From contig JACZKK010000007.1 of the NCBI GenBank assembly GCA_014860115.1, positions 1 through 40,352 of the forward strand: a DNA stretch of 40,352 bases, written 5' to 3'. The notes below the pieces were generated by a model. It searched no databases and was not told the DNA's origin. It saw only the letters and a program-made list of their open reading frames with translations. The position numbers were made by a program, and so were the translations under genes. Source of the stretch: Ignavibacteriaceae bacterium (GTDB lineage: Bacteria > Bacteroidota > Ignavibacteria > Ignavibacteriales > Ignavibacteriaceae). Position 1 is the first letter of the stretch. The number at the start of each line of letters is the position of its first letter. This document shows, piece after piece, positions 1 through 40,352 of the stretch.

Positions 1-1512
1 GATTTTCAAAAAGGAAGACTTGCAATCGAAAACGAGATCACTGATCTAAAAGAACAGCTTGGCGAACAGGTGAGATTGTATTCATTCAATTATTCTGGTA
101 AAGAAGTTTTCAACTTTGGAATTGATGAGTTGAAAATTAACACTCAAATTTTTGAAAAAGATAAACCCATTAAATTCGATGCAACGGTTAAAAATTATTC
201 TGGCAGAACAAAGGATAATCTTGTTGTTTCTCTTTTCATTGACGGCGAAAGACTAGCACAGCAAAGTTTGAATCTGAATCCGGGTGAATCAAAAACTGCA
301 AACCTCGAAGCGCCAGCTAAAAAGTTTGGTTACAGTGAAGCTCTCGTTGAAATTGAGGAAGATGATATTCTGCAGGACAACAATCGTTTCTCTTCATTCT
401 TTATTCCTGAAAAAATTCCCGTATTGATTCTTGCTGATAATTTAAGCGATACAAAACTTGTAGAAGCAGCATTGAAATCAGTTTCAGATCAGGGCTATTT
501 TGATGTTATAGTAAAAAAAACTGAGCAGATTTCCGGCACTCAGCTAAATAATTTCCAGGCGATGATATTGGTTAGCAGCAGTTTTATAACTGCAAAGGAG
601 AAAGTGAATCAGTTCCTAAGCTCAGGAAAAGGGGTAATAATTTTTCCATCTTCTGAAACTAATTCAGCAGGATTTAATAATTCATTGAGTGCAATCGGAT
701 TAGCATCAGCGGGAACTTTTGTAAAGATGGAAGCGGGACAATTAATTCGTTTCAGTGAGACGGATTTCAATCATCCTGTATTTGAAAATATTTTTATGGA
801 TGAAAAGAAGAAGCAGGTTGAATCGCCTGATATAAATTCTTACTTTAAAATAAATCCTGCTGGTAAAGGTAAGAGCATAATAAAACTAGAAGATGAGAGC
901 AGTTTTTTTAGTGAGTATTCAGTTAATGGAGGAAAAATTTTATTATTCAACAGTTCGGCTGTTTTTTCGTGGAGTGATTTTCCAATTAAAAGTATCTTCG
1001 CTCCGTTAGTTACCAAATCAGTAATGTACCTTTCAACCAAAAATATAAGTGATGCAAATTTTCTGGCAGGCGAAACGATAAATGTTAATGTATCAGAAAG
1101 AAGTCTTCCACAAATTAAAATTGTAAGACCTGATAACAGAGAGGATTTAATTACCTTGGATGAAAATCAGAGATCGGATTTTATTTCATATAGTTCGACC
1201 TCCGCTGCCGGTAATTATAAATTCTTTTCCGGTGAAAAACTTTTAACCATGAGTAGTGTTAATACAGATCCGGCTGAATCTGTTACAGAGTATATTGGTG
1301 CTGGTGAGTTTGAAGAGTATCTTGAGGAAATAAATTTTAACGGTAGACATGTCCGGATTGATAAGAATGAAAACCCAACTCAAATGATTTTGCAGGCAAG
1401 ATTTGGGTCAGAATTGTGGCGATATTTTGTGCTTCTTGCAATCTTGTTAGCATTAGTTGAAATGACAATCGCACGAAATGCAAAAAAAGAATTGGAGGGA
1501 ATTAGTGCTTAG
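1..1512 (+). CDS. BatA-like membrane protein, C-terminal part (5' end outside window)
   Basis: The reading frame is open from the first base of the window, so this is the C-terminal part of a longer protein; the GTG at 70 lies inside it and is not a convincing start. The visible part has a CARDB-like beta-rich stretch, a glutamine-amidotransferase-like segment (VLILADNLSD, then GKGVIIFPSS) and one membrane helix close to the C-terminus (WRYFVLLAILLALVEM) with a short charged tail. This layout is typical of BatA/aerotolerance-type proteins, which begin with two membrane helices and often a VWA-like domain; those would be upstream and cannot be checked. In this family the gene often travels with moxR, a DUF58 gene, DUF4159 and DUF4175 genes. 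The last two are present about 18 kb downstream. The exact role is unknown; envelope or stress function is an inference. Confidence 0.7.
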   Translation, partial: DFQKGRLAIENEITDLKEQLGEQVRLYSFNYSGKEVFNFGIDELKINTQIFEKDKPIKFDATVKNYSGRTKDNLVVSLFIDGERLAQQSLNLNPGESKTANLEAPAKKFGYSEALVEIEEDDILQDNNRFSSFFIPEKIPVLILADNLSDTKLVEAALKSVSDQGYFDVIVKKTEQISGTQLNNFQAMILVSSSFITAKEKVNQFLSSGKGVIIFPSSETNSAGFNNSLSAIGLASAGTFVKMEAGQLIRFSETDFNHPVFENIFMDEKKKQVESPDINSYFKINPAGKGKSIIKLEDESSFFSEYSVNGGKILLFNSSAVFSWSDFPIKSIFAPLVTKSVMYLSTKNISDANFLAGETINVNVSERSLPQIKIVRPDNREDLITLDENQRSDFISYSSTSAAGNYKFFSGEKLLTMSSVNTDPAESVTEYIGAGEFEEYLEEINFNGRHVRIDKNENPTQMILQARFGSELWRYFVLLAILLALVEMTIARNAKKELEGISA

Positions 1513-1592
1513 TGTTTCTAAGTGATCTCAGTGTCTAAGTGGTGAAAAGTTTATTTACCACTAAGACACAAAGGACACAAAGTTTCACTAAG
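1508..1592. repeat. Imperfect inverted repeat of the CACTAAGACACAAAGGACAC type
   Basis: Two arms of about 35 nt face each other: 1508-1543 (CTTAGTG...GTGTCTAAGTGG) and 1557-1592 (CCACTAAGACAC...CACTAAG), separated by a short A/T loop. The innermost 13 bp pair with one mismatch. The right arm has a 9-nt periodicity (CACTAAGAC, ACAAAGGAC, ACAAAG). It lies between the stop of the BatA-like gene and the hflX start, and ends about 10 nt before the hflX ATG. It resembles the small dispersed repeats common in Bacteroidota genomes. It could form a hairpin in RNA and act on termination or hflX translation; that is inference. Confidence 0.7.
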
Positions 1593-1601
1593 GAAATAAA
1601 T

Positions 1602-2900
1602 ATGATAGAGATTACCAGAAAAATTAAAGAACGTGCAATGCTGGTTGCACTGCAGACACGACACGTAAATCGTGAACTTGTTGAAGAGCATCTTTCCGAA
1701 CTTGAAGAACTTGCTGATACTGCCGGTGCGGATTCAATCTTTAAAATCATACAATCAAAATCAGCAATCGATCCTGCGTTTTACATCGGCAAAGGAAAAG
1801 CAGAAGAATTAGCTCAGCTTGTTGAACTGAATGATATTGATCTCGTTATTTCTGATGATGATCTTACTCCTGTTCAGGTAAGAAATCTGGAGAAACTTTT
1901 TAACCGAAAGATCATTGATCGAAGCGGATTGATTCTCGATATCTTTGCTCTTCGTGCAAAAACCAAGGAAGCGAAAACTCAGGTCGAGCTTGCTCAGCTT
2001 GAATATATGCTTCCAAGATTAACACGTGCATGGACCCACCTTTCTAAGCAGTATGGGGGAATTGGTACAAAAGGTCCAGGTGAAACACAGATTGAAACTG
2101 ACAGAAGAATGATACGAACCAGGATCAGTCATCTGAAAGAAAAATTGAAAGAGATTGAATCGCAAAGACAAACTCAAAGCAAAGGTAGAAAAGATTTTGT
2201 GAGGATTTCAATTGCTGGTTACACGAATGCTGGAAAATCAACTTTATTTAATCTTCTAACCAAAGCAGATGTTTTTGCTGAAGATAAATTATTCGCAACA
2301 CTTGATTCAACAACACGCATAGTTAACTTTGATACGCTTGCCTCGGCGAAGCCTTCTGGCGGAGCCGGGAAAGAAAAAATTCTTATTAGCGATACAGTCG
2401 GATTTATAAGAAAACTTCCTGCTCATTTAGTTGCTTCGTTTAAAAGTACGCTTAATGAAGTAAGAGATTCGGATATAATTCTTCATATGATTGATCTTTC
2501 TCATCCGTACTATGAAGATCATTTGAGAGTTGTGGATGAAACTTTAAAGGAATTTGACAGCGAGCACAAAAAAGAAATTAAAGTTTTCAACAAGGTTGAT
2601 TCAGTTAGTGATAAAAGTGTTATTGAATACGTACGAAATAAATATCACGGAAGTGTAATAATCTCTGCTCAGAAAGGAATTAATATTTCTTCGCTGATCA
2701 AATCAATTGAAGCAACTATTAAAGATTCTTTTGTTGAAGAAGAAATCACTCTGAGAATTGAGCAGACAAAACTCGCATCCCAAATTCACGATCTAGCAGA
2801 AGTTACTTCCGTTAAATACGATCACGATACGGTTTTGTTTAAATTCAGAGCGAATAAAGAGAATTCGGAGAAGATTAAAAAGCTAATCTCGAAAGCTTGA
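1602..2900 (+). CDS. hflX: GTPase HflX
   Basis: Ribosome-associated GTPase of the Obg-HflX superfamily that binds the large ribosomal subunit and helps rescue or split stalled ribosomes. The 432-residue product has the N-terminal HflX domain (roughly 10-195), including the glycine-rich segment GGIGTKGPGETQIE, then the G domain: P-loop GYTNAGKST near residue 206, G3 motif DTVGF near 263, and NKVD. The ATG at 1602 is chosen because homology begins just after it (ITRKIKERAMLV). An in-frame upstream ATG at 1539 would translate through an intergenic repeat. Residues about 244-257 (DTLASAKPSGGAGK) form an extra loop between switch I and the DTVGF motif. It is about 11 residues longer than in the E. 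coli protein as I recall it and is encoded by locally GC-rich DNA. Identity is certain; the effect of the loop is unknown. Confidence 0.95.
   Translation: MIEITRKIKERAMLVALQTRHVNRELVEEHLSELEELADTAGADSIFKIIQSKSAIDPAFYIGKGKAEELAQLVELNDIDLVISDDDLTPVQVRNLEKLFNRKIIDRSGLILDIFALRAKTKEAKTQVELAQLEYMLPRLTRAWTHLSKQYGGIGTKGPGETQIETDRRMIRTRISHLKEKLKEIESQRQTQSKGRKDFVRISIAGYTNAGKSTLFNLLTKADVFAEDKLFATLDSTTRIVNFDTLASAKPSGGAGKEKILISDTVGFIRKLPAHLVASFKSTLNEVRDSDIILHMIDLSHPYYEDHLRVVDETLKEFDSEHKKEIKVFNKVDSVSDKSVIEYVRNKYHGSVIISAQKGINISSLIKSIEATIKDSFVEEEITLRIEQTKLASQIHDLAEVTSVKYDHDTVLFKFRANKENSEKIKKLISKA
2336..2370. repeat. GC-rich repeat-like in-frame insert in hflX
   Basis: A GC-rich stretch inside the otherwise AT-rich hflX gene. 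It contains two near-identical 9-mers, GGCGAAGCC and GGCGGAGCC, 4 nt apart, and encodes LASAKPSGGAG. The length difference from ordinary HflX is about 11 codons (33 nt), which matches the size of the stretch. It reads like a short dispersed repeat of Bacteroidota-type genomes that inserted without breaking the frame. That it is dispersed is inferred: no second copy is in the window. Confidence 0.5.
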
Positions 2901-2920
2901 TATTATTAGCCTCTTAATTC

Positions 2921-2973
2921 AACCTCTCCCTTAGTCCCTCTCCTTATTAAGGAGAGGGAAACAAGGTGAGGTC
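2921..2973. terminator. Palindromic repeat between convergent genes, possible bidirectional terminator
   Basis: The core 2936-2958 is a perfect 11-bp palindrome with a 1-nt centre (CCCTCTCCTTA / TAAGGAGAGGG). Flanking bases add imperfect pairing (ACCTCTCC against GGTGAGGT). It lies between the stop of hflX and the stop of the convergent beta-helix gene, so it is well placed to end both transcripts. There is no clear T-tract on the plus side. The sequence style (CCCTCTCC...GGAGAGGG) matches a widespread REP-like repeat, so the termination role is secondary inference. Confidence 0.55.
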
Positions 2974-2978
2974 ATTTT

Positions 2979-5063
2979 CTATTTGAGTAATAACATCTTT
3001 TTCGTTTCAACAAAATTTCCAGCTTTTAACCGATAGAAATAAACTCCGCTTGGAAGATTCGTTGCATTAAATTCTACCTTATGGTATCCAGCTTCTTTTT
3101 CTTCGTTTACTAATTGCCTTATTGTCTCTCCCAACGAGTTGTAAATGATTAACTCAACCTGTGATTTTAATGGTAAATTATATTTAATTGTTGTTACCGG
3201 GTTAAATGGATTCGGGTAATTTTGATAAAGTGCAAAATCTTGCGGTGCGATGTTTTCCACAATCACTTCATTACTGTATTCATAACTACCATTATAATCT
3301 ATCTGCTTTAATCTGTATGCAATTGATTTCATCTTAATGTTACTTATATCATCCGTATAAGAATAGATACTGAGTTCAGTAGTTGTTCCGTGCCCCTGAA
3401 CGAATCCAATATTTTCCCATTCCATATCATCTGTTTTCTTTTGAATCTCGAAGCCGCTATTGTTAGTTTCCGTTGCCGTAATCCATTCAAGCAGAACATT
3501 GTCATCAATTAATTCTGCAGAAAACGAAACTAACTCAACGGGAATAGTTTGATCAAAACTGGATACTCCCATATCTGTTATTGTACCGTCAGGATCAAGT
3601 GGACTGGTCGGATCTCCAGCATCTATACACGGAGATTTTGTTGAATCGGGAGTTGGCCAGTTGGACCATGTAATCTGGTAGTTGCCTGAGCCCGGATCTT
3701 CAAAGAGCGGATCGAGGAAGATATTATAACCCACATCGCAGGAATCGCCGTTATAGTTAGTGGTAACCAATTGTCCGAAGCCGGCAGGAACACCACCCGA
3801 TATATTTATGCCATTGCCGTAGAAATCGGAATATTTCAAGTATAAAATTGTTGCATCATTATGGATGGCTGCAGGGGAATTCAGGGAAAGTATGCTGTTT
3901 TTAATATGGATATTTGATGATGAAAAATATAATCCACTTCCGGTTGTACCGGTGTTATCGGCAATCGTACATTTATCGAAATAAGCATTGCTTTGGAAAA
4001 GGTATAAACCCCCACCTTCAAAAGCTTGATTATCAGCGATGATTGTATTTTCTATTGTTTTTCCAATATAGGGCCAATCATACAGATCACCATAGATCGC
4101 ACCACCTTTGCCCAGGGCACCGGTCACCTCGTTACCTATGAAACTAGAACTGTCTATAAATGTCATAGTATAACAACCACCAGTTTCTATAGATTCGGTG
4201 TGTATCCCTCCTCCATTATTTACAGCCGTGTTATAGCTGATATCCGATTGGGTGATATACAATGTATGCAAGATTAAGCTCTCAATCCATATTCCACCAC
4301 CCTCATCATCCGCATAATTGTAATCAACCGTACAATTATTAAGATGTAGTACAGGATTAGAACCGGCCAGGTAGCCAAACCCAATTCCACCACCATTTCC
4401 ATTCGTTGATACATTATGACTAATGATGCAATTCTGCATCTCCACAAATAAATTTGGTGGGTAGAAATAGATTCCACCGCCATCTCCGGAGAATCCTGTT
4501 GTTTTATTGTTTGTAATATCACAATCAGTGACGAATATGGTATCATTTGACACATTATAGAAACATATTCCGCCACCAAAGACTTCAGCAAGATTGTTGT
4601 GAATTGAGCAGTGCGATATTTCGGGGGGCAAAGAACTATAAACGTAAATCCCTCCACCACGGCGATCATGGAAACTACTTCCCAAAGTTGCTTTTCCATA
4701 CTCAATTATACAATATGCCAAATGGGAAGTGTGAGCAGAATTCATGAACCGTAAACCCCGCCAGCCGGTATCCGGTATAGCTGCAGTGAAGCGAATAGAG
4801 TCTGTTTGTGTACCAACCGCGTTAAGAATACCGTTTATAATGAATGGGTAATGTCCCTGGAAGATAACTTCTACACCAGGTTCAATTGTTAATGCAGAAT
4901 CAGTGTGAACGGTTATATCACCATTAATCTGAAATGGGGAATTTGCCGCTGTCCACATACCAGAAACATAACCTCCGGGTATAATTGTTTGCGAGTAAGT
5001 GGGACAAAGAGATATAAAAAATATTAATGCGATTGACACAAAGAAGAGAGAAAAGTTTTTCAT
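2979..5063 (-). CDS. Secreted right-handed beta-helix protein with T9SS type A sorting domain
   Basis: 694 residues. A signal peptide (about 1-24, MKNFSLFFVSIALIFF core) is followed by a long run of parallel beta-helix repeats (about 30-480) with recurring phrases such as GGGIYFYPP, GGGIGFG and NNGGGIH. This is the pattern of adhesins and polysaccharide-binding or -degrading proteins. Residues about 505-610 form the FN3-like linker common in these cargo proteins (VELVSFSAEL, then SGFEIQKK...EWENIGF). The last 80 or so residues are the T9SS sorting domain (YQNYPNPFNPVTT, ending SGVYFYRLKAG...MLLLK). The protein should be exported across the outer membrane by T9SS and surface-anchored or released. 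The linker loop here carries no repeat insert, so it is a useful reference for the other cargo proteins. No catalytic residues can be assigned. It is convergent with hflX and divergent from the ammonia-lyase gene. Confidence 0.9.
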   Translation of the reverse strand: MKNFSLFFVSIALIFFISLCPTYSQTIIPGGYVSGMWTAANSPFQINGDITVHTDSALTIEPGVEVIFQGHYPFIINGILNAVGTQTDSIRFTAAIPDTGWRGLRFMNSAHTSHLAYCIIEYGKATLGSSFHDRRGGGIYVYSSLPPEISHCSIHNNLAEVFGGGICFYNVSNDTIFVTDCDITNNKTTGFSGDGGGIYFYPPNLFVEMQNCIISHNVSTNGNGGGIGFGYLAGSNPVLHLNNCTVDYNYADDEGGGIWIESLILHTLYITQSDISYNTAVNNGGGIHTESIETGGCYTMTFIDSSSFIGNEVTGALGKGGAIYGDLYDWPYIGKTIENTIIADNQAFEGGGLYLFQSNAYFDKCTIADNTGTTGSGLYFSSSNIHIKNSILSLNSPAAIHNDATILYLKYSDFYGNGINISGGVPAGFGQLVTTNYNGDSCDVGYNIFLDPLFEDPGSGNYQITWSNWPTPDSTKSPCIDAGDPTSPLDPDGTITDMGVSSFDQTIPVELVSFSAELIDDNVLLEWITATETNNSGFEIQKKTDDMEWENIGFVQGHGTTTELSIYSYTDDISNIKMKSIAYRLKQIDYNGSYEYSNEVIVENIAPQDFALYQNYPNPFNPVTTIKYNLPLKSQVELIIYNSLGETIRQLVNEEKEAGYHKVEFNATNLPSGVYFYRLKAGNFVETKKMLLLK

Positions 5064-5354
5064 TATTCACCCCATTTAAAAGTGAAAGAAATATATATAA
5101 ACGATTTACTCGTAGGGAAATTTTCGGTAAGCAATATTCTGTTAGTACAAATTCGCATTACTCAGGACGCACAACAGTTTTTGAAAAGATAAAATTTCTA
5201 AATTAAATTTTGTTAATTTACTTGTTAGAAGCAACTTTGCTTGTCTATTGGTGATAGTTAGTAATTAGCAAGTAAATCATTAAAGAAATGGAATAATTTT
5301 ATTCATATGGAGAAAACTTCACTACAGGAATTTAAATAATGTAAACTATTGTAG
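5064..5354. other. Intergenic region between divergent genes
   Basis: AT-rich spacer between the start of the beta-helix gene (minus) and the ammonia-lyase promoter (plus). I see no ORF with a plausible ribosome binding site, no tRNA-like fold and no strong hairpin. It must contain the promoter of the minus-strand gene, but I cannot find a clear TAnnTTTG element in that direction. Confidence 0.5.
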
Positions 5355-5386
5355 TTTGGGAGCGGCTATCCTAATCTTTAATTTTG
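5355..5386 (+). promoter_or_regulatory. Bacteroidota-type promoter of the ammonia-lyase gene
   Basis: TTTG at 5355-5358, a 20-nt spacer, and TAATTTTG at 5379-5386. This matches the Bacteroidota primary-sigma promoter (-33 TTTG, -7 TAnnTTTG, spacer about 20). Transcription would begin near 5393, leaving a leader of about 45 nt before the ATG at 5438. It also argues against the in-frame upstream start at 5384, which would lie inside the -7 element. Confidence 0.6.
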
Positions 5387-5437
5387 CACTCACAATTCAT
5401 CATCATATTTTATCTACCAAAGGATAACAGGAAAGAA

Positions 5438-6961
5438 ATGGCAATTACATTAAACGGATCAGGATTAACAGTTGAAAAATTAGTCCGCATCGCAAGAAAT
5501 AAAGAACAAGTCGAACTCAGCAAAGACTCACTCGAAAGAATAAAAGCCTGCCGTGCAATGCTTGAGGAAAAAATCAAAGCACACGAAATTATGTATGGAG
5601 TTAACACCGGAATCGGAGAATTTTCTGAAGTTGTTTTGAATGACGACCAGGTAAAAGATTTTCAGAAGTATTTAATTTATAATCACGCAGCAGGTATTGG
5701 TGATCCAATGCCCATCGAATGGGTTCGTGGAGCAATTGCAGGAAGAATAAATGTTCACGCTCACGGAAATTCAGGATGCAGACCGGAGATAACTTTAACA
5801 CTTGTTGAAATGCTGAACAAAGATTGTATTCCAGTTGTGTGTGAGAAAGGTTCCGTCGGTGCTTGCGGCGATTTAGCTCCGATGTCACAAATCGCTTTGC
5901 TGATGATGGGAGAAGGAGAAGCATTTTATAAAGGAGAAAGACTTTCGGGAAATGTTGCATTTGAAAAAGCAGGAATAAAAGTTCCCGGGCTTCAAGCACG
6001 CGACGGACTTGCTACAATAAACGGTTCAAATTTTATGACTGCAATTGCTGCTCTTCACTTGTATGATATAAACAGATTCTTGAAGCAAGCTGAAATTGCC
6101 TGTGCAATGACGCTTGAAGCCCTTCTCGCAAATATGAAGCCTTACGATGTTCGTTTACATAAGCTTAGAGGATTTTCAGGTGCAGTAAGAAGTTCGCAAG
6201 CAATAAAAAAATGTATTGAAGGAAGTGATCTTCTAACTGGAAAGTTAAAAATAAAAGTTCAGGATGCTTATTCAATGCGTTCAACTCCTCAAGTTATCGG
6301 AGCCGCACATGATGCTGTTGCTTATGCCAAATCGCAAATTGAAATTGAGTTAAATGGAGTAGGGGACAATCCAATTTTTATTCCTGAAGATAAAATAGCT
6401 TTGACGGGTGCAAATTTCCAGGGCACTCCTGTTTCTCTTCCGATGGATATGATCAGTGCGGCTGTTACGATGGTGAGTGTTTTATCTGAAAGAAGAATGA
6501 ACAGGTTGAACAACCCAGCATTGAGTGTTGGATTACCTGCTTTCTTAACAAAAGGAGCGGGAATGTTTTCAGGTTTAATGTTGAGTCAATACACTGCTGA
6601 TACATTAATTGTTGAGCAAAGAATTTTATCAAATCCTGCTTCCACACAATCAATTCCCGCAGCCGCTGACCAGGAAGATTTTGTTTCAATGGGAATGAAC
6701 ACTGCACTGAAAAATCAGCAAATTCTTGATAACGCTTATGGAATCCTTGGAATAGAATTTATGGCTGCTGCACAAGCACTTGATTTTAGGAACCACACTA
6801 CTGGAAAAGGTGTTATAAAAGCAAAAGAAGTTATCCGCAGACACGTAGAATTTCTTGATATTGATCGTCCGCTATATAATGATCATAATAAGATGAAAGC
6901 ATTGGTTAAGTCTTGTGAGATACTTGAAGAAGTTGAGAAGGTTGTTGGTAGTTTGGAATAA
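5438..6961 (+). CDS. MIO-family aromatic amino acid / histidine ammonia-lyase with Ala-Cys-Gly triad
   Basis: Family enzymes remove ammonia non-oxidatively from histidine, phenylalanine or tyrosine (or shift the amine in aminomutases) using the electrophile MIO, made autocatalytically from Ala-Ser-Gly. The 507-residue product has the family motifs in register with Pseudomonas HAL: Tyr53 (YGVNTGIG), His83 (NHAAG), Asn195 (TINGSNF), the QDAYSMR motif with Tyr278, and QEDFVSMG. The triad reads Ala-Cys-Gly at 142-144 (GSVGACGDLAP), with codon TGC at 5864-5866 where serine is expected. NFQGTPV near 326-332 is closer to PAL/TAL enzymes than to the NFHAEPV form of HAL, so the substrate is unresolved. 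No hutU, hutI or hutG is nearby, which weakens a histidine-degradation role. The ATG at 5438 follows AGGAAAG. The S143C mutant of Pseudomonas HAL is known to mature to active enzyme, so activity is plausible. Confidence 0.88.
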   Translation: MAITLNGSGLTVEKLVRIARNKEQVELSKDSLERIKACRAMLEEKIKAHEIMYGVNTGIGEFSEVVLNDDQVKDFQKYLIYNHAAGIGDPMPIEWVRGAIAGRINVHAHGNSGCRPEITLTLVEMLNKDCIPVVCEKGSVGACGDLAPMSQIALLMMGEGEAFYKGERLSGNVAFEKAGIKVPGLQARDGLATINGSNFMTAIAALHLYDINRFLKQAEIACAMTLEALLANMKPYDVRLHKLRGFSGAVRSSQAIKKCIEGSDLLTGKLKIKVQDAYSMRSTPQVIGAAHDAVAYAKSQIEIELNGVGDNPIFIPEDKIALTGANFQGTPVSLPMDMISAAVTMVSVLSERRMNRLNNPALSVGLPAFLTKGAGMFSGLMLSQYTADTLIVEQRILSNPASTQSIPAAADQEDFVSMGMNTALKNQQILDNAYGILGIEFMAAAQALDFRNHTTGKGVIKAKEVIRRHVEFLDIDRPLYNDHNKMKALVKSCEILEEVEKVVGSLE

Positions 6962-6966
6962 TTTTT

Positions 6967-7407
6967 TTCACGCAAAGCCGCCAAGAACGCAAAGTTTAGA
7001 ATGACTGAAAATGAAATAGCGAAAATAGTTGTTGATTGTTGCTTTAAAATTCATACAACATTAGGTCCCGGTTTGTTTGAATCGGTTTATGAAAAGGCAT
7101 TGATTTATGAATTAGAAAAACGCGGATTGAATTTCGAACAACAAAAAGGAATTCCCGTTTACTATGATAATGTAAAAATGGAAATGGGTTTCAGAGCAGA
7201 TATAATAGTTGAGAATAAAGTTATATTAGAATTAAAATCTCAAGAAGTTTTAGCTCCGGTTCATTCAAAACAGTTATTAACTTATCTTCGAGTAACTGGT
7301 TTGAAACTTGGATTATTAATAAATTTTGGTGAAGCCTTAATTAAAAATGGTATTCATCGGATTGTAAACAATTTGTAATTCTTAGCGACTTTGCGTCTTG
7401 GCGTGAA
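6967..7407. mobile_element. Repeat-bounded element carrying a GxxExxY gene
   Basis: Inverted repeats flank a single gene. The left arm, 6967-6994, starts TTCACGCAAAGCCGCCAAGA. The right arm, about 7382-7407, reads in reverse complement TTCACGCCAAGACGCAAAG. The two align well once an 8-nt stretch present only in the left arm is skipped. The left arm ends about 6 nt before the ATG and the right arm begins within about 5 nt after the stop, so the element is little more than arms plus gene. No transposase is encoded, so movement would depend on the carried protein or act in trans. I see no clear target-site duplication. Calling it mobile is inference from this architecture. Confidence 0.5.
7001..7378 (+). 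CDS. GxxExxY protein (PD-(D/E)xK nuclease fold)
   Basis: 125 residues, the usual size for the GxxExxY family (PF13366-like). The family motif GLFESVY lies at 24-30. The nuclease-fold signature is visible as Asp67 (FRADIIV) followed by Glu77 and Lys79 (LELKS), so the residues for metal-dependent DNA cleavage are intact. The function of the family is not established. It is scattered through many genomes in several copies per genome, which suggests mobility. The gene is tightly enclosed by inverted repeats and sits between unrelated housekeeping genes (the ammonia-lyase and rmuC). There is no good Shine-Dalgarno; the bases before the ATG belong to the repeat arm (GCAAAGTTTAGA). Confidence 0.85.
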   Translation: MTENEIAKIVVDCCFKIHTTLGPGLFESVYEKALIYELEKRGLNFEQQKGIPVYYDNVKMEMGFRADIIVENKVILELKSQEVLAPVHSKQLLTYLRVTGLKLGLLINFGEALIKNGIHRIVNNL

Positions 7408-7425
7408 ATAAAAATTCTAAAATTT

Positions 7426-8733
7426 ATGGAAATCATTTACTTAATCATTGGACTAATTATTGGCGGACTAGCTGCCTGGTTTATTGCATCATCTAAGTTT
7501 AAAGGTGCAACAGGCAGAATAGAAGAAAGAAGTTCAATTCTTGAAAAGGAAAAATCAAATCTTGAGAATAGTCTAAGTTCAGAAAGACAAAAAGTAATCG
7601 ACCTGAATTCTAAACTCGCAGGACTTCAATCAGATTACTCCAACCTTCAAACAAAATTATCTGAGCAAAAAGAAGAAGTTGCAAAGCTCCAAGAGAAATT
7701 CACGAAGGAATTCGAGAACCTCGCTAACCGAATCTTCAAAGAAAAGGCAGATGAGTTTTCCAAGCAGAGCAAAACCAATCTTCAGGAAATATTAAATCCT
7801 CTGAAAGAAAGAATCACCGAGTTCCAAAGCAAAGTCGAAGAAACAAACAAGGAAAGTATTCGCGGTCACGCATCTCTTCGTGAGCAGCTTTCAATGTTGA
7901 AGGATATGAATCAGCAGATAACTCAGGAGGCAAAAAATCTTACTGAAGCATTAAAAGGACAAAGTAAAACTCAGGGAAACTGGGGTGAGTTTATTCTTGA
8001 AAGCATTCTGGAAAAATCCGGATTGGTTAAGGGAAGAGAATATGTTGTTCAGGAAAGTCTCACTTCAGATTCCGGAAGAAGATTTCAACTGGATGTGATT
8101 ATAAAACTACCCGAGAATAAAAGTATAGTTATCGATTCAAAAGTTTCTCTTGTTGCTTATGAAAAGTTCGTTTCATCTGAAGATGAAAATCAGAAAGCTC
8201 TTGCTTTACGTGAACATATAAATTCAATTCGTTCACATATTAAAAATTTAAGTTCGAAGAATTACCAGAATCTTTATCAGCTTGAAAGTCTGGATTTTGT
8301 TTTAATGTTTATGCCTGTTGAACCTGCATTTGTTCTTGCTGTTCAGAATGATCAATCGATATTCAATGATGCATTTGAGATGAATATCGTAATAGTGAGT
8401 CCATCAACTTTGCTTGCAACGCTCCGCACTATTTCAAGCATCTGGCGGCAGGAAAAGCAAAATAGAAATGCAATGGAAATAGCAAAACAAAGCGGAGATA
8501 TGCTTGATAAATTTACAGCATTTGTCGAAGATTTGTTGACAGTTGGTAAAGGATTAATTTCTGTTAAAGATAATTACGATAGGGCTATGAATAAGCTAAC
8601 CGATGGAAGAGGAAATTTAATAGGAAGAGCAGAAAAAATTAAACAGCTTGGAGCAAAGGCAAGTAAATCGTTACCGCCGAATATTCTTAATCGAGCTGAT
8701 CAGGATGACGACACTAATTTACTGGATAATTAA
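7426..8733 (+). CDS. rmuC: DNA recombination protein RmuC
   Basis: 435 residues. An N-terminal membrane helix (about 2-22, IIYLIIGLIIGGLAAWFI) is followed by a long coiled coil (about 30-180) and the RmuC domain (about 180-390), recognised by GNWGEFILESILEKSGL, then LDVIIKLPENKSIVIDSK and the phrase FMPVEPAF. The LDV...VIDSK segment resembles a PD-(D/E)xK nuclease core. In E. coli, rmuC mutations raise inversion at short inverted repeats, so the protein is thought to limit recombination at such structures. This is notable in a window with many small inverted repeats. The stop codon overlaps the start of the next gene (TAATG), so the two are probably translationally coupled. Confidence 0.92.
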   Translation: MEIIYLIIGLIIGGLAAWFIASSKFKGATGRIEERSSILEKEKSNLENSLSSERQKVIDLNSKLAGLQSDYSNLQTKLSEQKEEVAKLQEKFTKEFENLANRIFKEKADEFSKQSKTNLQEILNPLKERITEFQSKVEETNKESIRGHASLREQLSMLKDMNQQITQEAKNLTEALKGQSKTQGNWGEFILESILEKSGLVKGREYVVQESLTSDSGRRFQLDVIIKLPENKSIVIDSKVSLVAYEKFVSSEDENQKALALREHINSIRSHIKNLSSKNYQNLYQLESLDFVLMFMPVEPAFVLAVQNDQSIFNDAFEMNIVIVSPSTLLATLRTISSIWRQEKQNRNAMEIAKQSGDMLDKFTAFVEDLLTVGKGLISVKDNYDRAMNKLTDGRGNLIGRAEKIKQLGAKASKSLPPNILNRADQDDDTNLLDN

Positions 8734-9170
8734 TGATTGTGAGACCGCCGCAAACTAAACAAGAATTTGAAAGATACAGAGATCTGCGCTGGAGAATTTT
8801 ACGTGCACAATGGAATCAGCCAAGAATAACTGAACTGGATGATGCAGGTACTAAAGATTATCCGATTATGGTTTGTGAAGTTGATGGAATTCCAGTTGGA
8901 GTCGGAAGAGCCCATTTTATTTCTGAAGACGAAGCGCAAATTCGTTCAATATCTGTCGAGTCGGAATGGGAAGGCAAGGGGATTGGATCAATAGTTTTGA
9001 AGGAACTTGAGAAAATTGTTATTGCAAAGGGTGCCAAACGAATAATTATTCATGCACGAAATAATGCGATTGAGTTTTACAGAAAAAATGGATATAAAGC
9101 AGTTGAACCATCATATACATTGTTCGGAGAGATAGAACATACATTGATGGGAAAAATTATTCGGACTTAA
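8733..9170 (+). CDS. GNAT family N-acetyltransferase
   Basis: 145 residues covering one complete GNAT fold. The acetyl-CoA pyrophosphate-binding signature is WEGKGIGSIVL (about 77-87), preceded by the typical strand AQIRSISVE and followed by IIIHARNNAIEFYRKNGY, the usual C-terminal motif. The N-terminal phrase RDLRWRILRAQWNQP is typical of a small bacterial subgroup of unknown substrate. The ATG shares one base with the rmuC stop codon, so the pair is likely co-expressed. Its own stop is only 3 nt before tRNA-Ala, so the tRNA may be processed from the same transcript. Substrate unknown. Confidence 0.85.
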   Translation: MIVRPPQTKQEFERYRDLRWRILRAQWNQPRITELDDAGTKDYPIMVCEVDGIPVGVGRAHFISEDEAQIRSISVESEWEGKGIGSIVLKELEKIVIAKGAKRIIIHARNNAIEFYRKNGYKAVEPSYTLFGEIEHTLMGKIIRT

Positions 9171-9173
9171 ATT

Positions 9174-9246
9174 GGGGCTGTAGCTCAGTTGGGAGAGCGG
9201 TTCGTTCGCAACGAACAGGTCGTCGGTTCGATACCGATCAGCTCCA
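9174..9246 (+). tRNA. tRNA-Ala (anticodon CGC)
   Basis: A full 73-nt cloverleaf can be drawn. The acceptor stem GGGGCTG/CAGCTCC has all seven pairs, including the G3-U70 wobble that identifies alanine tRNAs. The D arm is GCTC/GAGC. The anticodon stem is GTTCG/CGAAC with loop TTCGCAA, giving anticodon CGC for codon GCG. The T arm is GTCGG/CCGAT with loop TTCGATA (one G-U pair). The discriminator base is A at 9246; CCA is not encoded. It starts 3 nt after the acetyltransferase stop and ends 10 nt before the end of the convergent EVE gene. Confidence 0.95.
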
Positions 9247-9256
9247 CAAAGTTATG

Positions 9257-9718
9257 TTAACTTCCCATTTTTAAAATCTCATCCCACTCATCTTTTGTAA
9301 CTGGCTGGATAGATAACCGTTGTCCTCGCTGAATGAGTTTCATATTTTTCAATTTTGGATTAGCTTTTATTGAATCAAGCGTAACAGGTTTCTTAAACTC
9401 ATTCACGAGCTTAATATCAACCATAAACCAGGTTGGAACTTTCTTATCAGCTTTAGGATCATAGTGATCATTTTTTGAGTCGAATTGTGTGTGGTCAGCA
9501 TAGCCTTCTTTCACAACTTCGCAGTAACCAGCAATTACAAGTGGTTCAGTACTACTCTGATAAAACAAAACTCCATCACCTTTTTTAATTTCATCACGAA
9601 GAAAATTTCTTGACTGGTAATTTCTAACTCCATCCCAGAAGGTTGTCTGGTTTTTACTTTTCCTCAAATCATCCCAGGAAAATTCGCTTGGTTCAGATTT
9701 GAAAAGCCAGTATTTCAC
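9257..9718 (-). CDS. EVE domain-containing protein
   Basis: 153 residues, the standard size of a single EVE domain (PF01878; the eukaryotic relative is THYN1). Hallmarks are the N-terminal MKYWLFKSEPSEFSWDDL, then WDGVRNYQSRNFLRDEIKKG (residues about 29-48), VLFYQSS and GYCEVVKEGYADHTQFD. EVE domains have a PUA-like fold and are thought to read modified bases in DNA or RNA; some bacterial members are linked to restriction of modified DNA. No restriction gene is visible here, so this stand-alone protein may instead act on RNA. It is convergent with tRNA-Ala, with only 10 nt between the two. Confidence 0.92.
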   Translation of the reverse strand: MKYWLFKSEPSEFSWDDLRKSKNQTTFWDGVRNYQSRNFLRDEIKKGDGVLFYQSSTEPLVIAGYCEVVKEGYADHTQFDSKNDHYDPKADKKVPTWFMVDIKLVNEFKKPVTLDSIKANPKLKNMKLIQRGQRLSIQPVTKDEWDEILKMGS

Positions 9719-9770
9719 GCTAAAGCCTCTATTTATTAAAATTTCTTTAATCTCTTAAAATAAAATATGA

Positions 9771-9915
9771 AGCTGACTCCTCTAATCCAATTGCCCCATT
9801 TTAAGAAAACAAAAGAATATTTTCTAATTACTTATTGACTAATTCAGCAACCTGTTATAAGTTACTACCACAACTCTGTTAAAAACTATTTCATCAACTA
9901 TTTTGGGAGTCAGCT
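9771..9915 (+). promoter_or_regulatory. Leader with a segment complementary to the downstream ribosome binding site
   Basis: AGCTGACTCC at 9771-9780 is the exact reverse complement of GGAGTCAGCT at 9906-9915, which contains the Shine-Dalgarno of the next gene (start 9916). The arms are 125 nt apart. If transcription starts upstream of 9771, the RNA could pair and hide the ribosome binding site. The left arm also lies at the beginning of a tiny ORF (9767-9838, 23 codons) that has no good ribosome binding site of its own. A regulatory role is inferred. Confidence 0.35.
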
Positions 9916-12912
9916 ATGAAGAAATATTTATTTAATCTATTCTTGGTTCTCATTCTAAGTATAACTGTATATACTCAGAATTTCGAGTGGGAGTGGCAGA
10001 ATCCGCTACCTACCGGTGCGGATCACAACGATGCAGTTATTCTATCACCGAATAAGTTTATGCTTTTCGGCAACGGAAGTGCTGTAAGTTTATCTACTGA
10101 CGCAGGCAATACTTGGACAATCTCAAACATCGATGCGCAGGCACGCGATATTTACGATGCGATTTTTCCTGATCAGAATACCGGATATGTTGTCGGTACT
10201 TTTGGATTGATTATGAAAACCACCGATGGAGGAACAAACTGGATTGAACAGACATCGGGAGTTACTGGTACACTCTGGGACGTGGATTTTATAAATACTA
10301 ATGTAGGATATGCAGTCGGAAATTCCGGAAATATTTTAAAGACAACTGATGGTGGAAATAACTGGTCTTTATCAACTTATGGAACAACAGCAATCTATAA
10401 AGTTCATTACGTAAATGACACTCTCATTTTTTTGGGATCAACCAGCGCAACAACAGGAAGATTAATTCGTTCAACTGATAGCGGATTAACCTGGGAGAAT
10501 ATAACAGCAAATATAACTAGTCTTGATGGAGCCGTTCGCGGAATCCACTTTCTCGATGCAGACACTGGATGGATTTCAAACAGCACAGGCAAGATTTATA
10601 AAACAACGGATGGCGCTGCATCAGGTGGAATTATATATGACATTGGTTCATCAACAACCATATATGAAGTAAAATTTATTGATGCAAATCTTGGTTACGC
10701 ACTAACAACAGTTGGAAGAGTACTTAAATCTACAAATGGAGGAACAAATTGGGATCTTATTCAAACTGATGCTAACGAAAATTTATTCGGTTTGGGAATA
10801 CTGGGTGTTAACTCGGAAGCCACAACTCCTGTGCTCATTGGTGGTGATGTCGGTCAGATAGTTTTTTCTCTTGATGATGGTGTAACATGGCAAAGAAAAA
10901 ATACTTCTGTAACTAATGAAATTCTTCATCGTTTGTCTTTTCCATCAGAATTAACCGGTTATGTTGTTGGAGGAAGCATCACTACGGGCAATGCTTATGG
11001 TGATATCTTAAAAACAACAGACAGCGGTGTAACATGGACAAATCTAACATTCGATCCCGGTTACAGAACTTATTCTGTTTTCTTTAATGACGAAAACACG
11101 GGATATATTGGTACGCAAGGACCTACAGGTGTTTACAAAACAACAAATGGTGGAGTTGACTGGGCACAACTGAACACAGGTACAGGAACTGCTTCTAACA
11201 TTGTTTATGATATTAAGTTCTATGATCAAAACCTTGGATTTGCTATGTATTCAAGCGGACAGGTTGCAAGAACGACGAATGGTGGGACTAACTGGACACC
11301 TGTTTCAGCAGGTTGGGGAAGTGCCGCCGGTTATGAAATTTTTATTGTTGATTCTTTGACAATCTATTTGTGCGGTGGCGGGAACAGAGTCAGTAAATCT
11401 ACCAATGCGGGTGTATCCTTTACTCAAATAACAACTCTTGGAACAATAACTTTATACTCAATGCATTTCTTCGATACAAATAATGGTTATATAGTCGGCA
11501 GTTCTGGTCGATTATATAAAACAACAGATGGCGGCAGCAGTTTTACTGAAACACAAATGCCAACCACTGCTACTCTTTATACAATCCGGTTCCTCAATAA
11601 TGATTTTGGATTAATGGCTGGTGCAAGTGGATTTGCGTACTACACTACCGATGGTGGTACAAATTGGACGCCAACTCAATTGTACCTCGGGACTACACAA
11701 ACAATCAGAGATATCCGGTTTGCAGGAACTAAAGTCTGGGCTGTTGGAACTGATGGAACGATACTAAGAGGAAATGTCGGTACGTCGTCAACATTTCAAT
11801 TATCTGTAAATGTTGCTGATGGTTGGAATATGGTATCGATACCAGGATTAAATACTCCAGACCAGAATGTAAACACCTGGTGGGCGTTCAGAGATCCGGG
11901 TGCAAATGTGTTCAGATATGCTGGCGGATATCAGTCAATAACCGATGCAGTACCAGGAATAGGATATTGGATGAAACACGCAGGCGCTTTAACATATAAC
12001 ACTGGTGAAGAATGGCCGGCAGGCGGAATACAAATAGTTCCTCACGATCCGATAGCAGGAGCTAGTGGATGGAACCTGTTTGGCGGATATGAGTTGAGTG
12101 TAACCGCAGCCAATGTTACAACAAATCCTCCGGGATTACAGAGTGGACCGATCTACAAGTATTCAGGTGGATATCAGACAGCAACAACGCTGGATCCAGG
12201 ATACGGTTATTGGATAAAGCTGAATGCAGCAGGCCAGATAATCATACCAGAGACTATAGCAAAAGGTGAAGCAGTAGAATACTTTGCTGAAGATTGGGGA
12301 AGAATAGTGATAACCGACAATGCAGGGCAAAGCTATAAGCTGTATGCTGTAAGCGATAAAAGCAACATTGATTTATCAGCTTATGAATTACCACCAGCAC
12401 CACCAACAGGAATGTTTGATATCAGATTTTCAAGTGGAAGGATAGCTGAGGATATTAACAGTTCAGTGCAGACGATAGATATGAGCGGAGTAACATATCC
12501 ATTAACAGTAAGAGTAGAGGGAATGGATATCAGACTGATGGATGAAAGCGGAAAGATGGTGAATGTGAATCTTAAAGATGGAGAAGATGTAGTAATCAGT
12601 GAATCAACAATACAGAAGTTGATGGTATCAGGTGAATTAGTTCCTGCACAGTATTCCCTTGAACAAAACTATCCGAATCCATTCAACCCAAGCACAGTCA
12701 TTGAATTCTCATTGCCGGAAGATGTAAGCAATGTGAAGTTGACAATCTATAATATGCTCGGTGAGAAAGTTACCGATATTGTAAATACATCTTTGAAGGC
12801 AGGAAAGTATCAATATCAATGGAACGCAAAGAACGTTGCAACCGGAATGTATATTTACGAATTACGCACGGACAAATTTGTTTCCGTTAAGAAGATGCTT
12901 CTACTTAAATAA
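9916..12912 (+). CDS. Secreted YCF48/BNR-repeat protein with T9SS sorting domain
   Basis: 998 residues. Signal peptide about 1-20 (MKKYLFNLFLVLILSITVY), then about a dozen beta-propeller-type repeats (residues 25-625) with phrases such as KTTDGGTNW and STNGGTNWDL, as in YCF48/BNR proteins. Residues about 635-790 hold two copies of a smaller unit (GWNMVSIPG...GYWMK and GWNLFGGYE...GYWIK). Next come a diverged copy of the ELPPAPPTGMFDIRF module also found in the next two proteins, and the T9SS sorting domain (NYPNPFNPSTVIEFSLP ... KKMLLLK). The product should be exported by T9SS. The YCF48 resemblance does not imply photosynthesis; such propellers are common in Ignavibacteria surface proteins. 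Binding partner unknown. The gene is monocistronic by context: a terminator follows 26 nt after the stop. Confidence 0.9.
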   Translation: MKKYLFNLFLVLILSITVYTQNFEWEWQNPLPTGADHNDAVILSPNKFMLFGNGSAVSLSTDAGNTWTISNIDAQARDIYDAIFPDQNTGYVVGTFGLIMKTTDGGTNWIEQTSGVTGTLWDVDFINTNVGYAVGNSGNILKTTDGGNNWSLSTYGTTAIYKVHYVNDTLIFLGSTSATTGRLIRSTDSGLTWENITANITSLDGAVRGIHFLDADTGWISNSTGKIYKTTDGAASGGIIYDIGSSTTIYEVKFIDANLGYALTTVGRVLKSTNGGTNWDLIQTDANENLFGLGILGVNSEATTPVLIGGDVGQIVFSLDDGVTWQRKNTSVTNEILHRLSFPSELTGYVVGGSITTGNAYGDILKTTDSGVTWTNLTFDPGYRTYSVFFNDENTGYIGTQGPTGVYKTTNGGVDWAQLNTGTGTASNIVYDIKFYDQNLGFAMYSSGQVARTTNGGTNWTPVSAGWGSAAGYEIFIVDSLTIYLCGGGNRVSKSTNAGVSFTQITTLGTITLYSMHFFDTNNGYIVGSSGRLYKTTDGGSSFTETQMPTTATLYTIRFLNNDFGLMAGASGFAYYTTDGGTNWTPTQLYLGTTQTIRDIRFAGTKVWAVGTDGTILRGNVGTSSTFQLSVNVADGWNMVSIPGLNTPDQNVNTWWAFRDPGANVFRYAGGYQSITDAVPGIGYWMKHAGALTYNTGEEWPAGGIQIVPHDPIAGASGWNLFGGYELSVTAANVTTNPPGLQSGPIYKYSGGYQTATTLDPGYGYWIKLNAAGQIIIPETIAKGEAVEYFAEDWGRIVITDNAGQSYKLYAVSDKSNIDLSAYELPPAPPTGMFDIRFSSGRIAEDINSSVQTIDMSGVTYPLTVRVEGMDIRLMDESGKMVNVNLKDGEDVVISESTIQKLMVSGELVPAQYSLEQNYPNPFNPSTVIEFSLPEDVSNVKLTIYNMLGEKVTDIVNTSLKAGKYQYQWNAKNVATGMYIYELRTDKFVSVKKMLLLK

Positions 12913-12938
12913 CTCTAAGCGACTAATCATATAAAATT

Positions 12939-12964
12939 AAGGCGGTCTTCGGATCGCCTTTTTT
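12939..12964 (+). terminator. Rho-independent terminator
   Basis: AAGGCGGTC, a TTCG tetraloop, GATCGCCTT (one G-U pair), then a run of T. A compact UUCG-capped GC-rich stem plus T-tract, 26 nt after the stop of the BNR-repeat gene. Confidence 0.9.
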
Positions 12965-13188
12965 ATGTAACGTCAAGCAGGTTGGTTTACTACAGAGATT
13001 AATAAAAAAGCTATAAAAGTATCTATTCTATTAGGTTTTTTACTTGTGCCATCTATTCAATCAGGTCATCTGGAATTCATCTCCGTTGTGTTAATACTTG
13101 GTGATCAGCAATTAATCTTCACAATACTTTAACTTGCTTCTTATTTTCATTAGGTTAAATTTAAATATCTAAATAAGGAAAAATTCTG
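12965..13188. other. Intergenic region upstream of the T9SS gene trio
   Basis: 224 nt, AT-rich. No ORF, tRNA or known riboswitch that I can recognise, and no convincing TTG-N20-TAnnTTTG promoter. The promoter for the downstream operon should lie here. Confidence 0.5.
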
Positions 13189-13320
13189 ATGAAGAGGGTA
13201 TTTACATCTGAATTTCTTCCTATATCACGCTTGGACTATGACCTCATAGGGAGAAAACAATCCACAACACCCAACAGGGTACTTCGGTTAGCTGCAATAT
13301 TTTTTATCAGGAGGAAATAA
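13189..13320 (+). CDS. Possible 43-residue leader peptide coupled to the next gene
   Basis: ATG at 13189, 43 codons, TAA at 13318-13320 sharing its last base with the next gene's ATG (TAATG). A weak Shine-Dalgarno (AAGGAA) lies about 10 nt upstream. The predicted peptide begins MKRVFTSEFLPISRL and ends AAIFFIRRK; it is basic, has no membrane segment and resembles nothing I know. Its last codons contain the AGGAGG of the downstream gene, so ribosomes finishing this ORF would sit on or restart at that site. An internal segment, ATTTCTTCCT at 13212-13221, can pair with AGGAGGAAAT at 13309-13318 (one G-U). A chance ORF cannot be excluded. Confidence 0.35.
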   Translation: MKRVFTSEFLPISRLDYDLIGRKQSTTPNRVLRLAAIFFIRRK

Positions 13321-15794
13321 TGAAAAAACTATTTTTTATTTCTTGTTTTACAATCTTATTTGTCCGCAATATCTTTGGTCAGGCACAAATTGATATTCCA
13401 CTAATCGTAACAGACGGTACAATAAATATTAATCTGGCTATAGGTTTGGACTTAACTGCAACAAACTGTATTGACCCACAACTTGGAGAGTCTGATCTTC
13501 CACCTGTCCCACCTACAGGTATGTTTGATGTTAGATTTGATTTATGGCCATATGGTTGTGGACCAGTCTCTACTTACAAGGATTATCGAGCACCCGGAAA
13601 TCCACCGGCATTTCCATTTACAGGAATGATAGAACATACTCTTTGGTGGCAAGTGTCATCACAAGCAGCACCAATTAATATAACATATAATCTGCCTTAT
13701 GGAACATTTATGTCAATCACTGATCAGATTGGTGGTATCTTTTTAAACATTGGTCCATTCACAGGGCAAGGAGTTGCTACAATTCCAGGATCGTATACAT
13801 CGATTTTTACCAAGGCATTTCTAAAAATGCAGTATAATAGTATCGGTGGAGATCCTGGCGGTCCAATATTTGGTCTTTCAACTTATTCTGTGAATTTTCC
13901 ACAAATACCAATTGGCAGTGATACCAGTTTGCCTGTAACTGTAACTAATTTTGGAATAACTAATATCTTAACCATAACTGATATAGTTTCATCCAACAGC
14001 TATTTTTCAATATCTCCCGATTCAACTCCAATAAATATTCCGCCAACAGCATCGCAAATTTTCCAGATAAAAAATGTATCAACAGCAACAGCCCAGCAAG
14101 GGACAATCCAGTTTACACACAATGCTTATGGTTCACCAACAAATTTGAATATTACAGCTCCTGCAGGTATACAACCCGGACCTGTGTTTGAAATTTCTCC
14201 AAATCCATTAATTTTTATACAGCAGACCGCAGGATATACAGACAGCCTTCCTGTTACAATCACAAACGAAGGACTAATAAATACACTATATATTCAAAAC
14301 ATTACTTCGTCAAATAGTTATTTTGCTATTTACCCGGATTCACTCCCACTTATAATTGAACCACAATCTTCCCTAACACTTAAGGTTTATTATACTTCTG
14401 CCGATACAATTCAGCAAGGAACAGTAGAATTCACACATAACGCTGCCGGTTCTCCTTCATCACTTGCTGTGTCTTCTGTATACTCAGATGCACAAATTTT
14501 GATTTATCCTTCTTCAATATTATTTGGATCTCTCCCCGGGACCGCCGATTTCTGGGTAACGAATCCAGGTAATTATGAGGAATTGGTAATTAATAGTGCT
14601 ACTTCATCCAATAGCAACTATAATTTCAATCAAAATTCATTTCCAATTACTGTTTCACCCGGTTCAATGGGGTATTTTAAAATAACTCTAGAAAATGCGT
14701 CGGGATTTCAATTTACTACAATAAGAATTTTTGATAACGTACCCGGATCACCTCAAATTTTGTATGCTTCAAATCAACCTTTAGATCCAAGTTTAGAAGG
14801 GATGATAAGAGTAGCCAGCGGATCCATAAATCGAACGATGTATTTCGGGCTTGATACTGTAGCTACTGACGGAATAGATATTATACTTGACGAACATGAT
14901 ATTCCGCCCGTTCCACCACCGGGTGTATTTGATGCAAGGTTTGTTCTGCCGGAGAATGATTTTTCGGGATATTACAATTCCTGGAAGGATTATCGTCATG
15001 GATCTGCTTCTTTCTCAGGTCAGAAAGAATACAGGTTATCTTATCAAAAAACGGATAATTATGGAATAGAAATCAGCTGGGATTTACCTGATAACATTAC
15101 GGGTGTTTTGCAGGATATGATGGGCGGAAGTACTATTAATGTTTTTCTTACTGATTCTGGAAGCTTCATTGTCCCAGATCCACTCACTTACAACAAATTA
15201 AAAATGTTCATTGATTTTAATCCTGAAATTCCAGTCGAATTGATTTCTTTTAATGCTTCAATCATCAATAAAAAAGTTCATTTAAATTGGTCAGCCGCAA
15301 CAGAAACAAACAACTCGGGATTCGAGATTCTTCGTTTCACTCAGAATGACAATGAGTGGAATTCAATTGGTTTTGTTCCGGGATTTGGGACTACTACGGA
15401 ACCTAAATCTTATTCTTTCAGCGATGAAGATGTAACAACTGGAACTTACAATTACCGACTCAAGCAAATTGATTTTGATGGAATGTTCACCTATTCAAAC
15501 GAAATAGAAGTTGAAGTTGATTTTACTCCGAAGGAGTTTGTGCTTTATCAGAATTATCCGAATCCGTTTAATCCAAGTACCGTGATCAGTTATCAGTTAC
15601 CGCTGAGCAGTGATGTAACTTTGAAAGTTTATGATGTTCTTGGGAATGAAGTTGCGACATTAGTTAATGAAGAAAAGCAGGCGGGAGTTTATGAAGTTGA
15701 GTTCGATGGTTCATCTCTTGCGTCGGGAATGTATTTGTATAAACTTCAGGCTGGTTCATTTATTGAGACAAAGAAGATGATTTTAACAAAGTAA
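13320..15794 (+). CDS. Secreted choice-of-anchor/ASH-repeat protein with T9SS sorting domain (tandem paralogue 1)
   Basis: 824 residues. Signal peptide about 1-21. Residues about 25-180 form a module marked by GLDLTATNCIDPQLGE, LPPVPPTGMFDVRF and IEHTLWWQ. Three beta-sandwich repeats follow (about 180-480; each with SSNSYFSI or similar, PSSL/PTASQ and GTVEFTHNA), of the ASH/choice-of-anchor D type. A second copy of the first module occupies about 490-635 (FGLDTVATDGID, then PPVPPPGVFDARF). Next come the FN3-like linker and the T9SS tail (YQNYPNPFNPSTV). The linker carries a repeat-like insert (15326-15353). The start is fixed by AGGAGGAAATA. The first 180 residues closely match the next gene, whereas the tail is nearer to that of the third gene. 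Surface or adhesive role inferred; no enzyme motif seen. Confidence 0.88.
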   Translation: MKKLFFISCFTILFVRNIFGQAQIDIPLIVTDGTININLAIGLDLTATNCIDPQLGESDLPPVPPTGMFDVRFDLWPYGCGPVSTYKDYRAPGNPPAFPFTGMIEHTLWWQVSSQAAPINITYNLPYGTFMSITDQIGGIFLNIGPFTGQGVATIPGSYTSIFTKAFLKMQYNSIGGDPGGPIFGLSTYSVNFPQIPIGSDTSLPVTVTNFGITNILTITDIVSSNSYFSISPDSTPINIPPTASQIFQIKNVSTATAQQGTIQFTHNAYGSPTNLNITAPAGIQPGPVFEISPNPLIFIQQTAGYTDSLPVTITNEGLINTLYIQNITSSNSYFAIYPDSLPLIIEPQSSLTLKVYYTSADTIQQGTVEFTHNAAGSPSSLAVSSVYSDAQILIYPSSILFGSLPGTADFWVTNPGNYEELVINSATSSNSNYNFNQNSFPITVSPGSMGYFKITLENASGFQFTTIRIFDNVPGSPQILYASNQPLDPSLEGMIRVASGSINRTMYFGLDTVATDGIDIILDEHDIPPVPPPGVFDARFVLPENDFSGYYNSWKDYRHGSASFSGQKEYRLSYQKTDNYGIEISWDLPDNITGVLQDMMGGSTINVFLTDSGSFIVPDPLTYNKLKMFIDFNPEIPVELISFNASIINKKVHLNWSAATETNNSGFEILRFTQNDNEWNSIGFVPGFGTTTEPKSYSFSDEDVTTGTYNYRLKQIDFDGMFTYSNEIEVEVDFTPKEFVLYQNYPNPFNPSTVISYQLPLSSDVTLKVYDVLGNEVATLVNEEKQAGVYEVEFDGSSLASGMYLYKLQAGSFIETKKMILTK
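15326..15353. repeat. Repeat-like segment in the linker loop of paralogue 1
   Basis: The segment GATTCTTCGTTTCACTCAGA plus ATGACA reads like the widespread Bacteroidota repeat built on TTCGTTTCACTCAGAATGAC. It encodes LRFTQND between the conserved GFEI and EW. The 11-mer CAGAATGACAA also occurs in the intergenic repeat at 28825-28975, which supports its repeat nature. Confidence 0.5.
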
Positions 15795-15813
15795 TTTTTA
15801 GCAGGAGGGAAAA

Positions 15814-17715
15814 ATGAAAAAATTAATTTTTATTACTTGTTTTACAATCTTATTTGTCGGCAAAATATTTGGCCAGGCACAAATTGATATTCCTTTTACA
15901 ATTACAGATGGTACATACAACATACAACTTGCGGTTGGATTGGATTTAACTGCAACAAATTGTATTGATCCGCCTCTAGGTGAGTGGGATATATTTTATT
16001 TCCCACCTCCTGGAGTATTCGAAACAAGGTTTGATTTACAGCCATATGGTTGTCCGGGAATGTCATCATATAAAGATTACAGGGCTCCAGGAAATCCGCC
16101 AGCATTTCCTTTCACAGGAGTGATCGAACATACTTTATGGTGGCAAGTTTCCGCACCGGGTGTACCGATAAATATAACATATAATCTTCCTCCCGGTTCT
16201 ATTATGACTGTTACTGACAATATAACAGGCACATTATTGAATCTAGGTCCATTTACCGGACAGGGAGTTGCAACAATTCCTGGGAGCTATACTGCTTACG
16301 CTACAAAAGCATTATTAAAAATGTTTTACAACAACATTGGCGGAGGAGTAACACAAGGTCCAATCTTTTATTTGCTTCCTGATAACTTAAACTTTGGAGA
16401 CGTTGCTTATGGACAATCAAAAACGCTCCCGGTTATGATTTTAAATATAGGATACTTGGATAGTTTATTTATAAATAATGTCATTTCATCACATGCATCA
16501 TTTACATTTGAGCCAAATTCCTTTCCGATAATATTAGCTCCGGGACAAGCACAAATGTTTGAAATTACCTATTCGGGAATTACTGGTGGAACACATATAG
16601 ATTCAATCTTATTTTTTCATAATGCACCTACTTCTCCAGGTACATTAAATGTTAGTGCAGAAACTTATCCGCCCGGACCGAACTGTGAAGCGCAAATGTT
16701 TTGGCAAGTTATAGTTGCTGAAGAAGGTAATCCTTTTGCAAATCTATTATTGTTTGGTCTTGATTCTGCTGCGACAGATGGTATAGATTCTCAACTGGGT
16801 GAGTCAGAATTGCCTCCATTTCCACCCGCAGGTGCTTTTGAAGCCAGACTTTTTCTTCCGGATAATAACTTTTCTGGAAGTCTAGGTTCATACTGTGATT
16901 TCCGATGTGCTATTCTTCCATATACAGGACAGAAGGAGTGGAGACTTGCTTACCAGACGGAATATGGAAATACAATAAATATAAGTTGGGATTTTCCAGC
17001 TTACATGACGGGTGTTTTGCTAGATATTATCAACGGGACATTTATAAATGTTCCAATGATTGATTCGGGCAGTTATACAGTTCAGGATCCATACACATTT
17101 GATAGGTTGAGAATGTTAATTGATTTTAATATTACATCACCCGTTGAACTTGTTTCCTTCAACGCAACTTTACTTAATAATAATGTTCAACTAAACTGGT
17201 CAACAGCAACGGAAACGAATAACTCAGGGTTTGAGATTCAGAGAAAGGAGTTAGGAGTTAGAAGTCAGGAGTTAGAATGGGAGAAGATTGGTTTTGTTCC
17301 GGGATTTGGGACGACTACTGAACCTAAATCGTATTCTTTCACAGATGAGAATGTTACTACCGGAATGTACAAATACCGGCTCAAGCAAATTGATTTTGAT
17401 GGAAGTTCTGAATTTTCAAATGAAATAGAAGTTGCAGTTGATTTTACTCCGAAGGAATTTGTGCTTTATCAGAATTACCCGAATCCGTTTAATCCGAACA
17501 CAGTAATCAGTTATCAGTTACCGGTGAGCGGTGATGTGATTTTGAAAGTTTACGATGTTCTTGGTAATGAGGTTGCGACACTAGTTGATGAGTATAAGCC
17601 AGCAGGAATGTATGAAGTTGAGTTCAATGCTTCGGCATTACCGAGCGGAGTGTATTTTTATCAGTTGAAGACAGGTAACTATATTCAAACTAAAAAAATG
17701 GTTTTAATGAAGTAA
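15814..17715 (+). CDS. Secreted module-plus-ASH protein with T9SS sorting domain (tandem paralogue 2)
   Basis: 633 residues, 19 nt after paralogue 1, with its own AGGAGGG ribosome binding site. The signal peptide is nearly identical to that of paralogue 1 (ITCFTILFVGKIFGQAQ). Module copy 1 (about 25-178) has GLDLTATNCIDPPLGE and PPPGVFETRF. It has one ASH-like repeat (about 180-285) where paralogue 1 has three. Module copy 2 (about 290-445) has FGLDSAATDGIDSQLGE and PPFPPAGAFEARL. The linker and T9SS tail (YQNYPNPFNPNTV) follow. The loop between GFEI and EW carries an insert encoding QRKELGVRSQEL from a tandem GGAGTTAG-type repeat. The tail (VDEYKPAGMYEVEFNASALP) differs from paralogue 1 at positions where paralogue 1 matches the third gene. 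This is a tandem duplication with loss or gain of internal repeats. Confidence 0.88.
   Translation: MKKLIFITCFTILFVGKIFGQAQIDIPFTITDGTYNIQLAVGLDLTATNCIDPPLGEWDIFYFPPPGVFETRFDLQPYGCPGMSSYKDYRAPGNPPAFPFTGVIEHTLWWQVSAPGVPINITYNLPPGSIMTVTDNITGTLLNLGPFTGQGVATIPGSYTAYATKALLKMFYNNIGGGVTQGPIFYLLPDNLNFGDVAYGQSKTLPVMILNIGYLDSLFINNVISSHASFTFEPNSFPIILAPGQAQMFEITYSGITGGTHIDSILFFHNAPTSPGTLNVSAETYPPGPNCEAQMFWQVIVAEEGNPFANLLLFGLDSAATDGIDSQLGESELPPFPPAGAFEARLFLPDNNFSGSLGSYCDFRCAILPYTGQKEWRLAYQTEYGNTINISWDFPAYMTGVLLDIINGTFINVPMIDSGSYTVQDPYTFDRLRMLIDFNITSPVELVSFNATLLNNNVQLNWSTATETNNSGFEIQRKELGVRSQELEWEKIGFVPGFGTTTEPKSYSFTDENVTTGMYKYRLKQIDFDGSSEFSNEIEVAVDFTPKEFVLYQNYPNPFNPNTVISYQLPVSGDVILKVYDVLGNEVATLVDEYKPAGMYEVEFNASALPSGVYFYQLKTGNYIQTKKMVLMK
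17246..17278. repeat. GGAGTTAG-type repeat in the linker loop of paralogue 2
   Basis: AGGAGTTAGGAGTTAGAAGT followed by CAGGAGTTAGAA: three near-copies of the unit AGGAGTTAG or AGAAGTC within 33 nt, in frame, encoding KELGVRSQELE. This has the form of a short tandem/dispersed repeat, not ordinary coding sequence, and sits in the same protein loop as the insert of paralogue 1. Confidence 0.6.
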
Positions 17716-17744
17716 TTATTTTAATAATTATAATGGAGGAAGAA

Positions 17745-19460
17745 ATGAAATCACCATTTTTCAAAAAAGAAATTCTTTTCTGGTTCTTCCTGATTTTCCT
17801 GGTTAACTATTCAGGAACATTCAGTCAGAATGTTGGCACTGCAACTTACATTGAGGCAAATGAAATTTACCTTCCATTTAATAACAGGGGAGTTATTGCT
17901 GATGTAAATGTACCGCCAAAAGGTTCTCTCGGTCAGTTTGCCGGAGAAGGATTTTTATTTTCTTCTGGTTTCTGGTTAAGCGGATATACAAATAGTATAC
18001 TATGGGCAAATGCTGTTGCTTCTGCATCCCTCGTCGAAGATTACCAGGCTGGAACAGTTGGAATGAATCCGAATGATCCAAAAGCTTCAATCTACAAATT
18101 AACTTCTTCTGATATTCCATTTGGACAAAGCTGGCAGGACTGGATTGATGCTGTTGATCTTGGTGCAGATTTTTATGATGGTAACAATGACGGCATCTAC
18201 AATCCAGTTGATCTGAATGGAAATAATCTTTGGGATCCTGATGAGGATAAGCCGGATTTAATTTTAGACGAAACATACTGGTGTGTTTTCAATGACGGAG
18301 TTCCCTCAAATTTGAGGAGATGGCAGTCAGAACCGCAGGGAATTGAAATCAGGCAAACAATCTTTGCTGAAGTTTCTTCAACAGGAAATGTTGTATTTGT
18401 CAGATACAGAATCAAAAACACTGGCACAGTGGCTGATACATTAAAAGATGTCTACCTCAGTATGTGGGCAGATGCTGATATAGGTGATGCAACGGATGAT
18501 GTTTATGGATGTGATACAGTACGACAGGGCGTATATTTTTATGGTAATCAACCTGATGCTGCATATGGCAACCAGGTGCCTTCATTTATGATGGATTTGT
18601 TGACTGGACCTCATTCATACATTTCGGGAGAAACTTTCATAGATGTTAACGGAAATAATATTTATGAAAATGGAATTGATACTCCAATCGATACTGCAGT
18701 CAATTATCTTGGTCCACTTGGTATAAGAATCTTTCCAGGCGCAAAGAATTTAGTGGCATCATCACTAATAACTTATATAAACAGCATTCCTGGCTTACAA
18801 GATCCAGGAAATATAATTGAAGCGCGAAATTATATTTCAGGGCTCGACCCAGCTGGTCAATTGCTGAATCCTTGCACGTGGGCTTATGGTGAGGTAAGAG
18901 GAGGTGTTCCTTGCAATGAAGTAAATCCTTATTTCTGGTGTTCAGGTAATCCAATCATAGATGTTGGATGGATTTCGAATCAGAATCGAGATATTCGTGG
19001 AGTTGGCTCTGCAGGTCCGTTTACTTTAGTAAAAAATCAGGAAGTAGAAGTATTGATCGGATATGAAATTGACAGAAGCACAACACCACTTGGGGGCATT
19101 ACAGCAGTTCGTGCAATATCAGATGCAGTTCAGGATTTTTATGAAAATAATTTTGGTTACCCGATTGTTTCAGTTGAAGATGAACCACCGGTAGTTTCAA
19201 ACTTCAAATTAGAACAAAATTACCCGAATCCGTTTAATCCGAGTACGGTAATCAGTTATCAGTTACCGGTAACCGGTGATGTGATTTTGAAAGTTTACGA
19301 TGTTCTGGGAAATGAAATCGCAACTCTGGTTAATGAAGAAAAGCAGCCCGGAGTTTATGAAGTTGAGTTTGATGCTTCATCACTTGCATCGGGAATGTAT
19401 TTGTATAAACTGCAAGCAGGCAGTTTTACGAACACAAAGAAAATGATATTGATGAAGTAA
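17745..19460 (+). CDS. Secreted protein with Asp/Asn-rich calcium-type loops and T9SS sorting domain
   Basis: 571 residues from ATG 17745. The in-frame ATG at 17733 overlaps the Shine-Dalgarno GGAGG (17735-17739), so it is unlikely to be the start. Signal peptide about 1-28 (FWFFLIFLVNYSGTFSQ). The body (about 30-480) has recurring aromatic and Asp/Asn/Gly-rich loops, for example YDGNNDGIYNPVDLNGNN and DVNGNNIYENGID, which resemble dockerin or EF-hand-like calcium sites. The T9SS tail is NYPNPFNPSTVISYQLP ... SSLASGMYLYKLQAGSF. I know related proteins only as uncharacterised Ignavibacteria/Bacteroidota cargo. It is the third gene of the probable operon with the two tandem paralogues, 29 nt downstream, and is closed by a terminator. 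Confidence 0.85.
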   Translation: MKSPFFKKEILFWFFLIFLVNYSGTFSQNVGTATYIEANEIYLPFNNRGVIADVNVPPKGSLGQFAGEGFLFSSGFWLSGYTNSILWANAVASASLVEDYQAGTVGMNPNDPKASIYKLTSSDIPFGQSWQDWIDAVDLGADFYDGNNDGIYNPVDLNGNNLWDPDEDKPDLILDETYWCVFNDGVPSNLRRWQSEPQGIEIRQTIFAEVSSTGNVVFVRYRIKNTGTVADTLKDVYLSMWADADIGDATDDVYGCDTVRQGVYFYGNQPDAAYGNQVPSFMMDLLTGPHSYISGETFIDVNGNNIYENGIDTPIDTAVNYLGPLGIRIFPGAKNLVASSLITYINSIPGLQDPGNIIEARNYISGLDPAGQLLNPCTWAYGEVRGGVPCNEVNPYFWCSGNPIIDVGWISNQNRDIRGVGSAGPFTLVKNQEVEVLIGYEIDRSTTPLGGITAVRAISDAVQDFYENNFGYPIVSVEDEPPVVSNFKLEQNYPNPFNPSTVISYQLPVTGDVILKVYDVLGNEIATLVNEEKQPGVYEVEFDASSLASGMYLYKLQAGSFTNTKKMILMK

Positions 19461-19482
19461 ATTCAGAATATTTTGAGTCCCA

Positions 19483-19512
19483 AGGGCAGTATTACCAGAT
19501 ACTGCCTTTTTT
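19483..19512 (+). terminator. Rho-independent terminator
   Basis: GGCAGTAT (19485-19492), loop TACCAG region, ATACTGCC (19499-19506), then six T. Perfect 8-bp stem with T-tract, 22 nt after the last gene of the T9SS trio. Confidence 0.9.
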
Positions 19513-19554
19513 ATTGGTACTTTTAAAATACCTGTATTTCTGCCCACAAGAATT

Positions 19555-19562
19555 TATATTTG
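19555..19562 (+). promoter_or_regulatory. Candidate -7 element for the DUF4159/DUF4175 pair
   Basis: TATATTTG matches TAnnTTTG, 29 nt before the ATG at 19592. The -33 position has only CTG in place of TTG. It lies directly after the preceding terminator, the expected place for a new transcript. Confidence 0.4.
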
Positions 19563-19591
19563 CATTCAATTGAATTGTTATTACTAATTAA

Positions 19592-20251
19592 ATGAAATAC
19601 TTCATAATAATATTATTCATAGTTACTAATTATTTGGATCTTCCTGCTCAAAGTAAGGATGGTTTTCAAATTGCGCGTGTGAAATACCAGGGAGGCGGGG
19701 ACTGGTATAACGATCCTTCTGCTGAGGTGAACTTGCTCAACTTCATTCAGCAAAACACAAATATAAAAGTTGATGCACGCTACCAGTTTGTTGATCTTTC
19801 ATCGGATGAAATTTTTTCTTATCCGTTTTTATTTCTTACAGGACATGGGAACATCGTTCTCTCAAAGGATGAAGTTTACCGATTAAGAACTTATCTTGAA
19901 AATGGCGGTTTTCTTTATATCGATGACGATTATGGTTTGGATAATGCCGTTCGTCGTGAAATGAAAAAAGTTTTTCCGCAGGATGATTTTGTTGAGCTGC
20001 CATTTAGTTATGGACTCTATCATTCACTTTACAAATTTGAAAGCGGTCCGCCCAAAACTCACGAGCACGATAAAAATACTCCAAGAGGTTTTGGAATTTT
20101 CGTAAACAACAGATTAGCGATTTATTATAATTATGAATCTAATCCCAGTGACGGTTGGGCAGATGCGGAAGTTCATGATGATCCTCCAGAAAAAAGAGAA
20201 GAAGCATTGAAGTTTGGAACTAACATAGTTGTATGGGCGCTATCTCAATAA
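19592..20251 (+). CDS. DUF4159 domain-containing protein
   Basis: 219 residues with a signal peptide (about 1-19, KYFIIILFIVTNYLDLPAQS) and one DUF4159 domain. Visible landmarks are QIARVKYQGGGDWYNDPSAE, FLFLTGHGNIVLS and LRTYLENGGFLYIDDDYG, followed by YGLYHSLYKF. The fold is related to glutamine-amidotransferase/ThuA-like domains, but no catalytic triad is obvious. The protein is probably periplasmic. DUF4159 genes typically sit beside moxR, DUF58, BatA and DUF4175 genes. Here the DUF4175-type gene starts 3 nt downstream, so the two are surely co-transcribed. Function unknown. Confidence 0.85.
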   Translation: MKYFIIILFIVTNYLDLPAQSKDGFQIARVKYQGGGDWYNDPSAEVNLLNFIQQNTNIKVDARYQFVDLSSDEIFSYPFLFLTGHGNIVLSKDEVYRLRTYLENGGFLYIDDDYGLDNAVRREMKKVFPQDDFVELPFSYGLYHSLYKFESGPPKTHEHDKNTPRGFGIFVNNRLAIYYNYESNPSDGWADAEVHDDPPEKREEALKFGTNIVVWALSQ

Positions 20252-20254
20252 AGT

Positions 20255-23200
20255 ATGGGAACTGATTCAAAATATTATCTTGAAATTTTAAAGAAGCTTG
20301 AAGGATTCATCAGGAAGGACTATTTGCAGTTTTTTCTTTTTGGTATTCAGGCTTTCGTTGCTGCTGTACTTATTAATTTTACTTTTTATTCTTTCCTTGA
20401 ATTGATTGCAAATTTCAACTCATTTGTACGAACAATTCTATTTATACTTTTCATCCTCGCAGTGATTGGGTTGCTCTTTTACTTTCTGATAAAACCGTTA
20501 ATTAAATATATCGGAAAGATCAGAAAAGATAATTACTTCGATGCGGCAGTTAAAGTTGGAACAAATATTCCTGAAGTGAAAGATGAACTTATTAACACAA
20601 TGCAGCTGGTTTCAGAAAATGAAAAGGGAATTCTTTATTCGCCTAATCTCATTGATGCTGCTTTCAGGAAAGTTTACGAACGGGTTAAGAATTTAAACTT
20701 TCAATCGATAATAAATTTTGAAAGAGCAAAAAAAAATCTGCCTTACTTTGCTGCAATTACTATCTTCTGCCTGATAATGATTTTGTTTGTTCCCGGACTA
20801 AGTGCTGCTTCATTCAGACTTCTGAATTTCAATAAAGAATTCATTCCTCCGCCAAAATTTATTTTTGAAATCAGTCCCGGCAATAAGGAAATAACAAAGG
20901 GTGATGGAGTAGATATTTCAGTTAAAGTAAAAGGCTCAACAGCGAAGTCACTGCAACTTCTAATTCGCAATGAGGAAGAGGCTGATTTTGTTAAGCAGAA
21001 GTTGCAGCCGGATTCATCAGGAAATTATTTATTTGTAATTAACTCTGTGAAGAGTTCTTTCAAATATTTTGCTGAAGCTGAAGGAGTAGAAAGTGAAATG
21101 TTTGAGATAATTGTGATTGACAGACCAATTGTTAAAACGCTTGAGTTAGAAATTAATTCGCCTTCTTATTCCAATATTCCGAAAGTTGTTCAAAAAGATA
21201 ATGGTAATATTCAGGCGTTAACCGGCAGCAGAGTTAACTTTAAAATTTCTTCAACTAAAAAACTCAAAGAAGCAAAACTTGAGTTCGGTGATTCTTCTAT
21301 TGTTAATTTGAATGTTAGTGGCGAATCTGTTTCAGGTAATTTTTTCGTGAAGAAAGACAACAGCTATCAGATAAAGCTGCTGGATGAAAATGGCAACGAT
21401 AATCTTTCTCCAATAACTTATTCGATAAAAGCTCTGTATGATGCATTCCCCGTTATTGAACTTTTAACTCCAAACCAAAATACTATGCTTGCAAATGATA
21501 ACAGGGTTCCGATAGTTGCGAAAGCTTCAGATGATTATGGTTTTTCAAAATTAATTTTGAATTACAGATTGTCTGCTTCAAAATATGAGCAGCCTCAAAT
21601 TGATTTCAGCACAATTGAAATTCCGATTGACAAACCGCTGCTCGAAATAAATATCAACTACATCTGGAATTTAACGCAAATGTATCTTGCTGTGGATGAC
21701 GTTGTGACTTTTTATCTTGAGATTTTTGATAATGATAATGTGAATGGACCGAAATCTGCCAGAACCCAGACATTAACAGTTCGTGTTCCTTCTCTTGATG
21801 AGATACTAAATGAGGCAGATCAGCTACAGGCACAGAGCGAAACAGATCTCGAAGAAATTTTGAAAGACGCTGAAGAACTGAAGAAAACTCTAGATGAAAT
21901 TGATAAAGAACTGAAAAAAGATGATCCGAAATTAACATGGGAAGAGAAACAAAAAATTGAAAACGCGCTTGAAAAATATCAGGAGCTGCAGGATAAAGTT
22001 GATAAAGTAAATGACCAGCTTGGTGATATGAAACAGAACCTCCAGGAAAATAATCTTCTCTCAAAAGAGACGATGGAAAAATATATGGAACTTCAGAAGC
22101 TGATGGATGAGATGACAAGCGAAGAAATGAAAAAAGCAATGGAAAGACTTCAAAATGTTCTGAAAGATATGAACAGGAATATGACTCAGGAACAGCTCCA
22201 AAATATGAAGATGGATGAAGAAAGATTTAAGAAGAGTATCGAACGGACACTTAATTTGTTGAAGAGAATGCAGGTTGAACAAAAAATGGATGAATTGCTT
22301 AAACGCACAGAGGAACTGACCGAAAAGCAGGAAAATCTTTCTGAACAGACTGAAAAAAGTGATCCATCAAATCAAAAAGAAAATGAAAATCTAAGCAAGA
22401 AGCAGGATGAAATCTCAAAAGATCTGGAAAAGCTAAAAAAGGAAATGCAGGACCTTGAAAAGAAGATGAGTGAAATACCAGATATGCCGCAGGAGGAAAT
22501 GGAAGAGATGATGGAAGAGTTTGACCAGCAGCAGAACCAACAGTTATCGGAACAGGCTTCGCAGGATATTCAACAGAATAAAAAACAGAAAGCAAAACAG
22601 AACCAGCAGATGCTTTCGCAAAATATGAAGCAGATGAAACAAAAGATGCAGCAGATGAAAGACTCGATGATGCAGCAGAGTCAGATGCAGACATTTACGG
22701 ATATGATGAAAATACTTGACAATATTATTTCCTTGTCAAAGCAGCAGGAAGATTTGAAGCGCGAATCTGAGAGCCTTGAACCAAATTCATCAATGCTGGA
22801 TGAATTAGCAAAGAAAGAAAATAATCTATCAAATAATCTGAATAATTTAATGCAGCAGATGTCTGATCTGTCACAAAAAACATTTGCAATAACACCAGAG
22901 ATGGGAAAATCTTTAGGTGATGCTAAAAAACAAATGGATGGATCAGTTCAATCGATGAAAAACAGAAACGGTATGCTGGCTGGAAATCAGCAGGGTGAGG
23001 CGATGAAATCATTAAACGAGGCGGCAATGATGATGAAGAGTTCAATGGAATCAATGATGCAGGGTGGAAGCGGGCAGGGAGGTATGATGTCGTTAATGCA
23101 GCAGTTGCAGCAGATGTCTGGCGATCAAATGAATCTTAACAACCTTACACAGAAATTACAGCAGATGCAGCAAGGTGGACTCACTCCTCAGCAGCAGCTT

Positions 23201-23647
23201 GAAATGCAGAGACTGGGGCAACAGCAGCAGCTCATTCAAAAATCTCTTGAGCAGCTTAATCAAGAAGCGAAAGCTTCAGGACAGTCAACAAAACTTCCGG
23301 CAGATCTTGATAACATCCTGAAAAAAATGCAGGAGGTTATAACAGATATGCGAGGTGAAAAATTGGATGATAACCTAATTCAGAAGCAGGAAAATATTTT
23401 AAGTAAACTCTTAGATGCGCAAAGGTCTATCAATGAGAGAGATTATGAAAAAGAAAGAGAATCACGAACGGGTGAAACGATATCAAGAAATCTTCCGCCG
23501 GAGCTTAATTTATCATCACCAAATTCAATGAATAAAATTCGTGACGAATTGAATAAAGCAGTTAAAGAGGGATACTCAAGAGATTATGAGGATTTGATAA
23601 GGAAATACTATGAAATTCTGCAAAATGAAAGCCTTCAAAGTCAATAG
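20255..23647 (+). CDS. DUF4175-type membrane protein with Met/Gln-rich coiled coil
   Basis: 1130 residues. Two membrane helices near the N-terminus (about 25-50 and 58-82), a third at about 165-185 (YFAAITIFCLIMILFVPG), then a beta-rich extracytoplasmic region (about 190-520). A very long coiled coil (about 525-1000) follows, unusually rich in Met, Gln, Lys and Glu, with phrases such as QNMKQMKQKMQQMKDSMMQQ. The C-terminal part (about 1000-1130) is again helical (IRDELNKAVKEGYSRDYEDL). This layout is that of large DUF4175-like proteins of the moxR/BatA gene cluster. The paired DUF4159 gene ends 3 nt before the start. It may form a long rod in the periplasm; function unknown. Low-complexity composition will inflate database scores in the coiled-coil region. 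Confidence 0.8.
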   Translation: MGTDSKYYLEILKKLEGFIRKDYLQFFLFGIQAFVAAVLINFTFYSFLELIANFNSFVRTILFILFILAVIGLLFYFLIKPLIKYIGKIRKDNYFDAAVKVGTNIPEVKDELINTMQLVSENEKGILYSPNLIDAAFRKVYERVKNLNFQSIINFERAKKNLPYFAAITIFCLIMILFVPGLSAASFRLLNFNKEFIPPPKFIFEISPGNKEITKGDGVDISVKVKGSTAKSLQLLIRNEEEADFVKQKLQPDSSGNYLFVINSVKSSFKYFAEAEGVESEMFEIIVIDRPIVKTLELEINSPSYSNIPKVVQKDNGNIQALTGSRVNFKISSTKKLKEAKLEFGDSSIVNLNVSGESVSGNFFVKKDNSYQIKLLDENGNDNLSPITYSIKALYDAFPVIELLTPNQNTMLANDNRVPIVAKASDDYGFSKLILNYRLSASKYEQPQIDFSTIEIPIDKPLLEININYIWNLTQMYLAVDDVVTFYLEIFDNDNVNGPKSARTQTLTVRVPSLDEILNEADQLQAQSETDLEEILKDAEELKKTLDEIDKELKKDDPKLTWEEKQKIENALEKYQELQDKVDKVNDQLGDMKQNLQENNLLSKETMEKYMELQKLMDEMTSEEMKKAMERLQNVLKDMNRNMTQEQLQNMKMDEERFKKSIERTLNLLKRMQVEQKMDELLKRTEELTEKQENLSEQTEKSDPSNQKENENLSKKQDEISKDLEKLKKEMQDLEKKMSEIPDMPQEEMEEMMEEFDQQQNQQLSEQASQDIQQNKKQKAKQNQQMLSQNMKQMKQKMQQMKDSMMQQSQMQTFTDMMKILDNIISLSKQQEDLKRESESLEPNSSMLDELAKKENNLSNNLNNLMQQMSDLSQKTFAITPEMGKSLGDAKKQMDGSVQSMKNRNGMLAGNQQGEAMKSLNEAAMMMKSSMESMMQGGSGQGGMMSLMQQLQQMSGDQMNLNNLTQKLQQMQQGGLTPQQQLEMQRLGQQQQLIQKSLEQLNQEAKASGQSTKLPADLDNILKKMQEVITDMRGEKLDDNLIQKQENILSKLLDAQRSINERDYEKERESRTGETISRNLPPELNLSSPNSMNKIRDELNKAVKEGYSRDYEDLIRKYYEILQNESLQSQ

Positions 23648-23739
23648 AAACTCAAGTCTCTCCCAGTCTAAATTCTAAGATATTTTATTTCAGAAACCTA
23701 ATATTTTCATTATTTAACAATTTTACGGATAATTCTGTA

Positions 23740-23747
23740 TATTTTTG
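23740..23747 (+). promoter_or_regulatory. Candidate -7 element for the signalling operon
   Basis: TATTTTTG matches TAnnTTTG, 20 nt before the kinase ATG. No TTG at the matching -33 spacing, so support is partial. Confidence 0.3.
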
Positions 23748-23767
23748 AGAAATTGAAAATCTATTAA

Positions 23768-25420
23768 ATGAATGAATTAATTGAAAATACTCTGCATATT
23801 ATTTCTAGGCTAAGTCAGAGCAGCAAAGGTTACATTTTGCAGATTGACGAGCACAGTTATAAAGTTCTTAAAATCTGGGGAGGAAAAATTGAAGAATTTG
23901 AATTGCTAAATGATGTATTATTCAATGTCTATATTACGGAAGGAATCAATTCTGATACAGTGGCTGTTTTATCTTCAGTAAAACAATTATTAAAAAAAAT
24001 TCCTGCAGCAGATTTATTTATTAATGAATTATTAACCTACTCTGAAAAAAATCAAGTTGTTTATATACTATTTTTTGTTGATGAAAAAGCCGGACTTACT
24101 TCTGATTGTAAAGATAAAATCGTTTCTATTCTTTCAGTCCTAAGCCATCAGGTTAAAGACTGGCTCGAACAAATGTCTGAAAATTCAGAAACCTTATCAA
24201 CAGCAGAAATTAATTCGGAAGATGGAGCAAAAATTTTGGAGGATTGGAAGCATAGCTTCAATCAATTAATTGAAACCTCCCCTGATCTCATATTTATTTC
24301 TGATCATTCAGGAAAAATAATTCTTGTAAACAAAACCGGAAGTGAGCTTTTAGAATATTCTCCACACGAATTAAAAGGTAAGCATTTAAATGATATAGTT
24401 GAACAAGAGGATTCGGCGATTGTAAATTTTTCAATTAACCAGGCATTGATTAAAAACAACTCTGTGAAATTCCGGGCACACCTTTGCTGTAAGTATGAAC
24501 AAGTTTTTCCCTTTGAGATAAATTGTAAAAAAGTTACAAAGAATGGCGAAGTTTTGGGGATGATAAGTATTTGTAAAGATTTAAGAGAGAATTTTAAATA
24601 CTCAACTGAGCTTCAGAAGCTGAAACCAAAGTTGATTGAGAGCTACAGGTTATTGTCTATTGAGAGAGCAAGAACAAAACCACAGAAAACCATGATTGAT
24701 GAACTTAATCGGTTGAAGAGCGAATTTTTATCTAATATCTCGCATGAATTTAGAACAACACTCGCTTCCATTATCGGTTTTTCTGAAACGATAGAGTCTG
24801 ATCCAAATCTCCCTGCTGAAATGAAGAGAGAATTTAACGGCTTAATAATGAGTGAAGGTAAAAGACTCGCAAAATTAATCAATGATGTTTTAGATGCTTC
24901 CAGAGTCGAAGACGGAAAAATTGCAATCAACAAAACCATACTAGACTTGTTAAAGCTTGTACAAGAAGTAATAGACGATAATTATCAATTAGCCTCAGGG
25001 AAAAAAATTGCACTTTCGTTTGACCATCCGCAGGAAAATATTTTTATAGAAGTTGACAGGGAGAGCATTTTTCGTGCTATAAATGCATTGGTTAATAATG
25101 CGCTTAAGTTTACCGGAGAAAATGGAAGAGTTAAAATCGTTGTAAATAATTTATTCAGAGAAGTTGAAATTATCATTAGTGATACCGGAATTGGTATAGC
25201 TGAAGGGGATTTACCCTATATATTTCAAAAGTTTTACAGAATTAGCAGACCTCGAGGTGAATTCGCAGAGTCTGGAGTTGGCTTGGTTTTTGTGAAACAT
25301 ATTATCGATTTGCATAAAGGTTTAATTACGGTTCAAAGTGAACTTGGCAGCGGAACCACATTTCTGGTAAAATTGCCTAAAACAAGTAAAATTGAAAAGA
25401 ATGAGGTAACTTTTGAGTAA
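23768..25420 (+). CDS. PAS domain sensor histidine kinase
   Basis: 550 residues with no membrane helix, so probably cytoplasmic. An N-terminal region (1-135) of unknown type is followed by a PAS domain (about 165-280; LIETSPDLIFISDHSGKIIL), a helical linker, HisKA with phospho-acceptor His326 (SNISHEFRTTLASIIGFSE) and HATPase_c (NALVNNALKFT, DTGIGIAEGDLPYIFQKFYR). Two boxes are slightly unusual: the H box has Thr where Pro is usual (EFRTTL), and the G2 box reads SGVGLVFVKHII in place of the common GLGL form. The gene overlaps the downstream NtrC-type regulator by 8 nt, so they form a cognate pair with coupled translation. The signal is unknown; a soluble PAS kinase suggests an intracellular cue. 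Confidence 0.9.
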   Translation: MNELIENTLHIISRLSQSSKGYILQIDEHSYKVLKIWGGKIEEFELLNDVLFNVYITEGINSDTVAVLSSVKQLLKKIPAADLFINELLTYSEKNQVVYILFFVDEKAGLTSDCKDKIVSILSVLSHQVKDWLEQMSENSETLSTAEINSEDGAKILEDWKHSFNQLIETSPDLIFISDHSGKIILVNKTGSELLEYSPHELKGKHLNDIVEQEDSAIVNFSINQALIKNNSVKFRAHLCCKYEQVFPFEINCKKVTKNGEVLGMISICKDLRENFKYSTELQKLKPKLIESYRLLSIERARTKPQKTMIDELNRLKSEFLSNISHEFRTTLASIIGFSETIESDPNLPAEMKREFNGLIMSEGKRLAKLINDVLDASRVEDGKIAINKTILDLLKLVQEVIDDNYQLASGKKIALSFDHPQENIFIEVDRESIFRAINALVNNALKFTGENGRVKIVVNNLFREVEIIISDTGIGIAEGDLPYIFQKFYRISRPRGEFAESGVGLVFVKHIIDLHKGLITVQSELGSGTTFLVKLPKTSKIEKNEVTFE

Positions 25421-26795
25421 GCTAATATATATCGTTGATGATGAGCAATCCATCTCAAAATTGCTTTCCTTTTGGGTTAAAGATAAATGGGGGTATAATG
25501 TAGAATTATTTCCCAACAGTGAATCGATGCTCAGAAAGATAAATTCTAAACCTGATCTCATACTACTGGACATTATGCTTCCTGGCCTGGATGGCATAGA
25601 AACTCTTAAAAGAATAAAACAAATTGATGAAAACCTTCCGGTAATTATGCTTTCTGCTCAGGGAAGAATTGATGTTGCGGTAGACTCACTTAGATTTGGT
25701 GCATACGACTACTTTTCAAAACCCATAGATCAGCAGAAGCTTGAGCTTGCAATTAAGAATGCAATACGCAACTATGATCTGGTAAAGGAACTGCAAAACT
25801 TAAAAGAAAATGTTAAGAAAGAATATAGTTTTGATAATATAATAACTGCTGATGGTAAAATGCAGGATGTGTTTAAGTTAGTGTCAAAAGTTCTGGATAA
25901 TGAAATCTCGGTTTTGATTTATGGAGAAAGCGGTACAGGAAAAGAACTTATTGCACGAGCTATTCACTATAACGGAAAACGAAAAGATAAACCATTTGTA
26001 GTAGTTAACTGTGCATCTATTCCCAGAGAACTACTTGAAAGTGAATTGTTCGGTCACGAGAGAGGATCCTTTACAGGTGCACATCAAAGAAAACTCGGCA
26101 AATTTGAAGTTGCTAAAGATGGTACTATTTTTCTTGATGAAGTTGGTGAACTTGAAATGCTTCTTCAGGCAAAGTTGTTGAGAGTGATTCAACAAAAAGA
26201 ATTTGAACGAGTTGGTGGGACCGAATTGATTAAAACCGGTGTGAGGATCATTTCTGCAACTAACAGAGATTTAAAGCACGCTGTAGAGGATAAACAATTT
26301 CGTGAAGACCTCTACTATAGATTGAATTCATTCCCCATCTTTATACCTCCGCTGAGACAGAGAAGATCCGATATCCTTGTTTTGACTGAACATTTTGTTG
26401 ATGAATTTAATAAAAAACTCGGAAAGAATATAAAAGGTTTTAGTAAGAAAGCTCTTAAACTTATTTATGAATATGATTGGCCGGGAAATATACGCGAAAT
26501 GGAAAATACTATAGAGCGATGTATTATAATCACAGATAAAGATATGCTTGATGTCGATGATTTGCCACAACACATAAGAGCTGCAGATAAATCAGGTTAT
26601 ATAGATCAGCCCGGTACAATATTTACTGATGAAACTATAGTCCCATTTGAGAAAATAAAAGAAGAAGCTATCAGACACGCCTTGAAAGTAACTAAAGGGA
26701 ACATAGTTGAAGCTGCAAAAAGATTGCAGCTTGGGCGTGCAACCATTTACAGGTTAATGGAAAAGTACAGCATTGAAAATCGTACTTACGAATAA
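25413..26795 (+). CDS. NtrC-family sigma-54-dependent response regulator
   Basis: 460 residues: receiver domain (1-120; acidic pocket IVDDEQ, phospho-Asp in LILLDIMLPG), AAA+ sigma-54 interaction domain (about 140-375) and a C-terminal Fis-type helix-turn-helix (about 415-455, NIVEAAKRLQLGRATIYRL). Walker A is GESGTGKE, Walker B GTIFLDEVGE, and the sigma-54 contact loop reads GSFTGA, an accepted variant of GAFTGA. It starts with TTG at 25413, six nt after GAGGT, and overlaps the kinase by 8 nt. It should activate sigma-54 promoters when phosphorylated by the adjacent kinase. Targets are not evident. I did not find a clear -24/-12 element (TGGCAC-N5-TTGC) in the intergenic regions by eye. Confidence 0.95.
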   Translation: MSKLIYIVDDEQSISKLLSFWVKDKWGYNVELFPNSESMLRKINSKPDLILLDIMLPGLDGIETLKRIKQIDENLPVIMLSAQGRIDVAVDSLRFGAYDYFSKPIDQQKLELAIKNAIRNYDLVKELQNLKENVKKEYSFDNIITADGKMQDVFKLVSKVLDNEISVLIYGESGTGKELIARAIHYNGKRKDKPFVVVNCASIPRELLESELFGHERGSFTGAHQRKLGKFEVAKDGTIFLDEVGELEMLLQAKLLRVIQQKEFERVGGTELIKTGVRIISATNRDLKHAVEDKQFREDLYYRLNSFPIFIPPLRQRRSDILVLTEHFVDEFNKKLGKNIKGFSKKALKLIYEYDWPGNIREMENTIERCIIITDKDMLDVDDLPQHIRAADKSGYIDQPGTIFTDETIVPFEKIKEEAIRHALKVTKGNIVEAAKRLQLGRATIYRLMEKYSIENRTYE

Positions 26796-26816
26796 TTTTT
26801 CAATAAGTGATTTAAT

Positions 26817-27155
26817 ATGGATTTAATAAGAAGTGAAAAAAAAGGTATAATTATTTTCAGGATTAACCTTTCTCGCGCAACCCTTAAAGAAGCAGAAGAA
26901 TTTAAGAATATGCTGAAGAAGGATATAGATTCTGGTAAGAGTAAATTTGTAATAGATTTATCGTTTTGTGAATTTATAGATTCAACATTTCTTGGAACTA
27001 TAGTCATATCTTTAAAAAAGGTAACAGCAATTGGCGGTGATATAAAACTGGTAGGTTTTCAACCAGCCGTTCGTTCCATGTTAGAACTCACAAGAATTAG
27101 TAAGGTCTTTGAAACTTTTGAATCAACGGATGAAGCACTAAGTAGCTTTAAATAA
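26817..27155 (+). CDS. STAS-domain anti-sigma factor antagonist
   Basis: 112 residues, one complete STAS domain of the SpoIIAA/RsbV type. The segment FVIDLSFCEFIDSTFLGTIV contains the phosphorylatable Ser56 in the DST context. In partner switching such proteins are phosphorylated by an RsbW-like kinase and dephosphorylated by a PP2C phosphatase, and the unphosphorylated form binds the kinase. The phosphatase candidate is the next gene. No RsbW-like kinase or cognate sigma factor is in the window. The gene starts 21 nt after the NtrC-type gene and is likely co-transcribed with it. Confidence 0.9.
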   Translation: MDLIRSEKKGIIIFRINLSRATLKEAEEFKNMLKKDIDSGKSKFVIDLSFCEFIDSTFLGTIVISLKKVTAIGGDIKLVGFQPAVRSMLELTRISKVFETFESTDEALSSFK

Positions 27156-27157
27156 AC

Positions 27158-27174
27158 TTGAGCTAATTGCTCAA
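27158..27174 (+). terminator. Short hairpin after the STAS gene
   Basis: TTGAGC, loop TAATT, GCTCAA: a perfect 6-bp stem 2 nt after the stop. There is no T-tract, so termination would be weak and it may only reduce readthrough into the phosphatase gene. Confidence 0.3.
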
Positions 27175-27244
27175 ACAAATTCTTGATTCACATCTATTAG
27201 TGACATTTAATTTTTAGAATTTAATTTAGTTTTGACAGTATATT

Positions 27245-28813
27245 ATGTCTGTTGGTCAAAAAAAATCTATTCTTGTTATTGATGATGATATCACAATACG
27301 CAAGCTTATTTCACACCATCTAAATCTCAACAATTATAAGGTTTTCCTTGCATCCAATACCGATGAAGGATTCGATCAGCTTTACAATAACCACATTGAC
27401 CTTGTTTTGTGCGATGTAACAATGGATAAGATGGATGGATTTACATTTTGCCAGATAGTCAGAGAAAATCAAAATTATCGTTCAATTCCCTTCGTCTTTG
27501 TAACCGCAAAAAACACACTTGAAGATAAATCCCGCGCTCTTGAAGTTGGTGGAGATGATCTCATTACAAAGCCATTCAATGTTGAAGAATTGATTTTGAA
27601 AGTTAAAGCACTGATCAGAAAATCTGAAATTTATCTGATCTATGGAACACGTAAGAACCTTGAAGAATCGTTCACTAAAAAACAATCAAGAATTGTCCTT
27701 ATTGATGATGATGAAGCAATAGCTAAATTACTACAATTTAACCTTAACAAAGCGGGAATTGATTGCAGAGTAGCTAACAATGCGAAAGAAGGATATAAAA
27801 TTGTTGAATCTTTTCAACCAGATTTGATTATTGCAGATATCGTTATGCCCGGTATTGATGGTTTTGAATTCAGAGAAATGCTACTAAACAACCAGGATCT
27901 TGCTTCAATTCCGTTCGTATTTCTTAGTAACAGAGGAAGTGAAAAGGATGTTCTTGATGGATATAAAAAAGATATAACCGATTATATTATTAAGAATGAA
28001 GGGCCGAAAGTTTTTGTGGCTAAAGTCTCAGCTATCTTAAAGAGTTTATCTAAAGAACGAAGAAAAATTGTTGCGGAGTTGCACCAGGCAGCGGATACTT
28101 TACGCACAAGTGTTGTTCCTGTAGATTTTCCTGAATTTGAAAATTTCAATATCAAGTATTGGCACGAGCCATTTTCGGGTATTCCGGGCGGTGACTTTAT
28201 CGACCACTTCGCTTTGGATGAAAATCATCTTGCAATTGTTATTGGTGATGTGATGGGTAAAAAATGGGGAGCCTGGTATTTTGCTTTTGCTTACGCTGGT
28301 TATATCAGGAGTGCTATTCGTTCAGTTGTTCAGGATGGCGGAATTTTTTCTCCCGCCAAGATCATCTCAAAAGTGAATAACTCGGTTTATCATGATTCGA
28401 AAATATCAGAGGTCTTTTCAACTTTATCAGTTGTTGTTCTTGATAATAAAAATATGATTTTAAATTATTCAGGTGCAGGCGATCTTCCTATATTTTATAA
28501 AAAAAATTCCGATGGGAATATTTCTAAAATAGAATCAAGAGGATTGCTGCTCGGCTTTAGCAGTGATAGTTCCTTTGAAGATACAAGCATTAAAATGAAA
28601 AAAGGAGATGTTGTATTTCTAACCACTGACGGGATTATCGAGTCCATGAACATTGACGGGAAGCAACTTGGGTCAAAGGGATTGATAGAAATAATTAAGA
28701 ATATCGATATAAAAGATTCATCAATCAGTTCTATTAAAAATCAAATAACCAGGTTTACTTCAGAACATTTTGAAGATGATATCAGCCTTGTAATGATTTC
28801 TGCAAGTAACTGA
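27245..28813 (+). CDS. Two-receiver PP2C (SpoIIE/RsbU-type) serine phosphatase
   Basis: 522 residues: receiver 1 (about 8-125; phospho-Asp57 in VLCDVTMDKMDG, Lys109 in TKPF), receiver 2 (about 148-265; Asp198 in LIIADIVMPGIDG, Lys250) and a C-terminal SpoIIE-type PP2C domain (about 290-520). Metal-binding motifs are visible: PGGDFID, IGDVMGKKWGAW, LTTDGIIE and FEDDISLVMI. Both receivers keep their acidic pocket, so two phospho-inputs could control the phosphatase. The likely substrate is phospho-Ser on the STAS protein encoded just upstream. TAGTTTTG at 27227-27234 matches a -7 element and would give an almost leaderless transcript, so the gene may also be expressed on its own. This is an orthodox RsbU-like architecture except for the doubled receiver. 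Confidence 0.92.
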   Translation: MSVGQKKSILVIDDDITIRKLISHHLNLNNYKVFLASNTDEGFDQLYNNHIDLVLCDVTMDKMDGFTFCQIVRENQNYRSIPFVFVTAKNTLEDKSRALEVGGDDLITKPFNVEELILKVKALIRKSEIYLIYGTRKNLEESFTKKQSRIVLIDDDEAIAKLLQFNLNKAGIDCRVANNAKEGYKIVESFQPDLIIADIVMPGIDGFEFREMLLNNQDLASIPFVFLSNRGSEKDVLDGYKKDITDYIIKNEGPKVFVAKVSAILKSLSKERRKIVAELHQAADTLRTSVVPVDFPEFENFNIKYWHEPFSGIPGGDFIDHFALDENHLAIVIGDVMGKKWGAWYFAFAYAGYIRSAIRSVVQDGGIFSPAKIISKVNNSVYHDSKISEVFSTLSVVVLDNKNMILNYSGAGDLPIFYKKNSDGNISKIESRGLLLGFSSDSSFEDTSIKMKKGDVVFLTTDGIIESMNIDGKQLGSKGLIEIIKNIDIKDSSISSIKNQITRFTSEHFEDDISLVMISASN

Positions 28814-28824
28814 TATAAAGTAAC

Positions 28825-28975
28825 TCACGTTACGCATAGGCGTCATTCCAGCAAGAGCAACGAGTCCGAAATCTATGCTTATTGAATTTTTTCAGATTTA
28901 GGACAAGTCCGCCAGGACTCCGTCCTTTCGAGACGAGCCAGAATGACAAATTTTTGGCAGTACTGCGAAACGTGA
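28825..28975. repeat. MITE-like repeat with nested inverted arms
   Basis: Outer arms TCACGTTACGCA (28825-28836) and TGCGAAACGTGA (28964-28975) pair at 11 of 12 positions. Inside them GTCATTCC (28842-28849) faces AGAATGAC (28940-28947), and AAATCT faces AGATTT. The interior is more GC-rich than the genome and has no ORF. It occupies most of the 230-nt gap between the convergent phosphatase and prfA genes. The GTCATTCC...AGAATGAC form is a familiar dispersed-repeat style. It may fold as a long hairpin and end transcription from both sides. Confidence 0.65.
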
Positions 28976-29043
28976 ATAATGTAAATACAAAAAATGATTT
29001 CTGAATATTCTTATATTATCTTGAAAAATCGCAGTTAACTTAA

Positions 29044-30117
29044 TTATTCAGTTGCCTGAAGTTTTTCTGTCTTATCAGCAATTTTAAGCTGCTCAATCAG
29101 CTCGTCGATGCGACCTTCCATAATGTTTGAAAGATTGTATAGTGTTAAACCTATCCTGTGATCGGTCACACGGTTCTGTGGGAAATTGTAAGTTCGAATC
29201 TTATCGCTGCGGTCGCCGCTTCCAACCATAGATTTTCTTTGAGCAGAAATTTCTTCATTGTGCTTTTTTAATTCAAGGTCATACAATCTCGCCTTCAAAA
29301 CCTTCATTGCTTTCTGTCTGTTTTTCAGTTGCGATCTTTCATCCTGGCATTGAACAACTAATCCTGTAGGAATGTGAGTCATCCGTACAGCAGTTTCGAC
29401 TTTGTTTACATTTTGTCCGCCTGCACCACCTGCACGGAAAATATCAATCTTCAAATCATTCGGATTGATTTCTATTTGAACATCTTCAGCTTCAGGAAGA
29501 ACTGCAACCGAAGCTGCCGAGGTATGTACTCTCCCGCTTCCTTCAGTTTCAGGAACTCTTTGAACTCTATGCACCCCACTCTCAAATTTCAGATCACCAT
29601 AAACATTATTTCCGTTTACCGAAAAGATTACTTCTTTAATTCCACCAAGCCCTGTGTCGCTAATATCAATCAGCTCAATCTTCCAATTTCGTATTTCAGC
29701 ATAGCGACTGTACATTCTAAAAAGCTCAGCGGCAAAAAGAGCAGCTTCTTCTCCTCCAGTCCCGGCTCTTATTTCCATAATTATGCCTTTATCATCATTG
29801 GGATCTTTTGGTAAAATCAGGAATTTTATTTCCTCTTCGAGTTTTTCTTTTTCAGCAACTAGCTCCTCAAGTTCAGCTTCGGCCATTGAAACCAGGTCAT
29901 TATCATTTACACTTTCAATAATCTCTTTATTACCTTTAATATTCTTTAAGACTGAAGAATATCTTGCGTAAGCTTCAACTATTTCGGCAAGATCGCTTCT
30001 TTCCCTTGTGAGCGCAACCAGCTTTTCCCGGTTGCCGGATATAGCCGGATCTGAAAGCTGTTCGTTTATGCTGTCAAATTTTATTTTTATTTTTTCTAAC
30101 TTATCTGCTAAATTCAT
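29044..30117 (-). CDS. prfA: Peptide chain release factor 1
   Basis: Recognises UAA and UAG stop codons and triggers peptide release. 357 residues from the ATG at 30117, close to the usual 360. The catalytic GGQ is in [17 protein letters not shown], and the codon-recognition loop has the RF1 tripeptide form PxT (RVPETEG, where E. coli has PAT) and not the SPF of RF2. The acidic [18 protein letters not shown] motif is also typical. An in-frame start 14 codons upstream would add a non-conserved tail and lie over the putative promoter, so it is rejected. Convergent with the phosphatase gene across a repeat; divergent from the small membrane protein gene. Confidence 0.96.
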
Positions 30118-30140
30118 ACTGTGTTTCTGAAAATTGTGTG

Positions 30141-30148
30141 CAAATATA
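30141..30148 (-). promoter_or_regulatory. Candidate -7 element of prfA
   Basis: On the minus strand TATATTTG (TAnnTTTG) lies 23 nt before the prfA ATG, with TTAG 20 nt further upstream in place of TTTG. Position and spacing fit a Bacteroidota promoter. Confidence 0.4.
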
Positions 30149-30193
30149 TGAAAGCACACTTTTAAAGTCTAAAAAACCAAGGTATCTGCCGTT

Positions 30194-30676
30194 ATGACTG
30201 CATCAGAGCCCGCTGAAATAAAAAATCAAATGAGAATTACCAACGTAATCTATTACTCGCTTGTAACCGGTTTGTTAATATTTTTTATCGTCGTTATAAT
30301 CCTGACTCAAGATAAAAATCCATCAACGGGGAAGGACTTTGATAACATTTTTACGATAATTGTTCCTGTGTTTGGATTGATTATGATGTTTGTTTCGAGA
30401 ATGATTTATAATCAAATGCTATTGAAAATTGATGCTGGTTATAGTCTTATTCAGAAAATATCCGGCTATAGAACAGCAAAAATTGTATCCTGGGCAACGA
30501 TTGAAGGTGCTTGCTTTTTTGCACTTGTAGCAACTATGTTAACATCGAATTATCTTTACACAGTGGTTTTTATTTTCCTTGTTGGTTACTTTATTCTAAT
30601 GAGGCCGTCAAGGGAATCTCTGGTTCGCGATATGCGTTTAAATTCAGACGAAAGTGATTTAATCCTGAAGAGTTAA
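30194..30676 (+). CDS. Small four-helix membrane protein of unknown function
   Basis: 160 residues with four predicted membrane helices: about 18-40 (YYSLVTGLLIFFIVVIIL), 52-72 (FTIIVPVFGLIMMFVSRMI), 96-114 (SWATIEGACFFALVATML) and 118-136 (YLYTVVFIFLVGYFILM). The C-terminal tail is charged (RPSRESLVRDMRLNSDESDL). I do not recognise the family; similar small proteins occur next to ispH or in other positions in Bacteroidota. The stop is 2 nt before the ispH start, so co-transcription is nearly certain. No ligand or catalytic residues can be identified. Confidence 0.75.
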   Translation: MTASEPAEIKNQMRITNVIYYSLVTGLLIFFIVVIILTQDKNPSTGKDFDNIFTIIVPVFGLIMMFVSRMIYNQMLLKIDAGYSLIQKISGYRTAKIVSWATIEGACFFALVATMLTSNYLYTVVFIFLVGYFILMRPSRESLVRDMRLNSDESDLILKS

Positions 30677-30678
30677 TT

Positions 30679-31908
30679 ATGAAAAAGTTTGACATACCTG
30701 TCCATTACAAAAGTTCTTTTATTACTCAGATAAAGAACAGCAGAAAATTTGATGATCCCAGAAAAAAAGATTTTTCACCAACCTTACTGGATTTCGGTCC
30801 GGTCAGATTTTACCTCGCCCGTCATTTTGGTTTCTGTTACGGAGTTGAGAATGCAATTGAGATTGCATATAAAACAATTGAAGAAAATCCCGGTAAAAGA
30901 TTTTTCCTTCTAAGTGAGATGATTCACAATCCCGGAGTTAACCATGATCTTCTTAGCATGGGAGTTCGTTTTATAATGGATACTTCCGGCAATCAGCTTG
31001 TTGCGTGGGAAGAAATTAAAAGCGATGACATAGTTATTATTCCTGCATTTGGAACCACACTCGAAATTGAAAAGAAACTTAATAAGATGGGGATCAATCC
31101 CTATAACTACAATACTACCTGTCCTTTTGTTGAAAAAGTCTGGAATCGTTCTGCAGACCTTGGCAAGCAAGGATTTACAGTTATTATTCATGGAAAGCAT
31201 TATCACGAAGAGACAAGAGCAACATTCTCTCATTCAGTACAAAATTCTCCTTCAGTCATTGTTCGCAATCTGGAAGAGACAAAATTTTTAGCTGAAGTAA
31301 TTCTCGGTGATAAAACAGAAGATGACTTTTATGAATTCTTTGAAGGAAAATTTTCTAAAGGATTCGATGCAAGGATCCATTTAAAAAGTATTGGGGTGGT
31401 AAATCAGACAACTATGCTTGCATCCGAAACACAGGAAATAGCTGATCTTCTGAAAGAGACGATGATAAAAAATTATGGAATGGAAAACCTAAAGGAGCAT
31501 TTTGCAGATACACGGGATACATTGTGTTATGCAACCAACGAGAACCAGGATGCTACTTACGGTATGTTGGAGGTCGATGCTGATTTTGCGATTGTAGTTG
31601 GCGGTTATAACAGCTCAAACACTACGAATATTGTAAAAATCTGTGAAGAAGAAATCAGAACTTACTTTATTGATTCAGCAGATAAAATAATTTCAGAAAA
31701 TGAAATCAACTATTTTGATGTTTCAAAGCAAACTGTTGTAATGTCAAACAATTATCTGCCTTCAAAATATCCTGTGGACATTATGATAACCAGCGGAGCT
31801 TCCTGTCCTGATGCTATTGTTGAGTCAGTGATCAGAAAAATCGTATCATTTTTTGATAATGCAAAAGATGTTGATTCAGTTGTGAGCGATGTTCTTGAGG
31901 GAAACTGA
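30679..31908 (+). CDS. ispH: 4-hydroxy-3-methylbut-2-enyl diphosphate reductase (IspH)
   Basis: Last enzyme of the non-mevalonate (MEP) isoprenoid pathway, making IPP and DMAPP from HMBPP with an iron-sulfur cluster. The 409-residue protein is the long form seen in cyanobacteria, plants and some Bacteroidota-group bacteria; E. coli IspH has about 316. The three cluster cysteines are Cys53 (HFGFCYGVE), Cys148 (NTTCPFVEKVW) and Cys283 (DTLCYATNENQDAT), matching E. coli Cys12, Cys96 and Cys197. The C-terminal TSGASCPDAIVESV fits as well. Other MEP genes are not in the window. It follows the membrane-protein gene by 2 nt and is convergent with the flavoprotein gene with only 4 nt between stops. 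Confidence 0.95.
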   Translation: MKKFDIPVHYKSSFITQIKNSRKFDDPRKKDFSPTLLDFGPVRFYLARHFGFCYGVENAIEIAYKTIEENPGKRFFLLSEMIHNPGVNHDLLSMGVRFIMDTSGNQLVAWEEIKSDDIVIIPAFGTTLEIEKKLNKMGINPYNYNTTCPFVEKVWNRSADLGKQGFTVIIHGKHYHEETRATFSHSVQNSPSVIVRNLEETKFLAEVILGDKTEDDFYEFFEGKFSKGFDARIHLKSIGVVNQTTMLASETQEIADLLKETMIKNYGMENLKEHFADTRDTLCYATNENQDATYGMLEVDADFAIVVGGYNSSNTTNIVKICEEEIRTYFIDSADKIISENEINYFDVSKQTVVMSNNYLPSKYPVDIMITSGASCPDAIVESVIRKIVSFFDNAKDVDSVVSDVLEGN

Positions 31909-31912
31909 ATAA

Positions 31913-32866
31913 TTAGAAAATTATTCTTGCATTCCTTTGCTTCGCTTCCAAAACTTCATTCAATAGCTTTTGAAATAAGTCCTTCACAGAAAGAATTTCT
32001 TTTACCAATCCGGAACTCTGACCAGCCTCAAGTTCGCCATCAATTTCATCACCTTCAAAAATCCCAAGGCGTTCACGTTTACTTCCAAGCAGTTCTTTTA
32101 GTTTGATTTCGTCCCATCCATCACGCTCAGCCTGAATAGCGCGAAAAGCAAAATCATTCTTTAACATTCGTACCAAACCAATTTTTTTGAAAGCCAGAAA
32201 TGTCCCGTCATCTTTAGCTTCAACAACTTTCTGCTTATAATTCTGATGAGCTGAAGATTCAACTGTTGCGGCGAATCTTGTTCCGATCTGAACACCTTCT
32301 GCTCCAAGTGCTAGTGCAGCAAGGATTCCTCTTCCATCAGCAATACCTCCTGCCGCAATAACAGGAATTTTCAAAGCATCGACAAGTTGTGGAATTAGAG
32401 AAATTGTGGTTGTTTCATTTACTCCATTATGTCCTCCTGCTTCAACTCCTTCACCAACGACTGCATCACAGCCGACTTCCTCAGCTTTTAAAGCATGTTT
32501 AACAGATGGAATAACGTGGGCGACTTTTATATCATTCTCTTTTAATTGTTTGATGAATTTTCCCGGATGACCAGCCGATGAGAAAACTATTTTTACTCCT
32601 TCTTCAATAGTTACTCTAACTAATTCATCAGCATCACCGCGGAGAAGGGGAATATTTACTCCAAATGGTTTGCTGGTTGCAGCCTTACATTTCTGTATGT
32701 GTTCTCTCAATAAATCAGGCTTCATCGAACCTGATCCAATCAAACCAAGTCCACCTTCATTTGAAACTGCTGAAGCTAACTTCCAGCCTGAGACCCAAAC
32801 CATTCCTGCCTGAATAATCGGGAAATTGATATTGAAAAGCTCTGTAACTTTTGTGGCAAATTTCAT
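31913..32866 (-). CDS. Nitronate monooxygenase / FabK-like flavoprotein
   Basis: 317 residues, TIM-barrel FMN protein of the NMO/2-nitropropane dioxygenase and FabK family. Visible motifs: PIIQAGMVWVSGWKLASAVS at the N-terminus, KPFGVNIPLL, the active-site His in GVEAGGHNG, and the phosphate-binding part GGIADGRGILAALALGAEGV followed by IGTRF. The same motifs serve nitronate monooxygenases, which oxidise alkyl nitronates, and FabK, the enoyl-ACP reductase II of fatty acid synthesis. Length (FabK about 319) and FGVNIPLL allow either. No fatty-acid genes are adjacent, so the general name is safer. Convergent with ispH; divergent from metK. Confidence 0.85.
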   Translation of the reverse strand: MKFATKVTELFNINFPIIQAGMVWVSGWKLASAVSNEGGLGLIGSGSMKPDLLREHIQKCKAATSKPFGVNIPLLRGDADELVRVTIEEGVKIVFSSAGHPGKFIKQLKENDIKVAHVIPSVKHALKAEEVGCDAVVGEGVEAGGHNGVNETTTISLIPQLVDALKIPVIAAGGIADGRGILAALALGAEGVQIGTRFAATVESSAHQNYKQKVVEAKDDGTFLAFKKIGLVRMLKNDFAFRAIQAERDGWDEIKLKELLGSKRERLGIFEGDEIDGELEAGQSSGLVKEILSVKDLFQKLLNEVLEAKQRNARIIF

Positions 32867-32943
32867 AATTATAAAAGTCTGGTTAGTGAATATTAACGTT
32901 AATTAAAGTTATAAAATCTATCTCAAAATTAAGCCTGTTTAGC

Positions 32944-32974
32944 TTGTTATTAAAAACCCCTTTTCCTAAGTTTG
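32944..32974 (+). promoter_or_regulatory. Bacteroidota-type promoter of metK
   Basis: TTG at 32944-32946, 20-nt spacer, TAAGTTTG at 32967-32974. This fits the TTG-N20-TAnnTTTG consensus; the transcript would begin near 32981 with a leader of roughly 53 nt. Confidence 0.6.
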
Positions 32975-33008
32975 TAAGCCTTTTTCAAAAAAGCACTTAG
33001 TCAAATTT
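32968..33008 (+). promoter_or_regulatory. Imperfect inverted repeat over the metK promoter and leader
   Basis: AAGTTTG (32968-32974) faces CAAATTT (33002-33008), TAAG faces CTTA, and CTTTTT faces AAAAAG around the centre. The inverted repeat overlaps the -7 element and runs into the leader, where an operator or an RNA hairpin could sit. It does not resemble any SAM riboswitch class that I know. Confidence 0.35.
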
Positions 33009-33033
33009 TTCAATTCATGAAGGTAAAACAATA

Positions 33034-34176
33034 ATGTCTTTTTTCTTTACATCAGAATCAGTCTCTGAAGGTCATCCGGATAAAGTATGTGATGCGATAT
33101 CGGATGGTGTTCTCGACGCAATATTTGCCAAAGATCCTAATGCAAGAGTTGCCTGCGAAACGTTTGTGACAACGGGATTAGTTCTTGTTGGAGGTGAAAT
33201 AACTACGGAAGCTTACATTGAAGTTCAGGATGTAGTGAGAGCAACAGTTAAAAAAATTGGTTACACAAGCGCGGATTATAAATTCGATTCTGAATCCTGC
33301 TCAGTATTAAACGCAATTCACTCTCAATCTCCCGACATTGCTATGGGTGTTGATAAAGGTGGTGCCGGAGATCAGGGAATGATGTTTGGTTTTGCCTGTG
33401 ACCAAACTCCCGAACTAATGCCCATGCCGATTATGTATGCACATAAGCTTGTAAAAAAATTGGCAGATATCAGGAAAGGTTATAATGGTGTGATGCCTTA
33501 CCTGAGACCTGATGCAAAGTCCCAGGTAACAATTGAGTATGATGATAATAAAAATCCATTGAGAGTTGATACGATAGTTGTTTCTACACAACACGATGCA
33601 GATGCAAGCCAAGCCAAAATTAAGGATGATGTAATTGAGCAGGTTATTAAACATGTTATACCATCAGAACTTTTTGATCAAAAGACAAAAGTTTTTGTTA
33701 ACCCAACCGGAAGATTCGAAATTGGCGGTCCTCACGGAGACAGCGGATTAACCGGAAGAAAAATAATAGTTGATACTTACGGAGGTTGGGCGCCGCATGG
33801 TGGTGGTGCATTTTCCGGTAAAGACCCTTCTAAAGTTGATCGTTCTGCTGCATATGCTGCAAGACATATTGCAAAAAATATTGTTGCAGCTAAACTCGCC
33901 AAAGAGTGTTTGGTTCAGGTTGCTTACGCAATAGGAATTGCCGAACCTGTTTCAATTTATGTTGATACAAAAGGAACAGGAGTTATTCCGGATTCAGAAA
34001 TTTCAAAAATGATTACAAAAGAAGTTGACTTGACTCCAAAAGGAATTATTGAGAGATTAAAGCTGAGAAGACCAATTTATCAGAAAACTGCTGCTTATGG
34101 TCATTTCGGAAGAACAGAAAATGAATTCTCCTGGGAACAATTAGACCTGGTAAATTTGTTTAAGAAATACGCATAA
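33034..34176 (+). CDS. metK: S-adenosylmethionine synthase
   Basis: Makes S-adenosylmethionine from methionine and ATP. 380 residues, within the usual range. Motifs: [19 protein letters not shown] near the N-terminus, the [12 protein letters not shown] signature, [20 protein letters not shown], and the P-loop-like [19 protein letters not shown]. The active-site His is in SEGHPDK. The gene starts 28 nt before ahcY is reached (34176 to 34205), so the pair forms an operon producing the methyl donor and removing its product. The ATG has only a weak Shine-Dalgarno (AAGGT about 10 nt upstream). Confidence 0.97.
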
Positions 34177-34204
34177 TATTTAATAACTAGATTAAAGGAA
34201 AAAA

Positions 34205-35533
34205 ATGAGCGACGTCGCTGTAAAAAATGATGTGAAGATTCTTCAATATAAAGTGAAGGATATTTCATTGGCAGAATGGGGAAGGAAAGAGATAAAGCTT
34301 GCCGAAGCAGAAATGCCCGGCTTAATGGCTATCAGGGAGAAGTATAAAAAAGAGCAGCCTCTTAAAGGTGCACGTATTGCCGGCTGTTTACATATGACAA
34401 TCCAGACTGCAGTATTAATTGAAACTTTAAAAGATCTCGGCGCAGAAGTTCAATGGTCATCCTGTAATATATTTTCTACACAGGATCATGCAGCTGCTGC
34501 TATTGCTAAAGTTGGAATTCCTGTATTTGCATGGAAAGGTGAAACCCTTGAAGAATATGATTGGTGCATTGAGCAGACACTCTTTTTCGGCAAGGACAGA
34601 AAGCCTTTGAACATGATTGTTGATGATGGTGGTGACCTTACAAACATGGTTTTCGACCAATATCCAGAATTGGCAAAAGAGCTAAAAGGAATATCAGAGG
34701 AAACCACTACTGGCGTCCATCGTTTATACGAAAGAGAAAAGAAAGGAACCCTTCCTGTTCCTGCCTTTAATGTTAACGATTCAGTTACAAAATCAAAGTT
34801 CGATAATAAGTACGGCTGTCGCGAATCTTTAGTGGATGCTTTAAGAAGAGCAACAGATTTAATGATGGCTGGTAAAGTTGCTGTTGTTGCAGGTTACGGC
34901 GATGTTGGAAAAGGTTCTGCTCAGTCACTTCGTGGCGCTGGTGTTAGGGTAATCGTCACAGAGATCGATCCGATCTGTGCTTTGCAAGCAGCTATGGACG
35001 GTTACGAAGTTCAGAAGATGGAAAAAGCTGCACCGAGAGCTGATATAATTGTATCTGCTACAGGCAATTACAATGTTATTGATGAAAAGGTTTTCAGATT
35101 GTTGAAGGATAAAACTGTTGTGTGCAACATAGGTCATTTTGATAATGAAATTGATATGGCGTGGCTCAATAAGAATTATGGAAATACAAAAGACAATATC
35201 AAACCTCAGGTTGATAAATATACAATTGATGGTAAAGATGTAATCGTTCTTGCAGAAGGAAGATTGGTTAATCTCGGTTGTGCTATGGGTCATCCTTCTT
35301 ATGTAATGTCCAACTCATTCTCAAACCAGGTGCTTGCACAGATGGAACTCTGGAATCATCATGACAAGTATGAAAACAAAGTTTACACACTACCAAAGCA
35401 TCTTGATGAAATGGTAGCAAGACTTCACCTTGCAAAAGTTGGTGCTGAACTTGATATTCTCAGACCAGAGCAGGCTGAGTATATCGATGTTCCGGTAGAA
35501 GGACCATACAAGCCTGATTATTACAGGTATTAA
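34205..35533 (+). CDS. ahcY: Adenosylhomocysteinase
   Basis: Splits S-adenosylhomocysteine into adenosine and homocysteine using bound NAD, relieving product inhibition of methyltransferases. 442 residues. The NAD-binding loop is [18 protein letters not shown], with the acidic residue for the ribose in [17 protein letters not shown]. Substrate-site motifs include [39 protein letters not shown] and [11 protein letters not shown]. The conserved C-terminus KPDYYRY is intact. AAGGA lies 8 nt before the ATG. Together with metK this gives the SAM cycle by the SahH route and not the MTA/SAH nucleosidase plus LuxS route. Confidence 0.97.
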
Positions 35534-35545
35534 ACTTTCAATATT

Positions 35546-35573
35546 GTAGAGACGCAATTCGTTGCGTCTCTAC
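35546..35573. terminator. Perfect palindrome, bidirectional terminator-like repeat
   Basis: GTAGAGACGCAA, TTCG loop, TTGCGTCTCTAC: a perfect 12-bp stem. It lies 12 nt after the ahcY stop and 2 nt before the stop of the convergent epimerase gene, so it can end both transcripts, although T-tracts are absent. The GTAGAGACGCAA form is a common dispersed repeat in cyanobacteria and Bacteroidota. Confidence 0.7.
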
Positions 35574-35575
35574 TG

Positions 35576-36490
35576 TTATCTAAGTAAATCTACCAAAGCC
35601 TCGTTTAGCTTTTCAAACTTAAACTTATAACCGGACTTAATAATTTTTTCAACAGAAGTTCTCTGACTCATAACTGCATATTCTCCCAACTCTCCAGCTG
35701 CAAGCTTTAGTGCAAATTTTGGAACAGGCAATAGGGAGGGGCGGTTTAAAACATTGCCAAAAGTCTTTGTAAATTCTTTCATCTGAACAATCCCCGGTGA
35801 TGCTGCATTAACTGCTCCATTAACGTTTAAATTATCAATTGCTTGCAGATAAATGCCAACTATATCATCAATGTGAATCCACGGAAACCATTGCCTGCCG
35901 CCAGCCAGTGGTCCGCCGATGAAAAGTTTGAATGGCAGAAGTAATTGCTTAATTAAACCTTCATCTTTCATCAATACCAAACCGGTTCTGATTGAAACTC
36001 TTCTCACTCCCAAAGCTTCAACTTTTTGTGCTTCCTTTTCCCAGTCATTGCACAAATTTGCAAGGAAATCATTTCTGTGTGAACTGTTTTCGTCGAGAAC
36101 TTCATCGTATCGGCTGCCGTAAATTCCAACTGCTGATGAACAGATGAATGCTTTCGGTTTTCTTTCAACTTGCTTTATTGCTTCAACTAAACTTCTTGTG
36201 CTGATGATACGGCTGTCATAAGCAAGTTTTTTATATTCATCATTCCATCTCTTTCCACCAAGGTTAGCTCCTGCAAGATGAACCACAACATCAACCCCAT
36301 GCATTTCATGCAACCATGCATCCATGCAATCAAAGTCCCACTTGACATACTTACTTGCATTGACTATTTTTTTCTTAGCGCTTTCAGGATTTCGGGTGAA
36401 AATAATAACTTCATCACCTCGTGCGGATAACTTTTGTACAAGTATTTTCCCGATTGAACCTGTTGCGCCGGTAATTAAGAGTTTTTTCAT
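35576..36490 (-). CDS. TIGR01777 family SDR-type epimerase (YfcH-like)
   Basis: 304 residues, complete for the family. The N-terminal Rossmann motif is LITGATGSIGKIL, followed by VVVHLAGANLGGKRW, ICSSAVGIYGSR (Ser and Tyr of the active site) and the C-terminal DUF1731 region (LNRPSLLPVPKFALKLAAGE). Members are NAD(P)-dependent sugar-nucleotide epimerase-like proteins whose substrates are not known; the E. coli relative is YfcH. Convergent with ahcY across a palindromic repeat and divergent from the following T9SS gene, so it is likely transcribed alone. Confidence 0.92.
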   Translation of the reverse strand: MKKLLITGATGSIGKILVQKLSARGDEVIIFTRNPESAKKKIVNASKYVKWDFDCMDAWLHEMHGVDVVVHLAGANLGGKRWNDEYKKLAYDSRIISTRSLVEAIKQVERKPKAFICSSAVGIYGSRYDEVLDENSSHRNDFLANLCNDWEKEAQKVEALGVRRVSIRTGLVLMKDEGLIKQLLLPFKLFIGGPLAGGRQWFPWIHIDDIVGIYLQAIDNLNVNGAVNAASPGIVQMKEFTKTFGNVLNRPSLLPVPKFALKLAAGELGEYAVMSQRTSVEKIIKSGYKFKFEKLNEALVDLLR

Positions 36491-36563
36491 AGTGATTTTA
36501 TTTTTGAATTAATAACTTTATCAAAAGAATAGTGTAATTAAACAGATTCATATATTAACACAA

Positions 36564-36600
36564 AATTTAAATTATCTTTAATTGCTTGTTAATTTAAATT
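36564..36600. promoter_or_regulatory. AT-only perfect inverted repeat upstream of the T9SS BNR gene
   Basis: AATTTAAATTA (36564-36574) and TAATTTAAATT (36590-36600) are exact reverse complements with a 15-nt gap. The right arm ends 22 nt before the ATG at 36623. It could be an operator or a cruciform. AT-rich composition raises the chance of coincidence. Confidence 0.35.
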
Positions 36601-36622
36601 AAAGTTAAACTGGGAGGTTAAA

Positions 36623-39574
36623 ATGGTAACAAAAATACTTTTTCTAAAACTATTATTTTTAATTTCCATCTATGGACAGTACCAATCAGTCTGGGATCAA
36701 GTTCCAGAAGATATAAGGGAGAAAAATTCATTTAAGAGATATGAATGGTTCTACCGTCCAAGGACTGATGAAAACGGTAAATTCCCCAAAGAGCACGTTG
36801 AACAACAAATCGCAATTGAGGAACAAAAAGTTATAGAAAATAATTTGAGACTTGAAAAAGTTGATGATACATCGGACTTATGGACAAATATCGGTCCGAT
36901 AGGAATTGACATGACTTCAAGCTTTATTCCTTATTGGGGAAAGGTAAGCGGGAGAGTGCGTGGGCTTGATGTTCATCCTACAGATCCAAACATCGTATAT
37001 GCAGGAGCTGCTGCAGGAGGTATCTGGAAAACCACAAATGGAGGTACAACCTGGACCGATAAGAGCAGCAGTTTAACCCGCCTAACTTTTGGTGCAATTG
37101 CTATTGATCCCAATAATACAAATACAATTTATGCTGGAACAGGAGAAACTATTTGGTTTTATAATACTACTACCTATGAGGGAAATGGACTTTATAAATC
37201 GACTGATGGTGGAGATAATTGGACACAAATTACTAATGGATTCGGAATACAAACCCAGTTCTCTGATATAGAAGTAAATCCCGGAAACTCAAATGTTCTT
37301 TTAGCTTCACTTGGTTCAGGTAATTGGAATCTTAGTGTACCAACCAATCAGGGAATATGGCGAAGTTCTGATGCAGGTGCAACCTGGACTAGAACCTTGA
37401 ATGTTCAAAATGCTTTTGACGTGGCATTTCATCCTTCAAATAGTCTTTTAGCTTATGCAGCTAGTGGTAATAAAGTTTCCGCAGGTGGGTTTTACCGTTC
37501 AACTGATGGAGGTGCTACCTGGATTCAAAGTAATACAGGACTCCCTGCGGCAACTTCGATTGGTAGAATGCAATTTGAATTATCTCCTTCTTCACCTCTA
37601 ATTATCTATGCCCTTATTTATAGTAATGTTGCTTTACCCGGTGGCCGGGCAACCGCCGCATTCCGATCAACTGATGGGGGAGTAAATTGGTCTCAGATAT
37701 CTTCCGGAGTACTTATTTCTGGAACTTATGATGGAGGAACAACAATCAGCGACCAGGGCAGCTATGATCTGTGTCTATCCGTTCATCCAACAAATCCAGA
37801 CATAGTTTGTTTCGGTAATGTAGAACTAAGTAGAACTACCAACGGTTCAAGTATTTCATTCGTCCGAAATCCTTCAGGATATATTATTCCTGGTTACTCT
37901 ATTGGCGCTTGGGCTTGTTGGTCCCATGTTGATATACATAAAATTCATTTTGCTCAATCCAATGGTAATATAGTTTACATGGGGTGCGATGGTGGCGTTT
38001 ATAAATCCACAGATGCAGGCTTAACCTGGTTCAACGTAAATAATAATATTAATACAATACAATTCTACAGGGTGGCTTCACATCCTACAAATTCATCTAT
38101 ACTTTTTGGAGGAGCGCAGGATAACGGTAATTTCAGCACTGCAGATAAAGGTGCAACCGACTGGGTTTTTGAATTAAGCGGAGACGGTATGGAATGTTTT
38201 GTGGATTACAGTAATCCAAATTATGTTTTTATGAGTACGCAGTATGGTTCATTATATAGAAGTACTGATGGCGGTTCAAGTTGGAGTAATATGGTCGGTT
38301 CTGGAAGCAATACTGCATGGACCGCGCCGTATTGGCAGCATCCCACAAATTCAAATTATATTTATGCAGGTTGGGCTTATAGAATTATTAGGTCGACAGA
38401 CAAAGGAAACAGTTGGTTTTATTTTTCTGCAAGTAATTTAACATCGAATAGGATTACATCTGTTGCGCAGTCCAAAGTAACAGTAGCTAATATGATGTCA
38501 ATTTCAAGTTATTTTACAACAACACCAGATATTGACAGATCAACGGACGAGGGTGCGACTTGGACCGATATAACAACTAATTATACTACATTTCTTTCTA
38601 CCGCCGGATTGAGCGGGACTAATATCCAAAGAGTTGTTGCTGATCCCGTTAGTGGAACTACGTTTTATATTACCAGAGCTTCATATGGTGGAGGTCAAGT
38701 TTTAAAAACTACTAATTTTGGTACGAACTGGACGAATATCACTGGTAATTTACCGTTGGTACCTGTTAATGATTTATTTATAGATCCTGCAAATATCAAT
38801 CATCTATATGCAGGTAATGATTTAGGTGTATATTGGACTACCAATGGAGGAACAAGTTGGGTAAAATTAAGTAATGGAATGCCTTTCGTACCTGTTCTGG
38901 ATTTTGATTTCTACAGCAACGCTGGTACACGTTACTTACGAGCAGCCACTCATGGTAGAGGAGTTTATGAATTAAATATTGATAGTCCGTTACCCGTCGA
39001 ACTTTCTCTCTTCACAGCAAAAGTTTTACGCAATAAAGGAATTAAGCTCGACTGGCGAACAGAAACGGAAGTCAGCAACTTCGGGTTTGAGATTGAAAGA
39101 AGTCAAAAGTCAAATTTCAATAGTCAAACAGAATGGAAGAAGATTGGATTTATAGACGGACACGGCAATTCCAATTCACCTAAGGAATATTCTTATCTTG
39201 ATGAATGGATAAATTACGGCAGTTTTTATTACAGGTTAAAACAGATTGACACAGATGGTCAGTTTGAGTATTCGAAAATAATTGAAGTCGATGCAGGAAG
39301 TATTCCAAACGGATTTGTGCTCGAGCAGAATTATCCTAATCCGTTTAATCCTATAACTACAATAAAATTTGCTGTTGCAGAAACACAAAAAGCAGAGCTA
39401 AAAGTTTTTGATCTGTTAGGAAATGAAGTGGCAACATTATTTAATGGAATTGCTGATGGCGGAAAGATCTATGAAGCGGTATTTGATGCAGAGAACTATT
39501 CCAGCGGAATTTATTTTTATCGTCTCGAAACTGAAAACAAAGTTGAAAACCGCAAAATGCTTCTTCTGAAATAA
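36623..39574 (+). CDS. Secreted sortilin/BNR-repeat protein with T9SS sorting domain
   Basis: 983 residues. A short signal peptide (about 1-16, VTKILFLKLLFLISIYG) is followed by a charged segment (about 20-90), then a long array of BNR/sortilin-type propeller blades (about 95-790). The blades have phrases such as GIWKTTNGGTTWTD, GLYKSTDGGDNWTQ and VYWTTNGGTSWVKL, and are preceded by phrases like HPTDPNIVYAGAAAGG. The linker (about 795-900, VELSLFTAKVL, then GFEIERS...EWKKIGFIDG) and the T9SS tail (NYPNPFNPITT ... RKMLLLK) close the protein. Such propellers resemble VPS10/glycoside-hydrolase-74-like folds, but no catalytic pair can be assigned by eye. The linker loop contains an AGTCAAA repeat (39096-39132). 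The ribosome binding site is GGGAGGT. The gene is probably monocistronic. Confidence 0.9.
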   Translation: MVTKILFLKLLFLISIYGQYQSVWDQVPEDIREKNSFKRYEWFYRPRTDENGKFPKEHVEQQIAIEEQKVIENNLRLEKVDDTSDLWTNIGPIGIDMTSSFIPYWGKVSGRVRGLDVHPTDPNIVYAGAAAGGIWKTTNGGTTWTDKSSSLTRLTFGAIAIDPNNTNTIYAGTGETIWFYNTTTYEGNGLYKSTDGGDNWTQITNGFGIQTQFSDIEVNPGNSNVLLASLGSGNWNLSVPTNQGIWRSSDAGATWTRTLNVQNAFDVAFHPSNSLLAYAASGNKVSAGGFYRSTDGGATWIQSNTGLPAATSIGRMQFELSPSSPLIIYALIYSNVALPGGRATAAFRSTDGGVNWSQISSGVLISGTYDGGTTISDQGSYDLCLSVHPTNPDIVCFGNVELSRTTNGSSISFVRNPSGYIIPGYSIGAWACWSHVDIHKIHFAQSNGNIVYMGCDGGVYKSTDAGLTWFNVNNNINTIQFYRVASHPTNSSILFGGAQDNGNFSTADKGATDWVFELSGDGMECFVDYSNPNYVFMSTQYGSLYRSTDGGSSWSNMVGSGSNTAWTAPYWQHPTNSNYIYAGWAYRIIRSTDKGNSWFYFSASNLTSNRITSVAQSKVTVANMMSISSYFTTTPDIDRSTDEGATWTDITTNYTTFLSTAGLSGTNIQRVVADPVSGTTFYITRASYGGGQVLKTTNFGTNWTNITGNLPLVPVNDLFIDPANINHLYAGNDLGVYWTTNGGTSWVKLSNGMPFVPVLDFDFYSNAGTRYLRAATHGRGVYELNIDSPLPVELSLFTAKVLRNKGIKLDWRTETEVSNFGFEIERSQKSNFNSQTEWKKIGFIDGHGNSNSPKEYSYLDEWINYGSFYYRLKQIDTDGQFEYSKIIEVDAGSIPNGFVLEQNYPNPFNPITTIKFAVAETQKAELKVFDLLGNEVATLFNGIADGGKIYEAVFDAENYSSGIYFYRLETENKVENRKMLLLK
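39096..39132. repeat. AGTCAAA repeat in the linker loop of the BNR protein
   Basis: AGAAGTCAAAAGTCAAATTT followed by CAATAGTCAAACAGAA: three near-copies of AGTCAAA in about 35 nt, in frame, encoding ERSQKSNFNSQTE. It sits between GFEI and EW, the same loop as in the tandem paralogues. Confidence 0.55.
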
Positions 39575-39623
39575 AGTTGATTGCTATATTTGATGCGATG
39601 ATAAACGAAAAAATATATGGATC

Positions 39624-39638
39624 GGTATCTTAGATACC
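39624..39638. promoter_or_regulatory. Short palindrome before the truncated last gene
   Basis: GGTATCT, T, AGATACC: a perfect 7-bp palindrome 31 nt before the ATG at 39670. It may be an operator for the last gene or a weak hairpin ending the T9SS gene. Confidence 0.3.
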
Positions 39639-39669
39639 AAAATTATTATAGTTTGGTGAGATTAAAATT

Positions 39670-40352
39670 ATGAGTGAAACAGCTAAACAAATACTTCAGG
39701 AAATGAATAAGCCTTTAAATGAAAGGTTAAAAGATCAATTTGTAAAATACCTGGAAGAAATTGAACAGGATAAGCTAATTGAAGTCGCTAAAAGAATTGA
39801 TTGGAATCCCGTGGTTCAGCTTTTCGAATTGGAGTATAAAAGATTATGGAATAATATGGTAGTCCCTAAAAGTATTAAGGAATTGAAAGAATTAAATAAT
39901 GAATTTGCAAACCTTGTAATGGCAAGCATCAGACAAAGGTTATATTTTTCGACCTATTCTTATTTGAAAGCTTTAAAAGAAGAGAATAGATTAAACGATG
40001 AGAATCTTAACTCGCTTATGAGTGATATGTTTAGTGCAGGTATGTATGATCTATTCAGAGTATTCGATTTTCAATTAATGTTAACATCTTTAAGTAAGAA
40101 TGATGACCCGAAAGTAATGATCAGAAAAATTCAGGAATTAAAAAAGAGGGCTGAAACCGGAAACAAAATTGCTGATAAAAAACAATTAGTGAATGAAACC
40201 AAAGTATTTCAAATGATAGAAAAAGAATTAGAAAGAAGGGAAAGAGTCGGTCAAAGGTGGAGCGTAAGAGCTGCCTGCGATTATTTTGGAAGTAATGAAT
40301 TAGGGTATACGCAGGATAGATCGCATCAATCAGAATTGGATAATTTCTATCA
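39670..40352 (+). CDS. Unrecognised helical protein, N-terminal part (runs off window)
   Basis: Open reading frame from ATG 39670 to the window edge, 227 codons without a stop. The product is highly charged and almost entirely helical (Lys/Glu/Leu-rich), with no signal peptide or membrane helix. Phrases that could be used for searching are IDWNPVVQLFELEYKRLW, VMASIRQRLYFSTYSYL and RWSVRAACDYFGSNELGY. I do not recognise the family. The Shine-Dalgarno is weak (GGTGAG about 10 nt upstream). Its location after the last T9SS gene, with a palindrome in front, may mark the beginning of an accessory region beyond the window, but this cannot be tested here. Confidence 0.7.
   Translation, partial: MSETAKQILQEMNKPLNERLKDQFVKYLEEIEQDKLIEVAKRIDWNPVVQLFELEYKRLWNNMVVPKSIKELKELNNEFANLVMASIRQRLYFSTYSYLKALKEENRLNDENLNSLMSDMFSAGMYDLFRVFDFQLMLTSLSKNDDPKVMIRKIQELKKRAETGNKIADKKQLVNETKVFQMIEKELERRERVGQRWSVRAACDYFGSNELGYTQDRSHQSELDNFY

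Follow-up and report, generated by a model that had tools for sequence, protein, structure and literature searches.

The hflX gene and its extra segment

The window (the whole stretch of DNA that was analyzed, 40,352 nucleotides long) comes from an Ignavibacteriaceae bacterium and encodes the GTPase HflX (Table 1). The protein matches TIGR03156 with 444.7 bits, above the curated equivalog cut-off of 216.75, and the top matches of a structure search (Foldseek) are ribosome-bound HflX. Its nearest named relatives by sequence are metagenome-assembled genomes of Ignavibacteriaceae/Ignavibacteriales. The program-listed open reading frame (ORF) has GTG 1539 as start and is 453 aa long. Since its first 18–21 residues fall outside the alignments with the nearest relatives, ATG 1602 appears the likelier start, and the N-terminal extension from 1539-1601 is a non-conserved stretch that is probably not translated. 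These positions form an intergenic repeat-like stretch (CACTAAGACACAAAGGACACAAAG...). Just 3' of hflX, positions 2922-2972 contain a strong CCTCTCC/GGAGAGG-type palindrome, possibly terminator-like or another dispersed repeat. The motifs at HflX residues 206, 230, 264, and 330, which we take to be the P-loop, switch I, DTVGF, and NKxD, respectively, are intact.

Table 1. Position of hflX and its insert in the window, and further genes carrying the element
Feature	Location	Strand or orientation	Basis or remark
hflX, GTPase HflX	1602-2897	+	432 aa from ATG; TIGR03156 match; Foldseek
Complete REP-like palindromic element, equal to the insertion	2337-2369	+	R1 match; absent in relatives
5' tail CTTG, unpaired tag	2337-2340	+	CYTG at this place in 16/31 copies
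Outer stem, 5' arm CTCGGC	2342-2347	+	RNA fold of 2337-2369; terminal Y-R pair covaries in the family
Inner hairpin GCC-TTCT-GGC	2351-2360	+	Fold; family covariation
Outer stem, 3' arm GCCGGG, end of element and insertion	2364-2369	+	Fold; G053 array; terminal pair
Amidohydro_3 protein	own genome	element reversed	PDB relative 3igh without added residues
Eco57I/MmeI-type methylase	G032		Added residues end adjoining FDCILGNPPF
SSF symporter	congener G002		In-frame element
DEAD-box helicase	G032		Element between GTGKT and PTRE motifs
Four T9SS-type secreted proteins	G053		In-frame elements

Between switch I and DTVGF, 33 nt (2337-2369) code for residues 246-256 with the peptide LASAKPSGGAG. A preliminary description of this DNA had reported these 11 extra in-frame residues with the right ORF and peptide; it also had the right place, although its coordinates (2336-2370) are refined here. 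As stated there, the insert is much richer in GC (24/33) than the rest of the gene, in which the other 33-nt windows range from 0.242 to 0.515. We found 16 islands of at least 24/33 GC in 433 kb of the own genome, and GC richness alone is therefore uncommon, not unique.

LFATLD and DTVGF are 28 residues apart in this protein compared to 16 (n = 28), 17 (n = 79), or 18 (n = 2) in 109 other HflX proteins, some of which possibly stem from one genome. A tblastn comparison with 29 other HflX loci aligned the region without extra residues. At the DNA level, the empty site reads GATACTAAGGAA in the congener G002 and GATACAAGAGAA in G003, where the window has GATACG-33 nt-AAAGAA. The insert is thus absent in every relative aligned and the spacing is shorter in 109/109 proteins. 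By these comparisons, the 33-nt segment is an insertion, and an insert-bearing HflX occurs in one species only. No target-site duplication is visible in the DNA comparison with G002 and G003. In G003 (L007/L253), a frame break splits hflX, which tblastn therefore matches in two segments; this may be a draft error. The genome under study is itself a draft of 222 contigs with a contamination of 3.56%, yet an assembly or binning artefact is an exceedingly improbable source of the insert: the insertion is exactly in frame and a family member (see below), the flanking parts of HflX share 83–94% identity with the closest relatives that the search returned, and the genome has a single hflX without a second copy.

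A dispersed palindromic element

The preliminary description regarded the insert as built from two 9-mers. Both GGCGRAGCC copies are present (2345-2353 and 2358-2366), where shuffles expect 0.06 and 1/100 reaches two, but they represent the halves of one imperfect palindrome and not a repeat unit. The 9-mer is not enriched in the own genome (16 places versus 14 for the reversed control), and GGCGRAGCC-N-GGCGRAGCC clusters in relatives gave 7 matches versus 8 in reversed controls. A 9-mer repeat family was rejected because the genome count stays at the level of the reversed control.

Plain searches revealed no near-identical second site. The 28-nt core of the insert has no other own-genome site at ≤3 mismatches, and a 22-nt probe at ≤2 mismatches matched no site in any of the other 58 members of a 59-genome set. 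Exact copies are absent from the genome_contigs, viral_contigs, plasmid, and phage collections, and the plasmid and phage matches are weak (best E 0.9 and 4, respectively). Plain similarity to other genome sites seemed positive in a sample biased to contigs holding the 9-mer, and was dropped when the signal vanished in an unbiased 415-kb sample (best score 23; 217/300 shuffles equal or better). The link to other sites therefore rests on a structure-aware model, as related sites appeared only when sequence and hairpin were modelled jointly. No 16-mer occurs at ≥8 places, runs of N excepted, and Rfam gave no relevant match. The second half of the insert agrees at 15/17 nt, counted by eye, with a CCTCTCC-type repeat in a secreted-protein gene (L039), which was judged chance once the model accounted for the entire insert.

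With one mismatch allowed, the left half of the insert occurs at eight sites (including the insert), several of which have a common layout of CGGCG[A/T]AG, a variable middle, and GAAG[A/C]CGGG. The pattern CGGCGWAGN{2,22}GRAGMCGGG was matched 45 times in 26/146 genomes and its reversed control 3 times; in the own genome, the counts are 4 and 0, respectively. A covariance model (R1) was trained on 30 aligned pattern matches, with the hflX insert left out. Fourteen of 44 pattern matches were omitted, two because they had not been fetched and 12 after being read as chance (no closing hairpin, mostly within long ORFs), so this training set, picked partly by eye, is biased towards the hairpin. In the window, R1 matches exactly 2337-2369 over model positions 1-40 with 36.2 bits and an E-value, by Infernal's own calibration, of 4.9e-7; the next best match has 10.6 bits (E 1.7). 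In the own genome, the insert (E 4.8e-5) ranks third of 7 matches at E ≤ 0.1, and matches at this threshold are found in 18/59 related Ignavibacteriales genomes. The insert is thus matched end to end by a model built without its copy, and because the match ends exactly at 2337 and 2369, the boundaries of the insertion are those of the element. The preliminary description proposed the insert as a fourth case of repeat-derived coding sequence in the window. It is indeed repeat-derived, but R1 has no second copy in the window, so the other cases belong to other repeat types.

The element is 30–46 nt in size. A CYTG-like tail at its 5' end precedes a hairpin with an outer stem, an internal loop of the type GWA/GRA, an inner stem that covaries, and a loop that varies. 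The tail, whose bases are absent from the search pattern, reads CYTG directly upstream of the hairpin in 16/31 copies, including the insert. We aligned 71 matches (57 distinct), and 92.9% of the cells in this alignment, which is fitted to the model, pair. Changes on both sides of a pair affect 53 cells compared to 19.6 +/- 3.0 in shuffles, 0/500 of which reach 53. The inner-stem pair is UA in 41, CG in 15, and UG in one of the 57 distinct copies; in the 30 training copies, the first variable inner-stem pair was UA 16, CG 12, UG 1, and unpaired 1. The terminal pair, which joins the element's final base to the one preceding C(N)CGGCG, was not imposed by the original pattern. C stands with G in 13 rows and with A in none, while T stands with A in 25 and with G in five (Fisher p 2e-7, relatedness ignored). 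The remainder of the 57 rows comprises seven G-G rows in which the optional N leaves the reading ambiguous, three that end in T, and four outside the expression used. Since this pair covaries, the stem of the hairpin extends to the element's final base. In the insert, the inner stem is GCC/GGC and the terminal pair C/G. The fold of this copy alone is not exceptional (z -1.61).

In G053, five copies form a head-to-tail array with a 34-nt period, the unit of which is exactly tail plus hairpin, and the HflX insertion is likewise exactly tail (CTTG) plus hairpin. That two independently defined boundaries, of the insertion and of the element, coincide is the strongest single argument for the insertion of a complete element. 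A chance GC-rich expansion, by slippage or duplication of the 9-mer within hflX and without kin sites, would suit the similarity of both 9-mers and the uniqueness of the insert in plain sequence, with a search of the unbiased sample no better than shuffles. This origin is very improbable, as a 40-position model built independently matches the insert over its full length (genome-wide E 4.8e-5), and the match takes in the tail and the terminal pair, which are not products of slippage.

Element arrays, tandem or regularly spaced, were observed at L234, L232, and L233, with the 34-nt period in G053 and a spacing of ~72–88 bp in G048. Two elements lie ~33 nt downstream of a tRNA gene (L170:999-1028 and L162:1030-1072). 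R1 also matches four viral_contigs entries (L334:5430-5465, L332, L333, and L335; best per contig 29.7–41.1 bits), one of them in a tail-gene-like phage region, and the family may thus reach beyond Ignavibacteriales.

Other carrier genes and known palindromic elements

The element lies inside ORFs with Pfam/TIGRFAM matches at 9/54 sites, in either orientation (Table 1). Four more ORF-spanning sites were excluded (two in the first ~20 ORF residues, one in an array, and one weak). Family membership is less certain for two copies, the one in the helicase gene (27 bits, E 0.012) and the T9SS one of L240 (28.7 bits, E 0.005), while the remaining seven copies have at least 30 bits each. An empty site in close relatives was observed for HflX only. 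For the others, the loci compared gave no element-free homologue and we infer from domain comparison that these elements are insertions as well.

Other GC-rich repeats were seen in genes of secreted proteins. In L039 (G000:C63:6799 region), the gene of a T9SS-type secreted protein holds a CCTCTCC...GGAGAGG palindrome that is, as read by eye, in frame and codes for the peptide TSPFPSPYQGEGGEAGRG. L057 (G002:C1:606001-626000) contains further in-frame GC-rich palindromes in secreted proteins, coding for YLPIGQAG and EIPGQARND, the latter resembling the common GTCATTCC..GGAATC repeat. In the window, positions 17246-17277 hold a tandem repeat (AGTCAGGAGTTAGA) coding for KELGVRSQE. It lies in the secreted-protein loop (FEIQ..W) that also receives the REP-like elements of G053 (L238-L240).

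Comparable elements are known. GTAG- and CGTC-tagged REPs, including intragenic copies, are described in PMC3733652 (Di Nocera et al. 2013), which reports CGTC REPs in Bacteroidetes and Chlorobi, and in-frame Rickettsia palindromic elements (RPEs) are summarised in PMC10969869. RPEs are short palindromes in frame in unrelated protein genes, as is the element here with its nine sites in domain-matched ORFs. According to the review (PMC10969869), RPEs measure ~150 bp compared to 30–46 nt here, and the host is a lineage of Ignavibacteriales instead of Rickettsia.

Like the CGTC REPs of PMC3733652, the element is a small hairpin with intragenic copies and no associated transposase. It differs from them in its tag, stem start, and tail, and is far more variable in its inner stem and in the length of its loop: the terminal unpaired CGTC, AT-pair stem start, and loop of 4–5 nt given in that paper are not found in the 57 distinct copies. 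The element shares with GTAG REPs/RAYTs a 4-nt unpaired tail, an imperfect hairpin, arrays, and clusters. Instead of a terminal unpaired GTAG, it has an internal G[T/A]AG with a paired last G, often as GAAG (column 13 is T in 30, A in 24, and C in 3 of 57 copies). In 30 loci with a Y1 transposase gene (PF01797; 92,576 bases, a subset of the PF01797 matches), no element was found at E ≤ 1, and thus no REPtron-like arrangement of elements flanking such a gene nor a linked mobilising enzyme. Y1 transposase genes occur in 53/59 genomes irrespective of the element, and G048, which has 12 elements, lacks such a gene. These data thus gave no RAYT link. The element is accordingly unlikely to be a RAYT-mobilised member of the CGTC- or GTAG-tagged REP superfamilies. 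It resembles them in size, hairpin, 4-nt tail, clusters, and intragenic copies, and CGTC REPs are reported from Bacteroidetes and Chlorobi (PMC3733652); against membership stand the CYTG-like tail, the internal G[T/A]AG, and the lack of an AT-initial stem of 8–9 bp, in addition to the Y1 data.

Our literature search, which covered few subscription journals, found no paper on such elements in Ignavibacteria. The kind (intragenic REPs and RPEs) is already known, and by description the family fits neither published tag class.

Consequences for HflX and origin of the insertion

HflX was modelled with AlphaFold2 from a 65-sequence alignment (mean pLDDT 81.2, pTM 0.74). Residues 248-256 have a pLDDT below 50 and lie between the predicted strands 237-242 and 259-264. 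The insert is therefore predicted to form the disordered tip of the β2-β3 (interswitch) hairpin, which joins the switch regions. In Ras-like folds, the tip of this hairpin points away from the nucleotide. The hflX gene of the window has a dN of 0.057 and a dS of 1.19 against G002 and 0.054/1.16 against G008, comparable to 0.061/1.06 between G002 and G008; these selection estimates are rough since dS exceeds 1. Over 375 shared codons, unique amino-acid changes number 3 in the window, 4 in G002, 3 in G008, 3 in G003, and 29 in G001. As judged from these substitutions, hflX with the insert is under purifying selection, and because both measures resemble those of relatives, there is no sign of decay, although the insertion may be too recent for decay to show.

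The preliminary description had suggested that the insert could alter GTP hydrolysis. This suggestion found no support: the model places the insert at a hairpin tip, motifs G1 to G4 are all intact, and amino-acid change is as low as in relatives. An insert selected as an adaptive loop, altering GTPase activity or ribosome contacts, is improbable. Its place between switch I and DTVGF would suit such a role, as would the contacts of the mycobacterial GTPase domain with the stalk base and of switch I with H89 described in PMC12493154. That paper also describes other lineage-specific insertions in mycobacterial HflX (NTE, HD-loop), likewise extra residues in a ribosome-splitting GTPase, but N-terminal and clade-wide, whereas the insert here lies in the G domain of one species. 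The insert is moreover Gly/Ser/Ala-rich and predicted disordered, HflX has no accelerated amino-acid change, and the same element occurs in unrelated proteins, which points to insertion and not to selection for a loop.

Spacing, relatives, and R1 agree that a lineage-specific segment derived from a repeat was inserted in frame into a housekeeping GTPase, as the preliminary description had it. A near-neutral REP/RPE-like intragenic insertion, rather than a GTPase modification, is the likeliest explanation. The element would have entered hflX after the lineage split from the sampled relatives, presumably moving as a folded single strand, mobilised by some transposase or by copying during replication. 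The copy may have survived because its 33 nt are a multiple of three, no stop codon occurs in the frame used, and eleven flexible residues at an exposed β2-β3 hairpin tip would do little harm, so that a near-neutral consequence for HflX is expected. Taken as a whole, the 33 nt are very probably a copy of a dispersed REP-like palindrome inserted into hflX and near neutral for the protein.

Somewhat more speculatively, the family could be a third class of tagged REPs, defined by a CYTG tail, a GWA/GRA internal loop, and an inner hairpin that evolves freely yet covaries; we consider this possible, though a little short of an even chance. If true, the class would be spread through Ignavibacteriales and beyond, moving without a recognised transposase, and would repeatedly add loops to core proteins (HflX, DEAD-box helicase, DNA methylase, and symporter), so that free-living bacteria would have in it an active supply of new protein loops. 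Rickettsia is the best-known host of palindromes inserted in frame in proteins, and a short, different-looking element behaves likewise in Ignavibacteriales. HflX offers a clean with/without comparison in a widespread GTPase. Two questions thereby become testable: how tagged hairpins that have no transposase of their own are able to spread, and in which protein loops they are tolerated or put to use.
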